Source of the DNA: Arthrobacter sp. SLBN-122
GTDB lineage: Bacteria; Actinomycetota; Actinomycetes; Actinomycetales; Micrococcaceae
Direction: 5' to 3'
Assembly (NCBI RefSeq): GCF_006715165.1
Contig: NZ_VFMS01000001.1
Span: 2,604,001 to 2,668,000 of the forward strand
Length of the DNA stretch: 64,000 nt
Shown here in pieces: positions 1 through 64,000 of this stretch. The notes below the pieces were generated by a model. That model searched no databases, was not told the origin of the DNA, and saw only the letters and a program-made list of their open reading frames with translations. Each line of letters opens with the position of its first letter. Position 1 is the first letter of the stretch. The translations under genes were made by a program, and so were the position numbers.

Positions 1-79
1 TGCGGTGAGGGAAGACATCAGGCCAGTATCTCAAACTGGCTATGTATTCCAATGCCAGTTGCGTGGAAAGGTTGGCTGC

Positions 80-715
80 ATGATGACCCGCAGACTCCTC
101 CAGCTCTTCACCGGCCTTGCCATGTACGGCATCTCGCTCGCCATGTTCATCCGTGCGGGCCTTGGCCTGGATCCCTGGGATGTGTTCCACCAGGGCCTGG
201 CCAACCGGACCGGCCTAAGCATCGGCGTGGTGGTCATCATTGTGAGTTTCCTGGTCTTGCTGCTGTGGATCCCGCTGCGGCAGTGGCCAGGTTTCGGAAC
301 GTTGTGCAACGCGGTGCTCGTGGGAGTGTTTGCGGATGTTGGACTGGCGCTTATCCCGGCCGTGTCCCAGATCGCAGGCCAGTTTGCGCTCCTGGGCGGC
401 GCCATTGTGCTTAATGGCATCGCCTCCGCATGCTACATCGGGGCGCGTTTCGGACCAGGGGCGCGGGACGGGCTGATGACCGGGCTGGCCCGGCGCACCG
501 GGTGGTCAGTCCGGCTGTCCCGCACGCTCATTGAGGTGTGCGTCCTGGCCATCGGCTGGCTGCTGGGTGGTTCGGTGGGCCTGGGCACCGTGGCCTACGC
601 CCTGGCCATCGGTCCTTTGGTCCATGTGCTGCTGCCGCGCTTCATGGTTCCCGCTTCCCCGCTGAAGACCGCCGCCGGGGCCACTGCCGTCAAGGCTCCG
701 GAACACTGTGCCTGA
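80..715 (+). CDS. YczE/YitT-like integral membrane protein
   Basis: Predicted 211-residue polytopic membrane protein of the YczE family; the transported substrate is unknown. Hydrophobic segments start at the N-terminus (LLQLFTGLAMYGISLAMF) and continue to the end, with the family-like GLGLDPWDVFHQGL stretch after the first segment. I chose ATG 80 because GGAAAGG at 65-71 is well spaced before it; a GTG at 5 would add a non-hydrophobic leader. It is convergent with nei2, and its stop codon lies inside the first unit of a tandem repeat. The family assignment rests on sequence pattern only. Confidence 0.75.
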   Translation: MMTRRLLQLFTGLAMYGISLAMFIRAGLGLDPWDVFHQGLANRTGLSIGVVVIIVSFLVLLLWIPLRQWPGFGTLCNAVLVGVFADVGLALIPAVSQIAGQFALLGGAIVLNGIASACYIGARFGPGARDGLMTGLARRTGWSVRLSRTLIEVCVLAIGWLLGGSVGLGTVAYALAIGPLVHVLLPRFMVPASPLKTAAGATAVKAPEHCA

Positions 716-823
716 ACAAGCCTGTGCCTGAACAGGTCAAACACTGAACAGGTCAAGCCCTGAACGGATCTGGCCCTGAACGGATCTGGCCCTGAACGGA
801 TCTGGCCCTGAACGGATCAAGCC
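712..823. repeat. 16-bp tandem repeat array, seven units
   Basis: The hexamer CTGAAC begins at 712, 728, 744, 760, 776, 792 and 808, an exact 16-bp period. Units 4-6 are identical (CTGAACGGATCTGGCC); units 1-3 and 7 are diverged. The array fills the gap between the convergent yczE-like and nei2 genes and overlaps both stop codons. The identical central units suggest recent slippage, so copy number probably varies between strains. Confidence 0.9.
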
Positions 824-1647
824 GGCGCGGGCTGGCACTTCGGGCAGAAATAGATGTCGCGTTCCTCCTCGCCGTTCGGTTTGCCCAAAAGTCCGCACTG
901 GATGGGGGTGCCGCATTTCAGGCACGGCTGGCGCTCCCGGCCGTACACCCAGTAGCCGGGCCTGCCCGCCATCCTGCCCACCGGCATGCCGCGGGCGTTG
1001 AGGATGGTCACGCGGCGCCCGGGCCCAAGGTTGACCTCCAAAAGCTGTTTGGCGTCGCTCATCAGGGTCCGCACGTCCGTGACCCCGGAAACAGGAGTAG
1101 CGGGATGGACTGCGGACAGGAAACATGCCTCGCAACGGTAAATGTTGCCGATGCCCGCGAGGTTCCGCTGGTCCAGGAGCGCAACTCCCACCGGCACCTC
1201 GGGCTGGGAGCGGACCCGGCGTTCCGCCTCGTCAAGGTCCCAGTCCGGGCCCAGGAGGTCCGGCCCGAGGAATCCCACGATGGAGTCCTCGTTGGCGGTA
1301 GGCACCACTTCCACAATGCCCAGGGAGAAGCCGACGGCGTCGGCCGCGGCGGTGCGCAGCACGCACCGGGCGGTGAAACCGGGCTTCCGCCACCGTCCGC
1401 CGGGCGGATAGACCTGCCAGGCGCCTTCCATCTTCAGATGTGAGTGGATGGTCAGCCTCTTGTCCTCCGGGCTGACCACCCGCATCAGCAGGTGCTTGCC
1501 CCGGGGGATTACCTCGTCAACGGTCCAGCCGGCCAGGTTCAGCGTGGCGAACCGGGGCACCCGGAAATCGGATGCCAGCAACGTCTGTCCGGCCAGGGCC
1601 TGATGCAGCTGGCGGGCGGCCCGCCAGACGGAATCGCCCTCAGGCAC
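817..1647 (-). CDS. nei2: Fpg/Nei-family DNA glycosylase (Nei2-like endonuclease VIII)
   Basis: Base-excision-repair glycosylase/AP lyase of 276 residues that removes oxidised bases. After the initiator Met the protein reads PEGDS, giving the N-terminal Pro nucleophile and the catalytic Glu of the family. A C-terminal zinc finger is visible: CLKCG and then CPKC about 28 residues later. The start is GTG at 1647, fixed by the required Pro-Glu N-terminus. It overlaps the end of lhr by 8 nt, so the two are translationally coupled. Its last codons lie in the 16-bp repeat array. The Nei2 rather than Fpg label is inferred from the PEGDS N-terminus and the lhr neighbour. Confidence 0.9.
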   Translation of the reverse strand: MPEGDSVWRAARQLHQALAGQTLLASDFRVPRFATLNLAGWTVDEVIPRGKHLLMRVVSPEDKRLTIHSHLKMEGAWQVYPPGGRWRKPGFTARCVLRTAAADAVGFSLGIVEVVPTANEDSIVGFLGPDLLGPDWDLDEAERRVRSQPEVPVGVALLDQRNLAGIGNIYRCEACFLSAVHPATPVSGVTDVRTLMSDAKQLLEVNLGPGRRVTILNARGMPVGRMAGRPGYWVYGRERQPCLKCGTPIQCGLLGKPNGEEERDIYFCPKCQPAPA

Positions 1648-4600
1648 GGATCCTCAATCCCTTCGGAGTGGAGTAGGCGCCGGCGGCGCTGAGGGCCGCA
1701 GCGACCGGGGTGTCCAGGATGCCCTGCCCGTTCACTTTCTCCATGATCAGCTTGTCCACGGCTCCCCGGGTCACAACACCCGCCAGCGCCGCCCCCGCAG
1801 CGGCGAGGACGGCCTCGTCATCACTGAACGACAGCAGTGTCTTTCCGCCCCGCTCCACATAGAGGACCAACGCACCGTCCACCAGGACAACCAGCGCACC
1901 GGCTTTCCTGCCCGGGCGGTGACCCGTTCCGGCGTCGTCCTGCAGTGCGGGCCAGGGGAGGGCCGCACCATAGGGGTTGGCGGGATCGGTGGCGGCGAGT
2001 GCCAGGGCCACCGGTTCCGCCTTGGCCAGTTGCGTGTCTTCCGAGTAGGAGCGCAGCCGGTCCACGGTGGCGGGAACGGCGAACTGGGCGGCGCCCAGGT
2101 GTTCGATGAAGTAACCGCGGCGGCAGCGGCCGGCCTCCTCCAGCCGGGCCAGCACCTTGTACATGAGGCCGAAGCCGCCCAGGATCTGTTCGGCCATGAC
2201 AGAGCCCCTGGTGACCACGCCGTAGCGGTCCAGCAGGAGTTCCGCGGTGGCCCTGGCATGGATGGTGGGATCGAGTTCAGGTTCCGGGAGCGCGGACCAG
2301 CGGCCTGCGGCAGTGGGCGGGGCGGCGGCACCCTGCGGTCCGTACCTGCCCCCGGCCAGTCCCGGGGACCCCATCAGGCCGGTGCCGTGGGAACGTCCCA
2401 GCCGGCTCAGACGCGGCGCCCGGGCACGCGGTGCCCGGGCCACCTGCCGGTGGGCCGTGTGGCCCCCGGCGATCAAGGACCGCACCGGGGCGAAAGTGTC
2501 CCCGGTGATCCTGCCGGCCCACGCGAGGTCCCACAGCGCAGCCACCACTTCCTGGTCCCCCAGCACGGCGTCCATGCCGCCCGCCACTTCGGTCAGCTGG
2601 CGGAAGAAATACCCGCCGCCGTTGTTGCGCAGGTGGTCCAGGAGCCGCTGGCCGGCGTCCCCCGGTTCGAACCCGGGCGCGGGGTTGAGCGTCAGTTCCA
2701 CCGAATCCGCCAGGTGCAGGCTGATCCAGCCGTCGTTTCCGGGAAGCGCTCCAGCCCCGGACCAGATCACTTCACCTGCGGCCATCAGTTCATCCAGCAT
2801 GGCGGGCTGGTAGTTGGAGACCCTGGTGGCCAGCACCAGGGGTTCCCAGGCCGAGGCAGGAACGGGCACCCCGGAGAGCTGGTCGATGGCGGTGATGATG
2901 CCGTCCAGGCCGCGCAGCGAAGGCTGGCCGCGGCCGCCGCCGGGAGTCCGGACATGCTGCCACGCCGGCAGGAAACGTCCATAGGCGGCGGCATCCACCG
3001 GTTCCACTTCTGCCCGCAGCGCGGCCAGGGAACGACGGCGGAGCTTGCGCAGCACCTCGGCGTCGCACCATTCGCTGGAAACAATGTGCGGAACATCGGA
3101 GGTAGGAGAGACGGCTGCAGGTCCATCCGCTGGAAGTGGTCCGCCCGGTTGTCCGGCATCAAGCGACGCGTCCCCGTCACCGTTGGAATCCGGCTCTGCG
3201 GCCTCCGGCGGTGCGGCATGCGGCCGGAACTCACCCTCCACCACACGTCCATCCGCTGCCAGGCGTTTCAGGGCCGTACCCACCACGGCCACACCGAGGC
3301 CCAGTCGGGCGGCAGCCTCGGCTGCGGTAAAGGGCCCATGTGTCCGCGCATACCGGGAAACGAGATCGCCCAGGGGATCGGACACTGGCTCGATGAAAGC
3401 CAGCGGAACTCCCATGGGCAGGGGAACACCAATGGCGTCGCGGAGGCGGGCTGCGTCCTCCACCGCGGCGAAGCGTTCCACGCCGCCGATGTTCACTTTG
3501 ATGGCGCGGTTGGCGCGCTGAAGCGCGGCCAGGTGCGCCACCGCCTCTTCCACGGTGGCGGCAGGCTCGACCGGCGCGGTTTCATCGGGCCCGGCCTCCA
3601 CGGCCCCATGCGCGAGATCCTGCCCAACTCCACCGGCATCGTGCCCAACCACCGCCGCACCCTGGAGCCGTGCCGCCGTCTCCTCGGGCGCGAGCGGGCC
3701 CAGCAACCGCAGGAGGTCGGCGACTCCTTCCATCCCCCGTGCGCGCCGGTCCGGCGCCAGGCGCTGCAGTTCGCGTTCGGTGGCCTCGATAACCTTGGCG
3801 TCCAGGAGCTCGCGCAGCTCCACCCGGCCCAGCAACTCGTTCAGGAGGGTGGAGTCCAGGGCCAGGGCGGCGGCCCGCCGCTCCGCGAGCGGGGAGTCGC
3901 CCTCGTAGAGGAACTGCGCCACATAGCCGAAGAGGAGGGACTTGGCGAACGGCGAGGGCTGCTGGGTGGTGGTCTGGACAATCCGCAGTTCCCGCCGTTC
4001 CACGGACGCGGCAATGTCCTTCAACGCAGGCAGGTCGTAGACGTCCTGCAGGCATTCGCGCACCGTTTCCAGCACGATGGGAAACGTGGGGTACTTCCTG
4101 GCCACGTCCAGCAGCTGTGCCGACCGCTGGCGCTGCTGCCACAGCGGCTGGCGTTTGCCGGGGGTCTGTCGGGGCAGCAGGAGCGCGCGGGCTGCGCACT
4201 CCCGGAACCGTGAGGCGAACAGGGCACTGCCGCCCACCTCGGCCGTGACGATCTGCTCAAGTTCCTCGGGATCGAAGAGGAACAGCTCGGCGCCGGGCGG
4301 CTCGTCCTCCATCATGGGCACCCGCAGCACGATGCCGTCGTCGGCTGCCATGGCGGAGCCGTCCAGCCCGTAGCGCTGGTGCAGCCGTTGCCCCACGGCA
4401 AGGGCCCACGGCGCGTGCACCGGCATACCGAACGGACTGTGCAGGATGACCCGCCAGTCGCCCAGTTCGTCATGGAACCGCTCCACAACCAGTGTGGTGT
4501 CACTGGGCACCACCTCCGTGGCCTGCTTCTGCTCGCTGAGGTACTGGATAAGGTTGTTCGCGGCGAATTCATCCAGGCCGCTGGCCTTGCAGCGCTCGGT

Positions 4601-6727
4601 GGCAGGCCCGGCGTCGGACGCGGACAGTTCACGCACGAAGGCGCCCAGCGCGCGGCCCAGGTCCACGGGCCGGCCCAGCGAATCGCCCTTCCAGAACGGC
4701 AGCTTGCCGGGCTGCCCGAACGCGGGGGACACCAGGACGCGGTCGTGGGTGATGTCCTCGATCTTCCAGCTGGTGGCACCCAAGGCAAAGACGTCCCCCA
4801 CCCGGGACTCGTAGACCATTTCTTCGTCCAGCTCGCCCACCCGCCGGCCGCCCTTCGGCGCGCGTGCCGGTTTGCCGTCCTCCGAGGGGGAGGCGGAGCC
4901 CTCCTGTTCGGTGCCGATGATGTAGACGCCGAACAGGCCGCGGTCCGGGATGGTGCCCCCGGATGTGACCGCAAGGCGTTGGGCCCCGGGCCGTCCCTCG
5001 ATGGTGCCGGCATTTCGGTCCCAGATGATGCGGGGCCGGAGTTCGGCGAATTCGTCTGACGGGTACCGCCCCGCCAGGAGGTCGAGGGTGGCTTCGAACG
5101 CTGACCGCGGAAGCGAGGCAAATGGTGCGGAGCGCCGGACGGTGCTGAACCATTCCTCCACATCGATCCTGCCCAGGGCGGTTGCGGCCACGGTCTGCTG
5201 GGCCAGGATGTCCAGCGGGTTGGCCGGGATGCTGAGCCGCTCGATCTTGCCGCCCAGCATCCGCTCGACCGTGATGGCCGTGTGGACCAGGTCCGCCCGG
5301 TGCTTGGGGAAAAGGACGCCCTGGGAAATCTCGCCCACCTGGTGCCCGGCGCGGCCCACCCGCTGCAGCCCACTGGCCACGGATGGCGGCGATTCCACCT
5401 GCACCACCAGGTCCACGGCGCCCATGTCGATGCCCAGCTCCAGGGACGAGGTGGCAACGACGCACCGCAGCCGCCCGGATTTAAGGTCGTCCTCGATCAG
5501 GGCACGCTGGTCCTTGGACACCGAGCCATGGTGGGCCCGGGCCAGCACCGGATCGGCGCCGGCGGAGCTCCCGGCCTGCGCCATCATGTGTGCAGGGGTG
5601 GCGGTGGAAGCGGGAATGCCCGACGCCGGTCCCCCTGGCGTGCCGGCTGCGCCTATCTGCCCTTCCGGGCCCGGGTCATCCCAGCCTCCGCCCACGGCAA
5701 TCAGTTGGCGTTCGGCGTAGATCTCGTTGAGGCGTGCAGTGAGGCGTTCGGCGAGCCGCCGGGAGTTGGCGAAGACGATGGTGGACTGGTTGGCCAGCAC
5801 CAGGTCCACGATCTTTTCCTCCACATGCGGCCAGATGGACGCCTGCGGCTGCAGCCCGGACGCGGGGCCGGAATCAAACGCCCCGGCCGCTCCCTGCAGG
5901 TCCGACATGTCCTCCACCGGCACCGACACAGTGAGGTCCCAGTTCTTCCTGGCTGGCGGCGCCACGATCTCGACGGGGGCCGAACCGGCAAGGAACTGGG
6001 CCACGAGTTCCCGGGGCTCCACCGTGGCGGAAAGCCCGATGCGCTGCGCGGGTTTGGGCAGCAGCGCGTCCAGCCGCTCCAGGGACACGGCAAGGTGGGC
6101 CCCGCGCTTGGTGCCGGCCACCGCGTGGACCTCGTCAATGATGATGGTGTCCACCTCGGCCAGGGTTTCGCGGGCCTTCGAGGTGAGCATGAGGAACAGG
6201 GACTCGGGGGTAGTGATGAGGATGTCCGGCGGGTTGGTCAGCAACGCGCGGCGGTCGTTGGCGGGAGTGTCCCCGGACCGGACTCCCACCGTGATCAGCG
6301 GCGCGGGAAGTTCCAGCCGCTTTGCCGTCTGGGTGATGCCGATCAGTGGGGAGCGCAGGTTCCGTTCCACGTCGACGCCGAGGGCCTTGAGGGGCGAAAT
6401 GTAGAGGACACGGGTCTTGCGTTTGGGCGCCCGGACCCGCCTGCCTTTCACCGGTGCCTCAGCAGCGGCGGGGTCAGGGGCGTGGGATGCCGAGACCAGT
6501 AGCCTGTCCAGGGCCCAGAGGAAGGCTGCGAGGGTCTTTCCCGAACCGGTTGGGGCCACCACCAGCGCATGCGACCCCGAGGAGATGGCGTTCCAGGCGC
6601 CTGCCTGCGCAGGTGTGGGCGCCGAAAACGCGCCCAGGAACCAGTCCCTGGTGGGCCGGCTGAATTGGCCCATTGAGGCGGCCGCGCCGGAGACACTGCT
6701 GCCGGCAGGACGCTGTTCCTGGTTCAT
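1640..6727 (-). CDS. lhr: Lhr-family large ATP-dependent DNA helicase
   Basis: Superfamily 2 DNA helicase of 1695 residues, the usual size for full-length Lhr. Walker A APTGSGKT is at about residues 58-65 and the DEVH box (IIIDEVHAV) near 180. Motif VI-like QRVGRAGHQ and a winged-helix/beta-barrel core follow, then a long Lhr C-terminal region. I placed the start at ATG 6727 (MNQEQRP); an open frame runs 121 codons further upstream but would cover the end of the neighbouring oxidoreductase gene. Lhr proteins act in DNA repair, and the 8-nt overlap with nei2 supports that role. Acidic and Gly/Ala-rich linkers break up the core domains. Confidence 0.95.
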   Translation of the reverse strand: MNQEQRPAGSSVSGAAASMGQFSRPTRDWFLGAFSAPTPAQAGAWNAISSGSHALVVAPTGSGKTLAAFLWALDRLLVSASHAPDPAAAEAPVKGRRVRAPKRKTRVLYISPLKALGVDVERNLRSPLIGITQTAKRLELPAPLITVGVRSGDTPANDRRALLTNPPDILITTPESLFLMLTSKARETLAEVDTIIIDEVHAVAGTKRGAHLAVSLERLDALLPKPAQRIGLSATVEPRELVAQFLAGSAPVEIVAPPARKNWDLTVSVPVEDMSDLQGAAGAFDSGPASGLQPQASIWPHVEEKIVDLVLANQSTIVFANSRRLAERLTARLNEIYAERQLIAVGGGWDDPGPEGQIGAAGTPGGPASGIPASTATPAHMMAQAGSSAGADPVLARAHHGSVSKDQRALIEDDLKSGRLRCVVATSSLELGIDMGAVDLVVQVESPPSVASGLQRVGRAGHQVGEISQGVLFPKHRADLVHTAITVERMLGGKIERLSIPANPLDILAQQTVAATALGRIDVEEWFSTVRRSAPFASLPRSAFEATLDLLAGRYPSDEFAELRPRIIWDRNAGTIEGRPGAQRLAVTSGGTIPDRGLFGVYIIGTEQEGSASPSEDGKPARAPKGGRRVGELDEEMVYESRVGDVFALGATSWKIEDITHDRVLVSPAFGQPGKLPFWKGDSLGRPVDLGRALGAFVRELSASDAGPATERCKASGLDEFAANNLIQYLSEQKQATEVVPSDTTLVVERFHDELGDWRVILHSPFGMPVHAPWALAVGQRLHQRYGLDGSAMAADDGIVLRVPMMEDEPPGAELFLFDPEELEQIVTAEVGGSALFASRFRECAARALLLPRQTPGKRQPLWQQRQRSAQLLDVARKYPTFPIVLETVRECLQDVYDLPALKDIAASVERRELRIVQTTTQQPSPFAKSLLFGYVAQFLYEGDSPLAERRAAALALDSTLLNELLGRVELRELLDAKVIEATERELQRLAPDRRARGMEGVADLLRLLGPLAPEETAARLQGAAVVGHDAGGVGQDLAHGAVEAGPDETAPVEPAATVEEAVAHLAALQRANRAIKVNIGGVERFAAVEDAARLRDAIGVPLPMGVPLAFIEPVSDPLGDLVSRYARTHGPFTAAEAAARLGLGVAVVGTALKRLAADGRVVEGEFRPHAAPPEAAEPDSNGDGDASLDAGQPGGPLPADGPAAVSPTSDVPHIVSSEWCDAEVLRKLRRRSLAALRAEVEPVDAAAYGRFLPAWQHVRTPGGGRGQPSLRGLDGIITAIDQLSGVPVPASAWEPLVLATRVSNYQPAMLDELMAAGEVIWSGAGALPGNDGWISLHLADSVELTLNPAPGFEPGDAGQRLLDHLRNNGGGYFFRQLTEVAGGMDAVLGDQEVVAALWDLAWAGRITGDTFAPVRSLIAGGHTAHRQVARAPRARAPRLSRLGRSHGTGLMGSPGLAGGRYGPQGAAAPPTAAGRWSALPEPELDPTIHARATAELLLDRYGVVTRGSVMAEQILGGFGLMYKVLARLEEAGRCRRGYFIEHLGAAQFAVPATVDRLRSYSEDTQLAKAEPVALALAATDPANPYGAALPWPALQDDAGTGHRPGRKAGALVVLVDGALVLYVERGGKTLLSFSDDEAVLAAAGAALAGVVTRGAVDKLIMEKVNGQGILDTPVAAALSAAGAYSTPKGLRIRA

Positions 6728-6776
6728 GCCTCCATCATGCCCCAAGGCACTGACAGTGAACTCCCGGATGGCCTGT

Positions 6777-8363
6777 TCACGCAGGCGGAGCTTCCGGCAG
6801 GTCCCTGGTGGCGGGGCCCTCGAGCAGCTTGCCCTGGTTGGTGAAGCGCGAACCATGCAGGGGGCAGTCCCACGACTGTTCGTTGTCATTCCAGTGCAGG
6901 ATGCCGCCCATGTGGGTGCAGACTGCCGAGAGCCGGCACGTGGTTCCGGCCACAGTGGATACAGCCACGGGCAGGTTGCCCTCGCGGTAGACCTTGCCCT
7001 GGCCTTCGGCCGGGACTCCGGCAGCTGCGGAGCCCACAGGAACAGGTGGTGTCGGTACGGCACCCTCGGAAGCCGGAACAGCGGATCCACCCGCGCCCCG
7101 TTTCAGGCCATCAAACTTCCGGCCCTCGGTGGTCACCTTCCCCCAGTCCGAAGCCAACCGTGCAGCCACTCCGGCATTGAGAGCCACGGCGGACAACGCA
7201 CCTGACGGGGATGTGACGCGGTGGTGGATGGTGTCCGCCCAGGGCACCTGCCCGCCCAGGATGTCCGCTGAAATGCCCAGCGCGGCAGCGACGGCGTTGG
7301 TCATTCCCCATTTGTTGTAGCCGGTGCCGAAGTAGATCTGGCCCTTTCCGCGCGGGAGTTTGCCGAAGAAGGGCATGAGGTTGGTGGGCAGGTAATCCTG
7401 CGCGGACCACGTGTGCGTGGCGACTGCACCGGGGTAATGCCCGCCCGCCCACTCAAGCAGGCCGGAAAGGTGCGCCTTTTCCGAATCCGTCCGGCCCACC
7501 TGATGCCCGTGCCCGCCCACGAGCAGCACGTTCCTGCCGTCCACCCCGTAGTCGCGAAGGGAGTGGGTGGGCTGTTCAACCGAGATGTACATGCCCCGCG
7601 GAGGCGCTTGGTCCTCCTGCAGCTCAAGGGCCGCCGCGTAGGATCGGCTCGGCTTCAGCTTGGCGAAATACAGGCCGCGGTCCAGGACGGGGATGCCCGT
7701 GGCAAGGACCACCTTGTCCGCCCTGACGCTGCCGTGGTCGGTCTTGACTGCGGAGGGCGCATCGCCGGTCACGTCCCTGAGCCGCACGCCGCTGACGATA
7801 CGGCCGCCACGGCTGCGGATATCAGCCACCAGTGCGTCCAGGACCTCCAGGGGGTTGATCTGGGCCTGGTCCCTCAGCCGCACCGCGCCGTGGACGGGGA
7901 ACGGCAAACCGGCGTCGCGCACGTAATCCACATCCAGCCCGGCAGTGGTGGCGGCGCTGACTTCTTCACGCAGCTTCTTCGTGCCTTGCGCCGATGAGGC
8001 GTAGGTGTAGGCGTCGCGGCGCTGGAAGGGCACGTTGTGTTCCTCCAGGTAGCGCAGCAGCCACGCCTGGCCTTCCCGGTTCCCGTCCACGTACGCCTGC
8101 ACCTGCTTCTGCGAATACTGGCGTGCGAGCTGGGACAGGAACGTTCCTTGCAGCAAGGTCACCTTGGCGGTGGTGTTGCCGGTTGTCACGGCCCCTGGAA
8201 AGCGGGCTTCCAGCACCAGGACGCTTTGTCCGGACCGGGCCAGCAGCAGTGCGGTGACCAGGCCCGTGAGGCCGGCGCCCGCCACCACCGTGTCATACCT
8301 GGTGTCCGGTTCGAACGGATCAGAAATGAAGGGTTCCCTGCGGTCCAGCCAAATCGACGTCAT
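6777..8363 (-). CDS. FAD-dependent oxidoreductase with C-terminal Rieske [2Fe-2S] domain
   Basis: Protein of 528 residues. The N-terminal DAO-type FAD fold carries VVAGAGLTG near residue 28. The C-terminal Rieske domain has C482-T-H484 and C500-P-L-H503, the full Cys-X-His / Cys-X2-His ligand set. A Pro/Ala/Val linker of about 40 residues joins the two parts. The substrate cannot be told from sequence; this architecture is seen in glycine/D-amino-acid-oxidase-like proteins. It ends 49 nt before lhr on the same strand and may be co-transcribed with lhr-nei2. It is divergent from the DUF4383 gene. Confidence 0.9.
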   Translation of the reverse strand: MTSIWLDRREPFISDPFEPDTRYDTVVAGAGLTGLVTALLLARSGQSVLVLEARFPGAVTTGNTTAKVTLLQGTFLSQLARQYSQKQVQAYVDGNREGQAWLLRYLEEHNVPFQRRDAYTYASSAQGTKKLREEVSAATTAGLDVDYVRDAGLPFPVHGAVRLRDQAQINPLEVLDALVADIRSRGGRIVSGVRLRDVTGDAPSAVKTDHGSVRADKVVLATGIPVLDRGLYFAKLKPSRSYAAALELQEDQAPPRGMYISVEQPTHSLRDYGVDGRNVLLVGGHGHQVGRTDSEKAHLSGLLEWAGGHYPGAVATHTWSAQDYLPTNLMPFFGKLPRGKGQIYFGTGYNKWGMTNAVAAALGISADILGGQVPWADTIHHRVTSPSGALSAVALNAGVAARLASDWGKVTTEGRKFDGLKRGAGGSAVPASEGAVPTPPVPVGSAAAGVPAEGQGKVYREGNLPVAVSTVAGTTCRLSAVCTHMGGILHWNDNEQSWDCPLHGSRFTNQGKLLEGPATRDLPEAPPA

Positions 8364-8452
8364 GCCAGTCCAACCTGCCTACGCTCCACGGCCCTCGCAG
8401 GCCAGTTTGTGATGGGTCTGTTATCAGCCTCTACTATCCGCTGCGGATTTGC

Positions 8453-8485
8453 TAAGTATACTTACGATGTCGGGGATTAAGTATA
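8453..8485. promoter_or_regulatory. Palindrome TAAGTATACTTA plus half-site in divergent promoter
   Basis: A perfect 12-bp palindrome TAAGTATACTTA lies at 8453-8464, and the half-site TAAGTATA recurs at 8478-8485, 25 bp further on. Both are AT-rich islands in GC-rich DNA between the divergent Rieske oxidoreductase and DUF4383 genes. This looks like an operator for an unidentified repressor, or operator plus -10 region. No regulator gene is adjacent. Confidence 0.55.
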
Positions 8486-8553
8486 TGGTCAGGCACTATC
8501 GGTCACGCTTCGCCCGGCAGTTAGAAACGTCAACGACACAAGCAGGAGAAATC

Positions 8554-9027
8554 ATGACAACCATGAATTCCGGCGGTCGCACTGTAGGCCGGACCAACAT
8601 CCAAAAAGCCACCCTTGCCGTAGGTGTGGTCTTCCTCCTGGTAGGGGTCCTGGGGTTCATCCCCGGCATCACTTCCAACTACGACTCCCTGGGGTTCGCG
8701 GGGCACGGATCCGGGGCGATGCTGCTGGGCCTCTTCCAGGTATCGATCCTGCACAACATCGTCCACCTGCTGTTCGGCGCCGCAGGCATTGCCATGGCCC
8801 GCAGCGTGCCCGGCTCAAAGAACTACCTGGTGGTGGGCGGCGCCATCTACTTGGTGCTGTGGCTCTACGGCCTGCTCATCGGCCAGGACACTGCTGCCAA
8901 CTTCGTCCCGGTCAACACGGCGGACAACTGGCTGCACTTCGTCCTCGGTGTTGCCATGATCGGCCTGGGCGTGGCCCTGTCCCGCGGCACGGCAGGCGCC
9001 GGCCGCACCACCACGGCCACCAGGTAA
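8554..9027 (+). CDS. DUF4383 domain-containing membrane protein
   Basis: Integral membrane protein of 157 residues with about four hydrophobic helices (ATLAVGVVFLLVGVLGFIPG, VSILHNIVHLLFGAAGIAMA, YLVVGGAIYLVLWLYGLLIG and a final one). The order and the HNIVHLLFG and ADNWLHFVLG patterns are typical of DUF4383, whose function is unknown. Start ATG 8554 is supported by AGGAGA at 8544-8549; a more upstream in-frame start at 8449 has no such site. A strong hairpin terminator follows. Confidence 0.85.
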   Translation: MTTMNSGGRTVGRTNIQKATLAVGVVFLLVGVLGFIPGITSNYDSLGFAGHGSGAMLLGLFQVSILHNIVHLLFGAAGIAMARSVPGSKNYLVVGGAIYLVLWLYGLLIGQDTAANFVPVNTADNWLHFVLGVAMIGLGVALSRGTAGAGRTTTATR

Positions 9028-9096
9028 CAACCAAAGGCGGTAACACTGCCGAGGGGCAGCCGGCGGGAATGTTCGACGGCGGTCCGGAAGTATGAA

Positions 9097-9127
9097 GGCG
9101 GCCCGGCTTGATTGCCGGGCCGCCTTT
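9097..9127. terminator. Bidirectional hairpin terminator
   Basis: A perfect 11-bp stem (9097-9107 with 9114-9124) with a 6-nt loop is followed by TTT. It sits between the convergent DUF4383 gene and the DUF4232 lipoprotein gene. Confidence 0.85.
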
Positions 9128-9153
9128 GGCCGTCCAAGGTTGTCTTCGTTGGG

Positions 9154-9810
9154 TCAGGCGGGCTGGAACGCACCAATGCTGAGCAGGGTGATGTTTGCGT
9201 TGCTGCAGGCGCGCGTTGGCTGTGGGATGAACAATGACTCGGTCTCCTCGGGCGGATAGATCCGGTATCCGGCCGCATCGACCGGGGAGCAGTCCATGTA
9301 GTTGCCTGCCTGGGTGTAACGCAGCACAGCAGTGCCGGTCTGGCCCGGGGCCAGCAGGACGTCGACGACGCCGGCGGAATCATCCCGTGTTGCCGGGGCG
9401 CCAATGGGGGCGCCGGCGGCGTCTGCCACCAGGGAGACGCCCGGGTAACCCCTGAGGATGCAGGGCTCGGAGCCTTTGTTGGTGAGGTTGAGCTTCATGT
9501 AGACACTGCCGGCAGCGCCGCCGCCGGAGGCGTCGGTTGCCGCCGTGAGCCCGGCCGCTTTACAGAGGGTGGGGGTGCCGGCAGGGGTGGTGCCCGGAGC
9601 GGGGGAAGCAGGCGTCGACGTGGCCGGCGCCGAAGAGGCCGGAGGCGGCGTTGACGCGGTTGGCGACGGGGACTGGCTGGCCTGCCCGGTGGCGGGCGAC
9701 GTCGTTGTCTGGGACTGCGGCTGGCTTGGACCGCACGCGGTGAGCAGCAGCGCTGCCGCTGCGGCCGCCGTCGTCATGGCAAACCCCTGGGAAATTTTCT
9801 GAGACCTCAT
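9154..9810 (-). CDS. DUF4232 domain-containing lipoprotein
   Basis: Secreted lipoprotein of 218 residues. A short basic N-terminus and Ala/Leu core end in the lipobox LLTAC, with the lipidated Cys at residue 26. A Ser/Thr/Pro/Gln-rich linker (about 27-85) leads to a DUF4232 beta-sandwich domain with Cys residues that could form disulfides. I chose ATG 9810 because it gives a complete signal peptide and has a GAAGGTGG site upstream. Function is unknown. The family is common on actinobacterial cell surfaces. Confidence 0.85.
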   Translation of the reverse strand: MRSQKISQGFAMTTAAAAAALLLTACGPSQPQSQTTTSPATGQASQSPSPTASTPPPASSAPATSTPASPAPGTTPAGTPTLCKAAGLTAATDASGGGAAGSVYMKLNLTNKGSEPCILRGYPGVSLVADAAGAPIGAPATRDDSAGVVDVLLAPGQTGTAVLRYTQAGNYMDCSPVDAAGYRIYPPEETESLFIPQPTRACSNANITLLSIGAFQPA

Positions 9811-9961
9811 GGCACCACCTTCGCGGTACCCGTTGCCCGCGTCAACGATGCCACCGGCAGTAGACGCAATTTGATGCCCGGATCGTGATGATCCCGGCAT
9901 CAGACATGCCCGCAATGGGACCTGCGCGGCCATTTCGCCGGCCGGGCTGTCCCCCCGGCCC

Positions 9962-10015
9962 TCAGTCAGTCTCCGGCCCGCTGCAGTAGGGGCAATCGTC
10001 GGGGCAGTCCGTCAT
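9962..10015 (-). CDS. Possible 17-residue Cys-rich peptide coupled to upstream gene
   Basis: A tiny frame encodes MTDCPDDCPYCSGPETD. Its ATG overlaps the TGA stop of the upstream small gene in an ATGA arrangement, a normal sign of translational coupling. Three Cys in 17 residues with two CP dipeptides is unusual for chance. It could bind metal, or could simply be random sequence. There is no other evidence that it is expressed. Confidence 0.3.
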   Translation of the reverse strand: MTDCPDDCPYCSGPETD

Positions 10016-10230
10016 GCCGGCACCCCTGCCAGGTCGAAGCCGTCGGCGATATGGAACAGCCGCCGGCCGCCCGCCGGCGCAGTCACCCACACCACGTCGC
10101 CGTCGTCGGTCCGGGCATCCACCAGCCCGCTGAACGCGGTGTATCCATTGCTTCGGAGCTCCACTGCGTCGCCGATGTCGACGTTGTCCCAGCGGACGGG
10201 GCTTTTTACGCGGCTCGTCATTGAAGTCAC
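10012..10230 (-). CDS. Small hypothetical protein, beta-rich
   Basis: Predicted protein of 72 residues with no family I recognise. The sequence (WDNVDIGDAVELRSNG, then GLVDARTDDGDVVWV) suggests a small beta-barrel, like short SH3-type proteins of actinobacteria. The GTG at 10230 is favoured because AGGAAG lies 4 nt upstream; ATG 10221 is the alternative (69 residues). It is divergent from the gene at 10435. Confidence 0.6.
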   Translation of the reverse strand: MTSMTSRVKSPVRWDNVDIGDAVELRSNGYTAFSGLVDARTDDGDVVWVTAPAGGRRLFHIADGFDLAGVPA

Positions 10231-10434
10231 GGTTCTTCCTTTGGGGAGAATGGGCCAGGCAGCCACTGCCGCCCGGTGATGCCATCAAACAGCCCGGCGA
10301 GGGTCCGGCTCAATGGAGGAATGGCCACCCGTCCCGGAACTGCTTTGTGCAGCCCTCCAGCAGGGTCCTTGTGCCGGCGTGGAACGGCAGGGTTAGACTG
10401 CCTGCGTACGTGTTGGCGATCGAAGGAGAAGTTC

Positions 10435-10782
10435 ATGGACTACACCGGAAGCCAGTCGGAAAAGGCGGTTCCCGCCGGTGAACTGGGCCGCAGCCACATC
10501 GGGCAGACAATCAGCTTCCAGCCGAACGAGTTCACAGTCGTCTTCGGCAAGCTCGCCGGCATCGCGCGGACTGAGGCCATGGTCTACCTGTCCCTGACAG
10601 GGGTGGGAAGCGGCACCCACCTGAAGGATGAATACGACCTTCCCCTGACCCATGAGGTCTACGTGCCGGTGGACGTCATTTCCAACGCGGAATCCACCAT
10701 CAAGGACCTGTTTGGGAAGGTCCAGGAGAACCTCCGCGGAGCCGGCCACAAGGGCGGCGAGGACCGGACGGACCGGCTCTAA
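10435..10782 (+). CDS. Hypothetical protein, 115 residues
   Basis: Soluble protein with no signal peptide or membrane segment. The middle (IGQTISFQPNEFTVVFGKLA and then MVYLSLTGVG) alternates like beta strands, and the tail is charged and polar. A strong AAGGAG at 10423-10428 precedes ATG 10435. I do not recognise a family. A large hairpin follows directly. Confidence 0.7.
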   Translation: MDYTGSQSEKAVPAGELGRSHIGQTISFQPNEFTVVFGKLAGIARTEAMVYLSLTGVGSGTHLKDEYDLPLTHEVYVPVDVISNAESTIKDLFGKVQENLRGAGHKGGEDRTDRL

Positions 10783-10800
10783 GCCGCCCCGAACCTTAAG

Positions 10801-10840
10801 GACGTGGACGACGGCGGGAGGTCCCGCCGTCGTCCACGTC
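10801..10840. terminator. Long GC-rich hairpin between convergent genes
   Basis: A perfect 19-bp inverted repeat (10801-10819 and 10822-10840) is separated by only 2 nt, so the real loop must open part of the stem. There is no T-run. It lies between convergent genes ending at 10782 and 10876 and probably terminates both. Its core resembles the hairpin at 30383-30437. Confidence 0.75.
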
Positions 10841-10875
10841 ACCGGGGGTACCGCCCGGCCCGGCATCTGTTAGTC

Positions 10876-12591
10876 CTAGTACGCCTTGACTCGCTGCTCC
10901 ACCACGAGGTGGATGAGGGCGAACACGCCGTCCCGGTCGATCGCTGCCAGGGCGGAATCCAGTGCGGCCGGGACGTCCCGGTCCTCGGTTACCGTGACTC
11001 CGAACCCGCCGAAAGCCCTGGCCATCAGCGCAAAATCGGGGTTTTTCAGCTGGGTGCCCGACACGCGCTGCGGGTAGTGCCGCTCCTGATGGGTGCGGAT
11101 GGTGCCGTACTCCTGGTTGTCCATGACCACCACCAGCGGGGTGGCGCCGTACTGGGCAGCCGTTGCCAGCTCCTGCCCGTTCATGAGGAACTCGCCGTCC
11201 CCGGCGATGGTAACCACGCGCCGTCGCGGTTCGGCCAGGGACGCAGCGATGGCCGAGGGGACGGAGTACCCCATGGAACCGTTCCGCGCGCTGATCATGG
11301 ACGCGTAGCGGCGGGTGGGGAAATACCGGTGCGCCCAGTTGGTGTGTTCACCTGCACCAAAAGTCACCATTGCGTCCTCCGGCAGCCGTGGGACGAGATT
11401 GGCCATCAGGGTGTCCATCCGCGCCTGTCCTGCCGCCGGCGCAGCGGGAGGAAGCGCGGCAAATCGCTCCTGCTCAGCGCGCATCCGGCCCGTCCAGGCC
11501 TTCCACTCTTCCTTCACGGGCAGGCTGATGTCGGCCAGGCCGCGCACGAACGCTTCCGGCTTGGCCAGGATCTGCCGCGACACCGGGCCGGACCTTCCGC
11601 GGAGCGACGGGTCCACGCTGACCAGGAAATTCTCCTTGTTCCAGTCCTGCCTGCAGACGAAACCGTCCGTGATGACGTCCCCCGGCACCGTTCCCACGAA
11701 GACCAGGAGGTCGGTCTCCTCCAGCAGGTCATAGGTGGGGCGGGGACGGCCGTAGCCGATGGGGCCCACATAGGAGGGCGAATCGAAGGGCACCGTACCC
11801 TGCGTCCGCCATTCCGCCGCGGCCGGGATGTGGTGCCGTTCCAGCCATCCGGTGAGCTGGTCCGCGGCCTCCTGGGTCCAGTCATTGCCGCCGGTGACGA
11901 AAAGGGGCTTGCTGGATTCAGCCAGCGCCGCTTCCAGCGCTGCTGCATCCGTGCTGGCCATGCCGCCGGCGGCAACGGGAATGGCAGGGTGCAGGGCGGG
12001 GCTCACCTGCTGCCGGATGATGTCCTCGGGCAGGCCCACCACCACGGGCCCGGGCCGCCCGCTCATGGCCGCGAACATCGCTTCCGCCACGATCTCGGAT
12101 GCCCGCTCCGGGTGGTCAAGGACCATCACACGCTTGGCTCCGGTGTCGAACCAGGACTTGATGTCGAATTCCTGGAAGGCCTCGCGGTCCCGGTGGGCGA
12201 ACGGGATCAGCCCCACGAACAGCAGCATGGGAGTGGAATCCTGCCACGCGGTGTGCAGTCCCACGTGGGCATTGGCGGCACCGGGCCCCCGGGTCACCAT
12301 CGCCACCCCGGGACGCTGGTTCAGCTTCCCGTCGGCTTCCGCCATGTAGGCGGCGCCGCCTTCATGGCGGCAGACGATGGTTTCGATCGTCGAGTTGTGC
12401 AGGCCGTCCAGCACGTCCAGGAAGCTCTCGCCGGGAACCACGTAGGTGCGCTCCACGCCGTGCGCCACCAGCGAATCAACGATCATGTGCCCCGCGGATT
12501 TCAGGGCGGGCACCGCGGCGTCCCGGTGATGGACGACGGCGGCGGGCCGGGTAGGGGAGGAGGTCAGGGTGGGCTGCGGCTCTGGTGTCAT
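10876..12591 (-). CDS. Thiamin-diphosphate-dependent enzyme, acetolactate-synthase-like
   Basis: Protein of 571 residues with the three-domain ThDP fold. The cofactor-activating Glu is in CRHEGGAAYMAEA (E77). The ThDP/Mg binding motif runs from GDGEF at about 464 to the Asn of MDNQEYG about 28 residues later. It is the last gene of the pucR-glsA-ansP group, 39 nt after ansP. The substrate is unknown: similarity is to acetolactate synthase large subunits, but there is no regulatory subunit gene nearby, and the amide-nitrogen setting argues against branched-chain synthesis. A role on a 2-oxo acid from Asn/Gln breakdown is inference. Confidence 0.85.
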   Translation of the reverse strand: MTPEPQPTLTSSPTRPAAVVHHRDAAVPALKSAGHMIVDSLVAHGVERTYVVPGESFLDVLDGLHNSTIETIVCRHEGGAAYMAEADGKLNQRPGVAMVTRGPGAANAHVGLHTAWQDSTPMLLFVGLIPFAHRDREAFQEFDIKSWFDTGAKRVMVLDHPERASEIVAEAMFAAMSGRPGPVVVGLPEDIIRQQVSPALHPAIPVAAGGMASTDAAALEAALAESSKPLFVTGGNDWTQEAADQLTGWLERHHIPAAAEWRTQGTVPFDSPSYVGPIGYGRPRPTYDLLEETDLLVFVGTVPGDVITDGFVCRQDWNKENFLVSVDPSLRGRSGPVSRQILAKPEAFVRGLADISLPVKEEWKAWTGRMRAEQERFAALPPAAPAAGQARMDTLMANLVPRLPEDAMVTFGAGEHTNWAHRYFPTRRYASMISARNGSMGYSVPSAIAASLAEPRRRVVTIAGDGEFLMNGQELATAAQYGATPLVVVMDNQEYGTIRTHQERHYPQRVSGTQLKNPDFALMARAFGGFGVTVTEDRDVPAALDSALAAIDRDGVFALIHLVVEQRVKAY

Positions 12592-12630
12592 GTTCTTTCT
12601 TTAGCTCGGAGGGTGGCGGAAGCGCCGGGG

Positions 12631-14148
12631 TCAGGAAATGGGCGTGCGGTTGGCGATGACGGGGGACTTCCCGGTGTAGCCGTCGCGGGTTTCGGCGATG
12701 TCGCGGATGCGTTGGCGGCAGGCGTACCAGCCGATGACCATGAGGATGGAGGCGATGGCGGTGACGAGCATGGTCAGGGGTGAGTCGATGAAGACCATGA
12801 TGAGGACGCTGATGAGGAAGAGGAGGGAGAGGTAGCCGGTGTAAGGGGCGCCGAACATGCGGAAGGAGGGGCGGGTGACCCAGCCTTTGTCGGCCCAGCG
12901 TTTGAGTTGGATTTGGCAGAGGACGATGGTGGCCCAGGTCATGATGATGCCGACGGAGGCGATGTTCAGGACGATTTCGAAGGCTTCGGCGGGGACGAGG
13001 TAGTTCAGGGGGACGCCGAGGAGGGAGACGACGGCGGTGATGGCGATGCCGCCGTAGGGGACGCCTGCTTTGTTCATGCGGGAGGCGAAGCGCGGGGCGG
13101 AGCCGTTGACGGACATGGAGCGCAGGATCCGGCCGGTGGAGTAGAGCCCGGCGTTGAGGGAGGACAGGGCGGCGGTGAGGACCACGAGGTTCATGATGAC
13201 GTCTACGCCCTGGACGCCGATGGAGCCGAAGAAGGTCACGAAGGGGCTGACGCCTTTTTGGTAGGAGGTGAAGGGCAGCAGCAGGGCCAGGAGGATGACG
13301 GAGCCGACGTAGAACACGGCGATGCGGAAGACCACGGAGTTGATGGCTTTGGGCATGATTTTTTCGGGGTTTTCGGTTTCGCCGGCGGCGGTGCCGACGA
13401 GTTCGATGGAGGCGTAGGCGAACAGGACGCCCTGCATGAGGATGATCATGGGGAGCAGGCCGTTGGGGAAGATTCCGCCGTTGTCGTTCAGGAGGCTGAT
13501 GCCGACCTGTTGGCCGTCCACGGGGGTGCCGAAGATGACGAAGTAGGTGCCGATGATGAGGAAGGCGACGAGGGCGGCGACCTTGATCAGGGCGAACCAG
13601 AATTCCATTTCGCCGAAGACCTTGACCGAGACGAGGTTCAGGGCGAGGACGACGATGAGGGCGGTCAGTGCCCAGGCCCACTGCGGGACGTCGGCCATCC
13701 AGGGGATGTAGTTGCCGAAGAAGTGCATGTAGAGGGCGGCGGCGGTGATGTCCACGATGGTGGTGGTGGCCCAGTTGATCCAGTAGAACCAGCCGGAGAC
13801 GAACGCGGCTTTTTCGCCGAAGAATTCCCGGGCGTAGGAGACGAACGAGCCGGAGGAGGGCCGGTGCAGGACCAGTTCGCCCAGGGCGCGCAGGATCAGG
13901 AACGCGAAGAACCCGCAGACCGCGTACGCGATGACGAGGGACGGGCCGGCCGCGTTGAGCCGGCCGCCGGCGCCCAGGAACAGGCCGGTGCCGATCGCAC
14001 CGCCGATCGCGATCATCTGGATCTGCCGGGGCTTGAGGTTCTTGTGGTAACCCTTGTCCTCCGCGTGCAGGGAGGTCTCGGACGCATGCGTGTGACCACC
14101 ATCAATAATGTGGTCGAAACCAACCTCGTCATTGGGGTTGTTGGGCAT
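12631..14148 (-). CDS. ansP: L-asparagine permease, APC family
   Basis: Amino-acid/proton symporter of 505 residues with 12 expected membrane helices. From memory it closely follows E. coli AnsP, including [16 protein letters not shown] in helix 1, [33 protein letters not shown] and [16 protein letters not shown] chose ATG 14148 (MPNNPNDE) because AAGGAAA lies just upstream; an earlier in-frame start would overlap glsA. Codons are strongly C-ending, more than in neighbours, consistent with high expression. Next to a glutaminase it suggests import and hydrolysis of Asn/Gln. Confidence 0.9.
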
Positions 14149-14194
14149 GGGTATTTCCTTTCGATCCGGGGGAGATCTGATGGGGTGGGAAAAT

Positions 14195-15154
14195 CTAGAA
14201 AACGGACCAGCCGGTGCGGTCCGAGAGGTCGGCAAGGGCTGCCGTGCCGGCGAGGGAATTGCCCTTCGCATCCAGGCGGGGGCTCCACACACAGATGGCG
14301 CACTGGCCCGGCACGATGACCAGGATCCCGCCGCCCACCCCGCTCTTGCCGGGCAGGCCCACGCGGTAGGCGAATTCGCCGGCGGCGTCGTACATGCCGC
14401 AGGTCAGCATGATGGAGCCGATCCTCTTGGCCTCGCTTGGCGACAACACCGTGCCGGAGGTCCCCTGGCCGTCATTGGCAAGGAACAGGCCGGCCTTGGC
14501 CAACTCGGTGCAGGTCATCATGATGGAACACTGGCGGACATAGTTTTCCACCACTGATTCCGCGGGCCGGCAGAGGTTTCCGAAGTCCTTCAGGAAGTGG
14601 GCCAGGGCCAGGTTGCGGCTGCTGCCGGCCAATTCACCGGCGGCCGCAGCCTCGTCAATGAACGGCCCGGACTGTCCCTGCTTCCCTGTGAGTCCCTGCC
14701 GGCCCGCTTGTTCGGTGAGGAACCGCAGGAGGTGCGCAGCGGCGTCGGGCGTCCCTTCCATCAGGTGGTCGGTGACCACCAGTGCGCCGGCATTGATGAA
14801 GGGGTTGCGGGGGATGCCGTGTTCGGCTTCGAGCTGGACCAGGGAGTTGAAGGCGGTCCCGGACGGTTCGCGCAGCACCCGTGACCACAGGCGGGCCGAT
14901 CCGCCGCCCTGCAGCGCCATGGCAAGGGTGAATACCTTGGAGATGCTCTGGATGGAAAAGGGGACGTCCGCGTCGCCGGAGCAAAAGACGTCACCGGTGG
15001 TGGTGGCGACGGCGATTCCAAACCGGTTGAAGGGAACCTTGGCCAGGAAGGGGATATTGCGGGGTACTGCACCCGTCTCCTTCCGCGGCCGGTGATGCCG
15101 GACGATGTCCTCGAGGAGGACGTCCAGGGGTGGTGCGCCGAGCGTGGTGGTCAT
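14195..15154 (-). CDS. glsA: Glutaminase A
   Basis: Hydrolyses L-glutamine to glutamate and ammonia in the cytoplasm. The 319-residue length fits the beta-lactamase-like glutaminase family. The catalytic Ser-X-X-Lys is visible as S70-I-S-K73 in [11 protein letters not shown], and family blocks [33 protein letters not shown] are intact. Start ATG 15154 overlaps the pucR stop (ATGA), and GGCAGGAA stands almost against the ATG, so translation probably depends on coupling. Confidence 0.93.
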
Positions 15155-16749
15155 TTCCTGCCTGAAGTGTCGTAGGAGGTGGAGGCCCACTCCTGGAGGT
15201 GGAGCAGTGCCACCAGGGAGTCCCTGGGACTGCTGAAGTTGAGGCCGGTCACGCGGGTGGCTTTGGCTACCCGGTAGTACACGGTGTTCTTGTGCAGGTT
15301 CATCCGCCTGGCGCATTCGGCGACGTCGAAGGACGCGTCGAAATACGCGCGGAGGGTCTCGGCGAGTTCGGCGTCTTCCTGCAGGAGTGTTGCCAGGCTG
15401 CGGTGGCGGAAGGGGGACGAGTGGAAGTTCCGTACCGCCTCGCGGTAGAGGATCTCGGCTTCGAAATCTCCTACCGAGGCAACCGTGCCGGATTCCGCGG
15501 TGCCCACGCAGGCCAACAGCGCCTCCGTAATCCGGGTCACCGTGTGGAGGGACAACAGGTCCGGCGCCAGGGGGCCGACGGCTGCGAAGGGACTGATGCC
15601 GAGGTGTTTGCCCGCATCCCGGACGATCGCTTCGGCCAGCGACCGCAGCCCCGATTCCGCGGTGCTTGACTGCAGGTCGGGCACGATGATGGCGGTGTCA
15701 CCGTTGAACTGGCCCACGACGGCGGTGGGCTTGTACGCGGCCGCGTGGATGGAGGCGAGGTTGGCAAGTTCCCCGTGCTTGAGCGCTGCGTCATCGGCAC
15801 GCGAGTCGGCATCGGACATGCCGATGAGGATGAGCGCGGCCGGCCTTTCCGAAGGGATCTTTCCGCTGTGCGCGCTGGCGGCGGCCTCCGCGGGGCCGGA
15901 CAGGATCCGCACAACCCGGTCCTCCCGCATATGGACGGACTGCTGGTTCCGGTAGCGGATCAATTCGGCGGAAACGCGGGCCGCGGAGCCCGTAAGGACG
16001 TATTCAACATCCGGCCCAAAGCCGCCGCCGGTCTCCTGGAGCCAGATGTAGCCCATGATCCGCTCACCCGCGAAGAGCGCGATGGCAACCCGTTCCCGCA
16101 GCCCGTCCTGGGGCCTGGCGGGCATGCGGACCGGCTGGCGGGTGCGGTGGAGTTCCCGGTAGGCACCGAGGTCCTTGAGCAGCAGTTCATACTTGCGGGG
16201 GCCGCGGCGGGCCAGGATGGACGCCTTCCGGAGTTCATCAATGTCGTTGGTGACGGTGGAATAGGCCAGGACCTTGTTGGCCGCATCCTCGATGAGCACG
16301 TGGCTGGACGTGAGCCGGGCCGTGGTCTGGGCGATCGCGAAGAGGTCTTCCTCGAGCAGCGTCAACACTTCGCTCTGGTAGCTGCGCGGCTGGATCCGGT
16401 CCTTGGCAATGGACAGCAGGCGGTCCCAGTCTGCCGCCGGGTCCACCAGCAGCAGCCCGGACCCGGCTGCGCGGAGGAGTTCCTCCGCTTCTGCGAGGTC
16501 TTCACGCTGGCCCTTCACGGCGACCACCGGGGGCGGATCCTTCAGGAGGCGCCGGAGGGCAGGCAGTGCAGAACGTCCACGGACCCCGATGAGCAGGACA
16601 AAGGCTTTGGCGGGCTCGATCGCTTCGTCGTCCGCGTCCACAATCAGGAACCGCTCGATGGCCGGCGCCGTAGGGGCAGGCCGGAGGATGAGGCTGGCGA
16701 AGCCAAGGGGAAGATCCGAGAGGATGTCCTCCACCGTAACCGCGGCCAT
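15151..16749 (-). CDS. PucR-family transcriptional regulator
   Basis: Protein of 532 residues with the PucR layout: an N-terminal sensing part, a middle GAF/GGDEF-like region and a C-terminal helix-turn-helix (ECARRMNLHKNTVYYRVAKA). PucR proteins usually activate purine or amino-acid nitrogen genes. It is the first gene of a likely operon with glsA, ansP and the ThDP enzyme, so it is the probable local regulator. ATG 16749 has AAAAGGAAA upstream. The effector is unknown. Confidence 0.88.
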   Translation of the reverse strand: MAAVTVEDILSDLPLGFASLILRPAPTAPAIERFLIVDADDEAIEPAKAFVLLIGVRGRSALPALRRLLKDPPPVVAVKGQREDLAEAEELLRAAGSGLLLVDPAADWDRLLSIAKDRIQPRSYQSEVLTLLEEDLFAIAQTTARLTSSHVLIEDAANKVLAYSTVTNDIDELRKASILARRGPRKYELLLKDLGAYRELHRTRQPVRMPARPQDGLRERVAIALFAGERIMGYIWLQETGGGFGPDVEYVLTGSAARVSAELIRYRNQQSVHMREDRVVRILSGPAEAAASAHSGKIPSERPAALILIGMSDADSRADDAALKHGELANLASIHAAAYKPTAVVGQFNGDTAIIVPDLQSSTAESGLRSLAEAIVRDAGKHLGISPFAAVGPLAPDLLSLHTVTRITEALLACVGTAESGTVASVGDFEAEILYREAVRNFHSSPFRHRSLATLLQEDAELAETLRAYFDASFDVAECARRMNLHKNTVYYRVAKATRVTGLNFSSPRDSLVALLHLQEWASTSYDTSGRK

Positions 16750-16923
16750 GGCATTTCCTTTTGTGTTGATCCCAGCGGACGGCTCTGTCCGGTCACATCA
16801 TGCTATCCAGCCTCAAGGCGCACGATTATGGAATTCATTCCAAGCCCGCCGACATGTTTTTGGTTTCCGGTCCATGGAAGGAGGGGGCCCTATAAGGCGC
16901 TGCCGGGGCCCCGCCAGGAAAAG

Positions 16924-16958
16924 TTGTTCAACAATACCTTGCCAAGATTGTTCAACAA
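16924..16958. promoter_or_regulatory. Two GntR-type operators TTGTTCAACAA
   Basis: The 11-bp palindrome TTGTTCAACAA occurs at 16924-16934 and again at 16948-16958, centres 24 bp apart, upstream of the NRAMP-like gene. The same palindrome, extended to ATTGTTCAACAAT, lies before pxpA at 24038-24050. FCD-type GntR proteins bind sites of this kind, and one is encoded at 19096-19764. The gap 16750-17007 holds nothing else I can support. Confidence 0.8.
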
Positions 16959-17007
16959 CCTGTATCGTCGCTGGGGACGATAATTGTGACTACGGTCACC
17001 CAAGGCA

Positions 17008-18240
17008 ATGGATGGAACCATGGCAGCAGAACCTGGCATCAAACTGAACCTAAGCACGTCCGCCCGCCGCACAGCGCTCCTTGGCGCCATGTTCCTCATG
17101 GCCACCAGTGCCATCGGACCGGGCTTCATCACCCAGACCACGGTGTTCACCGCCCAGATCGGGGCCGCGTTCGCGTTCGCGATCCTGGCCTCGATCCTGA
17201 TCGATGTGGCCGTGCAAATGAATGTCTGGCGCGTCATCGGCGTCACCGGGCTCCGGGCCCAGGAACTTGGCAACAAGGTCCTTCCCGGCATCGGCTGGCT
17301 TCTCTCCGGCCTGGTGTTCCTTGGCGGGGTGGTCTTCAATATCGGCAACATTGCCGGCACCGGCCTCGGAGCCAACGCCATGATGGGTGTGGATCCGAAG
17401 GTGGGCGGCATTGTCTCGGCCGTGGTCGCCATCCTGGTCTTCCTCAGCAAGAAAGCCGGCATGGCACTGGACCGGATCGTGGTGCTGCTGGGCGCCGTCA
17501 TGATCCTGCTGATGATCTACGTGGCCATCGTCGCCGCCCCGCCCCTGGGAGAGGCGCTGAAGAACACGTTCCTTCCCGAAAAGGTGGACTTCCTCATCAT
17601 TACCACCTTGGTGGGCGGCACCGTGGGCGGCTACATCACCTACGCCGGTGCCCACCGCATGCTCGACTCCGGCGCCACCGGCATCCGGCACGTCAAGGAG
17701 ATCACCCGCAGCTCCGTCCTGGGCATCCTGACCACCGGCCTGATGCGCGTGCTGCTCTTCCTGGCCATCCTCGGCGTCGTGGCCGGCGGGACCGTCCTCA
17801 CCAGCAGCAACATGGCGGCCGAAGCCTTCGGCGCGGCAGCCGGTGAAATCGGCCTCCGGATGTTCGGTGTGGTCCTTTGGGCCGCCGCCATCACCTCGGT
17901 GATCGGCGCAGCCTTCACCTCCGTCTCCTTCATCACCTCCTCCCGCACGCCCGAGCGCAAGCGGAACCTCATCACCGTCGCATTCATTGCCGGCTGCGCC
18001 ATCGTGTACTTCTTCCTCGGCCAGGCGCCCCAGCAGCTGCTGATCTTCGCCGGCGCCTTCAACGGACTGATCCTGCCGGTAGGCTTTGCGGTCCTGCTCT
18101 GGGTGGCCTGGCGCCGCCGCGACCTGATGCACGGCTACGCCTACCCCAAGTGGCTGCTCCTGGTCGGTACCGCCGCATGGCTCCTCACCGTGTTCCTCGG
18201 CTGGACCTCGCTCATGGGACTGGCAAAGCTGTGGGCATGA
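17008..18240 (+). CDS. NRAMP-like transporter (YcsG type) of the 5-oxoproline locus
   Basis: Integral membrane protein of 410 residues with about 11 helices; [17 protein letters not shown] marks the first NRAMP helix. In metal transporters this helix carries DPGN; here it reads GPGF, so metal transport is doubtful. The gene order matches Bacillus ycsG beside ycsI, ycsF and kipIA, which suggests uptake of 5-oxoproline or a related compound (inference). It overlaps the next gene by TGATG. ATG 17020 is an alternative start. Two operators lie 50-84 bp upstream. Confidence 0.82.
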
Positions 18241-19022
18241 TGGACCGCCCCAGCATCCTCCCCGCCGCAGCACGCGAAGCCTTCCGAGGCGGCCTGGTGG
18301 AACCGACGTCGGGCTGGTCCCGCGGGTACGCGCAGGCGAACGTGCTTGCCATTCCGCGGGACCACGCCTTCGATTTCCTGCTGTTCGCCCAGCGCAATCC
18401 CAAGCCGTGCCCCATCCTGGGCGTCCTCGAGCCCGGCGAGACCAGCGGCCCGCTGCTGGCAGGCGGGGACATCCGCACGGACGTGGCGAAGTACACGGTG
18501 TACCGCGACGGGGAGAAAGTGGATGAGCCCACCAACATCACAGACTACTGGCGTGATGACCTGGTGACGTTCCTGATCGGCTGTTCCTTCACCTTCGAGG
18601 CAGCCCTGCAGGACGGCGGCATAGGCATAGCCCACATCGAGCAGGGCGTGAACGTGCCGATGTACCGCACCAGCCGCCAGTGTGCCCCCGCCGGCACCAT
18701 GTCCGGTCCGTTGGTGGTCTCCATGCGCCCCGTCCCCGCCTCGCAGGTGGCCGACGCGGTCCGCATCACCTCCCGCTACCCGGCCGTGCACGGCGCGCCC
18801 GTCCACGTGGGCAACCCGCACGAACTGGGCATCAGCGACCTGGCCCGGCCGGACTTCGGGGATGCCGTGACTGTCCCGGATGGGCACATTCCGGTGTTCT
18901 GGGCCTGCGGCGTCACCCCGCAGGCTGCCGTGATGCAGTCACGCCCGCCGCTGGCCATCGGCCACGCCCCTGGCCACATGCTCATCACCGACGCGAGGGA
19001 CAGCGACTACCTGGTTCCGTGA
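18240..19022 (+). CDS. DUF1445 / D-glutamate cyclase family putative hydro-lyase (YcsI-like)
   Basis: Protein of 260 residues of the YcsI/DUF1445 family. Family blocks seen are [53 protein letters not shown] and [10 protein letters not shown]. The mammalian homologue region belongs to D-glutamate cyclase, which forms 5-oxo-D-proline from D-glutamate. Placement in a 5-oxoprolinase locus therefore makes sense: this enzyme may feed or drain 5-oxoproline. The start overlaps the stop of the transporter. The exact reaction here is not proven. Confidence 0.88.
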
Positions 19023-19036
19023 ACCCGCGACTAAAG

Positions 19037-19084
19037 AAGCCGGGAGGAGCCCGCACCAACCGGTGCGGGCTCCTCCCGGCTTTA
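19037..19084. terminator. Bidirectional intrinsic terminator
   Basis: A perfect 21-bp stem (19037-19057 with 19062-19082) and 4-nt loop are followed by T residues. It separates the convergent ycsI-like and gntR genes. Confidence 0.9.
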
Positions 19085-19095
19085 ACAGCCTCCGG

Positions 19096-19764
19096 TCAGT
19101 GCCCCGGGCCGGCCAAGTGGCCCAGCAGTTCGGCCTCGGCGGCGTCGAGGTAGGTGCGCAGCCCGGCGGCAGCTTCCTCCCGTTCGCCTGCCCGGAGCCG
19201 CTTCACGAGCTCCACATTGCGCTCCACATAGTGGCTGTGGAAGTCGGGGGCCGAGGCCATGGCATAAAAGACAAGCCGCATCTCGGCGAGCACGCGGTCC
19301 ATCAGTTCCTGCAGGGTGCCGCTTCCCGTCAGGCCCACTACCGCCCGGTGGAGGGCCTGGTTGGCGTCTGCCATATCCATGACGGAACCGGCATTCCGGG
19401 CCGCCTGGGCGCGCTGGACGATGGCTTCCATCTCATCCAGGATCTGCGGCGAGAGCTCGCCCCAGAGCACGGCGGCGGGTTCGATGGTTCGGCGGATGCG
19501 GTAGATTTCCCGCACCTCCTCCGCGCCCGGCGACGCGACAAAGACGCCCCGGTTGGGAATATGGGTGACGATTGACTCGCCGGCAAGGATGGTGAAGGCC
19601 TGCCGCAGGGTGTTGCGGGAGACGCCCAGCGAGGTGGACAGGGATTGTTCGGACAGCTTGGACCCGGGGGTCAGCTCGCCCGCAGCGATGCGCCTGCGCA
19701 GAACGGACGCGATCCATGCCGTGGTGTGCGCGTGTTCCGCCGCACCGTGTGTCCCGCTGTCCAT
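19096..19764 (-). CDS. GntR-family regulator with FCD domain, likely 5-oxoproline-locus repressor
   Basis: Protein of 222 residues. The N-terminal winged helix (LRRRIAAGELTPGSKLSEQS, then LGVSRNTLRQAF) is the GntR DNA-binding domain. The all-helical FCD effector domain follows, with DANQALHRAVV and later HSHYVERN supplying likely metal or ligand residues. It lies inside the locus whose two outer promoters carry the same palindrome, so it is the best candidate to bind it. A different 13-bp inverted repeat (AACATCCGATGTT, 19786-19798) lies in front of its own start. The inducer is inferred to be 5-oxoproline or D-glutamate. Confidence 0.88.
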   Translation of the reverse strand: MDSGTHGAAEHAHTTAWIASVLRRRIAAGELTPGSKLSEQSLSTSLGVSRNTLRQAFTILAGESIVTHIPNRGVFVASPGAEEVREIYRIRRTIEPAAVLWGELSPQILDEMEAIVQRAQAARNAGSVMDMADANQALHRAVVGLTGSGTLQELMDRVLAEMRLVFYAMASAPDFHSHYVERNVELVKRLRAGEREEAAAGLRTYLDAAEAELLGHLAGPGH

Positions 19765-19796
19765 GTCCGTTCCCCCGCTTTCGTCAACATCCGATG

Positions 19797-21545
19797 TTAG
19801 CTGACCGTCCCCAGCACCTCGCCACGGACAACGACGGCCCCCGGCGCCTGTTCGCCGCGGCGGAAGGTGCCGGCCGCGGAAGAGGCAACAACGGTCTCCA
19901 TTTTCATCGCCTCAACGACGGCGAGCGGCTGGTCGGCGCCAACTTCGGCGCCGTCGTCGGCCAGCCACTTGACCAGGTTGCCGCCCATGGGCGCCGTCAC
20001 CTTGCCGTTGGCCGCGTCACTGCCATGGCCGGCGGCCTCGCCTGCGCCGGCCGAAACAGCTCCGGCCCCTCCGTGCATGAGTGCGGCATAAACCTCTGCG
20101 GGCAGTCCCAGCTGGACAGCCTTGCCGTCGATTTCCACGGTAAGGGTTTCGCGCCGCGCCACGGGTCCCGCAACGCCGCTCTTCAGCGAGGCCGCCAACC
20201 GGCCGGAGAACTCTGATTCGATCCAGGTGGTGTAGACGCCCAGCCGGTCCGGTGCCGTGAAATCCGGGTCCCGCACCACGGCGCGGTGGAACGGGACCAC
20301 CGTGGGCACGCCTTCGATCCGCAGTTCGTCCAGGGCGGCACGGGCACGGCGCAGCGCCTGCGCCCGGTCCTCGCCGCGGACGATCAGCTTGGCCATCAGG
20401 GAGTCGTACTCGGCAGGGACGACCGAGCCGGAACGGACCCCGGAGTCCACGCGGATGCCGGGGCCGGTGGGTGCTTCGAACACGTCCACGGGGCCGGGGG
20501 AGGGCAGGAAGCCACGGCCGGCGTCCTCGGCGTTCAACCGGAACTCGATGGCGTGGCCGGTGGGCTCTGGATCCTCGGTGATGGAGAGCGGCAGCCCGGC
20601 AGCAATCCGGAACTGTTCGCGCACCAGATCGATGCCGGAGGTTTCCTCGGTAACCGGGTGCTCCACCTGGAGGCGGGTATTGACCTCGAGGAAGGAGATG
20701 ACGCCGTCAGGTGCCACCAGGTACTCCACGGTGCCTGCTCCGGTGTAGCCGGCTTCCCGGCAGATGGCGCGGGCGGATTCGTGGATGCGGCTGCGCTGCT
20801 TCGGCGTGAGGAACGGTGCGGGTGCTTCCTCCACCAGCTTCTGGTTGCGCCGCTGGAGGGAGCAGTCACGGGTGCCCACCACCACCACATTTCCGTGCGT
20901 GTCCGCGATGACCTGGGCTTCGACGTGGCGGGGCCGGTCCAGGAAGCGTTCCACGAAGCATTCGCCGCGGCCGAACGCCACGGTCGCCTCACGCACCGCC
21001 GATTCGAAGGCATCGTCGATGTCCTCCATCCGGTAGGCGATCTTCAGGCCGCGGCCGCCGCCGCCGAAGGCCGCCTTGATGGCCACCGGAACGCCGTACT
21101 CCGCGGCGAACGCGCGGACCTCGTCCGCGTTAGCGGCAGGCCCGTCCGAGCCGGGCACCAGCGGGGCGCCGGCCCGGACGGCAATGTCCCGCGCCGTCAC
21201 CTTGTTGCCCAGGCTCCGGATGGCTTCCGGTGACGGGCCCACCCAGGTGAGTCCGGCGTCGAGCACTGCCTGCGCGAAGTCGGCGTTCTCGGACAGGAAG
21301 CCGTAGCCGGGGTGGACGGCGTCGGCACCGGCGCGGGCCGCGACGGCAAGGAGCTTTTCGATGTTCAGGTACGTCTCCGAACTGGCGGAGCCGTTCAATC
21401 CGTAGGCCTCGTCGCTGAGGCGCACGTGCAGGGCGTCGGCGTCGGGATCCGAGTAGACGGCAACGGATGCCAGGCCTGCATCAGCGCAGGCGCGGGCGAC
21501 GCGGACGGCGATCTCACCGCGGTTGGCGATCAGGACTTTTTTCAT
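19797..21545 (-). CDS. Biotin carboxylase fused to biotin carboxyl carrier domain
   Basis: Protein of 582 residues. It has an AccC-type biotin carboxylase with N-terminal [13 protein letters not shown], the ATP-grasp glycine-rich loop AAFGGGGRG and [18 protein letters not shown]. The C-terminal carrier domain has the biotinylation motif EAMKM, with the target Lys about residue 548. It is followed 11 nt later by the KipI-KipA fusion. No acetyl- or acyl-CoA carboxyltransferase gene is present. The carboxyltransferase domain of urea carboxylase is itself KipA/KipI-like, so the partner is probably the next protein (inference). Start ATG 21545; a longer upstream frame overlaps the neighbour. Confidence 0.92.
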
Positions 21546-21556
21546 GGCTGCTTCTT

Positions 21557-23230
21557 TCACAGGCTGTTTGTGGCAGGCGTGGGAGTGGTGGGTTCTGGCT
21601 GCTGCAGGGCCCCGGGCCCGAGCGGCTCCATGGTTCCCGGATCCACGGCCTGGAACCGGATGAGGGCACCGGGCGGGAGCTGCGCCGCCACCGGCAGGTC
21701 TTCCGGAACGACGACGGCGATCACCGGGTAGCCGCCGGTCACGGGGTGGTCGGCAAGGAAAAGGACGGGAAGGCCCGACGGCGGTACCTGCAGTGAGCCG
21801 GCTACCACGCCTTCGCTGGGCAGTTCCTCCGGCCGCGAGCGTTCCAGCGGCATCCCTCCGGCTGTTGTGTCCAGCCGTACGCCGATGCGGTTGGATTCGG
21901 CGGTGGCGGTCCAATCCTGCCCGGTCAAAGCCTGGAGGGACTGCGGGGTGAACCAGTCATCGCGGGGCCCGGGGGTGACCCGAAGCACCACGGTGGCATT
22001 GCCGGCCCCGCCCCCGCTGAGGGCCGGATGCAGGGTGGGCGGTTCGGGCTGGCCCACCACGCGGCCCTGGTCTGCCGGGCCGATGGGCAGCACGGTTCCG
22101 GCGGCCAGCGGAGCCGGTCCGATCCCGGACATCAGATCGGTGGACCGGCTGCCAAGCACTGGAGGCACGTCGATTCCGCCGCGGACGGCAAGGTAGGTGC
22201 GCAGGCCTGCGTCGGGGGTGCCGAGGTGGAGGCTGTCGCCGTCGTGCAGTGGGAAGGGGGCGTACATCGGGGCCGGGCGGCTGCTGCCGCCGGAGCGGAT
22301 TTCGGCCCCTGCGGGGGCGCCGGTGAGCGCGGCCGTCAGTTCACCGCGAGCCTGTACCGACAGGCCGCCCAGGACGGTTTCGAGCACGGCGTCGCCCGGC
22401 GGGTTTCCCACCAGCCGGTTCGCCTGGCGGGCGCCCGCGGCGTCGGCAGCGCCTGCAGGGGAGACACCCAGGTCGCCATAGCCGGGGCGGCCAAGGTCCT
22501 GGATGAGAGACTGCGGGCCGGGCGTGATGATCTCGATGGCGGGGCCGGAGGCCCGCGCGCCGGCAGGGGTGTCCTGCTGTCCGGCGGGTTCGGTGATTTC
22601 CACGACTTCCCGCACTGCGACATACCGGACGGTGCTGCCGGGCCGGAGGAGGGCTGGCTGTTCACGGCCCAGGTCCCACATCCGCGCTGCGGTGCGGCCG
22701 ATCAGCTGCCAGCCGCCAGGGGAGCGCCGCGGGTAGACGGCGGAGAAGTTGCCGGCCAGGGCCACGGATCCGGCGGGAACGGCGGTCCTTGGCGAGCTGC
22801 GCCGCGGAACGTTCAATGCATCGTGCTCGCCTACCAGGTAGGCGAAGCCGGGGGCGAACCCGCCGAACGCCGCTGTCCACAGCTGCCCGGTGTGGGCGGC
22901 GATCACGCCGTCGGCGCCCAGCCCGGTCAGCCTGCCAACGTCGGCGAGGTCGTCGCCGTCGTACACCACCTCAATCCTGACGGGCTCGGAACCGGTGTGG
23001 CCCACCGCCGCCGCGTCCCTGTCCAGCATGGCGACGGCGGCATGGGCCGCCTGTGCCGACGCGCGGGAGTCGAAGACGGCCAGGACGGTCCGTGCGGCGG
23101 CCAGGACATCCACCTGGCCGGGCAGGGGCGCCTCCTGCAACCGGGCGTGGACGGTCAGAACCGTGTCCAGGGAGTCGAGTTCGAGGAGGAGGGCGCGCGG
23201 GCCGGCCCAGCGGATGTGGAGGGGGCTCAC
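21557..23230 (-). CDS. PxpB-PxpC (KipI-KipA) fusion, 5-oxoprolinase / urea-amidolyase family
   Basis: Protein of 557 residues joining KipI/AHS1 (about 1-215, [20 protein letters not shown] and [19 protein letters not shown]) to KipA/AHS2 (about 230-540, [20 protein letters not shown]). In Bacillus and E. coli these are separate proteins, PxpB and PxpC, which with PxpA hydrolyse 5-oxoproline to glutamate using ATP. The short Ala/Gly linker at about 215-230 marks the fusion point. The GTG/ATG region overlaps the pxpA stop by 4 nt, so the complex is made from coupled genes. Confidence 0.92.
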
Positions 23231-23985
23231 ACGAAGCTCCGGATTTCCACGCCGGCGGCTTCCAGTTCCCGCCGGACGGCGGCGGCCATGGACACGGCGC
23301 CGGCGGTGTCACCGTGAAGGCAGATGCTCTCCGCTTCCGCCTTGATGGTGGACCCGTCCCGGGCGATGATGGTCCCCGCCGTGGCAAGCCGGACCATGTT
23401 GGCGGCGACGGCGTCTTCGTCGTGGAGGACGGCGCCGGCCTCGCGCCGGGAAACCAGGGTGCCGTCGGGGTTGTAGGCGCGGTCGGCGAAGGCTTCGGCC
23501 ACGCCGCGGAGCCCGGCGGCTTCGGCTCGGGCCAGTGCCACGGAGCCGGGGAGCAGGAGCAGCGGCAGGTCGCCGCCGAACGCCTTGACCGCGTCGACGA
23601 CGGCCTGGGCATGCGTTTCGTGGGTCACGATGGTGTTGTAGAGGGCGCCGTGCGGCTTGACGTACTGGATGCGGCCGCCGGCGGAGGTGGCCAGTGCGCT
23701 GAGGGCGCCCAGCTGGTAGAGCACGTCATCCGCCAGTTCCGTGGCGGAGCAGTCCAGGAACCGGCGGCCGAACCCGGCAAGGTCGCGGTAGCCCACGTGT
23801 GCACCGATGACGACGCCGGCCGCGACGGCATCCCGGCACGTGCGGGCGATGGTGGAGGGGTCCCCGGCGTGGAAGCCGCAGGCGACGTTGGCGCTGGAGA
23901 CTGAGCGGAAGATTGCTGCGTCATCGCCCATGGTCCAGTTGCCGAAGGATTCCCCGACGTCGCTGTTGAGGTCAATGAAGGCCAT
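23227..23985 (-). CDS. pxpA: 5-oxoprolinase subunit A (LamB/YcsF family)
   Basis: Cytoplasmic 252-residue protein with the LamB/YcsF signature: [14 protein letters not shown] at the start, [26 protein letters not shown] and ICLHGD. It is the ring-opening partner of PxpBC in ATP-dependent 5-oxoproline hydrolysis. It is the first gene of the minus-strand unit pxpA, pxpBC fusion, biotin carboxylase, gntR. Its promoter has the GntR palindrome and its leader has a hairpin next to the start codon. Confidence 0.95.
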
Positions 23986-23988
23986 AGT

Positions 23989-24033
23989 GATTCTCGTCTC
24001 GTTGAAGTGGTCTCTCTAGGATGCACGAGAATC
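23989..24033 (-). promoter_or_regulatory. Leader hairpin before pxpA
   Basis: A 9-bp inverted repeat (23989-23997 with 24025-24033, GATTCTCGT and ACGAGAATC) spans the untranslated leader of pxpA. Its downstream arm ends 3 nt from the start codon and covers the only purine-rich stretch that could be the ribosome site. It could mask translation initiation. This is seen in sequence only; no ligand class is recognised. Confidence 0.45.
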
Positions 24034-24037
24034 AAGG

Positions 24038-24050
24038 ATTGTTCAACAAT
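24038..24050. promoter_or_regulatory. GntR-type operator ATTGTTCAACAAT upstream of pxpA
   Basis: A perfect 13-bp palindrome around a central C lies 53-65 bp upstream of pxpA. It matches the two sites at 16924-16958 in its 11-bp core. The same regulator therefore probably controls both outer promoters of the locus. Confidence 0.82.
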
Positions 24051-24071
24051 CTTGGGGTGACGATTTTGCCT

Positions 24072-24110
24072 AAAAAGAAGCCCGGGGCCGCGCGTCGGAC
24101 GGCCCCGGGC
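24072..24110 (-). terminator. Intrinsic terminator of the gentisate operon
   Basis: On the minus strand a 10-bp GC stem (24101-24110 with 24080-24089) with an 11-nt loop is followed by CTTCTTTTT. It lies just after the maleylpyruvate isomerase gene and insulates pxpA from the gentisate operon. Confidence 0.9.
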
Positions 24111-24131
24111 GTTGAACCGCCGGACGAAAGG

Positions 24132-24890
24132 CTAGATCCAGGCAGGCGCCGGCGGCGCAGGGGTGACCAGTCCGCCGTGGCGCTTTGCCGTGGTTCCGTC
24201 CGTGCCGCGGCCGGTGGCCCACTGCGCGACGGCCGGCAGGGAGCCGGAAACGACCGTGGGTGAGGCGGCGGCCGTGTCACCGTAGGTGAGCGGCCGCGCA
24301 TGGCCGGTGACCTCCACTACCAGGTCCTTGTCCGTCCCGCGGGCGTGCCAGGCACCGGTGATGTCGGCCAGGAGCCGTTCCAGGACCAGTGCGGGGATGT
24401 CCTTGAACGTGGCCCCGTTGTCCAGGTCCACCGCGTGCACCCACACTTCGCGGGTGCGCATCCACACTGTTTCCTCCGCCGGGACAATGCGCCCCTGGGC
24501 GGTCTTGATCTTGTGGTGCCAGTTGTCGGCGGGCAGGTCGCGCCATTCCACGTTCAGGTGCACGGCGGAGTGGTCGAACAGGTTCCGGAGTGCGATGGGA
24601 CTCAGGGTGGCGCCGAAGTCGATCTCGTGGTTGCGGACCTCGACGGAGGGGTACATGGGTGTCTCCACTCCAGTGGCTGCCCACTCCACCAGGCGGGCGA
24701 TGGCACGGGCGTTGTAGCCCACGTGGGCTACAACGTGGCGGCGGCTCCAGCCCGGCAGCAGCGAGTCCCCGTCGAGTTCCGCGTCGGTGAGCTCGTTGAG
24801 CTTGCGGGCAAAGAACGCGGTGCCGCGCCGTGCCTGCAGCAGCCCGTCGAGCAGGACGGGATCGGTGGCCTGGTCGTGGCGGGCAACCAT
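24132..24890 (-). CDS. Mycothiol-dependent maleylpyruvate isomerase
   Basis: Isomerises maleylpyruvate to fumarylpyruvate in the gentisate pathway using mycothiol. The 252-residue protein has the MDMPI N-terminal fold: LLPGWSRRHVVAHVGYNARA, with metal-ligand His, and REVWVHAVDL, with the third ligand. The C-terminal part is the usual alpha/beta domain. It starts with ATG overlapping the stop of the hydrolase gene (TGATG). The cofactor itself points to an actinobacterium. It corresponds to NagL/GenM-type enzymes of Corynebacterium. Confidence 0.92.
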   Translation of the reverse strand: MVARHDQATDPVLLDGLLQARRGTAFFARKLNELTDAELDGDSLLPGWSRRHVVAHVGYNARAIARLVEWAATGVETPMYPSVEVRNHEIDFGATLSPIALRNLFDHSAVHLNVEWRDLPADNWHHKIKTAQGRIVPAEETVWMRTREVWVHAVDLDNGATFKDIPALVLERLLADITGAWHARGTDKDLVVEVTGHARPLTYGDTAAASPTVVSGSLPAVAQWATGRGTDGTTAKRHGGLVTPAPPAPAWI

Positions 24891-25735
24891 CAGGCTTCCT
24901 TGACCACGCGGTTCGTCAGCTGGCCCAGGCCCTCAATGGTGGTCACCAGGACCTGGCCCTCCTGCAGGTAGCGCTTGGGGTCCTGCGCGTGGCCCACGCC
25001 GCCGGGGGTGCCGGTGGCAATGACGTCGCCTGGGTTGAGGGTGATGATCGTGGAGATATAGGAGACCAGGAACTCGGGGGTGAACACCAGGTCCGAGGTG
25101 GGGGTGCTCTGCTGGACTTCACCGTCCACGGCCGAGGTCATCAGCGGTCCGGCAGTGAACTCGTCCTGGGTGACCAGGGCCGGGCCGAACGGGGTGGACT
25201 TCTCCCAGGTCTTGCCCTGCAGCCACTGAATGGTGCGGAACTGGTAGTCACGCATGCTGATGTCGTTCAGCACGGAGTAGCCGGCGATGTACCCGGCAGC
25301 CTCTGCCTCCGGGATGCGGCGGCCGGACTTGCCGATCACCACGGCGAGCTCCGCTTCCCAGTCCACCGTGTCCGATTCCTGCGGCAGCGCGAGGTCGTCG
25401 TTGGGGCCGATCAGGGATTCGGCGTACTTGGCGAACAGGGTGGGGTGCTCCGGGACTTCGCGGCCCATCTCCTTGATGTGATTGCGGTAGTTGTGGCCCA
25501 CGCAGATGATCTTGCCGGGGGCCGGCACGACGGCGGCGAGGTCGGCGCCGTCGAGCGCGTGCGTTGCGCCGTGGGCTTCCTTGGCCGTGGTTTCCCAGTG
25601 GGGGTCCTTCAGCAGGGCCCCGACGTCGGAGAAGCCCGGGATCTCGGTGAGGGTGTCACCGTCCTGGCGGACCGCCGTCGTGCTCTTGCCGTTGCCTGTG
25701 TCTGCGGAATTCAGGCGGAGGGTGAGGAGTTTCAT
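24890..25735 (-). CDS. Fumarylacetoacetate-hydrolase-family enzyme, fumarylpyruvate hydrolase
   Basis: Splits fumarylpyruvate into fumarate and pyruvate, the last step of the gentisate route. The 281-residue protein has ICVGHNYRNHIKEMG, the metal-binding VDWEAELAVVIGK and the FAH blocks NDISMRDYQ and GDVIATGTPGGVG. It lies between the dioxygenase and isomerase genes, 14 nt after the dioxygenase. The reaction is inferred from family plus context; FAH members can have other beta-diketone substrates. Confidence 0.92.
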   Translation of the reverse strand: MKLLTLRLNSADTGNGKSTTAVRQDGDTLTEIPGFSDVGALLKDPHWETTAKEAHGATHALDGADLAAVVPAPGKIICVGHNYRNHIKEMGREVPEHPTLFAKYAESLIGPNDDLALPQESDTVDWEAELAVVIGKSGRRIPEAEAAGYIAGYSVLNDISMRDYQFRTIQWLQGKTWEKSTPFGPALVTQDEFTAGPLMTSAVDGEVQQSTPTSDLVFTPEFLVSYISTIITLNPGDVIATGTPGGVGHAQDPKRYLQEGQVLVTTIEGLGQLTNRVVKEA

Positions 25736-25749
25736 TACTTGGTGCGTCC

Positions 25750-26865
25750 TTAGATGTAGGTGCGGTTGAAGTTCAAGCGCTCAAAGATGGGTGCGTCGCT
25801 GAACCGGAAGAGGTCAAACTCTGATTCGGCCTGCAGGGACCAGGCGGCCCAGGACGGCACCACGAAGAGGTCGCCCTTGGCCAGGACCTTCGTTTCGCCG
25901 TTGAGGGTCACGGTGCCGGTGCCTTCGAAGACCTGCCAGACGCTGGAGCCCACCTCGCGGACGGTCTCGGTCCAGGTGCCGGCGCGCAGCCGGTGGAACT
26001 CGGCCCGGATGGTGGGCATAACGTCCCCGCCCGTGGTGGGGTTGGTGTAGCGGACCGCGGCATGGCCCTGGGAGACCGTGGCCGGGTGGCCCTCGTCCTC
26101 GAGGAGCAGCTGTTCGCGCAGGGCGGCGTCGGTGTACTTCCACCGGTACGCGGCGATGGGGGAGTTGGTGGTGTCATCCAGCCCGGAGAGCGGGCGCAGG
26201 CCCGGGTGGGCCCAGAGCCGCTCGGAGCGGGAGATGTCCGGGGTGGCCTCGTCGGTGACGCGCTCGGTGCCGAACTCAAAGAAGCCGGCGTCGGCGTAGT
26301 GCACGAACGGAATGTCCAGCCCGTCAATCCATGCCATGGGCTCATCGGTGTCGTTGTGGTGGCCGTGGAAGTTCCAGCCAGGGGTGAGCAGGAAGTCGCC
26401 GCGGGACATCCGGACGGGGTCCCCGTTCACCACGGTCCACACGCCCTCGCCCTCAACCACGAAGCGGAAGGCATTCTGCGAGTGCCGGTGCTCCGGGGCT
26501 GTCTCGCGGCCGCCCAGGTACTGGATGGCTGCCCACAGCGTGGGGGTGGCGTAGGGGGTGCCGGCCAGGCCCGGGTTGGCCAGCGCGATGGCGCGGCGTT
26601 CCCCGCCGCGGCCCACCGGCACCAGGTCGCCGGCGCGGGCGGCCAGGGGGTACAGGTCATCCCACCGCCAGACGTGCGGCACTGCCCTGGGGGACGGGAC
26701 CATAGGCATCAGGTCCGCGATCTCCGTCCACAGCGGAATCAGGTTCTCTTTATCGAAATCCCGGTACAGCTGCTCCAGCTGGGCAGCCTCCTCCGGGGTG
26801 GGCTCGGGAACATGGTGTTCCTGCGCTACGGACTCGTGCGTTTGGTTTTCAGCGCTGATCGACAC
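25750..26865 (-). CDS. Gentisate 1,2-dioxygenase
   Basis: Fe(II) ring-cleavage enzyme that converts gentisate to maleylpyruvate. The 371-residue bicupin has iron ligands in PEHRHSQNAF and a conserved GWNFHGHHND block; the second cupin (VFEGTGTVTLNG, KGDLFVVPSW) is degenerate, as usual. It is the first gene of the three-gene catabolic unit, 119 nt downstream of iclR on the same strand with an operator-like palindrome in between, so it probably has its own promoter. Confidence 0.95.
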   Translation of the reverse strand: MSISAENQTHESVAQEHHVPEPTPEEAAQLEQLYRDFDKENLIPLWTEIADLMPMVPSPRAVPHVWRWDDLYPLAARAGDLVPVGRGGERRAIALANPGLAGTPYATPTLWAAIQYLGGRETAPEHRHSQNAFRFVVEGEGVWTVVNGDPVRMSRGDFLLTPGWNFHGHHNDTDEPMAWIDGLDIPFVHYADAGFFEFGTERVTDEATPDISRSERLWAHPGLRPLSGLDDTTNSPIAAYRWKYTDAALREQLLLEDEGHPATVSQGHAAVRYTNPTTGGDVMPTIRAEFHRLRAGTWTETVREVGSSVWQVFEGTGTVTLNGETKVLAKGDLFVVPSWAAWSLQAESEFDLFRFSDAPIFERLNFNRTYI

Positions 26866-26940
26866 TGGCCTTCTCCTTGCGTGCGGACTGACTGCGACGT
26901 GGATTCGACCCTAGGGAAGATGTGCTGTGATCCCCAGCAT

Positions 26941-26957
26941 ATTCTGGCTGCCAGAAT
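26941..26957. promoter_or_regulatory. IclR operator ATTCTG-N5-CAGAAT before gentisate dioxygenase
   Basis: A perfect interrupted palindrome with 6-bp arms and a 5-bp spacer lies 76-92 bp upstream of the dioxygenase start. The same pattern occurs at 27783-27799 in the iclR/transporter gap. Shared arms and spacing at both promoters point to the IclR protein encoded between them. Confidence 0.85.
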
Positions 26958-26984
26958 TCCTTCCGGCGCCGCTGCCGGCCCTGC

Positions 26985-27791
26985 TCAGGCGCCCTCTGCG
27001 CCGTCCGCCGGATTGGCGGCGATATCTATTTCCAGCTGCCGCCGGGTTTCCATCATGACGCCCACCAGTCCGGCATCGAACAGCGGCCGGAACCGTGCCA
27101 CCGGAGTGGCCACGCTCAGGGCGCCTACCACCATGCCCTTGCCGTTGTGCAGGGCCATCCCGAAGGCGCTGATGCCCTCCTCGGTGCCTTCGAAGTTGGC
27201 GGCAAACCCGTTCGCGCGCACGGACTCCAGCTCGCGCAGGAAGGCCGGATACTCGGAGTCCGGAATGTAGTCGCCGCCCAGCTCCGCATTGGGGCTGCGG
27301 AACAGCTGCTCCAGCACGGCGGGATCCAGTTCGGCCAGGATGGCTTTGCCGCCCGAGGCTTTGTGGGCAGGGAGCAGGGTGCCCTGGCGGTCTCCTACGC
27401 GCAGGATGTTGGTGCTCTCCACCGTGTCCAGGAAGCGGACCTTGGTGCCCACCCGGATCATGAGGTTGACGGTCTCGTTGGTGCGGGCGCAGAGCAGTTC
27501 CATGTGCGGCCGCGAGATGTCCCGCAGCTTCCGCGTCCAGCTGAAGCCCGCCGGGCCCGCCCCCATCGCCGGACCGGGGACATACCGGCGGGTTTCGTCC
27601 TGGACCGCAAAGCCGCGGTACACCAGCATGGCCAGGAGCCGGTGGGCGGTGGACGGTGCCACGTCCAGTTCCTCTGCCGCGTCCTTGAGCCGCAGGCTGC
27701 CAACGTCCCGGAGGAGCTGGAGGAGCTGCAGGGCGTTGTCCACCGCTTCGATGGAATAGGTGGGCTTCCGCCGGGCCGGAAGATTCTGCAT
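26985..27791 (-). CDS. IclR-family regulator of the gentisate pathway
   Basis: Protein of 268 residues. An N-terminal winged helix (LRLKDAAEELDVAPSTAHRL) is followed by the IclR effector domain (GTLLPAHKASGGKAILAEL, then GALSVATPVAR). Such regulators (GenR/NagR in Corynebacterium) control gentisate and 3-hydroxybenzoate genes. It is divergent from the transporter and upstream of the catabolic genes. Its start codon lies inside the palindrome at 27783-27799, so autoregulation is likely. Confidence 0.93.
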   Translation of the reverse strand: MQNLPARRKPTYSIEAVDNALQLLQLLRDVGSLRLKDAAEELDVAPSTAHRLLAMLVYRGFAVQDETRRYVPGPAMGAGPAGFSWTRKLRDISRPHMELLCARTNETVNLMIRVGTKVRFLDTVESTNILRVGDRQGTLLPAHKASGGKAILAELDPAVLEQLFRSPNAELGGDYIPDSEYPAFLRELESVRANGFAANFEGTEEGISAFGMALHNGKGMVVGALSVATPVARFRPLFDAGLVGVMMETRRQLEIDIAANPADGAEGA

Positions 27792-27799
27792 GACAGAAT
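27783..27799. promoter_or_regulatory. IclR operator overlapping the iclR start codon
   Basis: ATTCTG (27783-27788), a 5-bp spacer that includes the iclR ATG, then CAGAAT (27794-27799). Two flanking bases on each side (AG and CT) extend the match to 8-bp arms. It is 41 bp from the divergent transporter start and can control both genes. Confidence 0.85.
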
Positions 27800-27839
27800 C
27801 TTATGGGCGGAGTGCTATGACTGCCAGCACAGTGGTGGG

Positions 27840-29132
27840 ATGAATCACACAACTTCCGCTGCAGCGCCGCAGCGCACGGCCGCCCCCGCTCCGGGCGCAG
27901 GCCGTTCCGGGTTCCCCCGGCGTTCCGTGCTCGCCGTCCTGGTGTGCTGGCTGCTGGTCGTTTTCGACGGCTACGACCTGATCGTCTACGGCACCGTCCA
28001 GGGCTCGCTCATCAACGACACCGGCTGGGGCCTCACCAAGGCCACGGCCGGAACCATTGGGTCCATGGCCTTCGTCGGCATGATGATCGGGGCGGTCTTC
28101 GCCGGCCGCATGTCCGATACCTGGGGCCGGCGGCGCACCATTATCGGCTGCGCCGTCGTCTTCTCCGTCTTCACCATTCTCTGCGCGTTCGCGCCCAACG
28201 CGCCGGTCTTCGGCGGCCTTCGCCTGCTGGCCGGCATCGGACTGGGCGGCCTGGTGCCCTCAGCCAATGCCCTCGTGGCCGAACTGGTGCCGGAAAAATG
28301 GCGGTCCACCATCGCCACCCTGATGATGTCCGGCGTTCCCATCGGCGGCTCCCTCGCCGCACTGGTGGGTATCCCGCTGATTCCGGCCTTCGGCTGGCCC
28401 GTCATGTTCCTGGTCGCCGTCGTCGCCCTGGTGGTGGTGATCCCGTTGGGCCTTCGCTTCCTGCCGGAAACCCTGGCACCCAATCCTGGCGCAGAAGCCG
28501 GAGGCACAGCCAAGGCCTCAGTGGGATTCGGCTCGCTGCTGCGGGCGCCCTACCTTGGCATCAGTGTCCTGTTTGCCATCGGCACCCTGGTGACCCTGTT
28601 CGCTTGGTACGGGTTGGGCACCTGGCTGCCCAACCTCATGCAGCTGGCCGGCTACAACCTGGGCTCCGCCCTGACCTTCGCGCTGGCGCTCAACCTGGGT
28701 GCCGTTGCCGGTTCGGTGCTGACCGCATGGGCCGGCACCAGGTTCGGTCCCATCCCCACGGCCATCGCGGCAGCCGCCGTGGCCGCCGCCGCCCTGGTGG
28801 TCCTGGTGACCGGGCCGCCCGTCGCCGTCGTCTATTTTATGCTGGTGCTTGCCGGCGTCGGAACGCACGGCACCCAGTGCCTCATCATCTCCGCCGTGGC
28901 CAGCCACTATCCGGCGCACCTCCGCGGTACGGCACTGGGCTGGGCGCTTGGCGTGGGCCGGATCGGCGCCGTGGCCGCACCGCAGGCCGGCGGGCTCCTG
29001 CTCGCTGCGGGCCTGGGCGTCAATTCAAACTTCCTGGCGTTTGCCGGAGCAGCGGCCGCGGCAGCAGTCCTGATCGCGGCAGTCGGCATCAAAATCAAGA
29101 AATCAACAGCAGTAGGAGTTTCCAATGTCTAA
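27840..29132 (+). CDS. MFS aromatic-acid:H+ symporter, likely gentisate or 3-hydroxybenzoate uptake
   Basis: Inner-membrane transporter of 430 residues and 12 expected helices. The aromatic acid/H+ symporter mark DGYD is present in helix 1 (VVFDGYDLIVYG), and the loop 2-3 motif reads GRMSDTWGRRRT. Context indicates 3-hydroxybenzoate or gentisate as cargo, as with GenK of Corynebacterium. ATG 27840 is preceded only by a weak GTGGG site. The last 8 nt overlap the hydroxylase gene. Confidence 0.9.
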   Translation: MNHTTSAAAPQRTAAPAPGAGRSGFPRRSVLAVLVCWLLVVFDGYDLIVYGTVQGSLINDTGWGLTKATAGTIGSMAFVGMMIGAVFAGRMSDTWGRRRTIIGCAVVFSVFTILCAFAPNAPVFGGLRLLAGIGLGGLVPSANALVAELVPEKWRSTIATLMMSGVPIGGSLAALVGIPLIPAFGWPVMFLVAVVALVVVIPLGLRFLPETLAPNPGAEAGGTAKASVGFGSLLRAPYLGISVLFAIGTLVTLFAWYGLGTWLPNLMQLAGYNLGSALTFALALNLGAVAGSVLTAWAGTRFGPIPTAIAAAAVAAAALVVLVTGPPVAVVYFMLVLAGVGTHGTQCLIISAVASHYPAHLRGTALGWALGVGRIGAVAAPQAGGLLLAAGLGVNSNFLAFAGAAAAAAVLIAAVGIKIKKSTAVGVSNV

Positions 29133-30372
29133 CGTCAAAGAGTCCACCGACGTCCTCGTGGTGGGCGGCGGCATGGCCGGACTTGCCGGAGCCCTGGCGC
29201 TCCGCGAAAACGGCGCCGACGTCACCTTGGTCGAAGTGGCGCCGGCCTTCGGTGAAGTGGGTGCCGGCCTGCAGATGGCCCCCAACGCTTCCCGCGTCCT
29301 CAAGCGCTGGGGCCTGCTTGAGAAGGCACTGGAAATCGGCGTCCAGCCCAAGCACCTGGTGTTCCGTGACGCTGTCACCGGCGAGGAACTGACCCGCCAG
29401 ACCCTGGGCGGGGAGTTCGAGGAACGCTACGGCGCCCCCTATGTGGTCATCCACCGCAGCGACCTGCATCGGATCCTGCTGGAGGCCTGCCAGGAAGCCG
29501 GCGTCACGCTGGTGAACGACGTCCTGATGCAGAAGGTGGAAACCGACGGCGACCGGGCCCGCGCCTACACCGCCAAGGGTGAGGTCTTCGAAGCCGACGC
29601 CATCCTGGCGGCCGACGGCCTGAAGTCCACCCTCCGTGGCACAGTTGCCAACGACGGTCCGGTCAACTCCGCCTACGTGGCGTACCGCGGCACCGTGCCC
29701 ATCACGGAGGAGACCCCCGCGGCTGACCTGGAAGACGTGATCGTCTACCTCGGCCCGAACTGCCACCTGGTCCAGTACCCGCTCCGCAAAGGCCAGCTGC
29801 TCAACACCGTGGCAGTGTTCAAGTCCCCGTCGTTCGAACGCGGCGAAGAGCAGTACGGCGGCGTGGACGAACTCCAGGCGGCTTACAAGGACTGCGTCCC
29901 CGCCGTGCAGGAAGCCCTGAAGAACCTGGCCACGGGCATCCGCTGGCCCATGTATGACCGCAACCCCATCGGGAACTGGGTTTCCGGCCGCATGGCCCTG
30001 ATCGGCGACGCGGCCCACCCCATGCTGCAGTACCTGGCCCAAGGGGCCTGCCAGGCCTTGGAGGACGCCGCGGTGCTCCAGGACGTGGCGCGCAACAACG
30101 TCTTCACCCCCGAGGGGATCGACGCCGGCGCCTGGGAGGCGGCCTTCCGAGAGTTCAATGAAGCCCGTGCCGCCCGCACGGCCCGCGTGCAGCGGACCGC
30201 CCGGATCTGGGGCGAGTCCTGGCACGTGGACGGCGTGGCCCGCGTCCTGCGGAACATGCTGTTCAAGAGCCGCGGTGACAACAACTTCCAGTACAACGAC
30301 TGGCTGTACGGCCGCAACGAGCCCGGCGTTCCGGCAGAGGTTCCGGCCGGGGCCAAGCTGGTGGAAGCCTAA
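29125..30372 (+). CDS. FAD-dependent 3-hydroxybenzoate 6-hydroxylase (salicylate-hydroxylase-like)
   Basis: Flavoprotein monooxygenase of 415 residues that would make gentisate from 3-hydroxybenzoate using NADH and O2. FAD motifs are VVGGGMAGLAGA at the N-terminus and LIGDAAHPMLQYLAQGACQ near 290. The length and the combination with gentisate genes fit 3-hydroxybenzoate 6-hydroxylase; salicylate 1-hydroxylase would lead to catechol, which this locus cannot use. TAGGAG precedes the ATG. Confidence 0.88.
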   Translation: MSNVKESTDVLVVGGGMAGLAGALALRENGADVTLVEVAPAFGEVGAGLQMAPNASRVLKRWGLLEKALEIGVQPKHLVFRDAVTGEELTRQTLGGEFEERYGAPYVVIHRSDLHRILLEACQEAGVTLVNDVLMQKVETDGDRARAYTAKGEVFEADAILAADGLKSTLRGTVANDGPVNSAYVAYRGTVPITEETPAADLEDVIVYLGPNCHLVQYPLRKGQLLNTVAVFKSPSFERGEEQYGGVDELQAAYKDCVPAVQEALKNLATGIRWPMYDRNPIGNWVSGRMALIGDAAHPMLQYLAQGACQALEDAAVLQDVARNNVFTPEGIDAGAWEAAFREFNEARAARTARVQRTARIWGESWHVDGVARVLRNMLFKSRGDNNFQYNDWLYGRNEPGVPAEVPAGAKLVEA

Positions 30373-30382
30373 GCACCGCTTT

Positions 30383-30437
30383 CCAAAGGCGGGCGTACGA
30401 CGGCGGGTGGCTCCCGCCGTCGTACGCCCGCCTTTGG
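30383..30437. terminator. Very long bidirectional hairpin terminator
   Basis: A perfect 25-bp inverted repeat (30383-30407 with 30413-30437) with a 5-nt loop. The outer bases give AAAGG/CCTTT, so either strand ends in a short T-run. It closes the hydroxylase operon and possibly lacI from the other side. Confidence 0.9.
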
Positions 30438-30461
30438 TCTGGGCTGCCTAACACAATCCAT

Positions 30462-30509
30462 TGCTCCGTATCCGTCCTTTTGACGCCTGAAAACGGCAGA
30501 TACGGAGCA
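30462..30509. repeat. Inverted repeat TGCTCCGTATC / GATACGGAGCA
   Basis: Two 11-bp arms (30462-30472 and 30499-30509) enclose 26 nt that also contain a short CCGT/ACGG pair. It is AT-richer than its surroundings and lies in the 82-nt gap after the long terminator and before the end of lacI. It may end lacI transcription or be a REP-like element. No protein is encoded. Confidence 0.6.
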
Positions 30510-30519
30510 TTCGATTCCT

Positions 30520-31611
30520 CTAGTGGGGCGCGGGGCCGGTGGACTCACGGATGGTCAGGTGGGTGGGCATGACGGCCAGCTGGCGGCTGGCGCTTCCCGA
30601 CAGCGGGTTGAGCTGGGCCAGCAGCATGGACACCGCCACCCTCCCGGCCTGTTCAATGGGGCTGGAGATGGTGGTCAGGGGCGGGTTGCAGAAGTCGGCG
30701 CCGAAGATGTCGTCCGATCCGATGATGCTGATGTCTGCTGGCACCCGGATGCCGCGCGCCTGCAGGCGCTGGAGCATTCCGATAGCCAGCAGGTCGTTGA
30801 AGACGATGCAGGCCGTGGCCCCCGTCCTGACCGCCGCGTCCGCCGCGGCGGCCCCTGAGGTCGTCTTCGGGGTGTAGGGGCCGATCCGGTGGACCTCCAT
30901 GCCCCGCCTTGTGGCGTCTTCCTCGAAGACCTTCCATCGCGCCTGGTTTGACCATGACGTGGGCGGCCCGGCGACATAGCAGACTCTGTGGTGGCCCAGG
31001 GAGGCCAGGTGCTCCAGGGCCTGGATGATGGCGGACGGCGTATCGATCATCACCGTGGGGGCGCTGGTGGAGGCCCGGTTGAAGGTGACCAGGGGCTGGG
31101 TCCGGGAGACCTCTGCCAGTTGGGCGTCCGTCAGGCGCGAGGCGGCAAGGATGAAGCCGTCCGCGGATTTGCGCATCTTGTGCAGCGCATCCAGTTCCAT
31201 CTCGCTTGATTCCTCGGTGTCCACCAGGAGCTGGGTCACGCCAGCGGCCTTGAGCTGGTGCTGGGTGCCGCGGATGATGTCGAAGTAGAACGGGTTGGTG
31301 ATGTCAGGCACCAGCACGGCTACTGCGTTGGTCCGGCCGGAACTGAGCCCGCGCGCCTGCGAACTTGGCACGTAGTTCAGTTCCGCTGCCGCCTCTTCAA
31401 TGCGGACGCGCGTGCGGGGATTGACCCGGTCCGGTCGGGCAAGGGCCCGTGACACGGTGGACGTTGCCACCCCGGCCAGTTCGGCAACGTCGCGGATGGT
31501 GGGCGGGCGGTCCCGCCGGGCATCCCTTTTGGGCGCGTCCTGGGCGGTGTCTGTAGTCCCTGAATCAGCCACGGCAGTGGGCCTTTCCTTGCTGGCTGGA
31601 CGAACCGCCAT
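30520..31611 (-). CDS. LacI-family repressor of the uronate/oligosaccharide operon
   Basis: Protein of 363 residues. The helix-turn-helix TIRDVAELAGVATSTVSRAL begins near residue 38, after a polar extension of about 35 residues. A periplasmic-binding-like effector domain follows (AVLVPDITNPFYFDIIRG, GSDDIFGADFCNPPLTTI). It is divergent from the ABC operon, and the shared gap holds a LacI-type operator. The inducer is probably the sugar carried by that operon. AGGAAA precedes the start. Confidence 0.92.
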   Translation of the reverse strand: MAVRPASKERPTAVADSGTTDTAQDAPKRDARRDRPPTIRDVAELAGVATSTVSRALARPDRVNPRTRVRIEEAAAELNYVPSSQARGLSSGRTNAVAVLVPDITNPFYFDIIRGTQHQLKAAGVTQLLVDTEESSEMELDALHKMRKSADGFILAASRLTDAQLAEVSRTQPLVTFNRASTSAPTVMIDTPSAIIQALEHLASLGHHRVCYVAGPPTSWSNQARWKVFEEDATRRGMEVHRIGPYTPKTTSGAAAADAAVRTGATACIVFNDLLAIGMLQRLQARGIRVPADISIIGSDDIFGADFCNPPLTTISSPIEQAGRVAVSMLLAQLNPLSGSASRQLAVMPTHLTIRESTGPAPH

Positions 31612-31665
31612 CCCCAGTTTCCTGCCGGCGTGCCCTGTCTTTTACTGCATCCATCTGAGCACTTA

Positions 31666-31702
31666 TGGCAACTTTTGGCAACCGCTTGCCACGTGCTTGC
31701 CA
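31666..31702. promoter_or_regulatory. LacI operator TGGCAA-N4-TTGCCA with flanking half-sites
   Basis: The central palindrome TGGCAACCGCTTGCCA is at 31676-31691. Further half-sites are TGGCAA at 31666-31671 and TTGCCA at 31697-31702, giving a nested, nearly symmetrical array. It lies 55 bp from lacI and about 90 bp from the substrate-binding-protein gene, so it can serve both. Confidence 0.85.
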
Positions 31703-31789
31703 TCTTCCTAGACTGGCTTTCGAGTCGCCTGCAGTGATTTCCGCCACAGGACGGATGTGGCCATGTGGGTGTCCTAGAGGAGAAAAACA

Positions 31790-33151
31790 ATGAGGTTTAA
31801 ATCGACTACTGGGCTTGCGGCGATTGTTACGGCTGCAGCACTCGCCCTGACCGCTTGCGGTTCAGGTTCCGGGGATGGCGGGGGAGGTTCCACGAATGCG
31901 GACGGCAAAGTGGACGGGACGGGCAAAACGCTCAACGTCCTGGTAGGCGTCCTTCCCCAGTACCCCGAACAGCAGAAGCAGTGGCAGAGCGATATCGCTG
32001 CCAAGTTCAAGGCTGAAACCGGGGCCGACGTGAAGTTCGAAACCTTCGCTTCGGCCAATGATGAACTCACGCGAATCCAGACCTCCGTGGTCTCCGGGCA
32101 GGGGCCGGACGTCTACGGACTGGGCACCACGTTCACCCCCACCGCGTACGCCACCAAGGCATTCGTCACCCTCTCGGATGACGACTGGAAGAAGGTTGGC
32201 GGCAAGGACCGCTTCAACCAGGCTGCACTCGGTATTTCCGGACCGGACAAGGACCACTTGGCCGGCATCCCCTTCGTCAGCCGTCCGTTCGTCATGGCGT
32301 ACAACAAGGACCTCCTCGCCGCCGCAGGCATCGACAAGCCCGCAACCAGCTGGGACGAACTTGCCGCCCAGGCCAAGAAGATGACCAAGGACGGCACCTA
32401 TGGCATCGCTACCGGCTACAAGGACAACTTCGATCCCTGGAAGTTCATCTGGGCCATGTCCGTCCAGGCAGGCAACCCGTTGGTGGACGGCAACAAGCTG
32501 AAGATGGACGACCCCGCCGTCAAGAAGGCCTACGAGACCTACTTCGGCTGGCTGACCAACGACAAGGTGGTTGACCCCGCTGCAGTGGGCTGGAGCAACA
32601 GCAACGCCGTGGCGGCCTTCGCCAGCGGCAAGGCCGGCTACCTGATGATGACCACGTCCAGCTCCATCCCAACCCTGGACAAATCGGAAGTTGCCGGCAA
32701 GTACCAATACACCCTGATGCCCACCATCGCGCCAGGTGAGACGCAATCCAAGTCCGACGGCGACGCCGCCAGCATCCTTTCAGGCGACAACCTGGTGGTG
32801 GCTGACTACTCCAAGCAGAAGGACCTGGCATTCGCCTACATCAAGCTGATTACTTCCAAGGACGAGCAGCTGAACTACCAGAAGACCTTCGGTGATTTCC
32901 CGGCCAACGCCGAGGCCCTCGCCACCCTCACTGACGCCAAGCTCAAGCCGCTCGCTGAGGCTGCCGCAAAGTCCAAGGCCACCCCCTTCACCGGTGCCTG
33001 GGGCGACATCCAGCTCGCCCTGCTCAACGTCACCGTCCAGTCCGTCCCGGACCTGGCCGCCGGCAAGGTGGACGAGGCCGCCCTCGAACAAAGGATCAAG
33101 GACGCCCAGAACAAGGGCCAGGCTTCCCTGGACCGGGCCTCCAAAGGATAG
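31790..33151 (+). CDS. ABC carbohydrate transporter, substrate-binding lipoprotein
   Basis: Extracellular lipoprotein of 453 residues from the sugar-binding SBP family 1. The signal peptide ends in the lipobox LTAC (Cys 23), followed by a Gly/Ser linker. The body has typical features such as ETGADVKFETFASANDELTR, PFVSRPFVMAYNKDLLAAAG and MMTTSSSIPTL. AGAGGAG precedes ATG 31790. It is the first gene of a ten-gene operon; the operon content suggests a uronide or oligosaccharide cargo. Confidence 0.93.
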   Translation: MRFKSTTGLAAIVTAAALALTACGSGSGDGGGGSTNADGKVDGTGKTLNVLVGVLPQYPEQQKQWQSDIAAKFKAETGADVKFETFASANDELTRIQTSVVSGQGPDVYGLGTTFTPTAYATKAFVTLSDDDWKKVGGKDRFNQAALGISGPDKDHLAGIPFVSRPFVMAYNKDLLAAAGIDKPATSWDELAAQAKKMTKDGTYGIATGYKDNFDPWKFIWAMSVQAGNPLVDGNKLKMDDPAVKKAYETYFGWLTNDKVVDPAAVGWSNSNAVAAFASGKAGYLMMTTSSSIPTLDKSEVAGKYQYTLMPTIAPGETQSKSDGDAASILSGDNLVVADYSKQKDLAFAYIKLITSKDEQLNYQKTFGDFPANAEALATLTDAKLKPLAEAAAKSKATPFTGAWGDIQLALLNVTVQSVPDLAAGKVDEAALEQRIKDAQNKGQASLDRASKG

Positions 33152-33156
33152 TTCCG

Positions 33157-34167
33157 ATGTCAACTGACGCCTCTCATGAAGTCCGGCCTGCGGCGGATTC
33201 CGCCGCAGGCCGGGCGGCCCGGACTGCCGATGCAGCCGGCCATAGCCCCGAGCACCACGGCGGTCCCCGCCGCAAAGGCCTGAGCGAACGCAACCGGCCG
33301 CTGTGGATGCTCATCCCCGGCGGGGCCCTGATGATCATCATCATCGTGGTCCCGCTCCTGCTGGGCATCTACATGTCCGCCCTGAACCTGGACCAGTACA
33401 CGCTGCGGAAATGGATCAGCGCACCATTCATCGGAGTGGAAAACTTCGTTGAAGCCGTCACCAGTTCGCCGTTGCTGCACGCAGTATGGCTCAGTGTCAG
33501 CTACTCGCTCCTGGCCATGGTGGTGACGCTGCCGCTGGGCATCGCTGCCGCCATCGCAACCCAGAACGCCTTCAAGGGCCGCGCCGTCATCCGGTCGGTC
33601 TTCCTGATCCCCTACGTCCTCCCGTCCTTCGTGGTGGCCACCGTCTGGCGGACCATCCTCCAGCCGGGCGGCATTATGGACGAGGCCCTGGGAACCGTGG
33701 GAATCAATGTTGGGCTGTGGCTGAACGGGCCGCAGACCTTCTGGACGCTGGTCCTGGTCCAGATCTGGGCGTCCTGGCCGTTCATCTACCTGCTGGCGCT
33801 GTCCGGCCTGCAGTCCGTTGACCATGAGGTGCATGAGGCCTCGGCCCTGGACGGCGCGCTGTGGTGGAACAAGCTGCGTTACGTGGTGTTCCCCTACCTG
33901 AAGGGCCCGCTGGCGCTGGCCTTCCTGATCGGGATGCTGCACCACATCAACAACTTCACCCTCCCGTACGTGCTGTTCGGCGTTCCGGCGCCGGCCGACG
34001 TCGAGGTCCTGCCCATCCTGACCTACGTCACCAGCTTCCAGAGCTTCCGGTTTGGCCTGAGCGCCGCGATGGCCTTCATCTCCCTGGTGCTCATCGCCAT
34101 CCCGCTGTTCGTCTACCTGCGTGCCGTCAAGCTTGACGACGCCGAAACACCAGGAGGCAAGAAATGA
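33157..34167 (+). CDS. ABC sugar transporter permease (MalF-like)
   Basis: Membrane protein of 336 residues with a cytoplasmic, polar N-terminus of about 50 residues and six expected helices. The EAA loop that contacts the ATPase is EASALDGALWWNKLRYVVFP. It starts 5 nt after the binding-protein gene and overlaps the second permease by 4 nt. No ATPase gene is in the operon, so a shared MsiK-type ATPase elsewhere is likely. Confidence 0.93.
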   Translation: MSTDASHEVRPAADSAAGRAARTADAAGHSPEHHGGPRRKGLSERNRPLWMLIPGGALMIIIIVVPLLLGIYMSALNLDQYTLRKWISAPFIGVENFVEAVTSSPLLHAVWLSVSYSLLAMVVTLPLGIAAAIATQNAFKGRAVIRSVFLIPYVLPSFVVATVWRTILQPGGIMDEALGTVGINVGLWLNGPQTFWTLVLVQIWASWPFIYLLALSGLQSVDHEVHEASALDGALWWNKLRYVVFPYLKGPLALAFLIGMLHHINNFTLPYVLFGVPAPADVEVLPILTYVTSFQSFRFGLSAAMAFISLVLIAIPLFVYLRAVKLDDAETPGGKK

Positions 34168-35087
34168 CCACCACGACAGCCACACGGCAGAGTGCGGCCA
34201 CGGCCCACGTCGACCGTCCCGGCTCGCACCGGCAACACGAGGTCCTGCGCCTTCTTCCCACCCCTTTGCTGATCTTCGTCCTGGTCTTCCTGGGCGCCCT
34301 TGTCCTGACTCCTGTGCTGTATATCTTCCTGGCCTCGGTGAACTCGGACATCGGCGTGGCCAACGGGGAGTTCTGGCCGTCCACGGTCACGCTCGAGAAC
34401 TACTCGAAGATCTGGACCAGCGTGGGCCTGGCCACCGGCCTGACCAACAGCGTCCTGGTGGCCGGGGCAACCGCGGTGGTTTCGGCGGCGATGTCCATCT
34501 CCACGGCGTTCGTCCTGGTCCGCTACAGCTTCCGCGGACGGCTGACCATCCTCCGCGGACTGCTGGCACTGCAGTCCGTCCCCGGCACCCTCATGGTGCT
34601 GCCGGTCTTCGTCCTGTTTTCCTCGGCCTCGACCTATCTGGGAATCCAGGTCATTGGGACCCAGTGGGGCCTGTTCGTCACTTACCTGACGTTCGCCATG
34701 CCGTTCTCCACGTGGGTGATGGTCACCTACCTCCGCGGGCTCCCCAAGGAGCTTGAAGAGGCAGCAAGGATCGACGGCGCGTCCCACCTTGGCGTGCTGT
34801 TCCGGATCATCCTGCCGCTGAGCTGGCCCGGCATCGTTGTTTCCGGCATCTTCGCCTTCCTGCTTGGCTGGAACGACGTGCTGTTCGCCTCGGTGATGAC
34901 GCGTCCGGAAAGCCAGACCGCCGCCGTCGCGCTTCAAATCTTCGGCGCTTCCCAGGAAGGCGGCGCCATTCCCTACTACGGCCAGATGATGGCGGCGGCG
35001 CTGGTGTGTGCCGCTCCCGTGGTCATTCTTTACCTGATTTTCCAGCGTTACCTAGTAGGCGGGCTGACCGCCGGAGGAGTTAAATAA
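34164..35087 (+). CDS. ABC sugar transporter permease (MalG-like)
   Basis: Membrane protein of 307 residues with six expected helices. The EAA loop is EAARIDGASHLGVLFRIILP. GGAGG lies before the ATG and the start overlaps the first permease stop (ATGA). It pairs with the preceding permease for import. The C-terminal GGLTAGGVK tail is typical of this subfamily. Confidence 0.93.
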   Translation: MTTTTATRQSAATAHVDRPGSHRQHEVLRLLPTPLLIFVLVFLGALVLTPVLYIFLASVNSDIGVANGEFWPSTVTLENYSKIWTSVGLATGLTNSVLVAGATAVVSAAMSISTAFVLVRYSFRGRLTILRGLLALQSVPGTLMVLPVFVLFSSASTYLGIQVIGTQWGLFVTYLTFAMPFSTWVMVTYLRGLPKELEEAARIDGASHLGVLFRIILPLSWPGIVVSGIFAFLLGWNDVLFASVMTRPESQTAAVALQIFGASQEGGAIPYYGQMMAAALVCAAPVVILYLIFQRYLVGGLTAGGVK

Positions 35088-35089
35088 CC

Positions 35090-35938
35090 ATGGTTTCGAC
35101 CAACCAGGTCACCTGGCAGCTGTCAGGCTTTGGCGACGAGATCGACGACGACCCAGCGGTCCAGATCGCAGTGCTGCAGGCGCTCGGCGCCAACCACATC
35201 GAAGTCCGCAGCGCCTGGGGCACCAACATCGTGGACCTCAGCGATGAGCAGTTGCAGGCATTGGCGTCACTGCTGAACGAGAAGGGCATGAAGGCCTCAG
35301 CCATCGCTTCCCCCATCGGGAAGGTGGACGTCAGCCTTCCCGTGGAACACGAGGTTGAGCGGCTGCGCCGGGCGGTCAACGCCGCCAAGGTGCTGGACGC
35401 CAGGTACATCCGCATCTTCTCCTTTTACTACGGCGAGTCCGTGCAGGTGGACAGCATCCGCGACGCCGTCATGGAACGGATGCGGGCGCTCGCCGACGTG
35501 GCGGAGGAAGCCGGCGTGATCCTGCTGCACGAGAACGAGAAGGACATCTTCGGCGACGTTCCCGATCGCGTCCTGGACATCATCGAGACCGTCAACTCGC
35601 CGTCGCTGAAGGTGGCGTGGGATGCCGCGAACTTCGTCCAGGTGGGAGTCAAGCCCTTTGACGAGGGGTACGCGAAGCTGCGTCCGCACCTGGAGTACCT
35701 GCAGGTCAAGGACGCCTTGTTCGAAAACGGCCACGTGGTGCCGGCCGGGGAAGGGGACGGGGACGTGCTCCGCACCGTGGAGGCCCTCAAAGCCGACGGC
35801 TACCAGGGCTTCGCCTCCCTGGAGCCGCACCTCGCCGGCGCCCACGGCCTGGGCGGCTTCTCCGGCCCCACCGCCTTCGGCATTGCAGCACGCGCCTTCG
35901 CAAAAGTCACAGCAGAAGCAGGAGTCCAGACCGCATGA
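35090..35938 (+). CDS. Sugar phosphate isomerase/epimerase-like TIM-barrel protein (first copy)
   Basis: Protein of 282 residues with the AP-endonuclease-2/xylose-isomerase-like TIM barrel. Likely metal ligands are in LLHENEKDIFGD, VAWDAANFVQVG and QVKDALFENG, and the Glu of FASLEPHL. The reaction is unknown. It begins 2 nt after the permease and overlaps the oxidoreductase by 4 nt. Pairing of such barrels with Gfo/Idh proteins is known in inositol and 3-keto-glycoside metabolism. Confidence 0.85.
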   Translation: MVSTNQVTWQLSGFGDEIDDDPAVQIAVLQALGANHIEVRSAWGTNIVDLSDEQLQALASLLNEKGMKASAIASPIGKVDVSLPVEHEVERLRRAVNAAKVLDARYIRIFSFYYGESVQVDSIRDAVMERMRALADVAEEAGVILLHENEKDIFGDVPDRVLDIIETVNSPSLKVAWDAANFVQVGVKPFDEGYAKLRPHLEYLQVKDALFENGHVVPAGEGDGDVLRTVEALKADGYQGFASLEPHLAGAHGLGGFSGPTAFGIAARAFAKVTAEAGVQTA

Positions 35939-37095
35939 GCACCTTGAACGTAGCCATCACCGGGTGCGGCGTCATTGGCCGCACCCACGCCGTAGCCCTC
36001 CGCGAGTTCCCGGACGTACGCATCGTGGCGCTGGTGGACGCCATTCCCGAGGCGGCCGAAGCGCTCGCCGGGTTCATAGAGAAACAGGGCGGGCAGCGGC
36101 CGCCGCAGTACAGCACGCTGGCGGACGCCTTCGCGGCGGAGGACATCGACCTCGTGGCGCTGGCAACGCCCAGCGGCCTGCACATCCAGCAGGGTCTGGA
36201 AGTCCTGGCCGCCGGCAAGCACGTGGTCATTGAAAAGCCCTTGGACGTTGACCTCACGCGGGCCCAGGAAATCGAAGCCGCGGCAAAGGAAGCCGCTGGC
36301 AAGGGGATCGTGGCCTCCGTTATCAGCCAGCACCGGTTTGACCAGTCAAGCGTGGCCGTTGCCGATGCCATCGCGAAGGGCCGCTTCGGCAGGCTGACGT
36401 CTGCCATCGCTTCCGTGGCCTGGTGGCGCAGCCAGGGGTACTACGACTCCGGCGACTGGCGCGGCACGTGGGCCATGGACGGCGGCGGTGCCCTGATGAA
36501 CCAGGGTGTCCACACAGTGGACCTGCTGCTGTGGTTCATGGGGCGTCCCGTGGAGATCCACGCCCACACCGCCAGGCTGGCCCACGAACGGATCGAGGTG
36601 GAAGACACCGCCGTTGCCACCGTCACCTTCGAAAACGGGGGCCTGGCCGTGCTGCACGCCACCACTGCCGCCTACCCCGGTCTGACCGTCCGTGTGCAGC
36701 TCATGGGATCCGAAGGATCAGCCGTGGTGGACAACGACCGGTTGCAGTACTTCCACAGCAAGGACGCCGGCGGCGAATCCGCGGACATGGGCCTCCAGGG
36801 CGGGGGCAACCAGGCCGAGGAAGAACTGGCCAAGTACCCCGAGGAGGACTACAAAGCCGCCGACCCCACCACGTACCCCGCGGGGCACGTCCGGCAGTAC
36901 CGGGACATCCTGGCCGCCATCGCAGCAGGGCGGCAGCCCGGTGTCACGGTCAGTGACGCCGTCAACGCGCTCGCCGCCGTGCGTTCCGTCTACGTATCCG
37001 CCACCCTCGGCCAGCCCGTCCTTTTCGACGACGTCCTGGCGGGCAAGTACAACGACCTCGAAGTCCGCACCGGAACCGCGGCAGAAAGCGCCTGA
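35935..37095 (+). CDS. Gfo/Idh/MocA-family NAD(P)-dependent sugar oxidoreductase
   Basis: Protein of 386 residues. The Rossmann motif is GCGVIGRTHA near residue 10, the active-site-region motif is IEKPLDVDL near 98, and a C-terminal beta-sheet domain follows (GGALMNQGVHTVDLLLWFMG). These enzymes oxidise or reduce a sugar ring or open-chain hydroxyl. The start overlaps the first barrel gene (ATGA), and a second barrel gene follows 4 nt later. The substrate is not predictable. Confidence 0.9.
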   Translation: MSTLNVAITGCGVIGRTHAVALREFPDVRIVALVDAIPEAAEALAGFIEKQGGQRPPQYSTLADAFAAEDIDLVALATPSGLHIQQGLEVLAAGKHVVIEKPLDVDLTRAQEIEAAAKEAAGKGIVASVISQHRFDQSSVAVADAIAKGRFGRLTSAIASVAWWRSQGYYDSGDWRGTWAMDGGGALMNQGVHTVDLLLWFMGRPVEIHAHTARLAHERIEVEDTAVATVTFENGGLAVLHATTAAYPGLTVRVQLMGSEGSAVVDNDRLQYFHSKDAGGESADMGLQGGGNQAEEELAKYPEEDYKAADPTTYPAGHVRQYRDILAAIAAGRQPGVTVSDAVNALAAVRSVYVSATLGQPVLFDDVLAGKYNDLEVRTGTAAESA

Positions 37096-37099
37096 GGCT

Positions 37100-38005
37100 A
37101 TGAAGTTTTCAGTATTTACCGCATCAACCCCCGAATGGACTCCCGAAGAAGCAGTGCAGCACCTGACTGAGCAGGGCTGGGACGGCGTGGAGTGGCGGAT
37201 CACCGACCAGGCCGGTGCCCCCGAGCCGGGATTCTGGGCCGGCAACAAGGCCACCGTCCCGCTCACCGGCATGGAAGACCACCTGGACCGCATCGCCTCC
37301 CTTACATCCGGCGCCGGCCTGGAGTTCTCCGGCGTCGGCGGATACGCCCGGTGCGACAACCATGAGGATGTTGACCGCATGCTGGCCGCCACCGCCAGGC
37401 TGGGCGCCGGCCAGGTCCGGGTGACCACACCGCCCCTGGGAACCGCGGCATGGGGAAACGAGCCTGCCAGCGGGACGCCCTACCCGGAGCTCTTTGCCAG
37501 CGCGCGCCGTGATTTCGAGTGGATCGCCGAACGGGCCGCCCACCATGGGGTGAAGGCCCTCGTGGAACTGCACCACCGCACCATCACAGCGTCGGCCTCG
37601 TCCGCGCTGCGGCTGCTGGACGGCCTGGATCCGCGGCACGTGGGCGTGATCCATGACCTGGGCAACCTGCTGATCGAGGGACAGGAGGACTACCTCCCGG
37701 CGTTCCAGCTCCTGGGCGACTACCTGGCCCATGTCCACGTGAAGAACGCGGTCTGGGTCAACAGCGGCGAAACCGATGAGTCCGGCGCGGCCGTCTTCCG
37801 GAACGAGTGGGCTCCGCTGCGTTCGGGCCAGGGCAGCGTGCTGCAGTACTTCAAGGCACTCGCGGCCTTTGGCTACGACGGGTGGGTGACCGTGGAGGAC
37901 TTCTCCACCGAACTCCCGCTGGCGGAACGGACGGCGGGGAACCTTGACTACCTCCGCTCCACGGCGGCCCTGGCGGGGCTGTCCGTCCCTGCAGGGAGGC
38001 GTTGA
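37100..38005 (+). CDS. Sugar phosphate isomerase/epimerase-like TIM-barrel protein (second copy)
   Basis: Protein of 301 residues, start ATG 37100 (MKFSVFTAS), 4 nt after the oxidoreductase. TIM-barrel metal-ligand regions are ALVELHHRTIT, GVIHDLGNLLIEG, HVHVKNAVWV and VTVEDFS. It is diverged from the copy at 35090, with only family-level likeness, so the two are unlikely to be a recent duplication. It is followed 3 nt later by uxaC. Confidence 0.85.
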   Translation: MKFSVFTASTPEWTPEEAVQHLTEQGWDGVEWRITDQAGAPEPGFWAGNKATVPLTGMEDHLDRIASLTSGAGLEFSGVGGYARCDNHEDVDRMLAATARLGAGQVRVTTPPLGTAAWGNEPASGTPYPELFASARRDFEWIAERAAHHGVKALVELHHRTITASASSALRLLDGLDPRHVGVIHDLGNLLIEGQEDYLPAFQLLGDYLAHVHVKNAVWVNSGETDESGAAVFRNEWAPLRSGQGSVLQYFKALAAFGYDGWVTVEDFSTELPLAERTAGNLDYLRSTAALAGLSVPAGRR

Positions 38006-38008
38006 CCG

Positions 38009-39412
38009 ATGGGAACGCCGATAGCGGACCACCCTGACCGGCTCCTGCCGGCCGATCCCGGTGTCCGGGACATCGCACGCTCGCTCTTCAAAACGGTGGA
38101 AGGGCTGCCCATCATTTCCCCGCACGGGCACGTGGACGCTGCCGTCATCGAGCGGAATACGCCCTTTCCGGACCCGGCTGCCCTGCTGGTCACCCCGGAC
38201 CACTACGTCACCCGGCTGATCCACGCCGGCGGTGTGCCGATGGACCAGCTGGGGCTGGGCAGCCAGCCAACCGATTCGCGGCAGGTGTGGCGGCGCTTCT
38301 GTGAGGCCTGGCCTGCCTTTGAAGGAACGGCATCGGGCTACTGGATCCGGCAGGAGTTCGCCCACGTGTTCGGCCTGGCAGAGGAACCGTCCGCGGAGAA
38401 CGCGGACCGGCTGTACGACGCTCTGCAGGCCAAACTTTCGGAACCGGGCTTCCGGCCGCGCGAGCTGTTCAAGGAATTCAACATCGAGGTGCTGGCCACC
38501 ACCGATGATCCGCTGGACACACTGGACAGCCACGCATCGCTGCACGCCGACCCCGCGTTCGCCGCGCGCGTGTTGCCCACCTTCCGGCCCGACCAGTACC
38601 TGAACATGGCGCATCCGGCGTGGCAAGACAACGTGGAACGTCTCGTCGACTCGGCCGGCGAGGGCGCTTCCGGGTATGCCGGCTACATCAGGGCACTTGA
38701 GGCCCGGCGCCGGCACTTCGTGGAGCGCGGCGCGGTCTCGGCCGACCACGGCGTCTTCACGCCTGCCACCCTGAAGCTGGACGACGCCGAGGCGGAGCGG
38801 CTTTTCGAGCGGGGGCGGGCGGGCCAGGCAAGTGGTGCTGACCGGGACGCCTTCGAGGCGCACATGATCTACCAGATGGCGCGGATGTCGGTGGAGGACG
38901 GGCTGGTGATGACTATCCATCCCGGGTCCTTCCGGAACCACCACGCACCCACGTTCGATGCGTTCGGTGCGGATACCGGCCACGACATCCCGGTGGCGGT
39001 CAACTACACCGAGGCCGTCCGGCCGCTGCTCCAGGATTTCGGGACCGCCAAGGACTTCCACCTGGTGCTGTTCACGCTCGACGAGACGGTCTTTTCCCGC
39101 GAACTTGCCCCGCTGGCCGGTTTCTACCCGTCGGTGTACCTGGGGGCGCCGTGGTGGTTCCTCGATGCCCCGGATGCGATGCTGCGCTTCCGGTCGGCGG
39201 TGACGGAGACGGCTGGCTTCTCGCGGTCCTCGGGCTTCATTGATGACACCCGTGCGTTCTGCTCCATCCCGGCCCGCCACGACACCGCCCGGCGAATCGA
39301 GGCGTCCTTCCTGGCCCGGCTGGTTGCTGAACACCGGGTCACCGAGGAACGGGCGCATGAACTGATCGTGGACATCGTGGACGCCTCGCCCCGGCGGGTG
39401 TTCAAGCTGTGA
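38009..39412 (+). CDS. uxaC: Uronate isomerase (glucuronate/galacturonate isomerase)
   Basis: Converts D-glucuronate to D-fructuronate or D-galacturonate to D-tagaturonate. The 467-residue length and amidohydrolase-fold motifs fit: ISPHGHVD (metal His-X-His), ATTDDPLDTLDSH and IHPGSFRNHH. It overlaps the next gene by 4 nt. With the following reductase and dehydratase it makes the classical route to 2-keto-3-deoxygluconate. Confidence 0.95.
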   Translation: MGTPIADHPDRLLPADPGVRDIARSLFKTVEGLPIISPHGHVDAAVIERNTPFPDPAALLVTPDHYVTRLIHAGGVPMDQLGLGSQPTDSRQVWRRFCEAWPAFEGTASGYWIRQEFAHVFGLAEEPSAENADRLYDALQAKLSEPGFRPRELFKEFNIEVLATTDDPLDTLDSHASLHADPAFAARVLPTFRPDQYLNMAHPAWQDNVERLVDSAGEGASGYAGYIRALEARRRHFVERGAVSADHGVFTPATLKLDDAEAERLFERGRAGQASGADRDAFEAHMIYQMARMSVEDGLVMTIHPGSFRNHHAPTFDAFGADTGHDIPVAVNYTEAVRPLLQDFGTAKDFHLVLFTLDETVFSRELAPLAGFYPSVYLGAPWWFLDAPDAMLRFRSAVTETAGFSRSSGFIDDTRAFCSIPARHDTARRIEASFLARLVAEHRVTEERAHELIVDIVDASPRRVFKL

Positions 39413-40917
39413 ATGCGGCCCCGCCTGTCCCGGACCCTGTTCCTGCCCTGAACCCTGTTCCTGCGCTGGACCGGAGCCTGAAGCCGCTGCCCAAGGCCCC
39501 GGTGCGCATTGTCCACCTGGGCCTGGGAGCCTTCCACCGGTCCCACCAGGCCTGGTACACCCAGCATGCGCCGGACGCGGCCGAGTGGGGGATCGCGGCG
39601 TTCACCGGACGCCGGCCGGATGCCGCGGAGGCGCTCACCGCCCAGGACTGCCTTTACACCCTTGTGGAGAGGTCCGCCGGCGGGGACAGCTTCGAAGTGA
39701 TCGGCAGCATTGTTGAAGCCGTGGATGGGGCCGACGTCGCCCGGCTCTGCCAGCTCGTCGCCGCCCCGGAAACTGCGGTCGTCACGCTGACCATCACCGA
39801 GGCCGCCTACGGCTTGGCGGCGGATGGAACGTTCGACGCCGATGCGCCGGGTGTGGCGGATGACCTCCGCGCGCTGTCGGCAGCGGCGGCCGGGGAGACT
39901 TCCACTTCCGGGGAGCCTTCCGCGCCCGGTGGGACTGCTGCTTCCGGCGAGGCAAGGGTGCCCGGCACTCCGTTGGGACGCCTGGTGTGGGCCCTGGCAG
40001 CCCGGAAAGACAGCGGCGCCGGACCGATCGCCGTCGTCAGCTGTGACAACCTTTCGGCCAATGGTGACGTTGCCCGCCGTGGCGTCCTGGGCATGGCCGC
40101 AGCCTGGGGCCAGGACCTGGTGGAGTGGATCGCGGCGAATGTCAGCTTCGTCAGCACCTCCGTGGACCGGATCACCCCCCGGACCACGGACGCGGACATG
40201 GCGGAAGTGGCGGAGCAATGCGGTTACCGTGACAGCTCGCCGGTGGTTGCCGAGCCGTTCCGGAACTGGGTGCTCAGCGGCGATTTCCCGGCGGGAAGGC
40301 CGCGCTGGGAAGATGCCGGCGCCGTGGTGGTTGATGAGATCGAGCCCTACGAAAACCGGAAACTGTGGCTCCTCAACGGTTCACATTCAATCCTGGCGTA
40401 TGCCGGTCAGCTGCGGGGGCACGCCACTGTGGCCGAAGCCCTGGCCGACCCACTGTGCCGGAAGGCAGTGGAAGATTTTTGGGACGAGGCCGCCAACCAC
40501 CTGCGCGCCGAGGGCCTGGACATCCCCGGGTACCGGCAGGCGCTGCTTGAGCGTTTTGGAAACGCCCGGATCGCCCACCGGCTTGCCCAGATCGCTGCCG
40601 ATGCCACCACAAAACTGCGGATGCGCGCCGTACCTGTCCTGGCAGCCGAACGCGCCGAAGGCCGCAGCGGTTCCGGCGCAGCCCTGATGCTGGCCGCCTG
40701 GATCGACTACGTGGCCGCGGCCGGGGAATTCCAGGATCCGCTGGCCGGAGAGATCCGGGCGTCCGCTGCCCTTGAGGGCACAGAACGGGTCCAGGCCCTG
40801 CTCCGTCTGGTCAATGCCGGCATCGCTGAGGACACGGACATAGTTTCCCTGGTCCACAGGCTGTGCGGGTCCTTTTCCGCAACAACTGCGGCCTCCGCCG
40901 CCCACACGCATACCTGA
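39409..40917 (+). CDS. uxuB: Mannitol-dehydrogenase-family oxidoreductase, D-fructuronate reductase
   Basis: NAD-dependent enzyme of 502 residues. The N-terminal VHLGLGAFHRSHQAWYTQ and the C-terminal NGSHSILAYAG and catalytic-region blocks match the mannitol dehydrogenase family. Between uxaC and mannonate dehydratase it is most simply D-mannonate oxidoreductase. A Ser/Gly/Pro-rich insertion of about 25 residues (near 163-187) interrupts the Rossmann part and is not usual. The alternative is a mannitol/arabitol dehydrogenase. Confidence 0.85.
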   Translation: MNAAPPVPDPVPALNPVPALDRSLKPLPKAPVRIVHLGLGAFHRSHQAWYTQHAPDAAEWGIAAFTGRRPDAAEALTAQDCLYTLVERSAGGDSFEVIGSIVEAVDGADVARLCQLVAAPETAVVTLTITEAAYGLAADGTFDADAPGVADDLRALSAAAAGETSTSGEPSAPGGTAASGEARVPGTPLGRLVWALAARKDSGAGPIAVVSCDNLSANGDVARRGVLGMAAAWGQDLVEWIAANVSFVSTSVDRITPRTTDADMAEVAEQCGYRDSSPVVAEPFRNWVLSGDFPAGRPRWEDAGAVVVDEIEPYENRKLWLLNGSHSILAYAGQLRGHATVAEALADPLCRKAVEDFWDEAANHLRAEGLDIPGYRQALLERFGNARIAHRLAQIAADATTKLRMRAVPVLAAERAEGRSGSGAALMLAAWIDYVAAAGEFQDPLAGEIRASAALEGTERVQALLRLVNAGIAEDTDIVSLVHRLCGSFSATTAASAAHTHT

Positions 40918-40983
40918 CCCTGCTTTTTGAACCCCGCTTACTTGAATCCTGCTTTTTACTTCCGGAAGGAACAGTTAATTCCC

Positions 40984-42213
40984 ATGAAGATCGTTGCCGC
41001 CGATGTGTTTGTGACCAGTCCGTCCCGGAACTTCGTGACCCTCCGGATCACCACGGAGGATGGTGTGACCGGTATTGGTGATGCCACGTTGAACGGGCGT
41101 GAGCTGGCTGTTGCGGCGTATTTGAAGGAGCATGTGGCGCAGCTGTTGATCGGCAAGGATCCGCACCGGATCGAGGATACGTGGCAGTTCCTGTACCGCT
41201 CTTCGTATTGGCGGCGGGGTCCGGTGACGATGGCGGCGATCGCTGCGGTGGATATGGCGTTGTGGGATATCAAGGGCAAGCTGGCGGGGATGCCGGTGTA
41301 CCAGTTGCTGGGTGGGGCGTCGCGGAACGGGTTGCGGGCGTACGGGCACGCGTCCGGGGCTGATATTCCGTCGTTGTTTGATTCGGTGCGGGAGCACCTG
41401 GAGCTGGGCTATAAGTCGATCCGGATCCAGACGGCGGTGCCGGGGATCAAGGCGGTGTACGGTGTTGCGGCGCAGGCACAGGCGTCGGGGGAGCGGTATG
41501 ACTATGAGCCGGCCGGGCGGGGTGCGTTCCCGGTGGAGGAGGACTGGGACACCCGGGCGTACCTGCGGCACTTGCCGACCGTGTTTGAGGCGGTGCGGAA
41601 TGAGTTTGGGCCGGAGATCCCGTTGCTGCATGACGGGCATCACCGGATGACGCCGATCCAGGCCGCGAAGCTGGGCAAGGCGTTGGAGCCGTATGACTTG
41701 TTCTGGTTGGAGGACTGCACGCCGGCGGAGAACCAGGAGGGCCTGCGCCTGGTGCGGCAGCACACCACCACGCCGCTGGCGATCGGGGAGATCTTCAACA
41801 CCGTGTATGACTTCCAGACGCTGATCAAGGAACAGCTGATCGATTACGTCCGTGCCGCGTCCACGCACTTTGGCGGCATTTCGCCGTTGAAGAAGGTGAT
41901 GGATTTCGCCGCGCAGTACCAGATCAAGTCCGGCTTCCACGGGCCGACGGATATTTCCCCGGTGGGCTTCGCGGCGCAGCTGCATGTCGGGTTGGCGATC
42001 CATAACTACGGGATCCAGGAATACATGCAGCACTCGGACAAGACCAACGAGGTCTTCGAGCAGTCCATGACGTTCACCGACGGGTACCTGCACCCGGGCG
42101 ACAAGCCGGGCATTGGCGTCGAATTCAACGAAGAAGCCGCCGCAGCCTATCCCTACCAGCAGGCCTACCTGCCCTACAACCGCCTCGTCGACGGCACCGT
42201 CCACGACTGGTAA
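40984..42213 (+). CDS. D-mannonate dehydratase, enolase superfamily (ManD)
   Basis: Dehydrates D-mannonate to 2-keto-3-deoxy-D-gluconate with Mg2+. The 409-residue protein has the ManD features: [52 protein letters not shown] and the C-terminal [12 protein letters not shown] chose ATG 40984 (MKIVAADV) with GGAAGGA at 40964-40970, 13 nt away. Codons in the first two thirds end mostly in G or T, unlike the C-ending codons of its neighbours. Family members vary in activity. Confidence 0.9.
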
Positions 42214-42223
42214 GGAACAAACA

Positions 42224-44503
42224 ATGACCAAGCACCGCATCATCGTCATGGGCGTTTCCGGCTGCGGCAAGACCACCATCGGCGACCTCGTGGCCCGTGA
42301 GCTGGGTGTCCCGTTCCTGGACGGCGACTCCCTCCACCCGGTGGAGAACGTGGCCAAGATGGCGGCCGGGACACCGCTGACGGATGAGGACCGCTGGCCC
42401 TGGCTCGCCACGGTGGGGACCGAGCTGGCAAAGGCCGGTGACGGCGGACTGGTCCTGGCGTGCTCCGCATTGCGCCGCAGCTACCGTGACGCTATCCGGA
42501 AACAGGCGCCGGACACCATCTTCCTGCACCTGAAAGGCAGCAAGGAGGTCCTCAAGGCGCGGACGGAAGGCCGCACCGGGCACTTCATGCCACCGGCACT
42601 GCTCGAATCCCAGCTCGCCACCCTGGAACCACTGCAGGAGGACGAACGCGGCGTGGTGGTGGACATTGCCGCGCCCGTCGCAGAAGTGGTGGCCGAGGCA
42701 CTCAAGGGGATCGCCGCCGTCGTACGTCCTGCCAATGCCGCGCCGGGCACCCGGCCGCGGCAGTTCGACGTCGACCTTGCGGCCGCGCCGTTCAATCTCG
42801 ACGCCGACGCGATCGCCTGGGTGGAGGGCACCCTTGGTGCCATGACGCTCGAGGAAAAGATCGGGCAGCTGTTCATCAACCACAACAACGACTATTCACC
42901 CGAATACCTCGATGGTGTGCTGGAGAACTACCACGTGGGCGGCATGCGGTACCGGCCGGGTCCTTCCGCTGCCGTGCAGGAACACATACGTTACGCACAG
43001 TCCAAGTCCCGCATTCCGCTGCTGATTGCGTCCAACCCGGAGATGGGCGGCGCCGGCAGCTGCGACGACGGCACGTTTGTGTCCACGCACCTCCAGGCGG
43101 GTTCTCACCCGGACAAGTCCATTGCCCGGCAGATGGGCCAGGTGGCTGGGGTGGAGACCGCGGCGCTGGGGTGCAACTGGGCGTTCGCGCCGATCGTGGA
43201 CATCCACTACAACTGGCGGAACACCGTCATTTCCACGCGGTCCTTTGGAAACACGCCGGAGATTGTGGTGGAGCGCGCCAAGGAGTATTTCGACGGCATC
43301 AGCGAATCCCCCACCGCCTGTGCCATGAAGCACTTCCCCGGCGACGGAATCGATGAGCGGGACCAGCACGTGGTCACGTCCTACAACACCCTTGGCTACG
43401 AGGAATGGAACCGGACCTACGGGCACGTGTACCGGGAGATGATTGCCCACGGCGTGCAATCCATCATGGTGGGCCACATTGGTGCGCCTAAGGTGTCCCG
43501 GCATTTCCGGCCGGACCTTTCCGATGCCGAAATTCTGCCGGCCACTCTGTCCCCGGAGCTCCTGCAGGACCTGCTGCGCGGTGAGCTTGGCTTCAACGGC
43601 CTGGTCCTCACCGACGCCTCGCAGATGGTGGGCCTGACGCAGGCGATGAGGCGCAGGGACCTGGTCCCGGCCACCATTGCCGCCGGCTGCGACATGTTCC
43701 TGTTTTTCCGGAACCCGTCCGAGGACTTCCAGTACATGCTGGACGGGTACAAGTCCGGGGTCATCACCGAGCAGAGGCTTCATGATGCGCTGCGCCGGAT
43801 TCTTGGGCTGAAGGCGTCTTTGGGGCTGCACCTGAAATCTGCGGACCAGCTGGTACCGCCTGCCGGGGCGCTGGCCGTGATTGTGAGTGCCGAACACCGT
43901 GCCATCGCCGCGGAGATCGCGGACAAGACCGTGACGCTGGTCAAGGACACGGCCGGGAACCTGCCCATCACGCCGGCCACGCATCCCCGGATCCGGTTGT
44001 ACGGGATCTCCGGCGGGGCCGACTTCACCCGCTCTGACCCATTGGCCTACCTGGAGGTGGTGAAGGAGGAACTGGAAGCTGCCGGATTCGAGGTGTTCTT
44101 GTTCCGGACGGCTGAACAGCGCGAGGCGGCGGGGGAAAAGGGGGTGAACTTCATGTCCATCATCTCCGAGGAAGCCACCGGCGACTACGCCGGGAAGTAC
44201 GACGCCGCGTTTGTCTTTGCCAACGTGAAGGGCTTCGCGCAGGAGGCAGCCATCCGGATCAAGTGGTCCTCGCCGATGGCGGCGGAAATCCCGTGGTACG
44301 TGACGGAGGTGCCCACGGTGTTCGTGTCCCTGAACCAGCCGAACCACCTGATCGACGTGCCGATGGTTAAGACGGCCATCCACGCCCATGCGGGCACCCG
44401 GGAAGCCATCCGGGCGGCCGTGGAGAAGATCCAGGGCAAGTCCGAATTCCAGGGCACGTTCAACGAGAACGTATTTTGCGGGTCATTCGACACCCGGCTG
44501 TAG
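42224..44503 (+). CDS. Gluconokinase fused to glycoside hydrolase family 3
   Basis: Single frame of 759 residues. Residues 1-168 are a GntK-type gluconokinase (P-loop GVSGCGKT at 10-17; LDGDSLHP; ACSALRRSYRD; LEPLQEDE). After a linker of about 20 residues, 190-535 form a GH3 catalytic domain with KHFPGDG at 369-375, a NagZ-like D380-Q-H382 pair and the likely nucleophile D464 in LVLTDASQM. Residues 550-759 resemble a GH3 C-terminal domain. There is no signal peptide, so it acts inside the cell. AAGGAA precedes ATG 42224. Each half is recognisable; the combination is not one I know. Confidence 0.88.
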   Translation: MTKHRIIVMGVSGCGKTTIGDLVARELGVPFLDGDSLHPVENVAKMAAGTPLTDEDRWPWLATVGTELAKAGDGGLVLACSALRRSYRDAIRKQAPDTIFLHLKGSKEVLKARTEGRTGHFMPPALLESQLATLEPLQEDERGVVVDIAAPVAEVVAEALKGIAAVVRPANAAPGTRPRQFDVDLAAAPFNLDADAIAWVEGTLGAMTLEEKIGQLFINHNNDYSPEYLDGVLENYHVGGMRYRPGPSAAVQEHIRYAQSKSRIPLLIASNPEMGGAGSCDDGTFVSTHLQAGSHPDKSIARQMGQVAGVETAALGCNWAFAPIVDIHYNWRNTVISTRSFGNTPEIVVERAKEYFDGISESPTACAMKHFPGDGIDERDQHVVTSYNTLGYEEWNRTYGHVYREMIAHGVQSIMVGHIGAPKVSRHFRPDLSDAEILPATLSPELLQDLLRGELGFNGLVLTDASQMVGLTQAMRRRDLVPATIAAGCDMFLFFRNPSEDFQYMLDGYKSGVITEQRLHDALRRILGLKASLGLHLKSADQLVPPAGALAVIVSAEHRAIAAEIADKTVTLVKDTAGNLPITPATHPRIRLYGISGGADFTRSDPLAYLEVVKEELEAAGFEVFLFRTAEQREAAGEKGVNFMSIISEEATGDYAGKYDAAFVFANVKGFAQEAAIRIKWSSPMAAEIPWYVTEVPTVFVSLNQPNHLIDVPMVKTAIHAHAGTREAIRAAVEKIQGKSEFQGTFNENVFCGSFDTRL

Positions 44504-44511
44504 GAAAGAAC

Positions 44512-44551
44512 CGAAGGAGGCGCCACCGCAGCAGCGGTGGCGCCTCCTTCG
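44512..44551. terminator. Bidirectional hairpin ending the sugar operon
   Basis: An 18-bp perfect stem (44512-44529 with 44534-44551) and the 4-nt loop AGCA lie between the convergent kinase-GH3 and Rho-N genes. Confidence 0.9.
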
Positions 44552-44570
44552 TTCGCAGTCCTGGGAGCGC

Positions 44571-45200
44571 TTAGGCGTCCTCGCGGTCCGGGTTCTCCAG
44601 GCGGAAGAAGTTGGACTGGTTTCCATCAGTCCGTTGCTCCTGGTAGATGAAATTGAGGCGGCGCTCGTCAAAGGTTTTGAACCATTCTTCCCAGCTGACT
44701 TCGCGCAGGTTGCTGTCCTTGTCCCGGAAATCGATGCGCAGGACGCCAAGGTGGTCGCCATGTTCTGTGCCTTCAACTGTTGCAGGCACGCCGCCGCGTT
44801 CTTCGGCCCACTGCCTGATCACCTCGTGGTGGGTGGTTGCCAGGCTTCGGCCCTCGCGTTCGGGCTCTTCATCGGTGGAGGTGATTTCCTGTGAGTACTT
44901 CAGCGATTTGGAGGAGTCGTCGCCGTAGCGGACCTTGCCGCCGTCGGGGCCGGCGCCCAGGTCCTGTGCGTCTTCCGTGTCTTCTGATTGGTTGCCGCCG
45001 CCTTTACCCTGGCTGTGGTCCCCGCCTTCCTGCCGGGCCTTGGCAACCTCCTTCACCAGCTCTTCCTTGCGCAGGCCGGACGTGCCAGGGATGTTCTCCG
45101 CCTTGGCCTCGTTGCGGAGTTCGTCCACCTTCATGTTGCGCAGTTCCGTTTCACTCACATCAGGGGTATTCGGCGTCTGGTTACCAGGCTTCTCACTCAT
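44571..45200 (-). CDS. Rho-N / SAP-like domain protein, otherwise unknown
   Basis: Acidic, polar protein of 209 residues. An N-terminal Rho-termination-factor N-like helix bundle (LRNMKVDELRNEAKAENIPG, then GLRKEELVKEVAKA, residues about 20-55) suggests nucleic-acid contact. A disordered Gly/Gln/Asp linker follows, then a C-terminal part ending HHEVIRQWAEERGG and VSWEEWFKTFDERRLNFIYQ. The latter resembles small stress-linked actinobacterial proteins with an hypothetical role. AAGGAGGA lies before ATG 45200. Confidence 0.75.
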   Translation of the reverse strand: MSEKPGNQTPNTPDVSETELRNMKVDELRNEAKAENIPGTSGLRKEELVKEVAKARQEGGDHSQGKGGGNQSEDTEDAQDLGAGPDGGKVRYGDDSSKSLKYSQEITSTDEEPEREGRSLATTHHEVIRQWAEERGGVPATVEGTEHGDHLGVLRIDFRDKDSNLREVSWEEWFKTFDERRLNFIYQEQRTDGNQSNFFRLENPDREDA

Positions 45201-45365
45201 GGCAGGTCCTCCTTGTGTTGAGCTGTTCGGCAGAATCGACAAATGATAAGGCTGCTTACTTTTCTAGCCGCTGCCGGATGATGCGTCAAGCACAGGCGCC
45301 CGGTGACAGATGCTCCACACATCCCGGCTCGGTCCGGTGCATGGGCACCCGCGTATTGTGAAGCA

Positions 45366-45911
45366 GTGAACTTTTCCTGCAAAATTTCTGAGGACGTTGT
45401 GCTCCGGCCCGTTGAGCAGGCGGATGCCGGGGCGCTGGCGGCGGCCTTTCAAGCGAACCGCTCACATCTCGCCCCATGGGAGCCGGTCCGGCCTGCGGAG
45501 TTTTACACCGTCCAGGGCCAGCAGGGACTGGTTGAACGACGGCGGGCTGAACTGGATTCGGGCACGGCACTTCCCATGGTGCTGGCGCGGGACGACGGCA
45601 TCGTCGGGCTGCTGACCCTGAGCTCGATCGTGCGCGGTGCATTCCAGAACGCGCACCTGGGCTACTGGATCTCCCACGCATTTCAGGGCGCAGGGCTCAT
45701 GACAGCGGCTGTGGGTGCCGCCGTCAATATCGCCGCAACTGGCCTCGGCCTCCACAGGCTCGAGGCCGCAACCCTGGTGCACAACACAGCATCGCGGCGG
45801 GTGCTGGAAAAGAACGGGTTTGAGGCCTATGGCATGGCGGCCGCCTACCTCCGGATAGCGGGCCAATGGCAGGACCACCGGATGTATCAGCGGATTCTCC
45901 AAGGCAATTGA
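45366..45911 (+). CDS. GNAT family N-acetyltransferase, RimJ/RimL-like
   Basis: Acetyl-CoA-dependent transferase of 181 residues. The acetyl-CoA motif is in HAFQGAGLMTAAVGAA, preceded by LGYWIS and followed by LHRLEAATLVHNTASRRVLEKNGF, the RimJ/RimL pattern that acetylates ribosomal protein N-termini or small amines. GTG 45366 places the conserved LRPVEQADA near residue 15; a GTG at 45303 would add 21 residues and is the alternative. Confidence 0.85.
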   Translation: MNFSCKISEDVVLRPVEQADAGALAAAFQANRSHLAPWEPVRPAEFYTVQGQQGLVERRRAELDSGTALPMVLARDDGIVGLLTLSSIVRGAFQNAHLGYWISHAFQGAGLMTAAVGAAVNIAATGLGLHRLEAATLVHNTASRRVLEKNGFEAYGMAAAYLRIAGQWQDHRMYQRILQGN

Positions 45912-45955
45912 ACACCATTGCGGACTGCTCGGTGATGACGTTACGGGTCCTAAGA

Positions 45956-46141
45956 TCAGGCGGCCGTTTCCTTCGACTGCTGATGGAAACGTCCGAGCCG
46001 CTGGAGGTACAGATACATCCCGAGGAAAGTGATGGCCCCCAAAACCGCGCCACCCCAGATTGCTATCGCCACAACGCTGATGGCCACCCCGTACATTGCG
46101 GTTAAGGCCAGCCAGTAGTTCCTGACGATGTTGTTGTCCAT
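45956..46141 (-). CDS. Small two-helix membrane protein
   Basis: Protein of 61 residues (MDNNIVRNYW...). Two hydrophobic stretches (ALTAMYGVAISVVAIAIW and AVLGAITFLGMYLYL) are followed by a basic/polar tail. I chose ATG 46141, the last of three nearby Met codons, because GAGGA lies a few nt upstream. No family or function is recognised. Confidence 0.6.
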   Translation of the reverse strand: MDNNIVRNYWLALTAMYGVAISVVAIAIWGGAVLGAITFLGMYLYLQRLGRFHQQSKETAA

Positions 46142-46175
46142 CAGCATCCTCATCTAAAGGGGCAAGTGGTTCACG

Positions 46176-46385
46176 CTATTCCTCCTGCCGGGCCCACGTA
46201 TAGGGGTTTGGTTCGTGCCCGCCGCGCCGGCCTTGCTCAAACCCCTGTTGCCACGCCTTCCCAACCGCGGACACCAGGTCAGCCAGCAAGGGATAGTAGG
46301 GATGGTCAGGGCCGATGTAGATCATTTCGTCGGCGGCTCGGTCCACGGCGGCGCGGACCTGGTTCTCTGCAGCAGTACCGGCCAT
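46176..46385 (-). CDS. Small hypothetical protein, 69 residues
   Basis: Soluble helical protein starting MAGTAAENQVR, with GGAGGAAGG before ATG 46385. AAVDRAADEMIYIGPDHPYY and ADLVSAVGKAWQQGFEQG suggest two helices. It lies 34 nt upstream of the small membrane gene on the same strand, so the two may be co-transcribed. Function unknown. Confidence 0.6.
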   Translation of the reverse strand: MAGTAAENQVRAAVDRAADEMIYIGPDHPYYPLLADLVSAVGKAWQQGFEQGRRGGHEPNPYTWARQEE

Positions 46386-46579
46386 GGTGCCGCCTTCCTC
46401 CACGAAACTCCTGTGTCCGAATCGAAGGTAACGCCGAACCGCGGGAAGTGTCCACGGGTACTGGCCATTGGCCCCGTCTAGAAAGACAAGGAACCGCCTT
46501 ACCACCCGAACAGGGCAGCGGACGAGGCCAGGGCAGGATCAAGCATGAGGAGAAGCGCCGGCTGGCGTAGGCTCGGGCT

Positions 46580-47152
46580 ATGTCACAACTTGGGGGAGTA
46601 CGACACTGTCGTCTGTGGGCCGTTCCGGCGGCCATGGCTCTGCTTGGCGCCACAGTGGCGGGCTGCGAATACCAGGATCGGTCCACGCCAGCTGCAGGCG
46701 CCACGCCTTCGGCGCCTGAAACGAACCCCTTGGCGGGGCCGCCCACGAAGCCTGCCGAGGTGGCAGCTCTCGAACAGGGCAACCGGACGAAGCTGGACGA
46801 GGTACTTGGTGTTCCGGTCTCGGACACCTACCTGGATGTAACGGAAGCAATCAGTGGCAGGATGACTTCCTTTCTCACGCGGGCATCCCTGCCCGCATCA
46901 GGCACCTATGTCATCACCACAGCCTGCATCGGCACCACTAACGCCAGACTGGTCCTCAGCCAGCGAAAACCCGGGAACGCAAGCGGTCAGGTTGACTTTT
47001 CCGAGGCGTTCGCGTGCGCCGAGCCTTCCAGCAGGACTCTTGACCTGCACGGCGGTGATGTCACTGTCGACGTCATCAACCTCAGCCCGGATGGATCCAC
47101 TTGGGGGACCGGTGCCTTCGCCAATGTCCGCATCACTTCTTGGAAGCCCTAA
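46580..47152 (+). CDS. Hypothetical lipoprotein
   Basis: Secreted protein of 190 residues. The signal peptide ends in a lipobox (ATVAGC) near residue 29, followed by a Thr/Pro/Ala linker. The mature part (TYVITTACIGTTNARLVLSQ, then VDFSEAFACAEPSS, and VTVDVINLSPDG) looks like a small beta-sandwich with a possible disulfide. I recognise no family. Confidence 0.7.
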   Translation: MSQLGGVRHCRLWAVPAAMALLGATVAGCEYQDRSTPAAGATPSAPETNPLAGPPTKPAEVAALEQGNRTKLDEVLGVPVSDTYLDVTEAISGRMTSFLTRASLPASGTYVITTACIGTTNARLVLSQRKPGNASGQVDFSEAFACAEPSSRTLDLHGGDVTVDVINLSPDGSTWGTGAFANVRITSWKP

Positions 47153-47238
47153 GAAGGAAACCCGTAGCAGCCGCGCAGCAGGAGGCGTGCTGTAGACAAG
47201 CAGTTGACATGCAAGCGGTTAGGGGACAGGTGAAGTTC

Positions 47239-47628
47239 ATGTCTGAAACGACCCGTCGGTGGGTGGGGATAAGCGCCTGGATCCTGCTCGTGCTCACCTC
47301 GATGATCGTAATCGGCTACGGCATCGTGCACGCCGGAATCTGGCTCTGGATGCCGACGCCGGCCGAGCAGGAGGCGTCCTGGATCGGCAGCCTCTACATC
47401 TTCTTTGGTTGGCTGCTGTCCATTGGGGCCTCCGTCTGGTCACATCTCCGAGGCAATCCGGTGTGGGTGAGCATCTGTGTCGCACTGCCAGGGTTTCTCG
47501 TCGGCTGGGCAGACCTCGTCAGCCCATACACCCTCCTGCGCTTCCTGGCCGCCGTCGTGGCGTTCCCGCTGGCCATCGGTGGTGTCGCCGAGGTCATTTG
47601 GGCCCGCGGCCACCGGCAGCGGGGATAG
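47239..47628 (+). CDS. Small integral membrane protein, 129 residues
   Basis: Four hydrophobic segments are visible: ISAWILLVLTSMIVIGYGIV, SLYIFFGWLLSIGASVW, VWVSICVALPGFLVGWA and the LLRFLAAVVAFPLAIGGVA stretch. ATG 47239 (MSETTRRW) is preceded by GACAGGTGAAG. It lies 86 nt after the lipoprotein gene. Function unknown. Confidence 0.7.
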   Translation: MSETTRRWVGISAWILLVLTSMIVIGYGIVHAGIWLWMPTPAEQEASWIGSLYIFFGWLLSIGASVWSHLRGNPVWVSICVALPGFLVGWADLVSPYTLLRFLAAVVAFPLAIGGVAEVIWARGHRQRG

Positions 47629-47641
47629 GAAAGGAAAAGCC

Positions 47642-47875
47642 GTGGCACACCTTGTCGAGCATCTTGACCAGGATCTGGACTCCATCTCCAAGGTAGGTGC
47701 GGAACGGCCCGAGCGGGGGAGCTTCGTCGAGGACCCCGGGGCGCGCCACCTCAGGCAGGTAGTGGTTGGACCCAGGCTACGGGAGCGGCAGGATTTGAAG
47801 GTGCTGGCGGATGAGCGGCGCTGCCCAGGAGGCCTCGTCGGTCTCGCGGTCGACGCCTTTGGGTTACCGTCATGA
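47642..47875 (+). CDS. Doubtful small charged protein
   Basis: A frame of 77 residues starts at GTG 47642 (MAHLVEHLDQDLDSISKVG) behind AAGGAAAAG. It is rich in Arg, Glu, Val and Leu with no domain. The ribosome site and its position 13 nt after the membrane gene argue for it; the composition could equally be non-coding. Treat as uncertain. Confidence 0.3.
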   Translation: MAHLVEHLDQDLDSISKVGAERPERGSFVEDPGARHLRQVVVGPRLRERQDLKVLADERRCPGGLVGLAVDAFGLPS

Positions 47876-47909
47876 TTGGGGGGGTAAGGCTTCGGAGAAT
47901 CGGGACGGC

Positions 47910-48314
47910 ATGGACAGCGCGAACAAAGTGGACATCAAAGGCAAAGGCACCATGGAGTTGTCCGGCGGAGTTCTTTACGTGCGCTGGAAGCCAGGGGCAT
48001 ACATAGGCGTCGACGTAGCCAGGGCAGGCATCGCAGCCATTTCCACCCTCGGCCAGGGTGCCAGGTTGCCGATGCTGGTCGAAATCCAGGGTGTGACTCA
48101 CTCCGCGGCTGCTCGAAAAGTCTTTCCCGACTCGTCCAGCGTCTCGCGCATGGCGCTCTTGGGTTCCTCTCCCGTTGACCGGGTGGTCGCCATGTTCCGC
48201 CTGCCCCTGTTGCCGGCCGGGTTCCCGATCAGGTACTTCACATCCGAAGACAAGGCACTGGCGTGGCTGCTTGAGTCATCGGAGGAGTCAGACGCGACGA
48301 AAAGCATCTATTAG
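47910..48314 (+). CDS. STAS/SpoIIAA-like hypothetical protein
   Basis: Soluble protein of 134 residues beginning MDSANKVDIKGKGTMELSGG. The pattern of strands and helices (VLYVRWKPGAYIGVDVARAG, MLVEIQGVTHSAAARKVF, RMALLGSSPVDRVVAMF, PIRYFTSEDKALAWLLE) matches small STAS/SEC14-like proteins found in Arthrobacter relatives. The ligand is unknown. ATG 47910 has GGAGAA about 14 nt upstream. Confidence 0.7.
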   Translation: MDSANKVDIKGKGTMELSGGVLYVRWKPGAYIGVDVARAGIAAISTLGQGARLPMLVEIQGVTHSAAARKVFPDSSSVSRMALLGSSPVDRVVAMFRLPLLPAGFPIRYFTSEDKALAWLLESSEESDATKSIY

Positions 48315-48511
48315 CCTGCTCTATCAGGTAAGCGGACTGACGCTACGTCCGTGCCGCCATCACGTCAGGTTTTCGGGCCTCCACACCGGCGCTCCTGACA
48401 TCGGCTGCGGTCGCGGCCAGGAATACCAGGCCGATCGCCGCTCCTAAGGGTGCGTACCGGAGGTCCATGATTGGATGTCGCCAATGACCCTCCCGGCTGA
48501 ACCGGGTCCTG

Positions 48512-48736
48512 CTACCGCCTGCTGCGGTCCAGGAGCCACGATGCGTCCACGTCCGCCGGCGGTCGCCGGTGAAGTTTTTTGATCAGGATGGAGAAGGGCA
48601 GGAGCAGCAGTTGCAGCACTCCGGCGACGACCAGCAGCGCAAGGAACAAGATGATGTCCGGGAGGTATAGGAGGAAGATGCCTGCCGCAGCGGCGAAGTA
48701 ACCGAAGGTGTACCCGAGGATCGTCCCGGTATCCAT
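48512..48736 (-). CDS. Small membrane protein, 74 residues
   Basis: Two adjacent hydrophobic helices (ILGYTFGYFAAAAGIFLLYL and IILFLALLVVAGVLQLLLLP) are followed by a basic tail (KKLHRRPPADVD), which should face the cytoplasm. GGAG lies 6 nt before ATG 48736. Function unknown. The adjacent gaps (48315-48511 and 48737-48896) hold nothing I can support. Confidence 0.65.
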   Translation of the reverse strand: MDTGTILGYTFGYFAAAAGIFLLYLPDIILFLALLVVAGVLQLLLLPFSILIKKLHRRPPADVDASWLLDRSRR

Positions 48737-48896
48737 GTCTGCTCCAAGGAACGGCCACCGTCGAAGGGTGGGTGCTATTGAATTGGTGGCTGCCCGGTCT
48801 CTTACCGGGCCTCGTCAGTGCGACGGGGGTCTCCTCGTCAGCCAGGGGCCTTTTTGATGCGCAACCTGCGTCGTCTTCGGGACGGGGCTTGATCGG

Positions 48897-49082
48897 TCAC
48901 GGGCCGGGCCCTTCGCCAGGCCCTATGGGGGCGATCGCTGGTGGGGGGGGAGGCGGTAGGGCCGATGCCACCCTTGAGGACCCTCTCCTACGACGCCTCA
49001 TCTCCAAAACAACGAGAAGGGTCAAGCCGATCCAGGCGAAGGCGGCAACGAATATCAGGACTACCGATTGAGGCGTGCTCAC
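48897..49082 (-). CDS. Single-helix small membrane protein with poly-proline tail
   Basis: Protein of 61 residues from GTG 49082, with AAGGAA at good spacing upstream. One membrane helix (VVLIFVAAFAWIGLTLLVVL) is followed by a basic MRRRRRG stop-transfer and a Pro-rich tail. The tail is coded through a run of eight identical bases (48943-48950), which could slip and alter the C-terminus. Confidence 0.6.
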   Translation of the reverse strand: MSTPQSVVLIFVAAFAWIGLTLLVVLEMRRRRRGSSRVASALPPPPPPAIAPIGPGEGPGP

Positions 49083-49556
49083 GACGGCGTTCCTTGCCGC
49101 GCGGCGCTGAACAGCTGAAGATTAGGAGCTGGGGGATGGATGGACATGATGTCCCGGCTTTCCGCGGCTACCGCTTCGGCCGGCTTCACAACCAATGAGT
49201 AAACTATCCGCCTGTCACGGCAGCTGAGCAAGACGTAACGAATTTGAAGCAACTGCAGTGCGGGTGGAGGCGGAAAGGGTGCGCCCCGTTCGCTGAGCGC
49301 ACCCTTTTCGATTCCCCTCGCACCGGATCCCCATCCGACTGAGCCCATCATAAGCATGCTTAGCATTGCATGCGCAAGCCCATCGAGTATTTGGTGACGT
49401 ACTGCGCGTGCCGGGTCTCAGAGAGGGGGTCGCCTGGATTGAATCCTTTGTCGCGTGCATCTGGCCGAACCTGACCGGTTCGCAGAACATGTCGCCGAAT
49501 TTGTGAACTCGGTCCGGTGTTACTGCTGCCTTATCGCTGAACCATTCCAGGCAAGG
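49083..49556. other. Gap without a supported gene
   Basis: No frame here has both a ribosome site and a protein-like composition. The stretch contains one hairpin (49274-49308) and otherwise mixed-composition DNA of somewhat lower GC between the small-protein cluster and the tRNA. It may hold promoters for the small membrane gene or an untranslated RNA ending at the hairpin. Confidence 0.5.
49274..49308. terminator. Orphan hairpin terminator
   Basis: An 11-bp stem (49274-49284 with 49297-49307) with a 12-nt loop and flanking A and T runs. On the plus strand no gene precedes it within 400 nt, so it could end an unrecognised short RNA or act as an insulator. Confidence 0.65.
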
Positions 49557-49599
49557 AAAAAGGCTCTGATTCCCTCAGTTATAAGGGAATCAGAGCCTT
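49557..49599 (-). terminator. Terminator of tRNA-Ser
   Basis: A perfect 16-bp stem (49560-49575 with 49584-49599) with an 8-nt loop; on the minus strand it is followed by a T-run (bases 49557-49561 are A on the plus strand). It begins 10 nt past the tRNA 3' end. Confidence 0.92.
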
Positions 49600-49608
49600 C
49601 CTCATCAG

Positions 49609-49695
49609 CGGTGACGGTGGGATTTGAACCCACGTTGGCTTTTACACCAAACAACATTTCGAGTGTTGCACCTTCGGCCGCTCGGACACGTCACC
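49609..49695 (-). tRNA. tRNA-Ser(CGA)
   Basis: An 87-nt cloverleaf on the minus strand. The 7-bp acceptor pairs GGTGACG with CGTCACC and is followed by discriminator G at 49609. The anticodon loop reads CTCGAAA, giving CGA, which reads UCG. A long variable arm, typical of class II serine tRNA, and the T-loop GGTTCAAATCC are present. The CCA end is not encoded. Confidence 0.96.
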
Positions 49696-49842
49696 AACCT
49701 CAATAGGGTACCGGAGCATGGCCCGCATCCCCAAAACGGGGGCCATGCCGGTGCCGTCCGCTGGATCATTCAAAGGCCCGCTGCCTTCGGGACGCGATGG
49801 AGGCAGTTCATCAATGTCAGACCCCCTTGTCATGATGGGTTT

Positions 49843-51351
49843 ATGGGGAAAGCGGCGGTGGTGAGGGCGTTTGAGGACATCAAGGCTGCCCTCGCTGTGC
49901 TTGATGCGGAAGTTGATGGGGCGGGGTCGTTGCCGTTTTCGTTGACTGATCCGTTGGCGGGGTTGGCGGATGGGTGCCTGGATATTCTGGCCGGTGCACG
50001 GGAGGTCGAGGCGGGGATCGCGGGGCTAAAGGCGAAGGCCGCGGTGCGGTACGCGGACAGCGCCTGGGCTGTTGCGGGGCCGGGGATGCTGGTGGTGGCG
50101 CAGGAGATGGCGGTCGCGGCGGAGATCGGGTGCGTGCTGGCGTTGGGTCCGCGGGCTGCGGGGTCTTTCCTTGCCACGTCCCACGCCGTGACCGTCAGGT
50201 TGCCGCGGACCCTGGAGGCTTTGCGGGCCGGGGTGATCTCATGGCAGCACGCCGTGGCCATGGCCGATGAGACGGCAGGTCTTGATGCTGCGGGGGCGGC
50301 GGCGTTGGAGGCGCATTTCCTGGATCCTGACGCACTTGACGCGGCCCGGGGGTGCCCGGTGGGGCAGATGCCGGCGCACCGGTTTAGGGTCAAGGCCCGG
50401 CTCTGGCGGGAACGCCACCACGCCGAAAGCATCGAGAAGCGCCATGCCAAGGGGGTGGCGGACCGGCGGGTGGAGTTCCGGCCGGACCAGGATGGGATGG
50501 CCTGGCTCAGCGCGTGCCTGCCCGCGGACCAGGCCTTGGCGGGCTGGAACCGGCTCACCGCTGTTGCCCGTGGGATGCAGGGCCCTAACGAGTCCCGCAC
50601 CATGCCCCAGTTGCGTGCCGATACCTTTGCCGAAGCGATCCTGAGTGGTGGGCTGGGCGCGGGCGGTGACAGCAGTGGCAACATGAGCGGGAGCGGTGCC
50701 AGAATGACGGGTGACGTCGCGGATAGCATCGTCGCGGCCGGTGGCGGCGACGGTGGGAGTGACGGCGCCGGGCGGGAACACCTGTCGACGCACATCCAGG
50801 CGCAGGTTCTGGTGACGGTTCCGGTGTTCGCGCTGCTTGGGTTGACGGAGGAGCCGGCGGTCCTGGACGGGTATGGGCCGATCCCGGCGTCGATGGCCCG
50901 GCGGCTTGTCGCGGACGGCGCCGATTCGTTCCACCGGGTCCTGGTGGACCCGCGCGACGGTGCACCGCTGGAGATCGGCAGGACCAGCTACCGAATCACG
51001 AAAGCGATGCGGGCCTGGTTGAGGATGCGGGATGGCAAGTGCCCGTTCCCCGGTTGCAGCAACAACTCGCTGGACAACGAGGCCGACCACATCCTCGCCT
51101 GGCACAAAGGCGGCACCACCGGCATCAGCAATTTGGGACAGCCCTGCCCCAAGCACCATCGGCTCCGGCACACCACCGGATGGACACCCACCTCGGCCGG
51201 CAAGACCGAACCACCGGGCTGGACCTCACCCACCGGTCGCCGCTACGCCAGCGAACATCAGGACTGGGAACCACCACACTGGCCTCCCGGGTTCCTGCCC
51301 GGCCAACGAAGCCTCCTCGAAGAAGCACTCGTTCAGTACCTCGCCTCATGA
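49843..51351 (+). CDS. DUF222 domain-containing HNH endonuclease
   Basis: Protein of 502 residues. The N-terminal two thirds are the helical DUF222 (13E12-repeat) domain. The C-terminal HNH nuclease has CPFPGC followed by EADHILAWHKGG, SNLGQPCPKHHRLRH, which keeps the two Cys pairs and the active His. Such genes are numerous in Actinobacteria and their role is unclear; some sit in mobile elements, but no other mobile gene is nearby. A Gly/Ser-rich insert lies near 270-310. Codons end mostly in G, unlike neighbours. Confidence 0.9.
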   Translation: MGKAAVVRAFEDIKAALAVLDAEVDGAGSLPFSLTDPLAGLADGCLDILAGAREVEAGIAGLKAKAAVRYADSAWAVAGPGMLVVAQEMAVAAEIGCVLALGPRAAGSFLATSHAVTVRLPRTLEALRAGVISWQHAVAMADETAGLDAAGAAALEAHFLDPDALDAARGCPVGQMPAHRFRVKARLWRERHHAESIEKRHAKGVADRRVEFRPDQDGMAWLSACLPADQALAGWNRLTAVARGMQGPNESRTMPQLRADTFAEAILSGGLGAGGDSSGNMSGSGARMTGDVADSIVAAGGGDGGSDGAGREHLSTHIQAQVLVTVPVFALLGLTEEPAVLDGYGPIPASMARRLVADGADSFHRVLVDPRDGAPLEIGRTSYRITKAMRAWLRMRDGKCPFPGCSNNSLDNEADHILAWHKGGTTGISNLGQPCPKHHRLRHTTGWTPTSAGKTEPPGWTSPTGRRYASEHQDWEPPHWPPGFLPGQRSLLEEALVQYLAS

Positions 51352-51546
51352 GCCGAAGCTGCCGGAATGCGGAGTGCTAATCCGTTTGCGTGACATGTCG
51401 ACCTGCCCGCCTAACCGCCTGCCCGGCCGGCGCGGGCGGCAGCCGGTCGCTGCACGGCGTCAGCGCAGGCCACGACACCCCGACACCCCGCCACCCGCCG
51501 TCCGACTTTCCCCGTCCACGCACGTCCGGTTAGATTCATCAGCAAG

Positions 51547-52587
51547 ATGACAAATTCACAGACTCCAATCCACGCAACCGCATACTGGACCACTGCCAGG
51601 GAACACGGCGAGCTCAGGGCCGAAGAGGTGCCCGCACCGGGACCAGGCGAAGCACTGGTGCGGGCCCTGTACTCCGGCATCAGCAAGGGCACCGAAATGG
51701 TGGTCCATGCGGGAGCCGTGCCGCCGCGCGTTGCCGAAGAGATGCGCGCCCCACACCAGGAAGGAAAGTTTCCCGGGCCCGTGAAGTTCGGATACCTCTC
51801 CATGGGAGTGGTGGAGGAAGGACCCCAGGAGTGGAAGGGCCAGCGCGTCTTTTGCCTGAACCCGCATCAGGACCTTTACGTGGTCCCGGTCGCGTCCCTG
51901 ACCAGGATTCCCGACGACGTTCCATCCCAGCGCGCTGTCCTCACCGGCACGGTGGAAACGGCAGTTAATGGCCTGTGGGAAGCGGGACCGCGGCTGGGTG
52001 ACCGGATTGCCGTCGTCGGCGCCGGCCTGGTGGGCGGCATGGTGGCGACGCTGCTGCGCACCTTCCCGTTGCAGCGCCTGCAGCTGGTGGACCTCGACCC
52101 CGGCCGGAAGCAGCTCGCGGACACTCTGGGCGTGGACTTCGCGCATCCGGATGATGCTTTGGCGGACTGCGACATCGTGTTCCACTGCTCGGCATCGCAG
52201 GAAGGCCTGGCGCGCAGCCTGCAGCTCGCCGGCGATGAAGGCGAGGTCATCGAAATGTCCTGGTACGCCAACCGTGAGGTCACTGTGCCGCTGGGAGAGG
52301 ATTTCCACGCGAGGCGGCTGTCCATCAGGGCGAGCCAGGTGGGGATGGTCTCACGTGCACGCAGACACCGCCGCACCAATGCGGACCGCCTGGACCTTTC
52401 CGTATCGCTGCTCAAGGACCCCGTCTTCGACGCGTTCCTGACCGGATCGTCCCCGTTCGAGGACTTGCCAAAGGTGGTCCAGAGCCTTGCAGACGGCAGC
52501 CTGGAAGCCCTGTGCCACGTCGTCGAGTACCCCTCCGGTGCTCCCGAGCCCGCACCAGCCGCCCACAACCCGGAAAACTCGAGGTAA
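51547..52587 (+). CDS. Medium-chain dehydrogenase, BchC-like zinc-binding dehydrogenase family
   Basis: Protein of 346 residues. The MDR N-terminal domain starts ATAYWTTAREHGELRAEEVP; the usual first zinc Cys is absent and the region reads LYSGISKGTE, as in BchC-like members. The Rossmann motif is VVGAGLVGGMVA. It opens a three-gene operon, 3 nt ahead of the PTPS-fold gene. The substrate is unknown; a sugar or polyol bound to a larger molecule is possible (inference). Confidence 0.87.
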   Translation: MTNSQTPIHATAYWTTAREHGELRAEEVPAPGPGEALVRALYSGISKGTEMVVHAGAVPPRVAEEMRAPHQEGKFPGPVKFGYLSMGVVEEGPQEWKGQRVFCLNPHQDLYVVPVASLTRIPDDVPSQRAVLTGTVETAVNGLWEAGPRLGDRIAVVGAGLVGGMVATLLRTFPLQRLQLVDLDPGRKQLADTLGVDFAHPDDALADCDIVFHCSASQEGLARSLQLAGDEGEVIEMSWYANREVTVPLGEDFHARRLSIRASQVGMVSRARRHRRTNADRLDLSVSLLKDPVFDAFLTGSSPFEDLPKVVQSLADGSLEALCHVVEYPSGAPEPAPAAHNPENSR

Positions 52588-52590
52588 CCC

Positions 52591-52986
52591 ATGTTCAGCC
52601 TGACCATCCGCCGCCACTTCATGATCGCCCACAGCCTTCCCCGTGAAGCTTTCGGACCCGCGCAGGGCCTGCACGGCGCAACCTTCGTCGCCGAGGTGGC
52701 CTTCCGCCGCCGCGCCCTGAACGCCGACGCGATCGTCCTGGACATCGGCGCCGCCGGAACCATCATCGAGGAAGTGCTCGCCGGCCTGAACTACCGCAAC
52801 CTGGACGAGCACCCGGACTTCGAAGGCAAGCTCAGCACCACGGAAGCCTTGGCCGAGTACATTGCACAGAAGGTGGCCGCACAGATCAAGGACACCGACG
52901 ACGGCCGCGAACTCGCAGGAATCGACGTCACCCTGCGCGAGAATCCGGACGCCTGGGCCACCTACTCCCTGGACCTCAGCGCCTAG
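52591..52986 (+). CDS. 6-pyruvoyl-tetrahydropterin-synthase-fold protein lacking canonical catalytic residues
   Basis: Protein of 131 residues with the T-fold of PTPS/QueD. It keeps the first zinc His (AHSL, H14), the first His of the HGH motif (H28) and the pterin-anchoring Glu (E117). The second His is Ala (LHGATF), the catalytic Cys position is not Cys, and the usual Asp-His-Arg block reads NYRNL. Ordinary 6-carboxytetrahydropterin synthase activity is therefore doubtful. Genes lie 3 nt before and 2 nt after it. Confidence 0.85.
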   Translation: MFSLTIRRHFMIAHSLPREAFGPAQGLHGATFVAEVAFRRRALNADAIVLDIGAAGTIIEEVLAGLNYRNLDEHPDFEGKLSTTEALAEYIAQKVAAQIKDTDDGRELAGIDVTLRENPDAWATYSLDLSA

Positions 52987-52988
52987 CC

Positions 52989-54095
52989 ATGCGCCCCATC
53001 CGGCTGCTGGTCCCCGGCAACATCCGCCACAGCTCAGGCGGCAACGTCTACAACGCGCGCCTCGTTGCCGGGTTGCAGGAACGTGGGTCCCAAGTCGAAG
53101 TGGTCGCCGTGGAGGGCAGCTGGCCGGACGCCGGTGCGAAGGACCGGCGCCGGCTGGGCACCTTTCTCGGGGCATGGGGGCCAGGGGAGGGCCCGGGGGA
53201 GGCAGTGACCATCGTGGATGGGCTGGTTGCCGTGGGTGCCCCGGATGAAATGGAATTCGCGGCAAAGGCTCGTCGGGAAACATGGGTCTTGGTGCATATG
53301 CCTGTTGAGGAAAGTTCCGGAACTGCAGCACTGGAACGTGAAGCCAGGGCTCTCCGCGCGGCAACAGGCGTGGTCTGCACCAGCAGTTCTTCAGCAACGC
53401 TCCTCCTGGACAGGGGGCTTTCGCGGGCGGACGTTGTCCTTCCGGGAGTCAGTCCCGCACCGCAGGCACACGGATCGTCGCCCCCGCATGTGGCGGTGGT
53501 CGCCGCGCTGCTGCCTAACAAGGACCAGTTGCTGACGGTGGAGGCGCTGGCCCAAATCCAGGACCTTGCCTGGACGGCATCGCTCGTGGGCTCAGACCAG
53601 GCGGACCCGGACTACGCGCAGCAGGTCCGGGCTGCCATCACGGCCAACGGGCTCAGCAGGCGAGTCCAGCTCACCGGCGAGCTCAGCGGCGAAGCCCTTG
53701 AGGCTGAATGGGCGCGCACGGACCTGACTTTGCTGGTTTCACGGGTGGAAGCGTTCGGCATGGCCGTCACCGAGTCCCTTGCCCATGGCATCCCCGTCCT
53801 GGTTCGCCAAGGGACAGGGGCGGTGGAGGCGCTGGGGATGGCCGGACTGGCAACGGACGACGGCGAATCCCGCCTCCCGGGGGCAGCGCTTTCACTTCCG
53901 GCCGGGGGACAGGAGAGTCCCGGCCGGCTGGCCGACGCCCTTCGCGGGTGGTTGGTGGACGCAAGGACGCGCGACAACTGGAGGACAGCTGCGGTTGATG
54001 CCCGGACCAGGCTGCCGGCATGGAGCAAAACGGCGCAGGACGTGCTGGCCCTCCTCCAGGGACGCAACGAAGAAAAAGAGCGGCAACAGAACTAG
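52989..54095 (+). CDS. Glycosyltransferase family 4 (GT-B fold)
   Basis: Protein of 368 residues. The donor-binding motif EAFGMAVTESLAHGIPVLV (E-X7-E) is near 255, with the N-terminal GNIRHSSGGNVYNARL glycine loop and the middle VVAALLPNKDQLLTVEAL. It should transfer a sugar from an NDP donor. It is the last gene of the three-gene operon. Its TAG stop shares the palindrome CTAG with the tadA stop on the other strand. Confidence 0.9.
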   Translation: MRPIRLLVPGNIRHSSGGNVYNARLVAGLQERGSQVEVVAVEGSWPDAGAKDRRRLGTFLGAWGPGEGPGEAVTIVDGLVAVGAPDEMEFAAKARRETWVLVHMPVEESSGTAALEREARALRAATGVVCTSSSSATLLLDRGLSRADVVLPGVSPAPQAHGSSPPHVAVVAALLPNKDQLLTVEALAQIQDLAWTASLVGSDQADPDYAQQVRAAITANGLSRRVQLTGELSGEALEAEWARTDLTLLVSRVEAFGMAVTESLAHGIPVLVRQGTGAVEALGMAGLATDDGESRLPGAALSLPAGGQESPGRLADALRGWLVDARTRDNWRTAAVDARTRLPAWSKTAQDVLALLQGRNEEKERQQN

Positions 54096-54598
54096 CGGAT
54101 GCTCCGGTGCGCCGCGAAAAACTCCCGCAGCACCAAGGCGCATTCTTCTTCGCGGACCCCGGGATACACCTCAACCCAGTGGTTGAGCCGGCGCTCCCGG
54201 AGGATATCGAATACGGATCCCGCGGCACCGGCCTTCTCGTCCCAGGCCCCAAAAACAACCCGGGGGATCCGGGCCAGGACAATCGCGCCCGCACACATGG
54301 CGCAGGGTTCCAGGGTGACCACCAGCGTGCAGTCGGACAACCGCCAGCCGTCGCCCCTGCCGCCGTCGAGCCGTGCCCTCTCCTTCAACCGCGCGGCAGC
54401 CTCCCTGATGGCCACCACCTCGGCGTGGGCTGTGGGGTCGCCCAGCTCCTCCCGCTGGTTCCGTCCGGAACCCAGCACATCGCCGTCGGGCCCTATGACC
54501 ACGGCGCCGATGGGCACATCCTCCGTAGCCAGCGCGCGGCGGGCCTCCGCAAGGGCAAGGCCCATCCAGGCGTCATGTTTCTTTTCGGGCAACCGCAT
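54092..54598 (-). CDS. tadA: tRNA-specific adenosine deaminase
   Basis: Zinc enzyme of 168 residues that converts the wobble adenosine of tRNA-Arg(ACG) to inosine. The active-site HAE is at 58-60 and the PCAMC zinc motif at 98-102. A Gly/Arg-rich loop of about ten residues precedes the PCAMC strand. It is convergent with the glycosyltransferase with overlapping stops. Guanine-deaminase-like relatives exist, but the motif spacing fits TadA. Confidence 0.92.
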   Translation of the reverse strand: MRLPEKKHDAWMGLALAEARRALATEDVPIGAVVIGPDGDVLGSGRNQREELGDPTAHAEVVAIREAAARLKERARLDGGRGDGWRLSDCTLVVTLEPCAMCAGAIVLARIPRVVFGAWDEKAGAAGSVFDILRERRLNHWVEVYPGVREEECALVLREFFAAHRSIR

Positions 54599-54653
54599 GG
54601 CTCAATGATAGTTTCGGGGTTAGTCAGGTTACTTGCCGATGCCGGGAGGCACC

Positions 54654-55457
54654 ATGGACACTCTGAGGGACCGCCTAGGTACGTGGTTCAAACCGTACGC
54701 GGCGCTGATCCTCACCATTCTGGTGGGCGGTGTGGTCATCGTGTCCCTGGCGCTGCTTGGGTCCGAGGTCTACGACGACGTGGTGGACTCCGCCGGGCTG
54801 GCCAACCTGGACAAACCTGCCCTGTCGTTCGCCGAGACCCTGCGCAGCCCCTGGCTCGACGCGCTTGTCACGGGGTTCACCAACATCGGTGGCGGCATCG
54901 GAATGCCGATCCTTGCCAGCATCCTCACGGCATGGCTGACCTTCCTCAGCCGGAACTGGCGTCCCCTGGTGCTGATCGGCGGTGCAGCCGCAGCCTCCGT
55001 CAGCGCCACAACCTTTGGCAAGAAGCTGGTGGGCCGTACCCGCCCGGACCACGCGGACGCCGTTCCCCCGTACGAGGATTCGCCCTCCTTCCCCAGCGGC
55101 CACACCCTGAACACCACCGTGGTGATCAGCCTGGTGATTTACCTCATCTGCCTTCAGTTCCATACGATGCGGGTCCGCGTCACTGCCATCACCGCCGGTT
55201 CCCTCTTCATCATCGCCATGGGACTGAGCCGGGTCTTCCTGGGCCACCACTGGCTGACGGACGTCATGGCCGGGTGGATCCTGGGACTGGCCTGGGTGGC
55301 CATCGTCATCCTGGCCCACAGGCTGTTCCACCTGGTCCGCAGGCGCGAACACATCGGCGCAGCGCCGTCGTTCGACCGTCCGATTGTCCGCGACGTGGTG
55401 GCCGAGGAACTGCACGACGGCGGATCTTCCAGACGTGGGAAGGACAGCGGCGGGTGA
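54654..55457 (+). CDS. PAP2-superfamily membrane phosphatase
   Basis: Protein of 267 residues with about six helices and the three PAP2 phosphatase motifs: KKLVGRTRPD, PSFPSGHT and SRVFLGHHWLTDV. It probably dephosphorylates undecaprenyl pyrophosphate or another lipid phosphate at the outer membrane face. GGGAGG at 54643-54649 supports ATG 54654. The C-terminal tail is polar. Confidence 0.92.
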   Translation: MDTLRDRLGTWFKPYAALILTILVGGVVIVSLALLGSEVYDDVVDSAGLANLDKPALSFAETLRSPWLDALVTGFTNIGGGIGMPILASILTAWLTFLSRNWRPLVLIGGAAAASVSATTFGKKLVGRTRPDHADAVPPYEDSPSFPSGHTLNTTVVISLVIYLICLQFHTMRVRVTAITAGSLFIIAMGLSRVFLGHHWLTDVMAGWILGLAWVAIVILAHRLFHLVRRREHIGAAPSFDRPIVRDVVAEELHDGGSSRRGKDSGG

Positions 55458-55469
55458 TAGTTTTGGGGG

Positions 55470-56105
55470 ATGCGCACTCTCGTTGTTGACCACCCCCTGG
55501 TCGCCCACAAGCTCACCGTCCTGCGGGACAAGAACACGCCGTCGCCGGTCTTCCGCCAGCTGACGGAAGAGCTGGTGACCCTGCTGGCGTACGAAGCGAC
55601 GCGGGAGGTCCGCACGGAGCCCGTCACCATCCAAACGCCGGTCAGCACCACCATCGGCACCGCGTTCACCAAGCCCACCCCGCTGGTGGTTCCCATCCTC
55701 CGCGCGGGTTTGGGCATGCTGGAGGGCATGACCAAGCTCGTTCCCACCGCTGAGGTGGGCTTCCTGGGCATGGCCCGGGACGAGGAAACGCTGGACATCA
55801 TCACCTACGCAGAGCGCCTGCCGGAGGACCTCACCGGCCGCCAGGTCTTCGTCCTGGACCCCATGCTGGCCACCGGCGGAACCCTGCGCGAAGCCATCAA
55901 GTTCCTGTTCAAGCGCGGCGCCTCCGACGTCACCTGCATCTGCCTGCTGGCCGCCCCCGAGGGCCTGGCCCGGCTGGAAGAGGAACTGTCAGGGGCCAAC
56001 GTGCACATCGTCCTGGCCTCCATCGACGAGAAGCTCAACGAGAAGTCCTACATCGTTCCCGGCCTGGGCGACGCCGGCGACCGCCTCTACGGCATCGCCG
56101 GGTAG
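55470..56105 (+). CDS. upp: Uracil phosphoribosyltransferase
   Basis: Salvage enzyme that makes UMP from uracil and PRPP. The 211-residue length is standard. The PRPP loop is [18 protein letters not shown], and the family C-terminal [11 protein letters not shown] is intact. It starts 12 nt after the PAP2 gene with a G-rich stretch directly before ATG. No leader or attenuator is apparent. Confidence 0.96.
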
Positions 56106-56149
56106 ATTTCACCCTTTTTCAAAAGAGTTCCCGCCGCTAGCCTGTGCGG

Positions 56150-56539
56150 ATGGACTGGAAACTCGAGCTTGTCTTTCTCCCCGTGTCCGACGTTGACCGC
56201 GCCAAGGACTTCTACGTCAATAAAGTGGGCTTTAACGCCGATTTCGACGAGCGGCCCTCGGACTCCATCCGCTTCGTGCAGCTGACGCCGCCCGGTTCGG
56301 CCTGCTCCATCTGCATCGGCGAAGGCCTCACCGACGCCCCTCCCGGCACCGGTTCCAACCTGCAGCTGGTGGTCAACGACATCAAAGCCGCCCATGACCA
56401 CCTGAAGAACAACGGCGTGGATGTCAGCGACGTGGACGTGCAGGATTGGGGTCACTTCGTCTACTTCGCCGACCCCGACGGAAACAAGTGGGCTGTCCAG
56501 TACATCCCGTGGCGGAACACCGGACAGGACGCCGGTTAA
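56150..56539 (+). CDS. VOC/glyoxalase-fold protein
   Basis: Protein of 129 residues with the beta-alpha-beta-beta-beta fold. LVFLPVSDVDRAKDFYVNKVGF is the first motif and FVYFADPDGNKWAVQYIP the end motif. Members include glyoxalases, dioxygenases and resistance proteins; the substrate is unknown. I chose ATG 56150, which lacks a clear ribosome site, so it may be leaderless. Confidence 0.88.
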   Translation: MDWKLELVFLPVSDVDRAKDFYVNKVGFNADFDERPSDSIRFVQLTPPGSACSICIGEGLTDAPPGTGSNLQLVVNDIKAAHDHLKNNGVDVSDVDVQDWGHFVYFADPDGNKWAVQYIPWRNTGQDAG

Positions 56540-56546
56540 CCACAAA

Positions 56547-56578
56547 CGCGGGCCGCATCATGAAGATGCGGGCCCGCG
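56547..56578. terminator. Bidirectional hairpin
   Basis: A 13-bp stem with one bulged G (56547-56559 with 56565-56578) and a 5-nt loop sits between the convergent VOC and transglycosylase-like genes. Confidence 0.8.
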
Positions 56579-56594
56579 GTTGAAGGTGGCTTGC

Positions 56595-57314
56595 CTAGTA
56601 CCAGTTGTGCGCCAGGTGGAAGTTCAGCGCGCCGCAAGGCGACTGGTAGCGCTCCTGGATGTAATTCAGGCCCCAGTTGATCTGCGTGCGGTAGTTGGTG
56701 AGGTAGTCCGGGCCGGAGCTGGCCATCTTCTCGGCAGGCAGGGACTGGACAATGCCGTATGCCCCGCTGCTGGCATTGGTGGCCGTGGTGGTCCAGTCCG
56801 ATTCCTTGGTCCACAGCGTCTGCAGGCACTGCATCTGGTCCGGTGCCCAGCCAAAGGTCCCCAGCTGGCTGGCGGCGTAGGCTTGGGCCCCGGCGGGATC
56901 GTTGACCGCGACGGCGGGAGCCGGCTCGGGTGCGCGGGCGGGCTCGGGAGCTGGCGCCGGGGCAGGGGCGGGCGCTTCGGGCGCGGCCGGTGCTGCAGCG
57001 GGGGCCGGTTCCGCTGCCTGCGGTGCCATGCTGATGGCGGCGGGAGCCGGGCTGGCCGCCGGGTTGGAACGGATTTCGCTCTTCTCGATGCTCATTTGAG
57101 CGTCTGACGCTGTAGTGGAAGAGTTCGACCCGGTGGATGACACCGGAGTCATACTGCTGGTGGCCTGTCCTGCCGCGCCAACCCCCACCAGCACCGCACA
57201 GGATGCTGCAAGGACGGCCGCGCGCTGGCCCAGGGTGGTCTTCTTTGCCTGCTGCTTGGCCCGGTGTTTAGCCTTTGCCTGCAGCAGACGTGCTTCTGCC
57301 GTGTTCTTGGACAT
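56595..57314 (-). CDS. Secreted lytic-transglycosylase-like cell-wall protein
   Basis: Protein of 239 residues. A basic N-terminus and hydrophobic stretch at about 28-50 form a signal/anchor; a Pro/Ala linker runs from about 84 to 138. The C-terminal domain (about 148-239) has the likely catalytic Glu in LWTKESDW, then NASSGAYGIVQSLPAEKM, TQINWGLNYIQERYQSPCGA and ends HNWY. This is the resuscitation-promoting/aggregation-factor-like muralytic family. A c-di-AMP riboswitch fills its leader, which links wall cleavage to cell-wall or osmotic signalling. Confidence 0.9.
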   Translation of the reverse strand: MSKNTAEARLLQAKAKHRAKQQAKKTTLGQRAAVLAASCAVLVGVGAAGQATSSMTPVSSTGSNSSTTASDAQMSIEKSEIRSNPAASPAPAAISMAPQAAEPAPAAAPAAPEAPAPAPAPAPEPARAPEPAPAVAVNDPAGAQAYAASQLGTFGWAPDQMQCLQTLWTKESDWTTTATNASSGAYGIVQSLPAEKMASSGPDYLTNYRTQINWGLNYIQERYQSPCGALNFHLAHNWY

Positions 57315-57321
57315 GATTGAT

Positions 57322-57484
57322 CGCCTCTCACACCTGCGGAGTTAGCTGTCGGGTTCGGATGAGGGCATCCGGCCGTACGGAAAGATCACGTACTGGCTTA
57401 ACCCCAAGGGCATTCAGTGCCCGGGACGGTGGGTCCCCCGCCTCTGCCGTAGCTCAATCGGAATCCGGGGAAGCGGCAGAGCTT
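57322..57484 (-). promoter_or_regulatory. c-di-AMP riboswitch (ydaO/yuaA type)
   Basis: On the minus strand the conserved blocks appear in order: GAGCTACGGCAGAGGCGGGG, GACCCA, TTGGGGTTAAGCC, then CCGAACCCGACAGCTAACTC just before the start of the muralytic gene. These match the ydaO-yuaA riboswitch consensus, known to bind c-di-AMP and to turn genes off, often muralytic ones. The 5' edge is approximate. The rest of the 57315-57671 gap up to the GT39 stop holds its promoter region. Confidence 0.92.
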
Positions 57485-57671
57485 GGCGTCAACCCGGGAT
57501 ATGCGGCCCGAACGGGGACCGCACCCAATCGACGGTACAGGAAGAACACGCCAAAGTCACATTTAGGTAACGGAAGTCACGAGGCACAGCGCGTCGAATT
57601 GCGGGACCTGCCGTGGGCTATGGCAGTTTGGCGGCTCACCAATACCAGACCGTTACCAGGCCAATGGTGTC

Positions 57672-59780
57672 CTACCGGGTGAGTTGGTACACGGTGGAGT
57701 TACCTACGGACTGGGCCTGGAAGTTGTCCTGGACCCACGCAGCAACCTCGGAGTTGCCGCTGCGGCCGCCCATGCCGCCCCCGCCCATACCGCCGCCTTC
57801 GATGAAGTAGCCGATCTCTCCTTTGGCCACCATGGCCTGGAACCCGGCGAGCGTGGGGTATGGGTCGCCGCCGTTCCAGCCGCCCAGGGAAATGACGTCC
57901 GTGTTGGTGGCGAGTTCCAGGTTGGCTGCCTGGCTGGCGCCGGACACAATCGCCGACCATTTTGTGGTGGTACCCGCCAGAAGTGCCGTCACTGCGGCAT
58001 CTGCCGTTCCTTCACCCGGGCCGCCGGATCCATCCGTGGCACCGCCGGGGCCAGTTGCACCGTCGAAACCACGGGAGGGATCAAGCCCGCCAGCGCCTGG
58101 GGCAGAGTCCATAGCGGCGGCATCCCTGCCGCCTGCCCGGTTGCCGCCCAGCCCCGCGGCCCGGCTCCCGAAGCCAGCCGCCGACGAACCCGCGGGCCCC
58201 GACGTCGGAATGGAGCCTGAGTGTGCAGAGGCAGCGGTGGCGAGTGTCCACGCGCCGGTTCCGAGTCCTCCGGCCAGGAGGGATACGACGACGACGGCGG
58301 CCGCGCCGGCCCGCCGGAACCATCCGGAGGTGCCCAGTGCGTCGAGGCGGAGGAGGATTGCGGCGGCCGCCAGGACACCCAGGGCGATGATGGTGACGCG
58401 AAGCCAGGGGAGCCATGACGCGTCGCGGCCCAGCAGGACGGCGGACCAGATGGAGGTGCCAAGGATGGCGGCGGCCAGGACGGTCCGGGCCGGCCAGTAA
58501 TCCCGGCCGCGCCACAGTTCCACGCTGCCGATGCCCACCAGCGCTGCGACCGCCGGTGCCAGTGCTACCGAGTAGTACGGGTGGACGATGCCGCTCATGA
58601 AGCTGAAGACGCCCGCGGTGACCAGGAGCCAGCCGCCCCACAGGATCAGCGCGGCACGGCCCGGGGAGGTCCTGACTTCGCGGCGCGTGAACCACAAGCA
58701 CGCCACCAGCAGGACCAGGGCGGCAGGCAGCAGCCAGGACACTTCGCCGCCAAAGCTGGTGCCGAACATCCGCAGCAGGCCCGCAGCCCCGCCGAACCCG
58801 GCGTTCCCGCCGCCTAAGCGGCCTCCGGGTCCGCCGGCGTCCCCGGCTCCGCCGTCGGGCATGCCTTCGCCGGAACCGGTGATGCGGGCCAGTCCGTTGT
58901 AGCCGAAGGTCAGTTCCAGGAAGCTGTTGGTGCTGGATCCTGCCATGTACGGTCGCTCGGAGGCCGGCGTCAGCTGGAAAAGGGCGATGTAGCCGCCGGC
59001 AACCACGACGATCCCTCCCAAGGCGCCCAGCAGGTGCGCCAGCCGGCGTCCGGTCGACGTGGGGGCGGCCCAAAGATAGGCGAGTCCCAGCGCCGGGACG
59101 ATCAGGAAACCCTGCAGCATCTTGGTGAGGAACGCCAGGCCAATCACGGCCCCCGCAGCGACAAGCCACGTCCATCCCGCCCGCTCGATGGCGCGGGTGG
59201 TGAAGTAGGCGGCGAGCACCCGGCACAGCGTGAGCATGGCGTCCGGGTTGTTGAACTTGAACATGAGCGCAGCCACCGGCGTCAGCGCCAGGGCGCCGCC
59301 GGCGAGCAGGCCCGCAGCCGGTCCGGAAACGCGCTTTACGGCCAGGTAGAGAAAGCCGACGGCGGCCACCCCCATGAGTGCCTCCGGCACCAGCATGCTC
59401 AGCGGCGAGAATCCGAAGATGCGCCCTGCAAGGGCGGGGATCCAGAGTGCTGCCGGCGGCTTGTCGACGGTGATGGCGTTGCCGGCGTCGAGCGGGCCGA
59501 AGAGGAACGCGGTCCAGTCCTTGGTGCCGGCCTGGATGGCTGCCGCATAGAACGGGTTTCCGTAACCGGTTGCTGCCAGGTTCCAGAGGTACAGGACCGC
59601 CGTGGCCACCAGAAGCCCTGCGGCGGACGGCCGTACCCAACGGGGCTGGGCACCGAATATGTAGCGGCTCCAGCGGGATCCCGGCACAGCCGACCCGGTC
59701 ATGGACACCGCTTGTCCGGATGACGAGGGTTGCCGGCCTGCGGCTGAACCGGCGTCCGCGGGGGAGACGGTGCAGGTCAT
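57672..59780 (-). CDS. GT39-family (ArnT/PMT-like) membrane glycosyltransferase
   Basis: Polytopic protein of 702 residues. The typical GT39 N-terminal loop is GNPFYAAAIQAGTKDW, with ITVDKPPAALW, where the acidic Asp lies on the outer face. About 11-13 helices end near 490; a Gly/Ala-rich disordered region (about 510-610) and a small C-terminal domain follow. It uses a polyprenyl-phosphate sugar to modify an outer-surface acceptor. The upstream gene makes the lipid-linked donor. ATG 59780 (MTCTVSP) lacks a strong ribosome site. Confidence 0.88.
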   Translation of the reverse strand: MTCTVSPADAGSAAGRQPSSSGQAVSMTGSAVPGSRWSRYIFGAQPRWVRPSAAGLLVATAVLYLWNLAATGYGNPFYAAAIQAGTKDWTAFLFGPLDAGNAITVDKPPAALWIPALAGRIFGFSPLSMLVPEALMGVAAVGFLYLAVKRVSGPAAGLLAGGALALTPVAALMFKFNNPDAMLTLCRVLAAYFTTRAIERAGWTWLVAAGAVIGLAFLTKMLQGFLIVPALGLAYLWAAPTSTGRRLAHLLGALGGIVVVAGGYIALFQLTPASERPYMAGSSTNSFLELTFGYNGLARITGSGEGMPDGGAGDAGGPGGRLGGGNAGFGGAAGLLRMFGTSFGGEVSWLLPAALVLLVACLWFTRREVRTSPGRAALILWGGWLLVTAGVFSFMSGIVHPYYSVALAPAVAALVGIGSVELWRGRDYWPARTVLAAAILGTSIWSAVLLGRDASWLPWLRVTIIALGVLAAAAILLRLDALGTSGWFRRAGAAAVVVVSLLAGGLGTGAWTLATAASAHSGSIPTSGPAGSSAAGFGSRAAGLGGNRAGGRDAAAMDSAPGAGGLDPSRGFDGATGPGGATDGSGGPGEGTADAAVTALLAGTTTKWSAIVSGASQAANLELATNTDVISLGGWNGGDPYPTLAGFQAMVAKGEIGYFIEGGGMGGGGMGGRSGNSEVAAWVQDNFQAQSVGNSTVYQLTR

Positions 59781-59791
59781 GATGCTGCCGT

Positions 59792-61123
59792 TTATCTCGA
59801 AGGCGTGGTGTCTTTCGTGGCCCTGTTGCTGAGGTTGCCGCGGAACACCCACAGCCGGAACAGCAGGAACCGGGCCGCCGTCGCCGCAAGGTTCGCCGCC
59901 ACAACGGTGAGGATTTCCACCCACCGGTCGGGCGCCGTCGTCCGGTGGACCAGGGCGAGTGCCCCGGAGGTGAGCAGCAGGCCGATGCCGAACACGATCA
60001 GCCCCTCGAAGTGGTGCCGGATCGGGTTGCCGCCCTGGATTTCGAACGTGAAACGCCTGTTGGCGCCGGTGTTGGCCACGGCGGTGACCAGCAGCGCCAG
60101 GAAGTTGGCCAACTGCGGGTCCATGAAGCCCCGGCAGGACACGAAGATCAGCAGGTAGGCCAGGGTTGAGGCGGCGCCGATGGCGGCGAAACGGATCAGC
60201 TGGCCAAAGAGGCTGCTGCCACGTGTCTGCTCGGCCGCCCGTGACGACGCCGGAACCGGGCCCCGTGCCAGGGCCGCCCGCAGCTCCGGCACCGGGATGC
60301 GGCCCAAGACCAGGTCACGGGTGAGCCGGGCCATTCCCCGGACGTCGGAAAGTGCCGTGCGGACCACATCCACACTGGAGTCTGGATCGTCAATCCAGTC
60401 GACGGGGACTTCGTGGACGCGCAGGCCGCAGCGTTCGGCGAGGACCAAAAGCTCAGTATCGAAGAACCAGGAGGTGTCCACGGTGTATGGCAGGATCTGC
60501 TGGGCGACGTCCGTGCGGATGGCCTTGAACCCGCACTGTGCGTCGCTGAACCGGGCGCCCATGAAGGAGTGCAGCATCAGGTGGTAGCTGCGTGAAATGA
60601 ACTCCCGCTTGGGCCCGCGGACCACACGGGAGCTGCGGGTCAGCCGGGTGCCGATGGCCAGATCCGAGTGCCCGGAAATCAGGGGCGCCAGCAGCGGGGG
60701 CAGGGCGGCGAGGTCGGTGGAGAGGTCCACGTCCATGTAGGCCAGGACCGGTGACGGGGAGGCCAGCCACACTGTGCGCAGGGCATTCCCGCGGCCCTTC
60801 CCGTCGAGGTGGACCACGACGAGCTCGGGAAACTCCCGGGCCAGCCGCTCAGCGATCTTCAGGGTTCCGTCCGTGCTGGCATTGTCCGCCACGGTGATCC
60901 GGAAGCTGTGGGGGAAGGTGTCGACCAGGTGCGCGTGGAGCCTGCGGAGGCATTCCTCAAGGTCTCGTTCCTCGTTGAAGACGGGAACGGTGACATCGAG
61001 GACGGGGACGGCGGTGCGGGTGTCCACGGCGGCCCGCCGCGCGGAATGCGCCCGGGACGGAAGGCCCGGCGACGCCACCGCGGCGTCCTGCAAGGTTCCT
61101 GAAGTGGAGTCGGTGAGCGTCAT
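59792..61123 (-). CDS. Fused GT2 polyprenyl-phosphate glycosyltransferase and GtrA-like flippase domain
   Basis: Protein of 443 residues. The GT2 part (about 40-290) has VTVPVFNEERDLEECLR, VADNASTDGTLKIAE and the metal-binding AYMDVDLSTDL. The C-terminal GtrA domain (about 305-430) has four helices (LIRFAAIGAASTLAYLLIF and on). It would build a polyprenyl-P-sugar and help flip it outward for the GT39 enzyme 11 nt downstream. It is separated by 82 nt from the histidine kinase gene. Confidence 0.9.
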   Translation of the reverse strand: MTLTDSTSGTLQDAAVASPGLPSRAHSARRAAVDTRTAVPVLDVTVPVFNEERDLEECLRRLHAHLVDTFPHSFRITVADNASTDGTLKIAERLAREFPELVVVHLDGKGRGNALRTVWLASPSPVLAYMDVDLSTDLAALPPLLAPLISGHSDLAIGTRLTRSSRVVRGPKREFISRSYHLMLHSFMGARFSDAQCGFKAIRTDVAQQILPYTVDTSWFFDTELLVLAERCGLRVHEVPVDWIDDPDSSVDVVRTALSDVRGMARLTRDLVLGRIPVPELRAALARGPVPASSRAAEQTRGSSLFGQLIRFAAIGAASTLAYLLIFVSCRGFMDPQLANFLALLVTAVANTGANRRFTFEIQGGNPIRHHFEGLIVFGIGLLLTSGALALVHRTTAPDRWVEILTVVAANLAATAARFLLFRLWVFRGNLSNRATKDTTPSR

Positions 61124-61205
61124 GCATCAAGAGTGGCGCCGCCGGATTTGAGGGCTTTAGGCGCAACCTGTGACGTGCCTGTGTAGTCTTGCCCCGCCGC
61201 CGCTA

Positions 61206-62681
61206 TCAGGGCGTGGCGGGGCCCGCAGCGGGAAGGCGGACGGCGAACTCGGTCCTGCCCGGCCGGGACACCAGTTCCACGGTGCCGCCGTGGGCCATGG
61301 CGATCGACTCGACGATTGACAGGCCCAGGCCGGACGAGCCCTCGGAGCCGGAGCGGGCGGCGTCAGCCCGGGTGAAGCGCGAAAAGATGCTGCCTTGGAA
61401 TTCGGCGGGGATGCCGGGCCCGTCATCGGTGACCGTGACCACCACGCTCCCGTCTGCGGAGCGCATCAAGCCGGTGGCCACGGTGGTCCCGGCCGGGGTG
61501 TGCTTCCGGGCATTGGAAAGCAGGTTGGCCAGCACCTGGTGCAGTTGGGTGGTGTCCCCACGGACCGTGACCGGTTCGTCGGGCAGCTGCAGCTGCCAGG
61601 TGTGGTCCGGGGCCATGACCTTTTCGTCACTGACGGTTTCGATCACCAGCTGGGTAAGGTCCACATCGGTGGTCTCGGTTGCCTTGCCTTCATCCAGCCG
61701 GGCCAGCAGGAGGAGGTCCTCCACCAGCGCAGTCATGCGTTCCGACTGGCTCTGCACCCGCCCCAGCGACTTCCGGCCGTCCTCGGTGAGGGTCTCGGTC
61801 ATGCGCATCAGCTCGGTGTACCCGCGGATGGCGGTCAGCGGCGTCCTAAGCTCGTGCGAGGCGTCGGCAACAAACTGGCGCACCTTCATCTCGCTGCGCT
61901 GCCGGGCTTCGAGCGCCCTGGAAACGTTGTCCAGCATCAGGTTCAGGGCGTGGCCCACGCTGCCCACTTCCGTGTTGGGATGGGCGGCCGACGGCGGCAC
62001 TCGGACGGCGAGCGCCACCTCGCCGGCGTCGAGGGGCAGCTTGGAAACCTTGGTGGCGACGTCGGACAGCTGTTCCAAGGGGCGCATGGTCCGGCGGATC
62101 AACGCGGTGCCAACCAGGCCGATCAGGACCAGCCCGCCCAGCGAGACCAGCACCATGGTGAGCACCAGTGAGGCTTCGGTGGCTTTCTTCGTGGCCAACG
62201 GAAGGCCGGTGATCACCACGTCGCCGTACGGCGTCTCGGTGGCCATCAGCCGGTAATCGCCGTTGGACAGCTGGCGGTCCACCGGCACGCCGTTATGGGG
62301 AAGCGCCTGCAGGGCCGCCACATCCGAGGAAGTCAGGGCCGTGCGGGTGGCGTCGGAGGACAGGAAGCCTGCCTCCCGGCTGATCTGGCCGTTGATCACG
62401 CGTGCGTTGAGCGTGCCCACGCTTTGGCCGCGCGCATCGAGCGGGTCAGGCCGCCCGGAAGGGTTGCCTTCCGGCGGCCGCCCGCGGGAAGCCTGCATCA
62501 GCTGGTTGTCCAGCTGGTTGGTGAGGACCACGTCCATGGAGGCGTAGCTGACCACGCCGATGGCGCCCGAGATGGCGACCAGCAGGGCCATGGACAGCAG
62601 GATCAGGCGGGTGCGGAGGTGCCAGGTGGAGGGGTTGAACCAGGACCGGCCGGTGGGCCGGGGGACACCGGAAAGAGACAC
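61206..62681 (-). CDS. HAMP-domain sensor histidine kinase
   Basis: Protein of 491 residues. Two membrane helices (about 26-48 and 170-190) flank an extracytoplasmic sensor region, followed by HAMP. The H-box is VADASHELRTPLTAIRGY, the N-box LANLLSNARKHTP, with DDGPGIP and GSSGLGLSIV. It is the partner of the regulator 13 nt upstream. The signal is unknown; the cell-wall-modifying genes behind it suggest envelope stress. Confidence 0.95.
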   Translation of the reverse strand: MSLSGVPRPTGRSWFNPSTWHLRTRLILLSMALLVAISGAIGVVSYASMDVVLTNQLDNQLMQASRGRPPEGNPSGRPDPLDARGQSVGTLNARVINGQISREAGFLSSDATRTALTSSDVAALQALPHNGVPVDRQLSNGDYRLMATETPYGDVVITGLPLATKKATEASLVLTMVLVSLGGLVLIGLVGTALIRRTMRPLEQLSDVATKVSKLPLDAGEVALAVRVPPSAAHPNTEVGSVGHALNLMLDNVSRALEARQRSEMKVRQFVADASHELRTPLTAIRGYTELMRMTETLTEDGRKSLGRVQSQSERMTALVEDLLLLARLDEGKATETTDVDLTQLVIETVSDEKVMAPDHTWQLQLPDEPVTVRGDTTQLHQVLANLLSNARKHTPAGTTVATGLMRSADGSVVVTVTDDGPGIPAEFQGSIFSRFTRADAARSGSEGSSGLGLSIVESIAMAHGGTVELVSRPGRTEFAVRLPAAGPATP

Positions 62682-62694
62682 GCGTTTCCTTTGG

Positions 62695-63435
62695 CTAGTC
62701 TGCAGGCTTGATGACGTAGCCCGCCCCGCGCACGGTGTGGATCATCGGCGGATGATTGGCTTCGATCTTCTTGCGCAGGTAGGAAATGTACAGTTCCACG
62801 ATGTTCGCCTGGCCGCCGAAGTCGTAATCCCACACATGGTCCAGGATCTGGGCCTTGCTGACCACGCGCTTGGGATTCTCCATCAGGTAGCGGAGCAGCT
62901 CGAACTGGGTTGCCGTCAGCTGGATCCCTTCCCCGGCACGGGTAACTTCCCGGGTATCCACATTGAGCACCAGGTCGCCCACCACCAGTTCGGCGGTATC
63001 CATGGCGGCCACTCCGGAACGCTGGACCAGGCGGTGCAGGCGCAGCAGGACTTCCTCCATGCTGAAGGGTTTGGTGACGTAGTCGTCCCCGCCCGCGGCC
63101 AGTCCCACGATGCGGTCCTGGACGTCGTCCTTGGCTGTCAGGAAGAGCGCAGGCACCTCCGGCGCAAAGGCGCGGATCCTGCCCAGCAGCTCCACGCCGT
63201 CGAACCCCGGCAGCATGACGTCCAGCACCAGGACATCCGGATGGAAGTCCTTGGCTAGCTTCACGGCAGCGGGTCCGTCCGCGGCCACGGCCACAGACCA
63301 GCCCGCCATGCGCAGGCCCATGCTCATGAGTTCGGACAGGCTCGGTTCGTCATCCACCACCAGGGCACGGATAGGGGAGCCGTCCGGGTGGGTGAGCTGG
63401 GGAAGGTTGTTGGTCATGGAGTGCGGGGATGCCAT
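62695..63435 (-). CDS. OmpR/PhoB-family response regulator
   Basis: Protein of 246 residues. The receiver has the phosphoacceptor Asp in VLVLDVMLPGFDG and the Lys in DDYVTKPFS; the C-terminal winged helix has AQILDHVWDYDFGGQANIVE and IHTVRGAGYVI. I chose ATG 63435 (MASPHS), which has GGAGAG at good spacing; ATG 63417 has none. CACAG direct repeats at 11-bp spacing lie in its promoter region, probably its own binding sites. Confidence 0.95.
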   Translation of the reverse strand: MASPHSMTNNLPQLTHPDGSPIRALVVDDEPSLSELMSMGLRMAGWSVAVAADGPAAVKLAKDFHPDVLVLDVMLPGFDGVELLGRIRAFAPEVPALFLTAKDDVQDRIVGLAAGGDDYVTKPFSMEEVLLRLHRLVQRSGVAAMDTAELVVGDLVLNVDTREVTRAGEGIQLTATQFELLRYLMENPKRVVSKAQILDHVWDYDFGGQANIVELYISYLRKKIEANHPPMIHTVRGAGYVIKPAD

Positions 63436-63479
63436 GGGACAACTCTCCGATCTGTCGGTTTGCCAAGGCTTTGCCATTG

Positions 63480-63597
63480 CTGTGTTCCAGCTGTGAGGTC
63501 CAGCCTAGCCACCGGGGACGGAGGCAGCCGCTGGGCCTGCCCCCGCGGGCCCGGCAGGTCACAGGCTGGCTTGGCCTGCCGCACAGCCCCTGCACAG
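63480..63597. promoter_or_regulatory. 11-bp-phased CACAG direct repeats in divergent promoter
   Basis: On the plus strand CACAG occurs at 63560, 63582 and 63593, spaced 22 and 11 bp, towards the gene at 63664. On the minus strand CACAG reads at 63495-63491 and 63484-63480, 11 bp apart, towards the response regulator. Direct repeats one helical turn apart are typical OmpR-family sites. Confidence 0.65.
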
Positions 63598-63663
63598 CCT
63601 GGCGGCAGAGCTTGTGGGGACAACAGCATCACCACCATCAGTTCCGACCTTTTGGAGAAAGCC

Positions 63664-64000
63664 ATGGATCAGCAAGACGACCACGCCGTACCCCCGGCCT
63701 CCGGGCAAAAGAACCAGCCGGCTCCTGTCTGGGGCGGAGCAGCTGACGGCGCCACCGGCCCTGACAATGCCGCAGGGTGGGGCACGACGCCGACAGACGG
63801 CCAGGTGCCCAACGCCGGCACGGGCTGGGGCGCACCACAGCAGTACCCCGCCGGCGCTTCCTCCCGTTCCGGGAAAGGGAACTGGACGGCGAAGAAAGGT
63901 GTACTGGTGGGCGGCGTGGCGGTGGTTGTGGCTGCCGCAGCCGGTGCCGGTGCATACGCGGCCGGAAACGGGACGGCTGCTGCTTCCACGAACAACGGCG
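63664..64000 (+). CDS. Membrane protein cut by the window end (partial)
   Basis: 112 codons are visible and the frame is open at the window edge. A polar, Gln/Gly/Pro-rich cytoplasmic part (1-75) precedes one hydrophobic helix (about 79-100) and an Ala/Thr/Asn-rich start of the outer part. GGAGAAAG precedes ATG 63664. It is divergent from the two-component system and carries its putative sites, so it is a likely target. An outer PepSY-type domain would fit the pattern elsewhere, but that part is not seen. Confidence 0.75.
   Translation, partial: MDQQDDHAVPPASGQKNQPAPVWGGAADGATGPDNAAGWGTTPTDGQVPNAGTGWGAPQQYPAGASSRSGKGNWTAKKGVLVGGVAVVVAAAAGAGAYAAGNGTAAASTNNG

Follow-up and report, generated by a model that had tools for sequence, protein, structure and literature searches.

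The window, that is, the whole stretch of 64,000 nucleotides that was analysed, contains a minus-strand trio of genes encoding PxpA, a PxpB-PxpC (KipI-KipA) fusion and a biotin carboxylase-BCCP (BC-BCCP) with an intact biotin site, as identified with Pfam. The host is a soil bacterium, and the locus very probably serves to recycle pyroglutamate (5-oxoproline). The trio is adjoined by genes for a regulator, a transporter and a protein of the D-glutamate cyclase family, which were absent from the earlier note on this DNA. The features are the following (positions in the window; no strand is assigned to the operators).

16924..16934: operator TTGTTCAACAA, upstream of the transporter gene (motif search)
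16948..16958: second operator, 24 bp on from the first transporter-side operator (motif search)
17008..18240, plus strand: Nramp-like transporter, PxpT/YcsG-like (Pfam Nramp, E 1.1e-24)
18240..19022, plus strand: D-glutamate cyclase family protein, YcsI-like, 260 aa (Pfam PF07286, E 5.1e-67)
19096..19764, minus strand: GntR/FCD regulator, probable PxpR (Pfam GntR 18-76, FCD 86-207)
19797..21542, minus strand: BC-BCCP, 581 aa, AccA3-type (Pfam, best PDB match AccA3, tree)
19902..19904, minus strand: codon for Lys547, the lysine in EAMKM predicted to carry the biotin (coordinate computed from the motif position)
21557..23230, minus strand: PxpB-PxpC (KipI-KipA) fusion, 557 aa, candidate carboxyltransferase (Pfam, structure model)
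23227..23985, minus strand: PxpA (LamB/YcsF), 252 aa (Pfam PF03746, E 5.7e-98)
24039..24049: operator upstream of pxpA (motif search)

The PxpA and fusion frames overlap by 4 nt and the fusion and BC frames are spaced by 14 nt, so that, together with the Pfam domains, the description of the three genes as one tight unit is borne out. The PxpA, CT_C_D (PxpB) and CT_A_B (PxpC) domains all score above the Pfam cut-offs, and PxpA reaches 355.7 bits with the NCBIfam PxpA subfamily model NF003814 (cut-off 226). The fusion exhibits CT_C_D at aa 5-195 (1.2e-54) followed by CT_A_B at aa 254-527 (7.4e-84) in a single frame, and its structure model (pLDDT 92.4) matches 3mml, 3oep, 5dud and 5i8i. The BC-BCCP frame, whose start had been placed too far upstream in the program-made list of open reading frames, comprises Biotin_carb_N, CPSase_L_D2, Biotin_carb_C and Biotin_lipoyl. 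The transporter scores 24 bits with NCBIfam Nramp_1, under the cut-off of 50. The earlier claim that no other carboxyltransferase (CT) is present holds for the locus (~2.62 Mb), which has no cognate AccD; three Carboxyl_trans genes are located elsewhere in the genome, at 2.16, 3.38 and 3.50 Mb, the nearest ~460 kb off. The same genome carries a complete urea carboxylase and allophanate hydrolase at 2.20-2.21 Mb.

Operators, substrate and related systems

With regard to the substrate, TTGTTCAACAA occurs at three places in the whole 4.47-Mb genome, all flanking the pxp locus, and matches the core of the C. glutamicum PxpR operator, which has been tested (PMC13274462). Allowing at most one mismatch, this core is found at 69/86 related loci, with 105 matches versus 13 for the reversed pattern. 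The regulator has the GntR/FCD layout of C. glutamicum PxpR and, based on this layout, is probably PxpR. According to PMC13274462, the repressor binds 5-oxo-L-proline, and glutamate, glutamine, proline and aspartate are not bound under the same conditions. As the operator core flanks only this locus and brings the Nramp-like transporter and the D-glutamate-cyclase-family gene into the same putative regulon, the substrate of the operon is very probably 5-oxoproline, as had been proposed.

The PxpABC systems of E. coli (pxpBCA), B. subtilis (ycsF-kipI-kipA) and C. glutamicum (pxpTABC with pxpR) resemble the locus in their PxpA, PxpB and PxpC domains, in having an Nramp-like transporter and a cyclase family gene, and in the operator for a GntR repressor. 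In contrast, the locus exhibits a fused PxpB-PxpC and a BC-BCCP within the operon, which is not present beside pxpBCA in E. coli K-12. In urea amidolyase, as at the locus, the BC, BCCP and CT_A_B/CT_C_D domains precede an amide hydrolase. It differs in that the locus encodes separate chains with a CT of another clade, without the catalytic Lys, and with PxpA in place of allophanate hydrolase. Complexes of AccA3, the alpha subunit of actinobacterial acyl-CoA carboxylases, have the same BC-BCCP architecture and the nearest BC kin, whereas the locus lacks AccD and its CT fold is that of KipI-KipA. The eukaryote-type 5-oxoprolinase/hydantoinase/caprolactamase family also opens lactams in an ATP-dependent manner, but its proteins are unrelated, and Pfam finds no hydantoinase domain in PxpA, the fusion or the BC-BCCP.

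The candidate carboxyltransferase and the biotin carboxylase

In the trees, the fusion groups with PxpC/PxpBC, apart from urea carboxylase. It passes the broader domain model TIGR00724 (262.6 over 230.2) and falls below the NCBIfam cut-offs of the PxpC_5OPro equivalog (171.3 bits, cut-off 500) and of the TIGR00370 PxpB equivalog (120.6, cut-off 145.55). The urea_carbox model, which describes a one-chain BC-CT-BCCP, gives 154.3 bits against a cut-off of 1303.85. The residue corresponding to the catalytic Lys1605 of urea carboxylase (K. lactis numbering, PMC5770610; located by counting) is, by alignment, Arg143, and an Arg is also found in the representative PxpBs shown. A urea carboxylase split into pieces is ruled out by the urea_carbox score, Arg143 and the tree placement; the fusion, which the earlier note had regarded as a urea-carboxylase part, belongs instead to the PxpBC family. 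Among the alignment positions listed, no residue separates BC-linked from BC-less fusions, and in the representatives shown the PxpBC motifs are identical whether or not a BC is present. The rows left out of this alignment were L061 (entered as E. coli), L082, L089-type rows with no change, L100, L160, L189, L200 and L201, together with four of the urea-carboxylase candidates, in which the search motif was lacking.

The BC-BCCP retains 13 of the 14 BC residues listed; the last is an Asn at the His236 position, where His or Asn is usual (PMC5407890). An AMKM motif with a predicted biotinylation site at Lys547 is also present. In 68/70 cassette BCs, the biotin motif and all 13 residues checked are intact, whereas L118 and L119 from Frigoribacterium retain a BC gene in which the motif is gone and three residues are altered. 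By best PDB match and tree, the protein is a relative of AccA3. A single origin of the cassette BC may be compatible with a 114-row quick tree, built without BC pieces under 430 aa, in which the cassette requires two changes. In a careful 27-row tree, both proteobacterial cassette BCs join AccA3 (95/85) and not the BC of the window.

Based on the best 80 matching loci in named genomes, BC, PxpA and CT are linked more than by chance, since both BC and PxpA lie beside the CT in 66/80. BC accompanies 36/36 proteobacterial and 30/40 actinobacterial fused loci, the other 10/40 being BC-less (Fisher p 0.0012, uncorrected for phylogeny). In the phylum sample, a same-strand BC lies within 3.5 kb at only 7/60 CT loci; BC is absent in most of the actinobacterial loci sampled. 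Of 69 genomes with a match in one of the genome searches, 60 were used, the remainder being the window's own and 8 others. In one class of 321 genomes, the CT type (E<=1e-60) and an AccA3-type BC (E<=1e-170) occur in the same four genomes, adjacent to each other, three of these being additional to the search centre. A second proteobacterial class, of 385 genomes, has no carrier apart from its search centre. Over 704 proteobacterial genomes, the two carriers that served as search centres being set aside, the close CT type and AccA3-type BC-BCCP are found in the same three, adjacent. The AccA3-type BC-BCCP occurs in the proteobacterial genomes searched only beside this CT type. Lactiplantibacillus, Rhizobium and Allorhizobium, as well as one family in the phylum sample, likewise have BC and BCCP genes inside pxp operons, and both trees show pairing of BC with CT for at least three other BC lineages in such operons.

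PDB entry 9yx5 is entitled as MSMEG_0435-MSMEG_0436 bound to the M. smegmatis long chain acyl-CoA carboxylase complex; AccA3 is present in the entry, and a KipI-KipA pair is attached to this carboxylase, although this binding may be non-catalytic. As the co-occurrence in genomes, the BC/CT pairing in other lineages and this deposited structure agree, the partnership of BC-BCCP with PxpA and the fusion looks real. Of the earlier proposal, this partnership (conserved cassette, co-occurrence, common operator) and the substrate therefore stand, and the urea-carboxylase assignment does not.

An open-licence literature search found no paper assigning BC/BCCP a role with PxpBC. The available text of PMC12427679 reports a pxpB-pxpC pair for Lactiplantibacillus pentosus and, without relating the two, an additional copy of BC+BCCP. 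In that of PMC13274462, C. glutamicum requires pxpTABC, and a BC is not mentioned. ATP is hydrolysed by PxpB and PxpC purified together (PMC8453981). The Pseudomonas cassettes have predicted sizes of 60.6-62.1 kDa (BC-BCCP) and 55.6-60.0 kDa (fusion), and the two-component 5-oxoprolinase of P. putida described by Meister is given as 64+51 and 82 kDa (PMC8453981) or as 75 and 63 kDa (PMC6061476). As the two papers disagree on sizes, the identity of these enzymes is a lead only.

Proposed routes of ring opening, with and without biotin

The BC of this pxp operon and the repeated recruitment of BCs to such operons elsewhere point to a possible opening of the ring that depends on biotin. We estimate at roughly 0.52 the probability that this PxpR-type, 5-oxoproline-controlled operon encodes a form of the prokaryotic 5-oxoprolinase that requires biotin. 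Its observed basis is the gene content, the intact BC residues and biotin site, the operators and the conserved linkage. From the sequences we infer a carboxylation step. The AccA3-type BC-BCCP would use ATP and bicarbonate to load CO2 on its own biotin, and the fusion, as carboxyltransferase, would pass it to 5-oxoproline, most likely on the lactam nitrogen, which would make the ring amide imide-like. PxpA would then hydrolyse the activated ring, and the N-carboxyglutamate would shed CO2 to give glutamate. The logic, carboxylation then hydrolysis, would be that of urea carboxylase and allophanate hydrolase, assembled from PxpABC parts.

Points against this scheme are the many BC-less loci, Arg143, the lack of a BC-distinguishing residue among the positions listed, the degenerate BCs of L118/L119, the 385-genome class with its centre only, the ATP hydrolysis by PxpB and PxpC, and the pxpTABC requirement of C. 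glutamicum. BC-less PxpABC is also reportedly active: recombinant B. subtilis PxpA, PxpB and PxpC are said to have given 5-oxoprolinase activity (Niehaus, in 2017). Activity of PxpA and PxpBC without a biotin protein is the outcome that the earlier note had named as refuting its proposal, here reported for a BC-less enzyme.

Somewhat unlikely, in our view, is an ordinary ATP-dependent PxpABC in which the lactam is phosphorylated by PxpBC and opened by PxpA, and in which the BC-BCCP is an accessory that binds PxpBC and regulates or stabilises it without transferring CO2 to 5-oxoproline. The shared PxpBC motifs, the BC-less fused relatives under the same operator (e.g., L074) and the two degenerate but retained BCs are consistent with it, as is the phosphorylation of 5-oxoproline by PxpBC, which PMC13274462 calls an assumption. 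Nevertheless, an inert accessory is disfavoured because it leaves unexplained the intact residues and motif in 68/70 BCs and the recruitment of BCs of several lineages.

It is improbable that PxpB-PxpC is generally a carboxyltransferase, with the lactam opened via transient biotin-dependent carboxylation, BC-less PxpABC borrowing AccA3, AccBC or AccB-AccC, and the mycobacterial 9yx5 being a snapshot of this. Quite improbable is the carboxylation of another pathway substrate by BC-BCCP and the fusion, e.g., 5-oxo-D-proline or another lactam or amide, with PxpA acting on the product. The D-glutamate-cyclase-family gene within the putative PxpR regulon points that way, and in the set of 80 this family lies within 9 kb of 33/66 BC-linked versus 2/14 BC-less loci; however, it also lies near BC-less pxp loci of the phylum sample (6/43), and the operator belongs to a repressor reported to bind the L form (PMC13274462). 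Finally, it is highly unlikely that the BC-BCCP gene happens to lie in the operon and supplies acyl-CoA carboxylases with a spare AccA3 subunit: AccA3 kinship, the Carboxyl_trans genes elsewhere and the several AccD partners of AccA3 (PMC5407890) agree with it, and, as AccD need not adjoin, an AccD-less locus lowers its probability without abolishing it, but the genome already has another AccA3-type protein (56% identical), in the proteobacterial genomes searched the AccA3-type BC-BCCP occurs only next to this CT, and the cassette carries a PxpR-type operator.

If the BC-linked PxpBC is a carboxyltransferase, the operon would encode a lactam hydrolase that depends on biotin and forms a counterpart to urea carboxylase with allophanate hydrolase. 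This would give a reason for the carboxyltransferase fold of KipI-KipA and a role for 'extra' BC/BCCP genes currently annotated as acetyl-CoA carboxylase, and the recycling of 5-oxoproline would acquire a demand for biotin and bicarbonate.

The locus and its probable substrate

The genome of Arthrobacter sp. SLBN-122, a single contig of 4.47 Mb of which the window covers bases 2604001-2668000, carries genes for PxpA, a one-frame PxpB-PxpC (KipI-KipA) fusion, and a biotin carboxylase with biotin carrier (BC-BCCP). Pfam and NCBIfam agree on all three, which lie on the minus strand and form the tight unit described in the earlier note.

Genes of the locus (window coordinates)
23227-23985, minus strand, pxpA
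21557-23230, minus strand, pxpB-pxpC fusion
19797-21542, minus strand, BC-BCCP gene
19096-19764, minus strand, GntR/FCD regulator gene, after the BC-BCCP gene
18240-19022, D-glutamate-cyclase family gene, facing the regulator gene
17008-18240, Nramp-like transporter gene, facing the regulator gene

The BC-BCCP keeps 13 of the 14 catalytic residues listed for E. coli AccC, with an Asn at the His236 position, and its biotin motif lies at Lys547. By eye, the Nramp-like protein exhibits GPGF at the position of DPGN, the motif of metal-transporting Nramps, and it falls below the NCBIfam Nramp cut-off. Both features bear on the cargo of PxpT/YcsG, which would be 5-oxoproline according to PMC13274462 or Mn2+ according to PMC10448178.

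TTGTTCAACAA occurs three times in the entire genome, always at this locus: twice ahead of the transporter gene and once ahead of pxpA. This sequence forms the core of the PxpR operator, 5'-agattgttcaacaatct-3'. According to PMC13274462, the GntR-type repressor PxpR binds 5-oxoproline and controls C. glutamicum pxpTABC through that site; altering or deleting it raised reporter expression 6.5-fold. With at most one mismatch, the core gave 105 matches, in 69 of 86 related, non-independent loci, and the reversed pattern 13. In actinobacteria it often lies about 60 bases ahead of pxpA; in Proteobacteria, often upstream of the transporter gene. As the operator is shared with the PxpR system, the substrate is very probably 5-oxoproline, and we infer that the GntR/FCD protein binds it.

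Association of the BC-BCCP with the fusion

From 590 confirmed loci of named genomes, fusion alignment gathered the best 80; 66 of them have adjoining BC and PxpA genes, 12 PxpA only, and two neither. The carboxyltransferase-type (CT) protein is fused in 76 of these 80, with a BC in 36/36 proteobacterial and 30/40 actinobacterial fused loci; the four split-CT loci are all actinobacterial and BC-less. With rule-based starts, 25 of the 66 cassettes show a 4-nt overlap between the fusion frame and the BC frame. Among 60 CT loci fetched from the window's phylum (CT match in 69 of 296 sampled genomes), a BC lies on the same strand within 3.5 kb in only 7 and within 9 kb in either direction in another 10; BC linkage is not the rule there. 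In Frigoribacterium, two cassette BCs (L118:9650-11185, L119:9710-11257) lack the biotin motif and have three altered catalytic residues, and are possibly decayed or repurposed.

We also searched two sets of genomes, 321 from the class to which a Pseudomonas carrier belongs and 385 from that of a Ciceribacter carrier, scoring just 3-4 candidates per genome, with limits (CT E<=1e-60, AccA3-type BC E<=1e-170) chosen after the closest-BC-BCCP search in genomes with BC-less fused loci. AccA3 is the actinobacterial acyl-CoA carboxylase alpha subunit. CT and BC each matched in four and one genomes, respectively; the genomes were identical and the genes adjacent every time. Since both search centres were picked as carriers, the independent part is 3/3, all in the Pseudomonas class and none in the other (chance 1.7e-8 for independent draws among 704, kinship ignored). 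One of these three carriers has PxpB and PxpC in separate frames; therefore, the fusion is not essential.

Annotated plasmids of Klebsiella, Aureimonas, Thioclava and Shinella carry GntR, PxpA, fusion and BC-BCCP genes (4/4), an Nramp gene (3/4) and a cyclase-family hydro-lyase gene (2/4). Of 15 hand-picked plasmid pxp loci, 10 have a BC and five do not.

Phylogeny of the two probable partners

In a quick CT_A_B tree of 153 rows, a single clade of 81 fused rows (SH-aLRT 99) lies among the split actinobacterial PxpC; two more fused rows (L165, L176) fall outside it, and urea carboxylases form their own clade. A careful 46-row CT tree unites 12 fused rows (92/97). Among the BCs sampled, that of the cassette clusters with actinobacterial AccA3 (100) and stands apart from the AccC-type BCs and those of pyruvate, methylcrotonyl-type and urea carboxylases. 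Groups of alpha-, beta- and gammaproteobacteria appear in both CT and BC trees, with different branching orders.

BC-less fusions are dispersed over the tree, which would fit repeated BC loss. For nine of the ten BC-less fused loci (L076 left out) the genome was searched, and none of these searches revealed a hidden cassette-type BC. In eight of the genomes the nearest BC-BCCP resembles AccA3 (55-60% identity), and the genome of L093 has nothing above 52%. Such genomes could in principle borrow AccA3.

Other BCs also occur in pxp operons. Six loci of one family from the phylum sample (e.g. L152) show the order pxpB-pxpC-BCCP-BC-cyclase-pxpA, with a BCCP motif in 6/6 (Pfam run for L152 alone); in one, L185, pxpA was not found in the fetched stretch. 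A Lactiplantibacillus plantarum plasmid (L258:4159-12420) carries pxpB-pxpC-BCCP-BC-hydro-lyase-pxpA-Nramp between transposase genes, making it a mobile version of the system. In Rhizobium and Allorhizobium, BCCP-BC precedes pxpB, and R. leguminosarum has the order pxpA-BCCP-BC-pxpB-pxpC. In the careful BC tree, the seven BC rows from non-cassette operons cannot be fitted into fewer than three separate places, and the cassette adds a fourth; CT and BC trees agree in placing L258 with the six-locus family, L058 with L261, and L262 with the f18 family. Judged by these trees, BC and BCCP appear to have been recruited independently into pxp operons.

In the CT_A_B trees, urea carboxylase is joined by a PxpBC lineage that retains PxpA and a BC (L187, L191-L199, L262), with support of 97 in the quick tree and, with L262, 87/88 in the careful one; this lineage is a possible relic of a transition between PxpBC and urea carboxylase, in either direction. 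The Arthrobacter genome has a second, split PxpA-PxpB-PxpC-like set (L015:7555-10147, about 3.8606-3.8631 Mb), probably acting on a different substrate; its PxpB has LGAPAGSPMM instead of GFAPGFAYL, and its PxpC is a long branch. No CT_A_B match lies near a third PxpA (PF03746; L016:6963-7712, about 2.407 Mb). Neither PxpA nor BC was found in the fetched stretches around Mycobacterium-type KipI/KipA pairs (L129, L158, L161-L163); such a pair is bound to an AccA3-containing complex in PDB entry 9yx5.

Mechanism

We put the probability that the BC-BCCP is a real partner of PxpA and the fusion near 0.8. In the chemistry that we favour, to which we give barely better than even odds, carboxybiotin would activate the lactam and PxpA would then hydrolyse it. 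Several points count against this chemistry. PxpABC exists and works without a BC. No residue pattern dividing BC-linked from BC-less fusions was seen in the portions of the fusion alignment inspected. According to PMC8453981, PxpB and PxpC hydrolyse ATP. Arg143 of the window's fusion aligns with the lysine that is catalytic in urea carboxylase. Of the earlier proposal that these proteins could carboxylate 5-oxoproline or a related lactam before ring opening, the partnership (cassette, co-occurrence, operator) and 5-oxoproline as the very probable substrate (operator) are supported, whereas the fusion belongs with PxpBC and is no part of a urea carboxylase. The locus would encode a variation on a known enzyme system, with an unexpected mechanism that is quickly testable.
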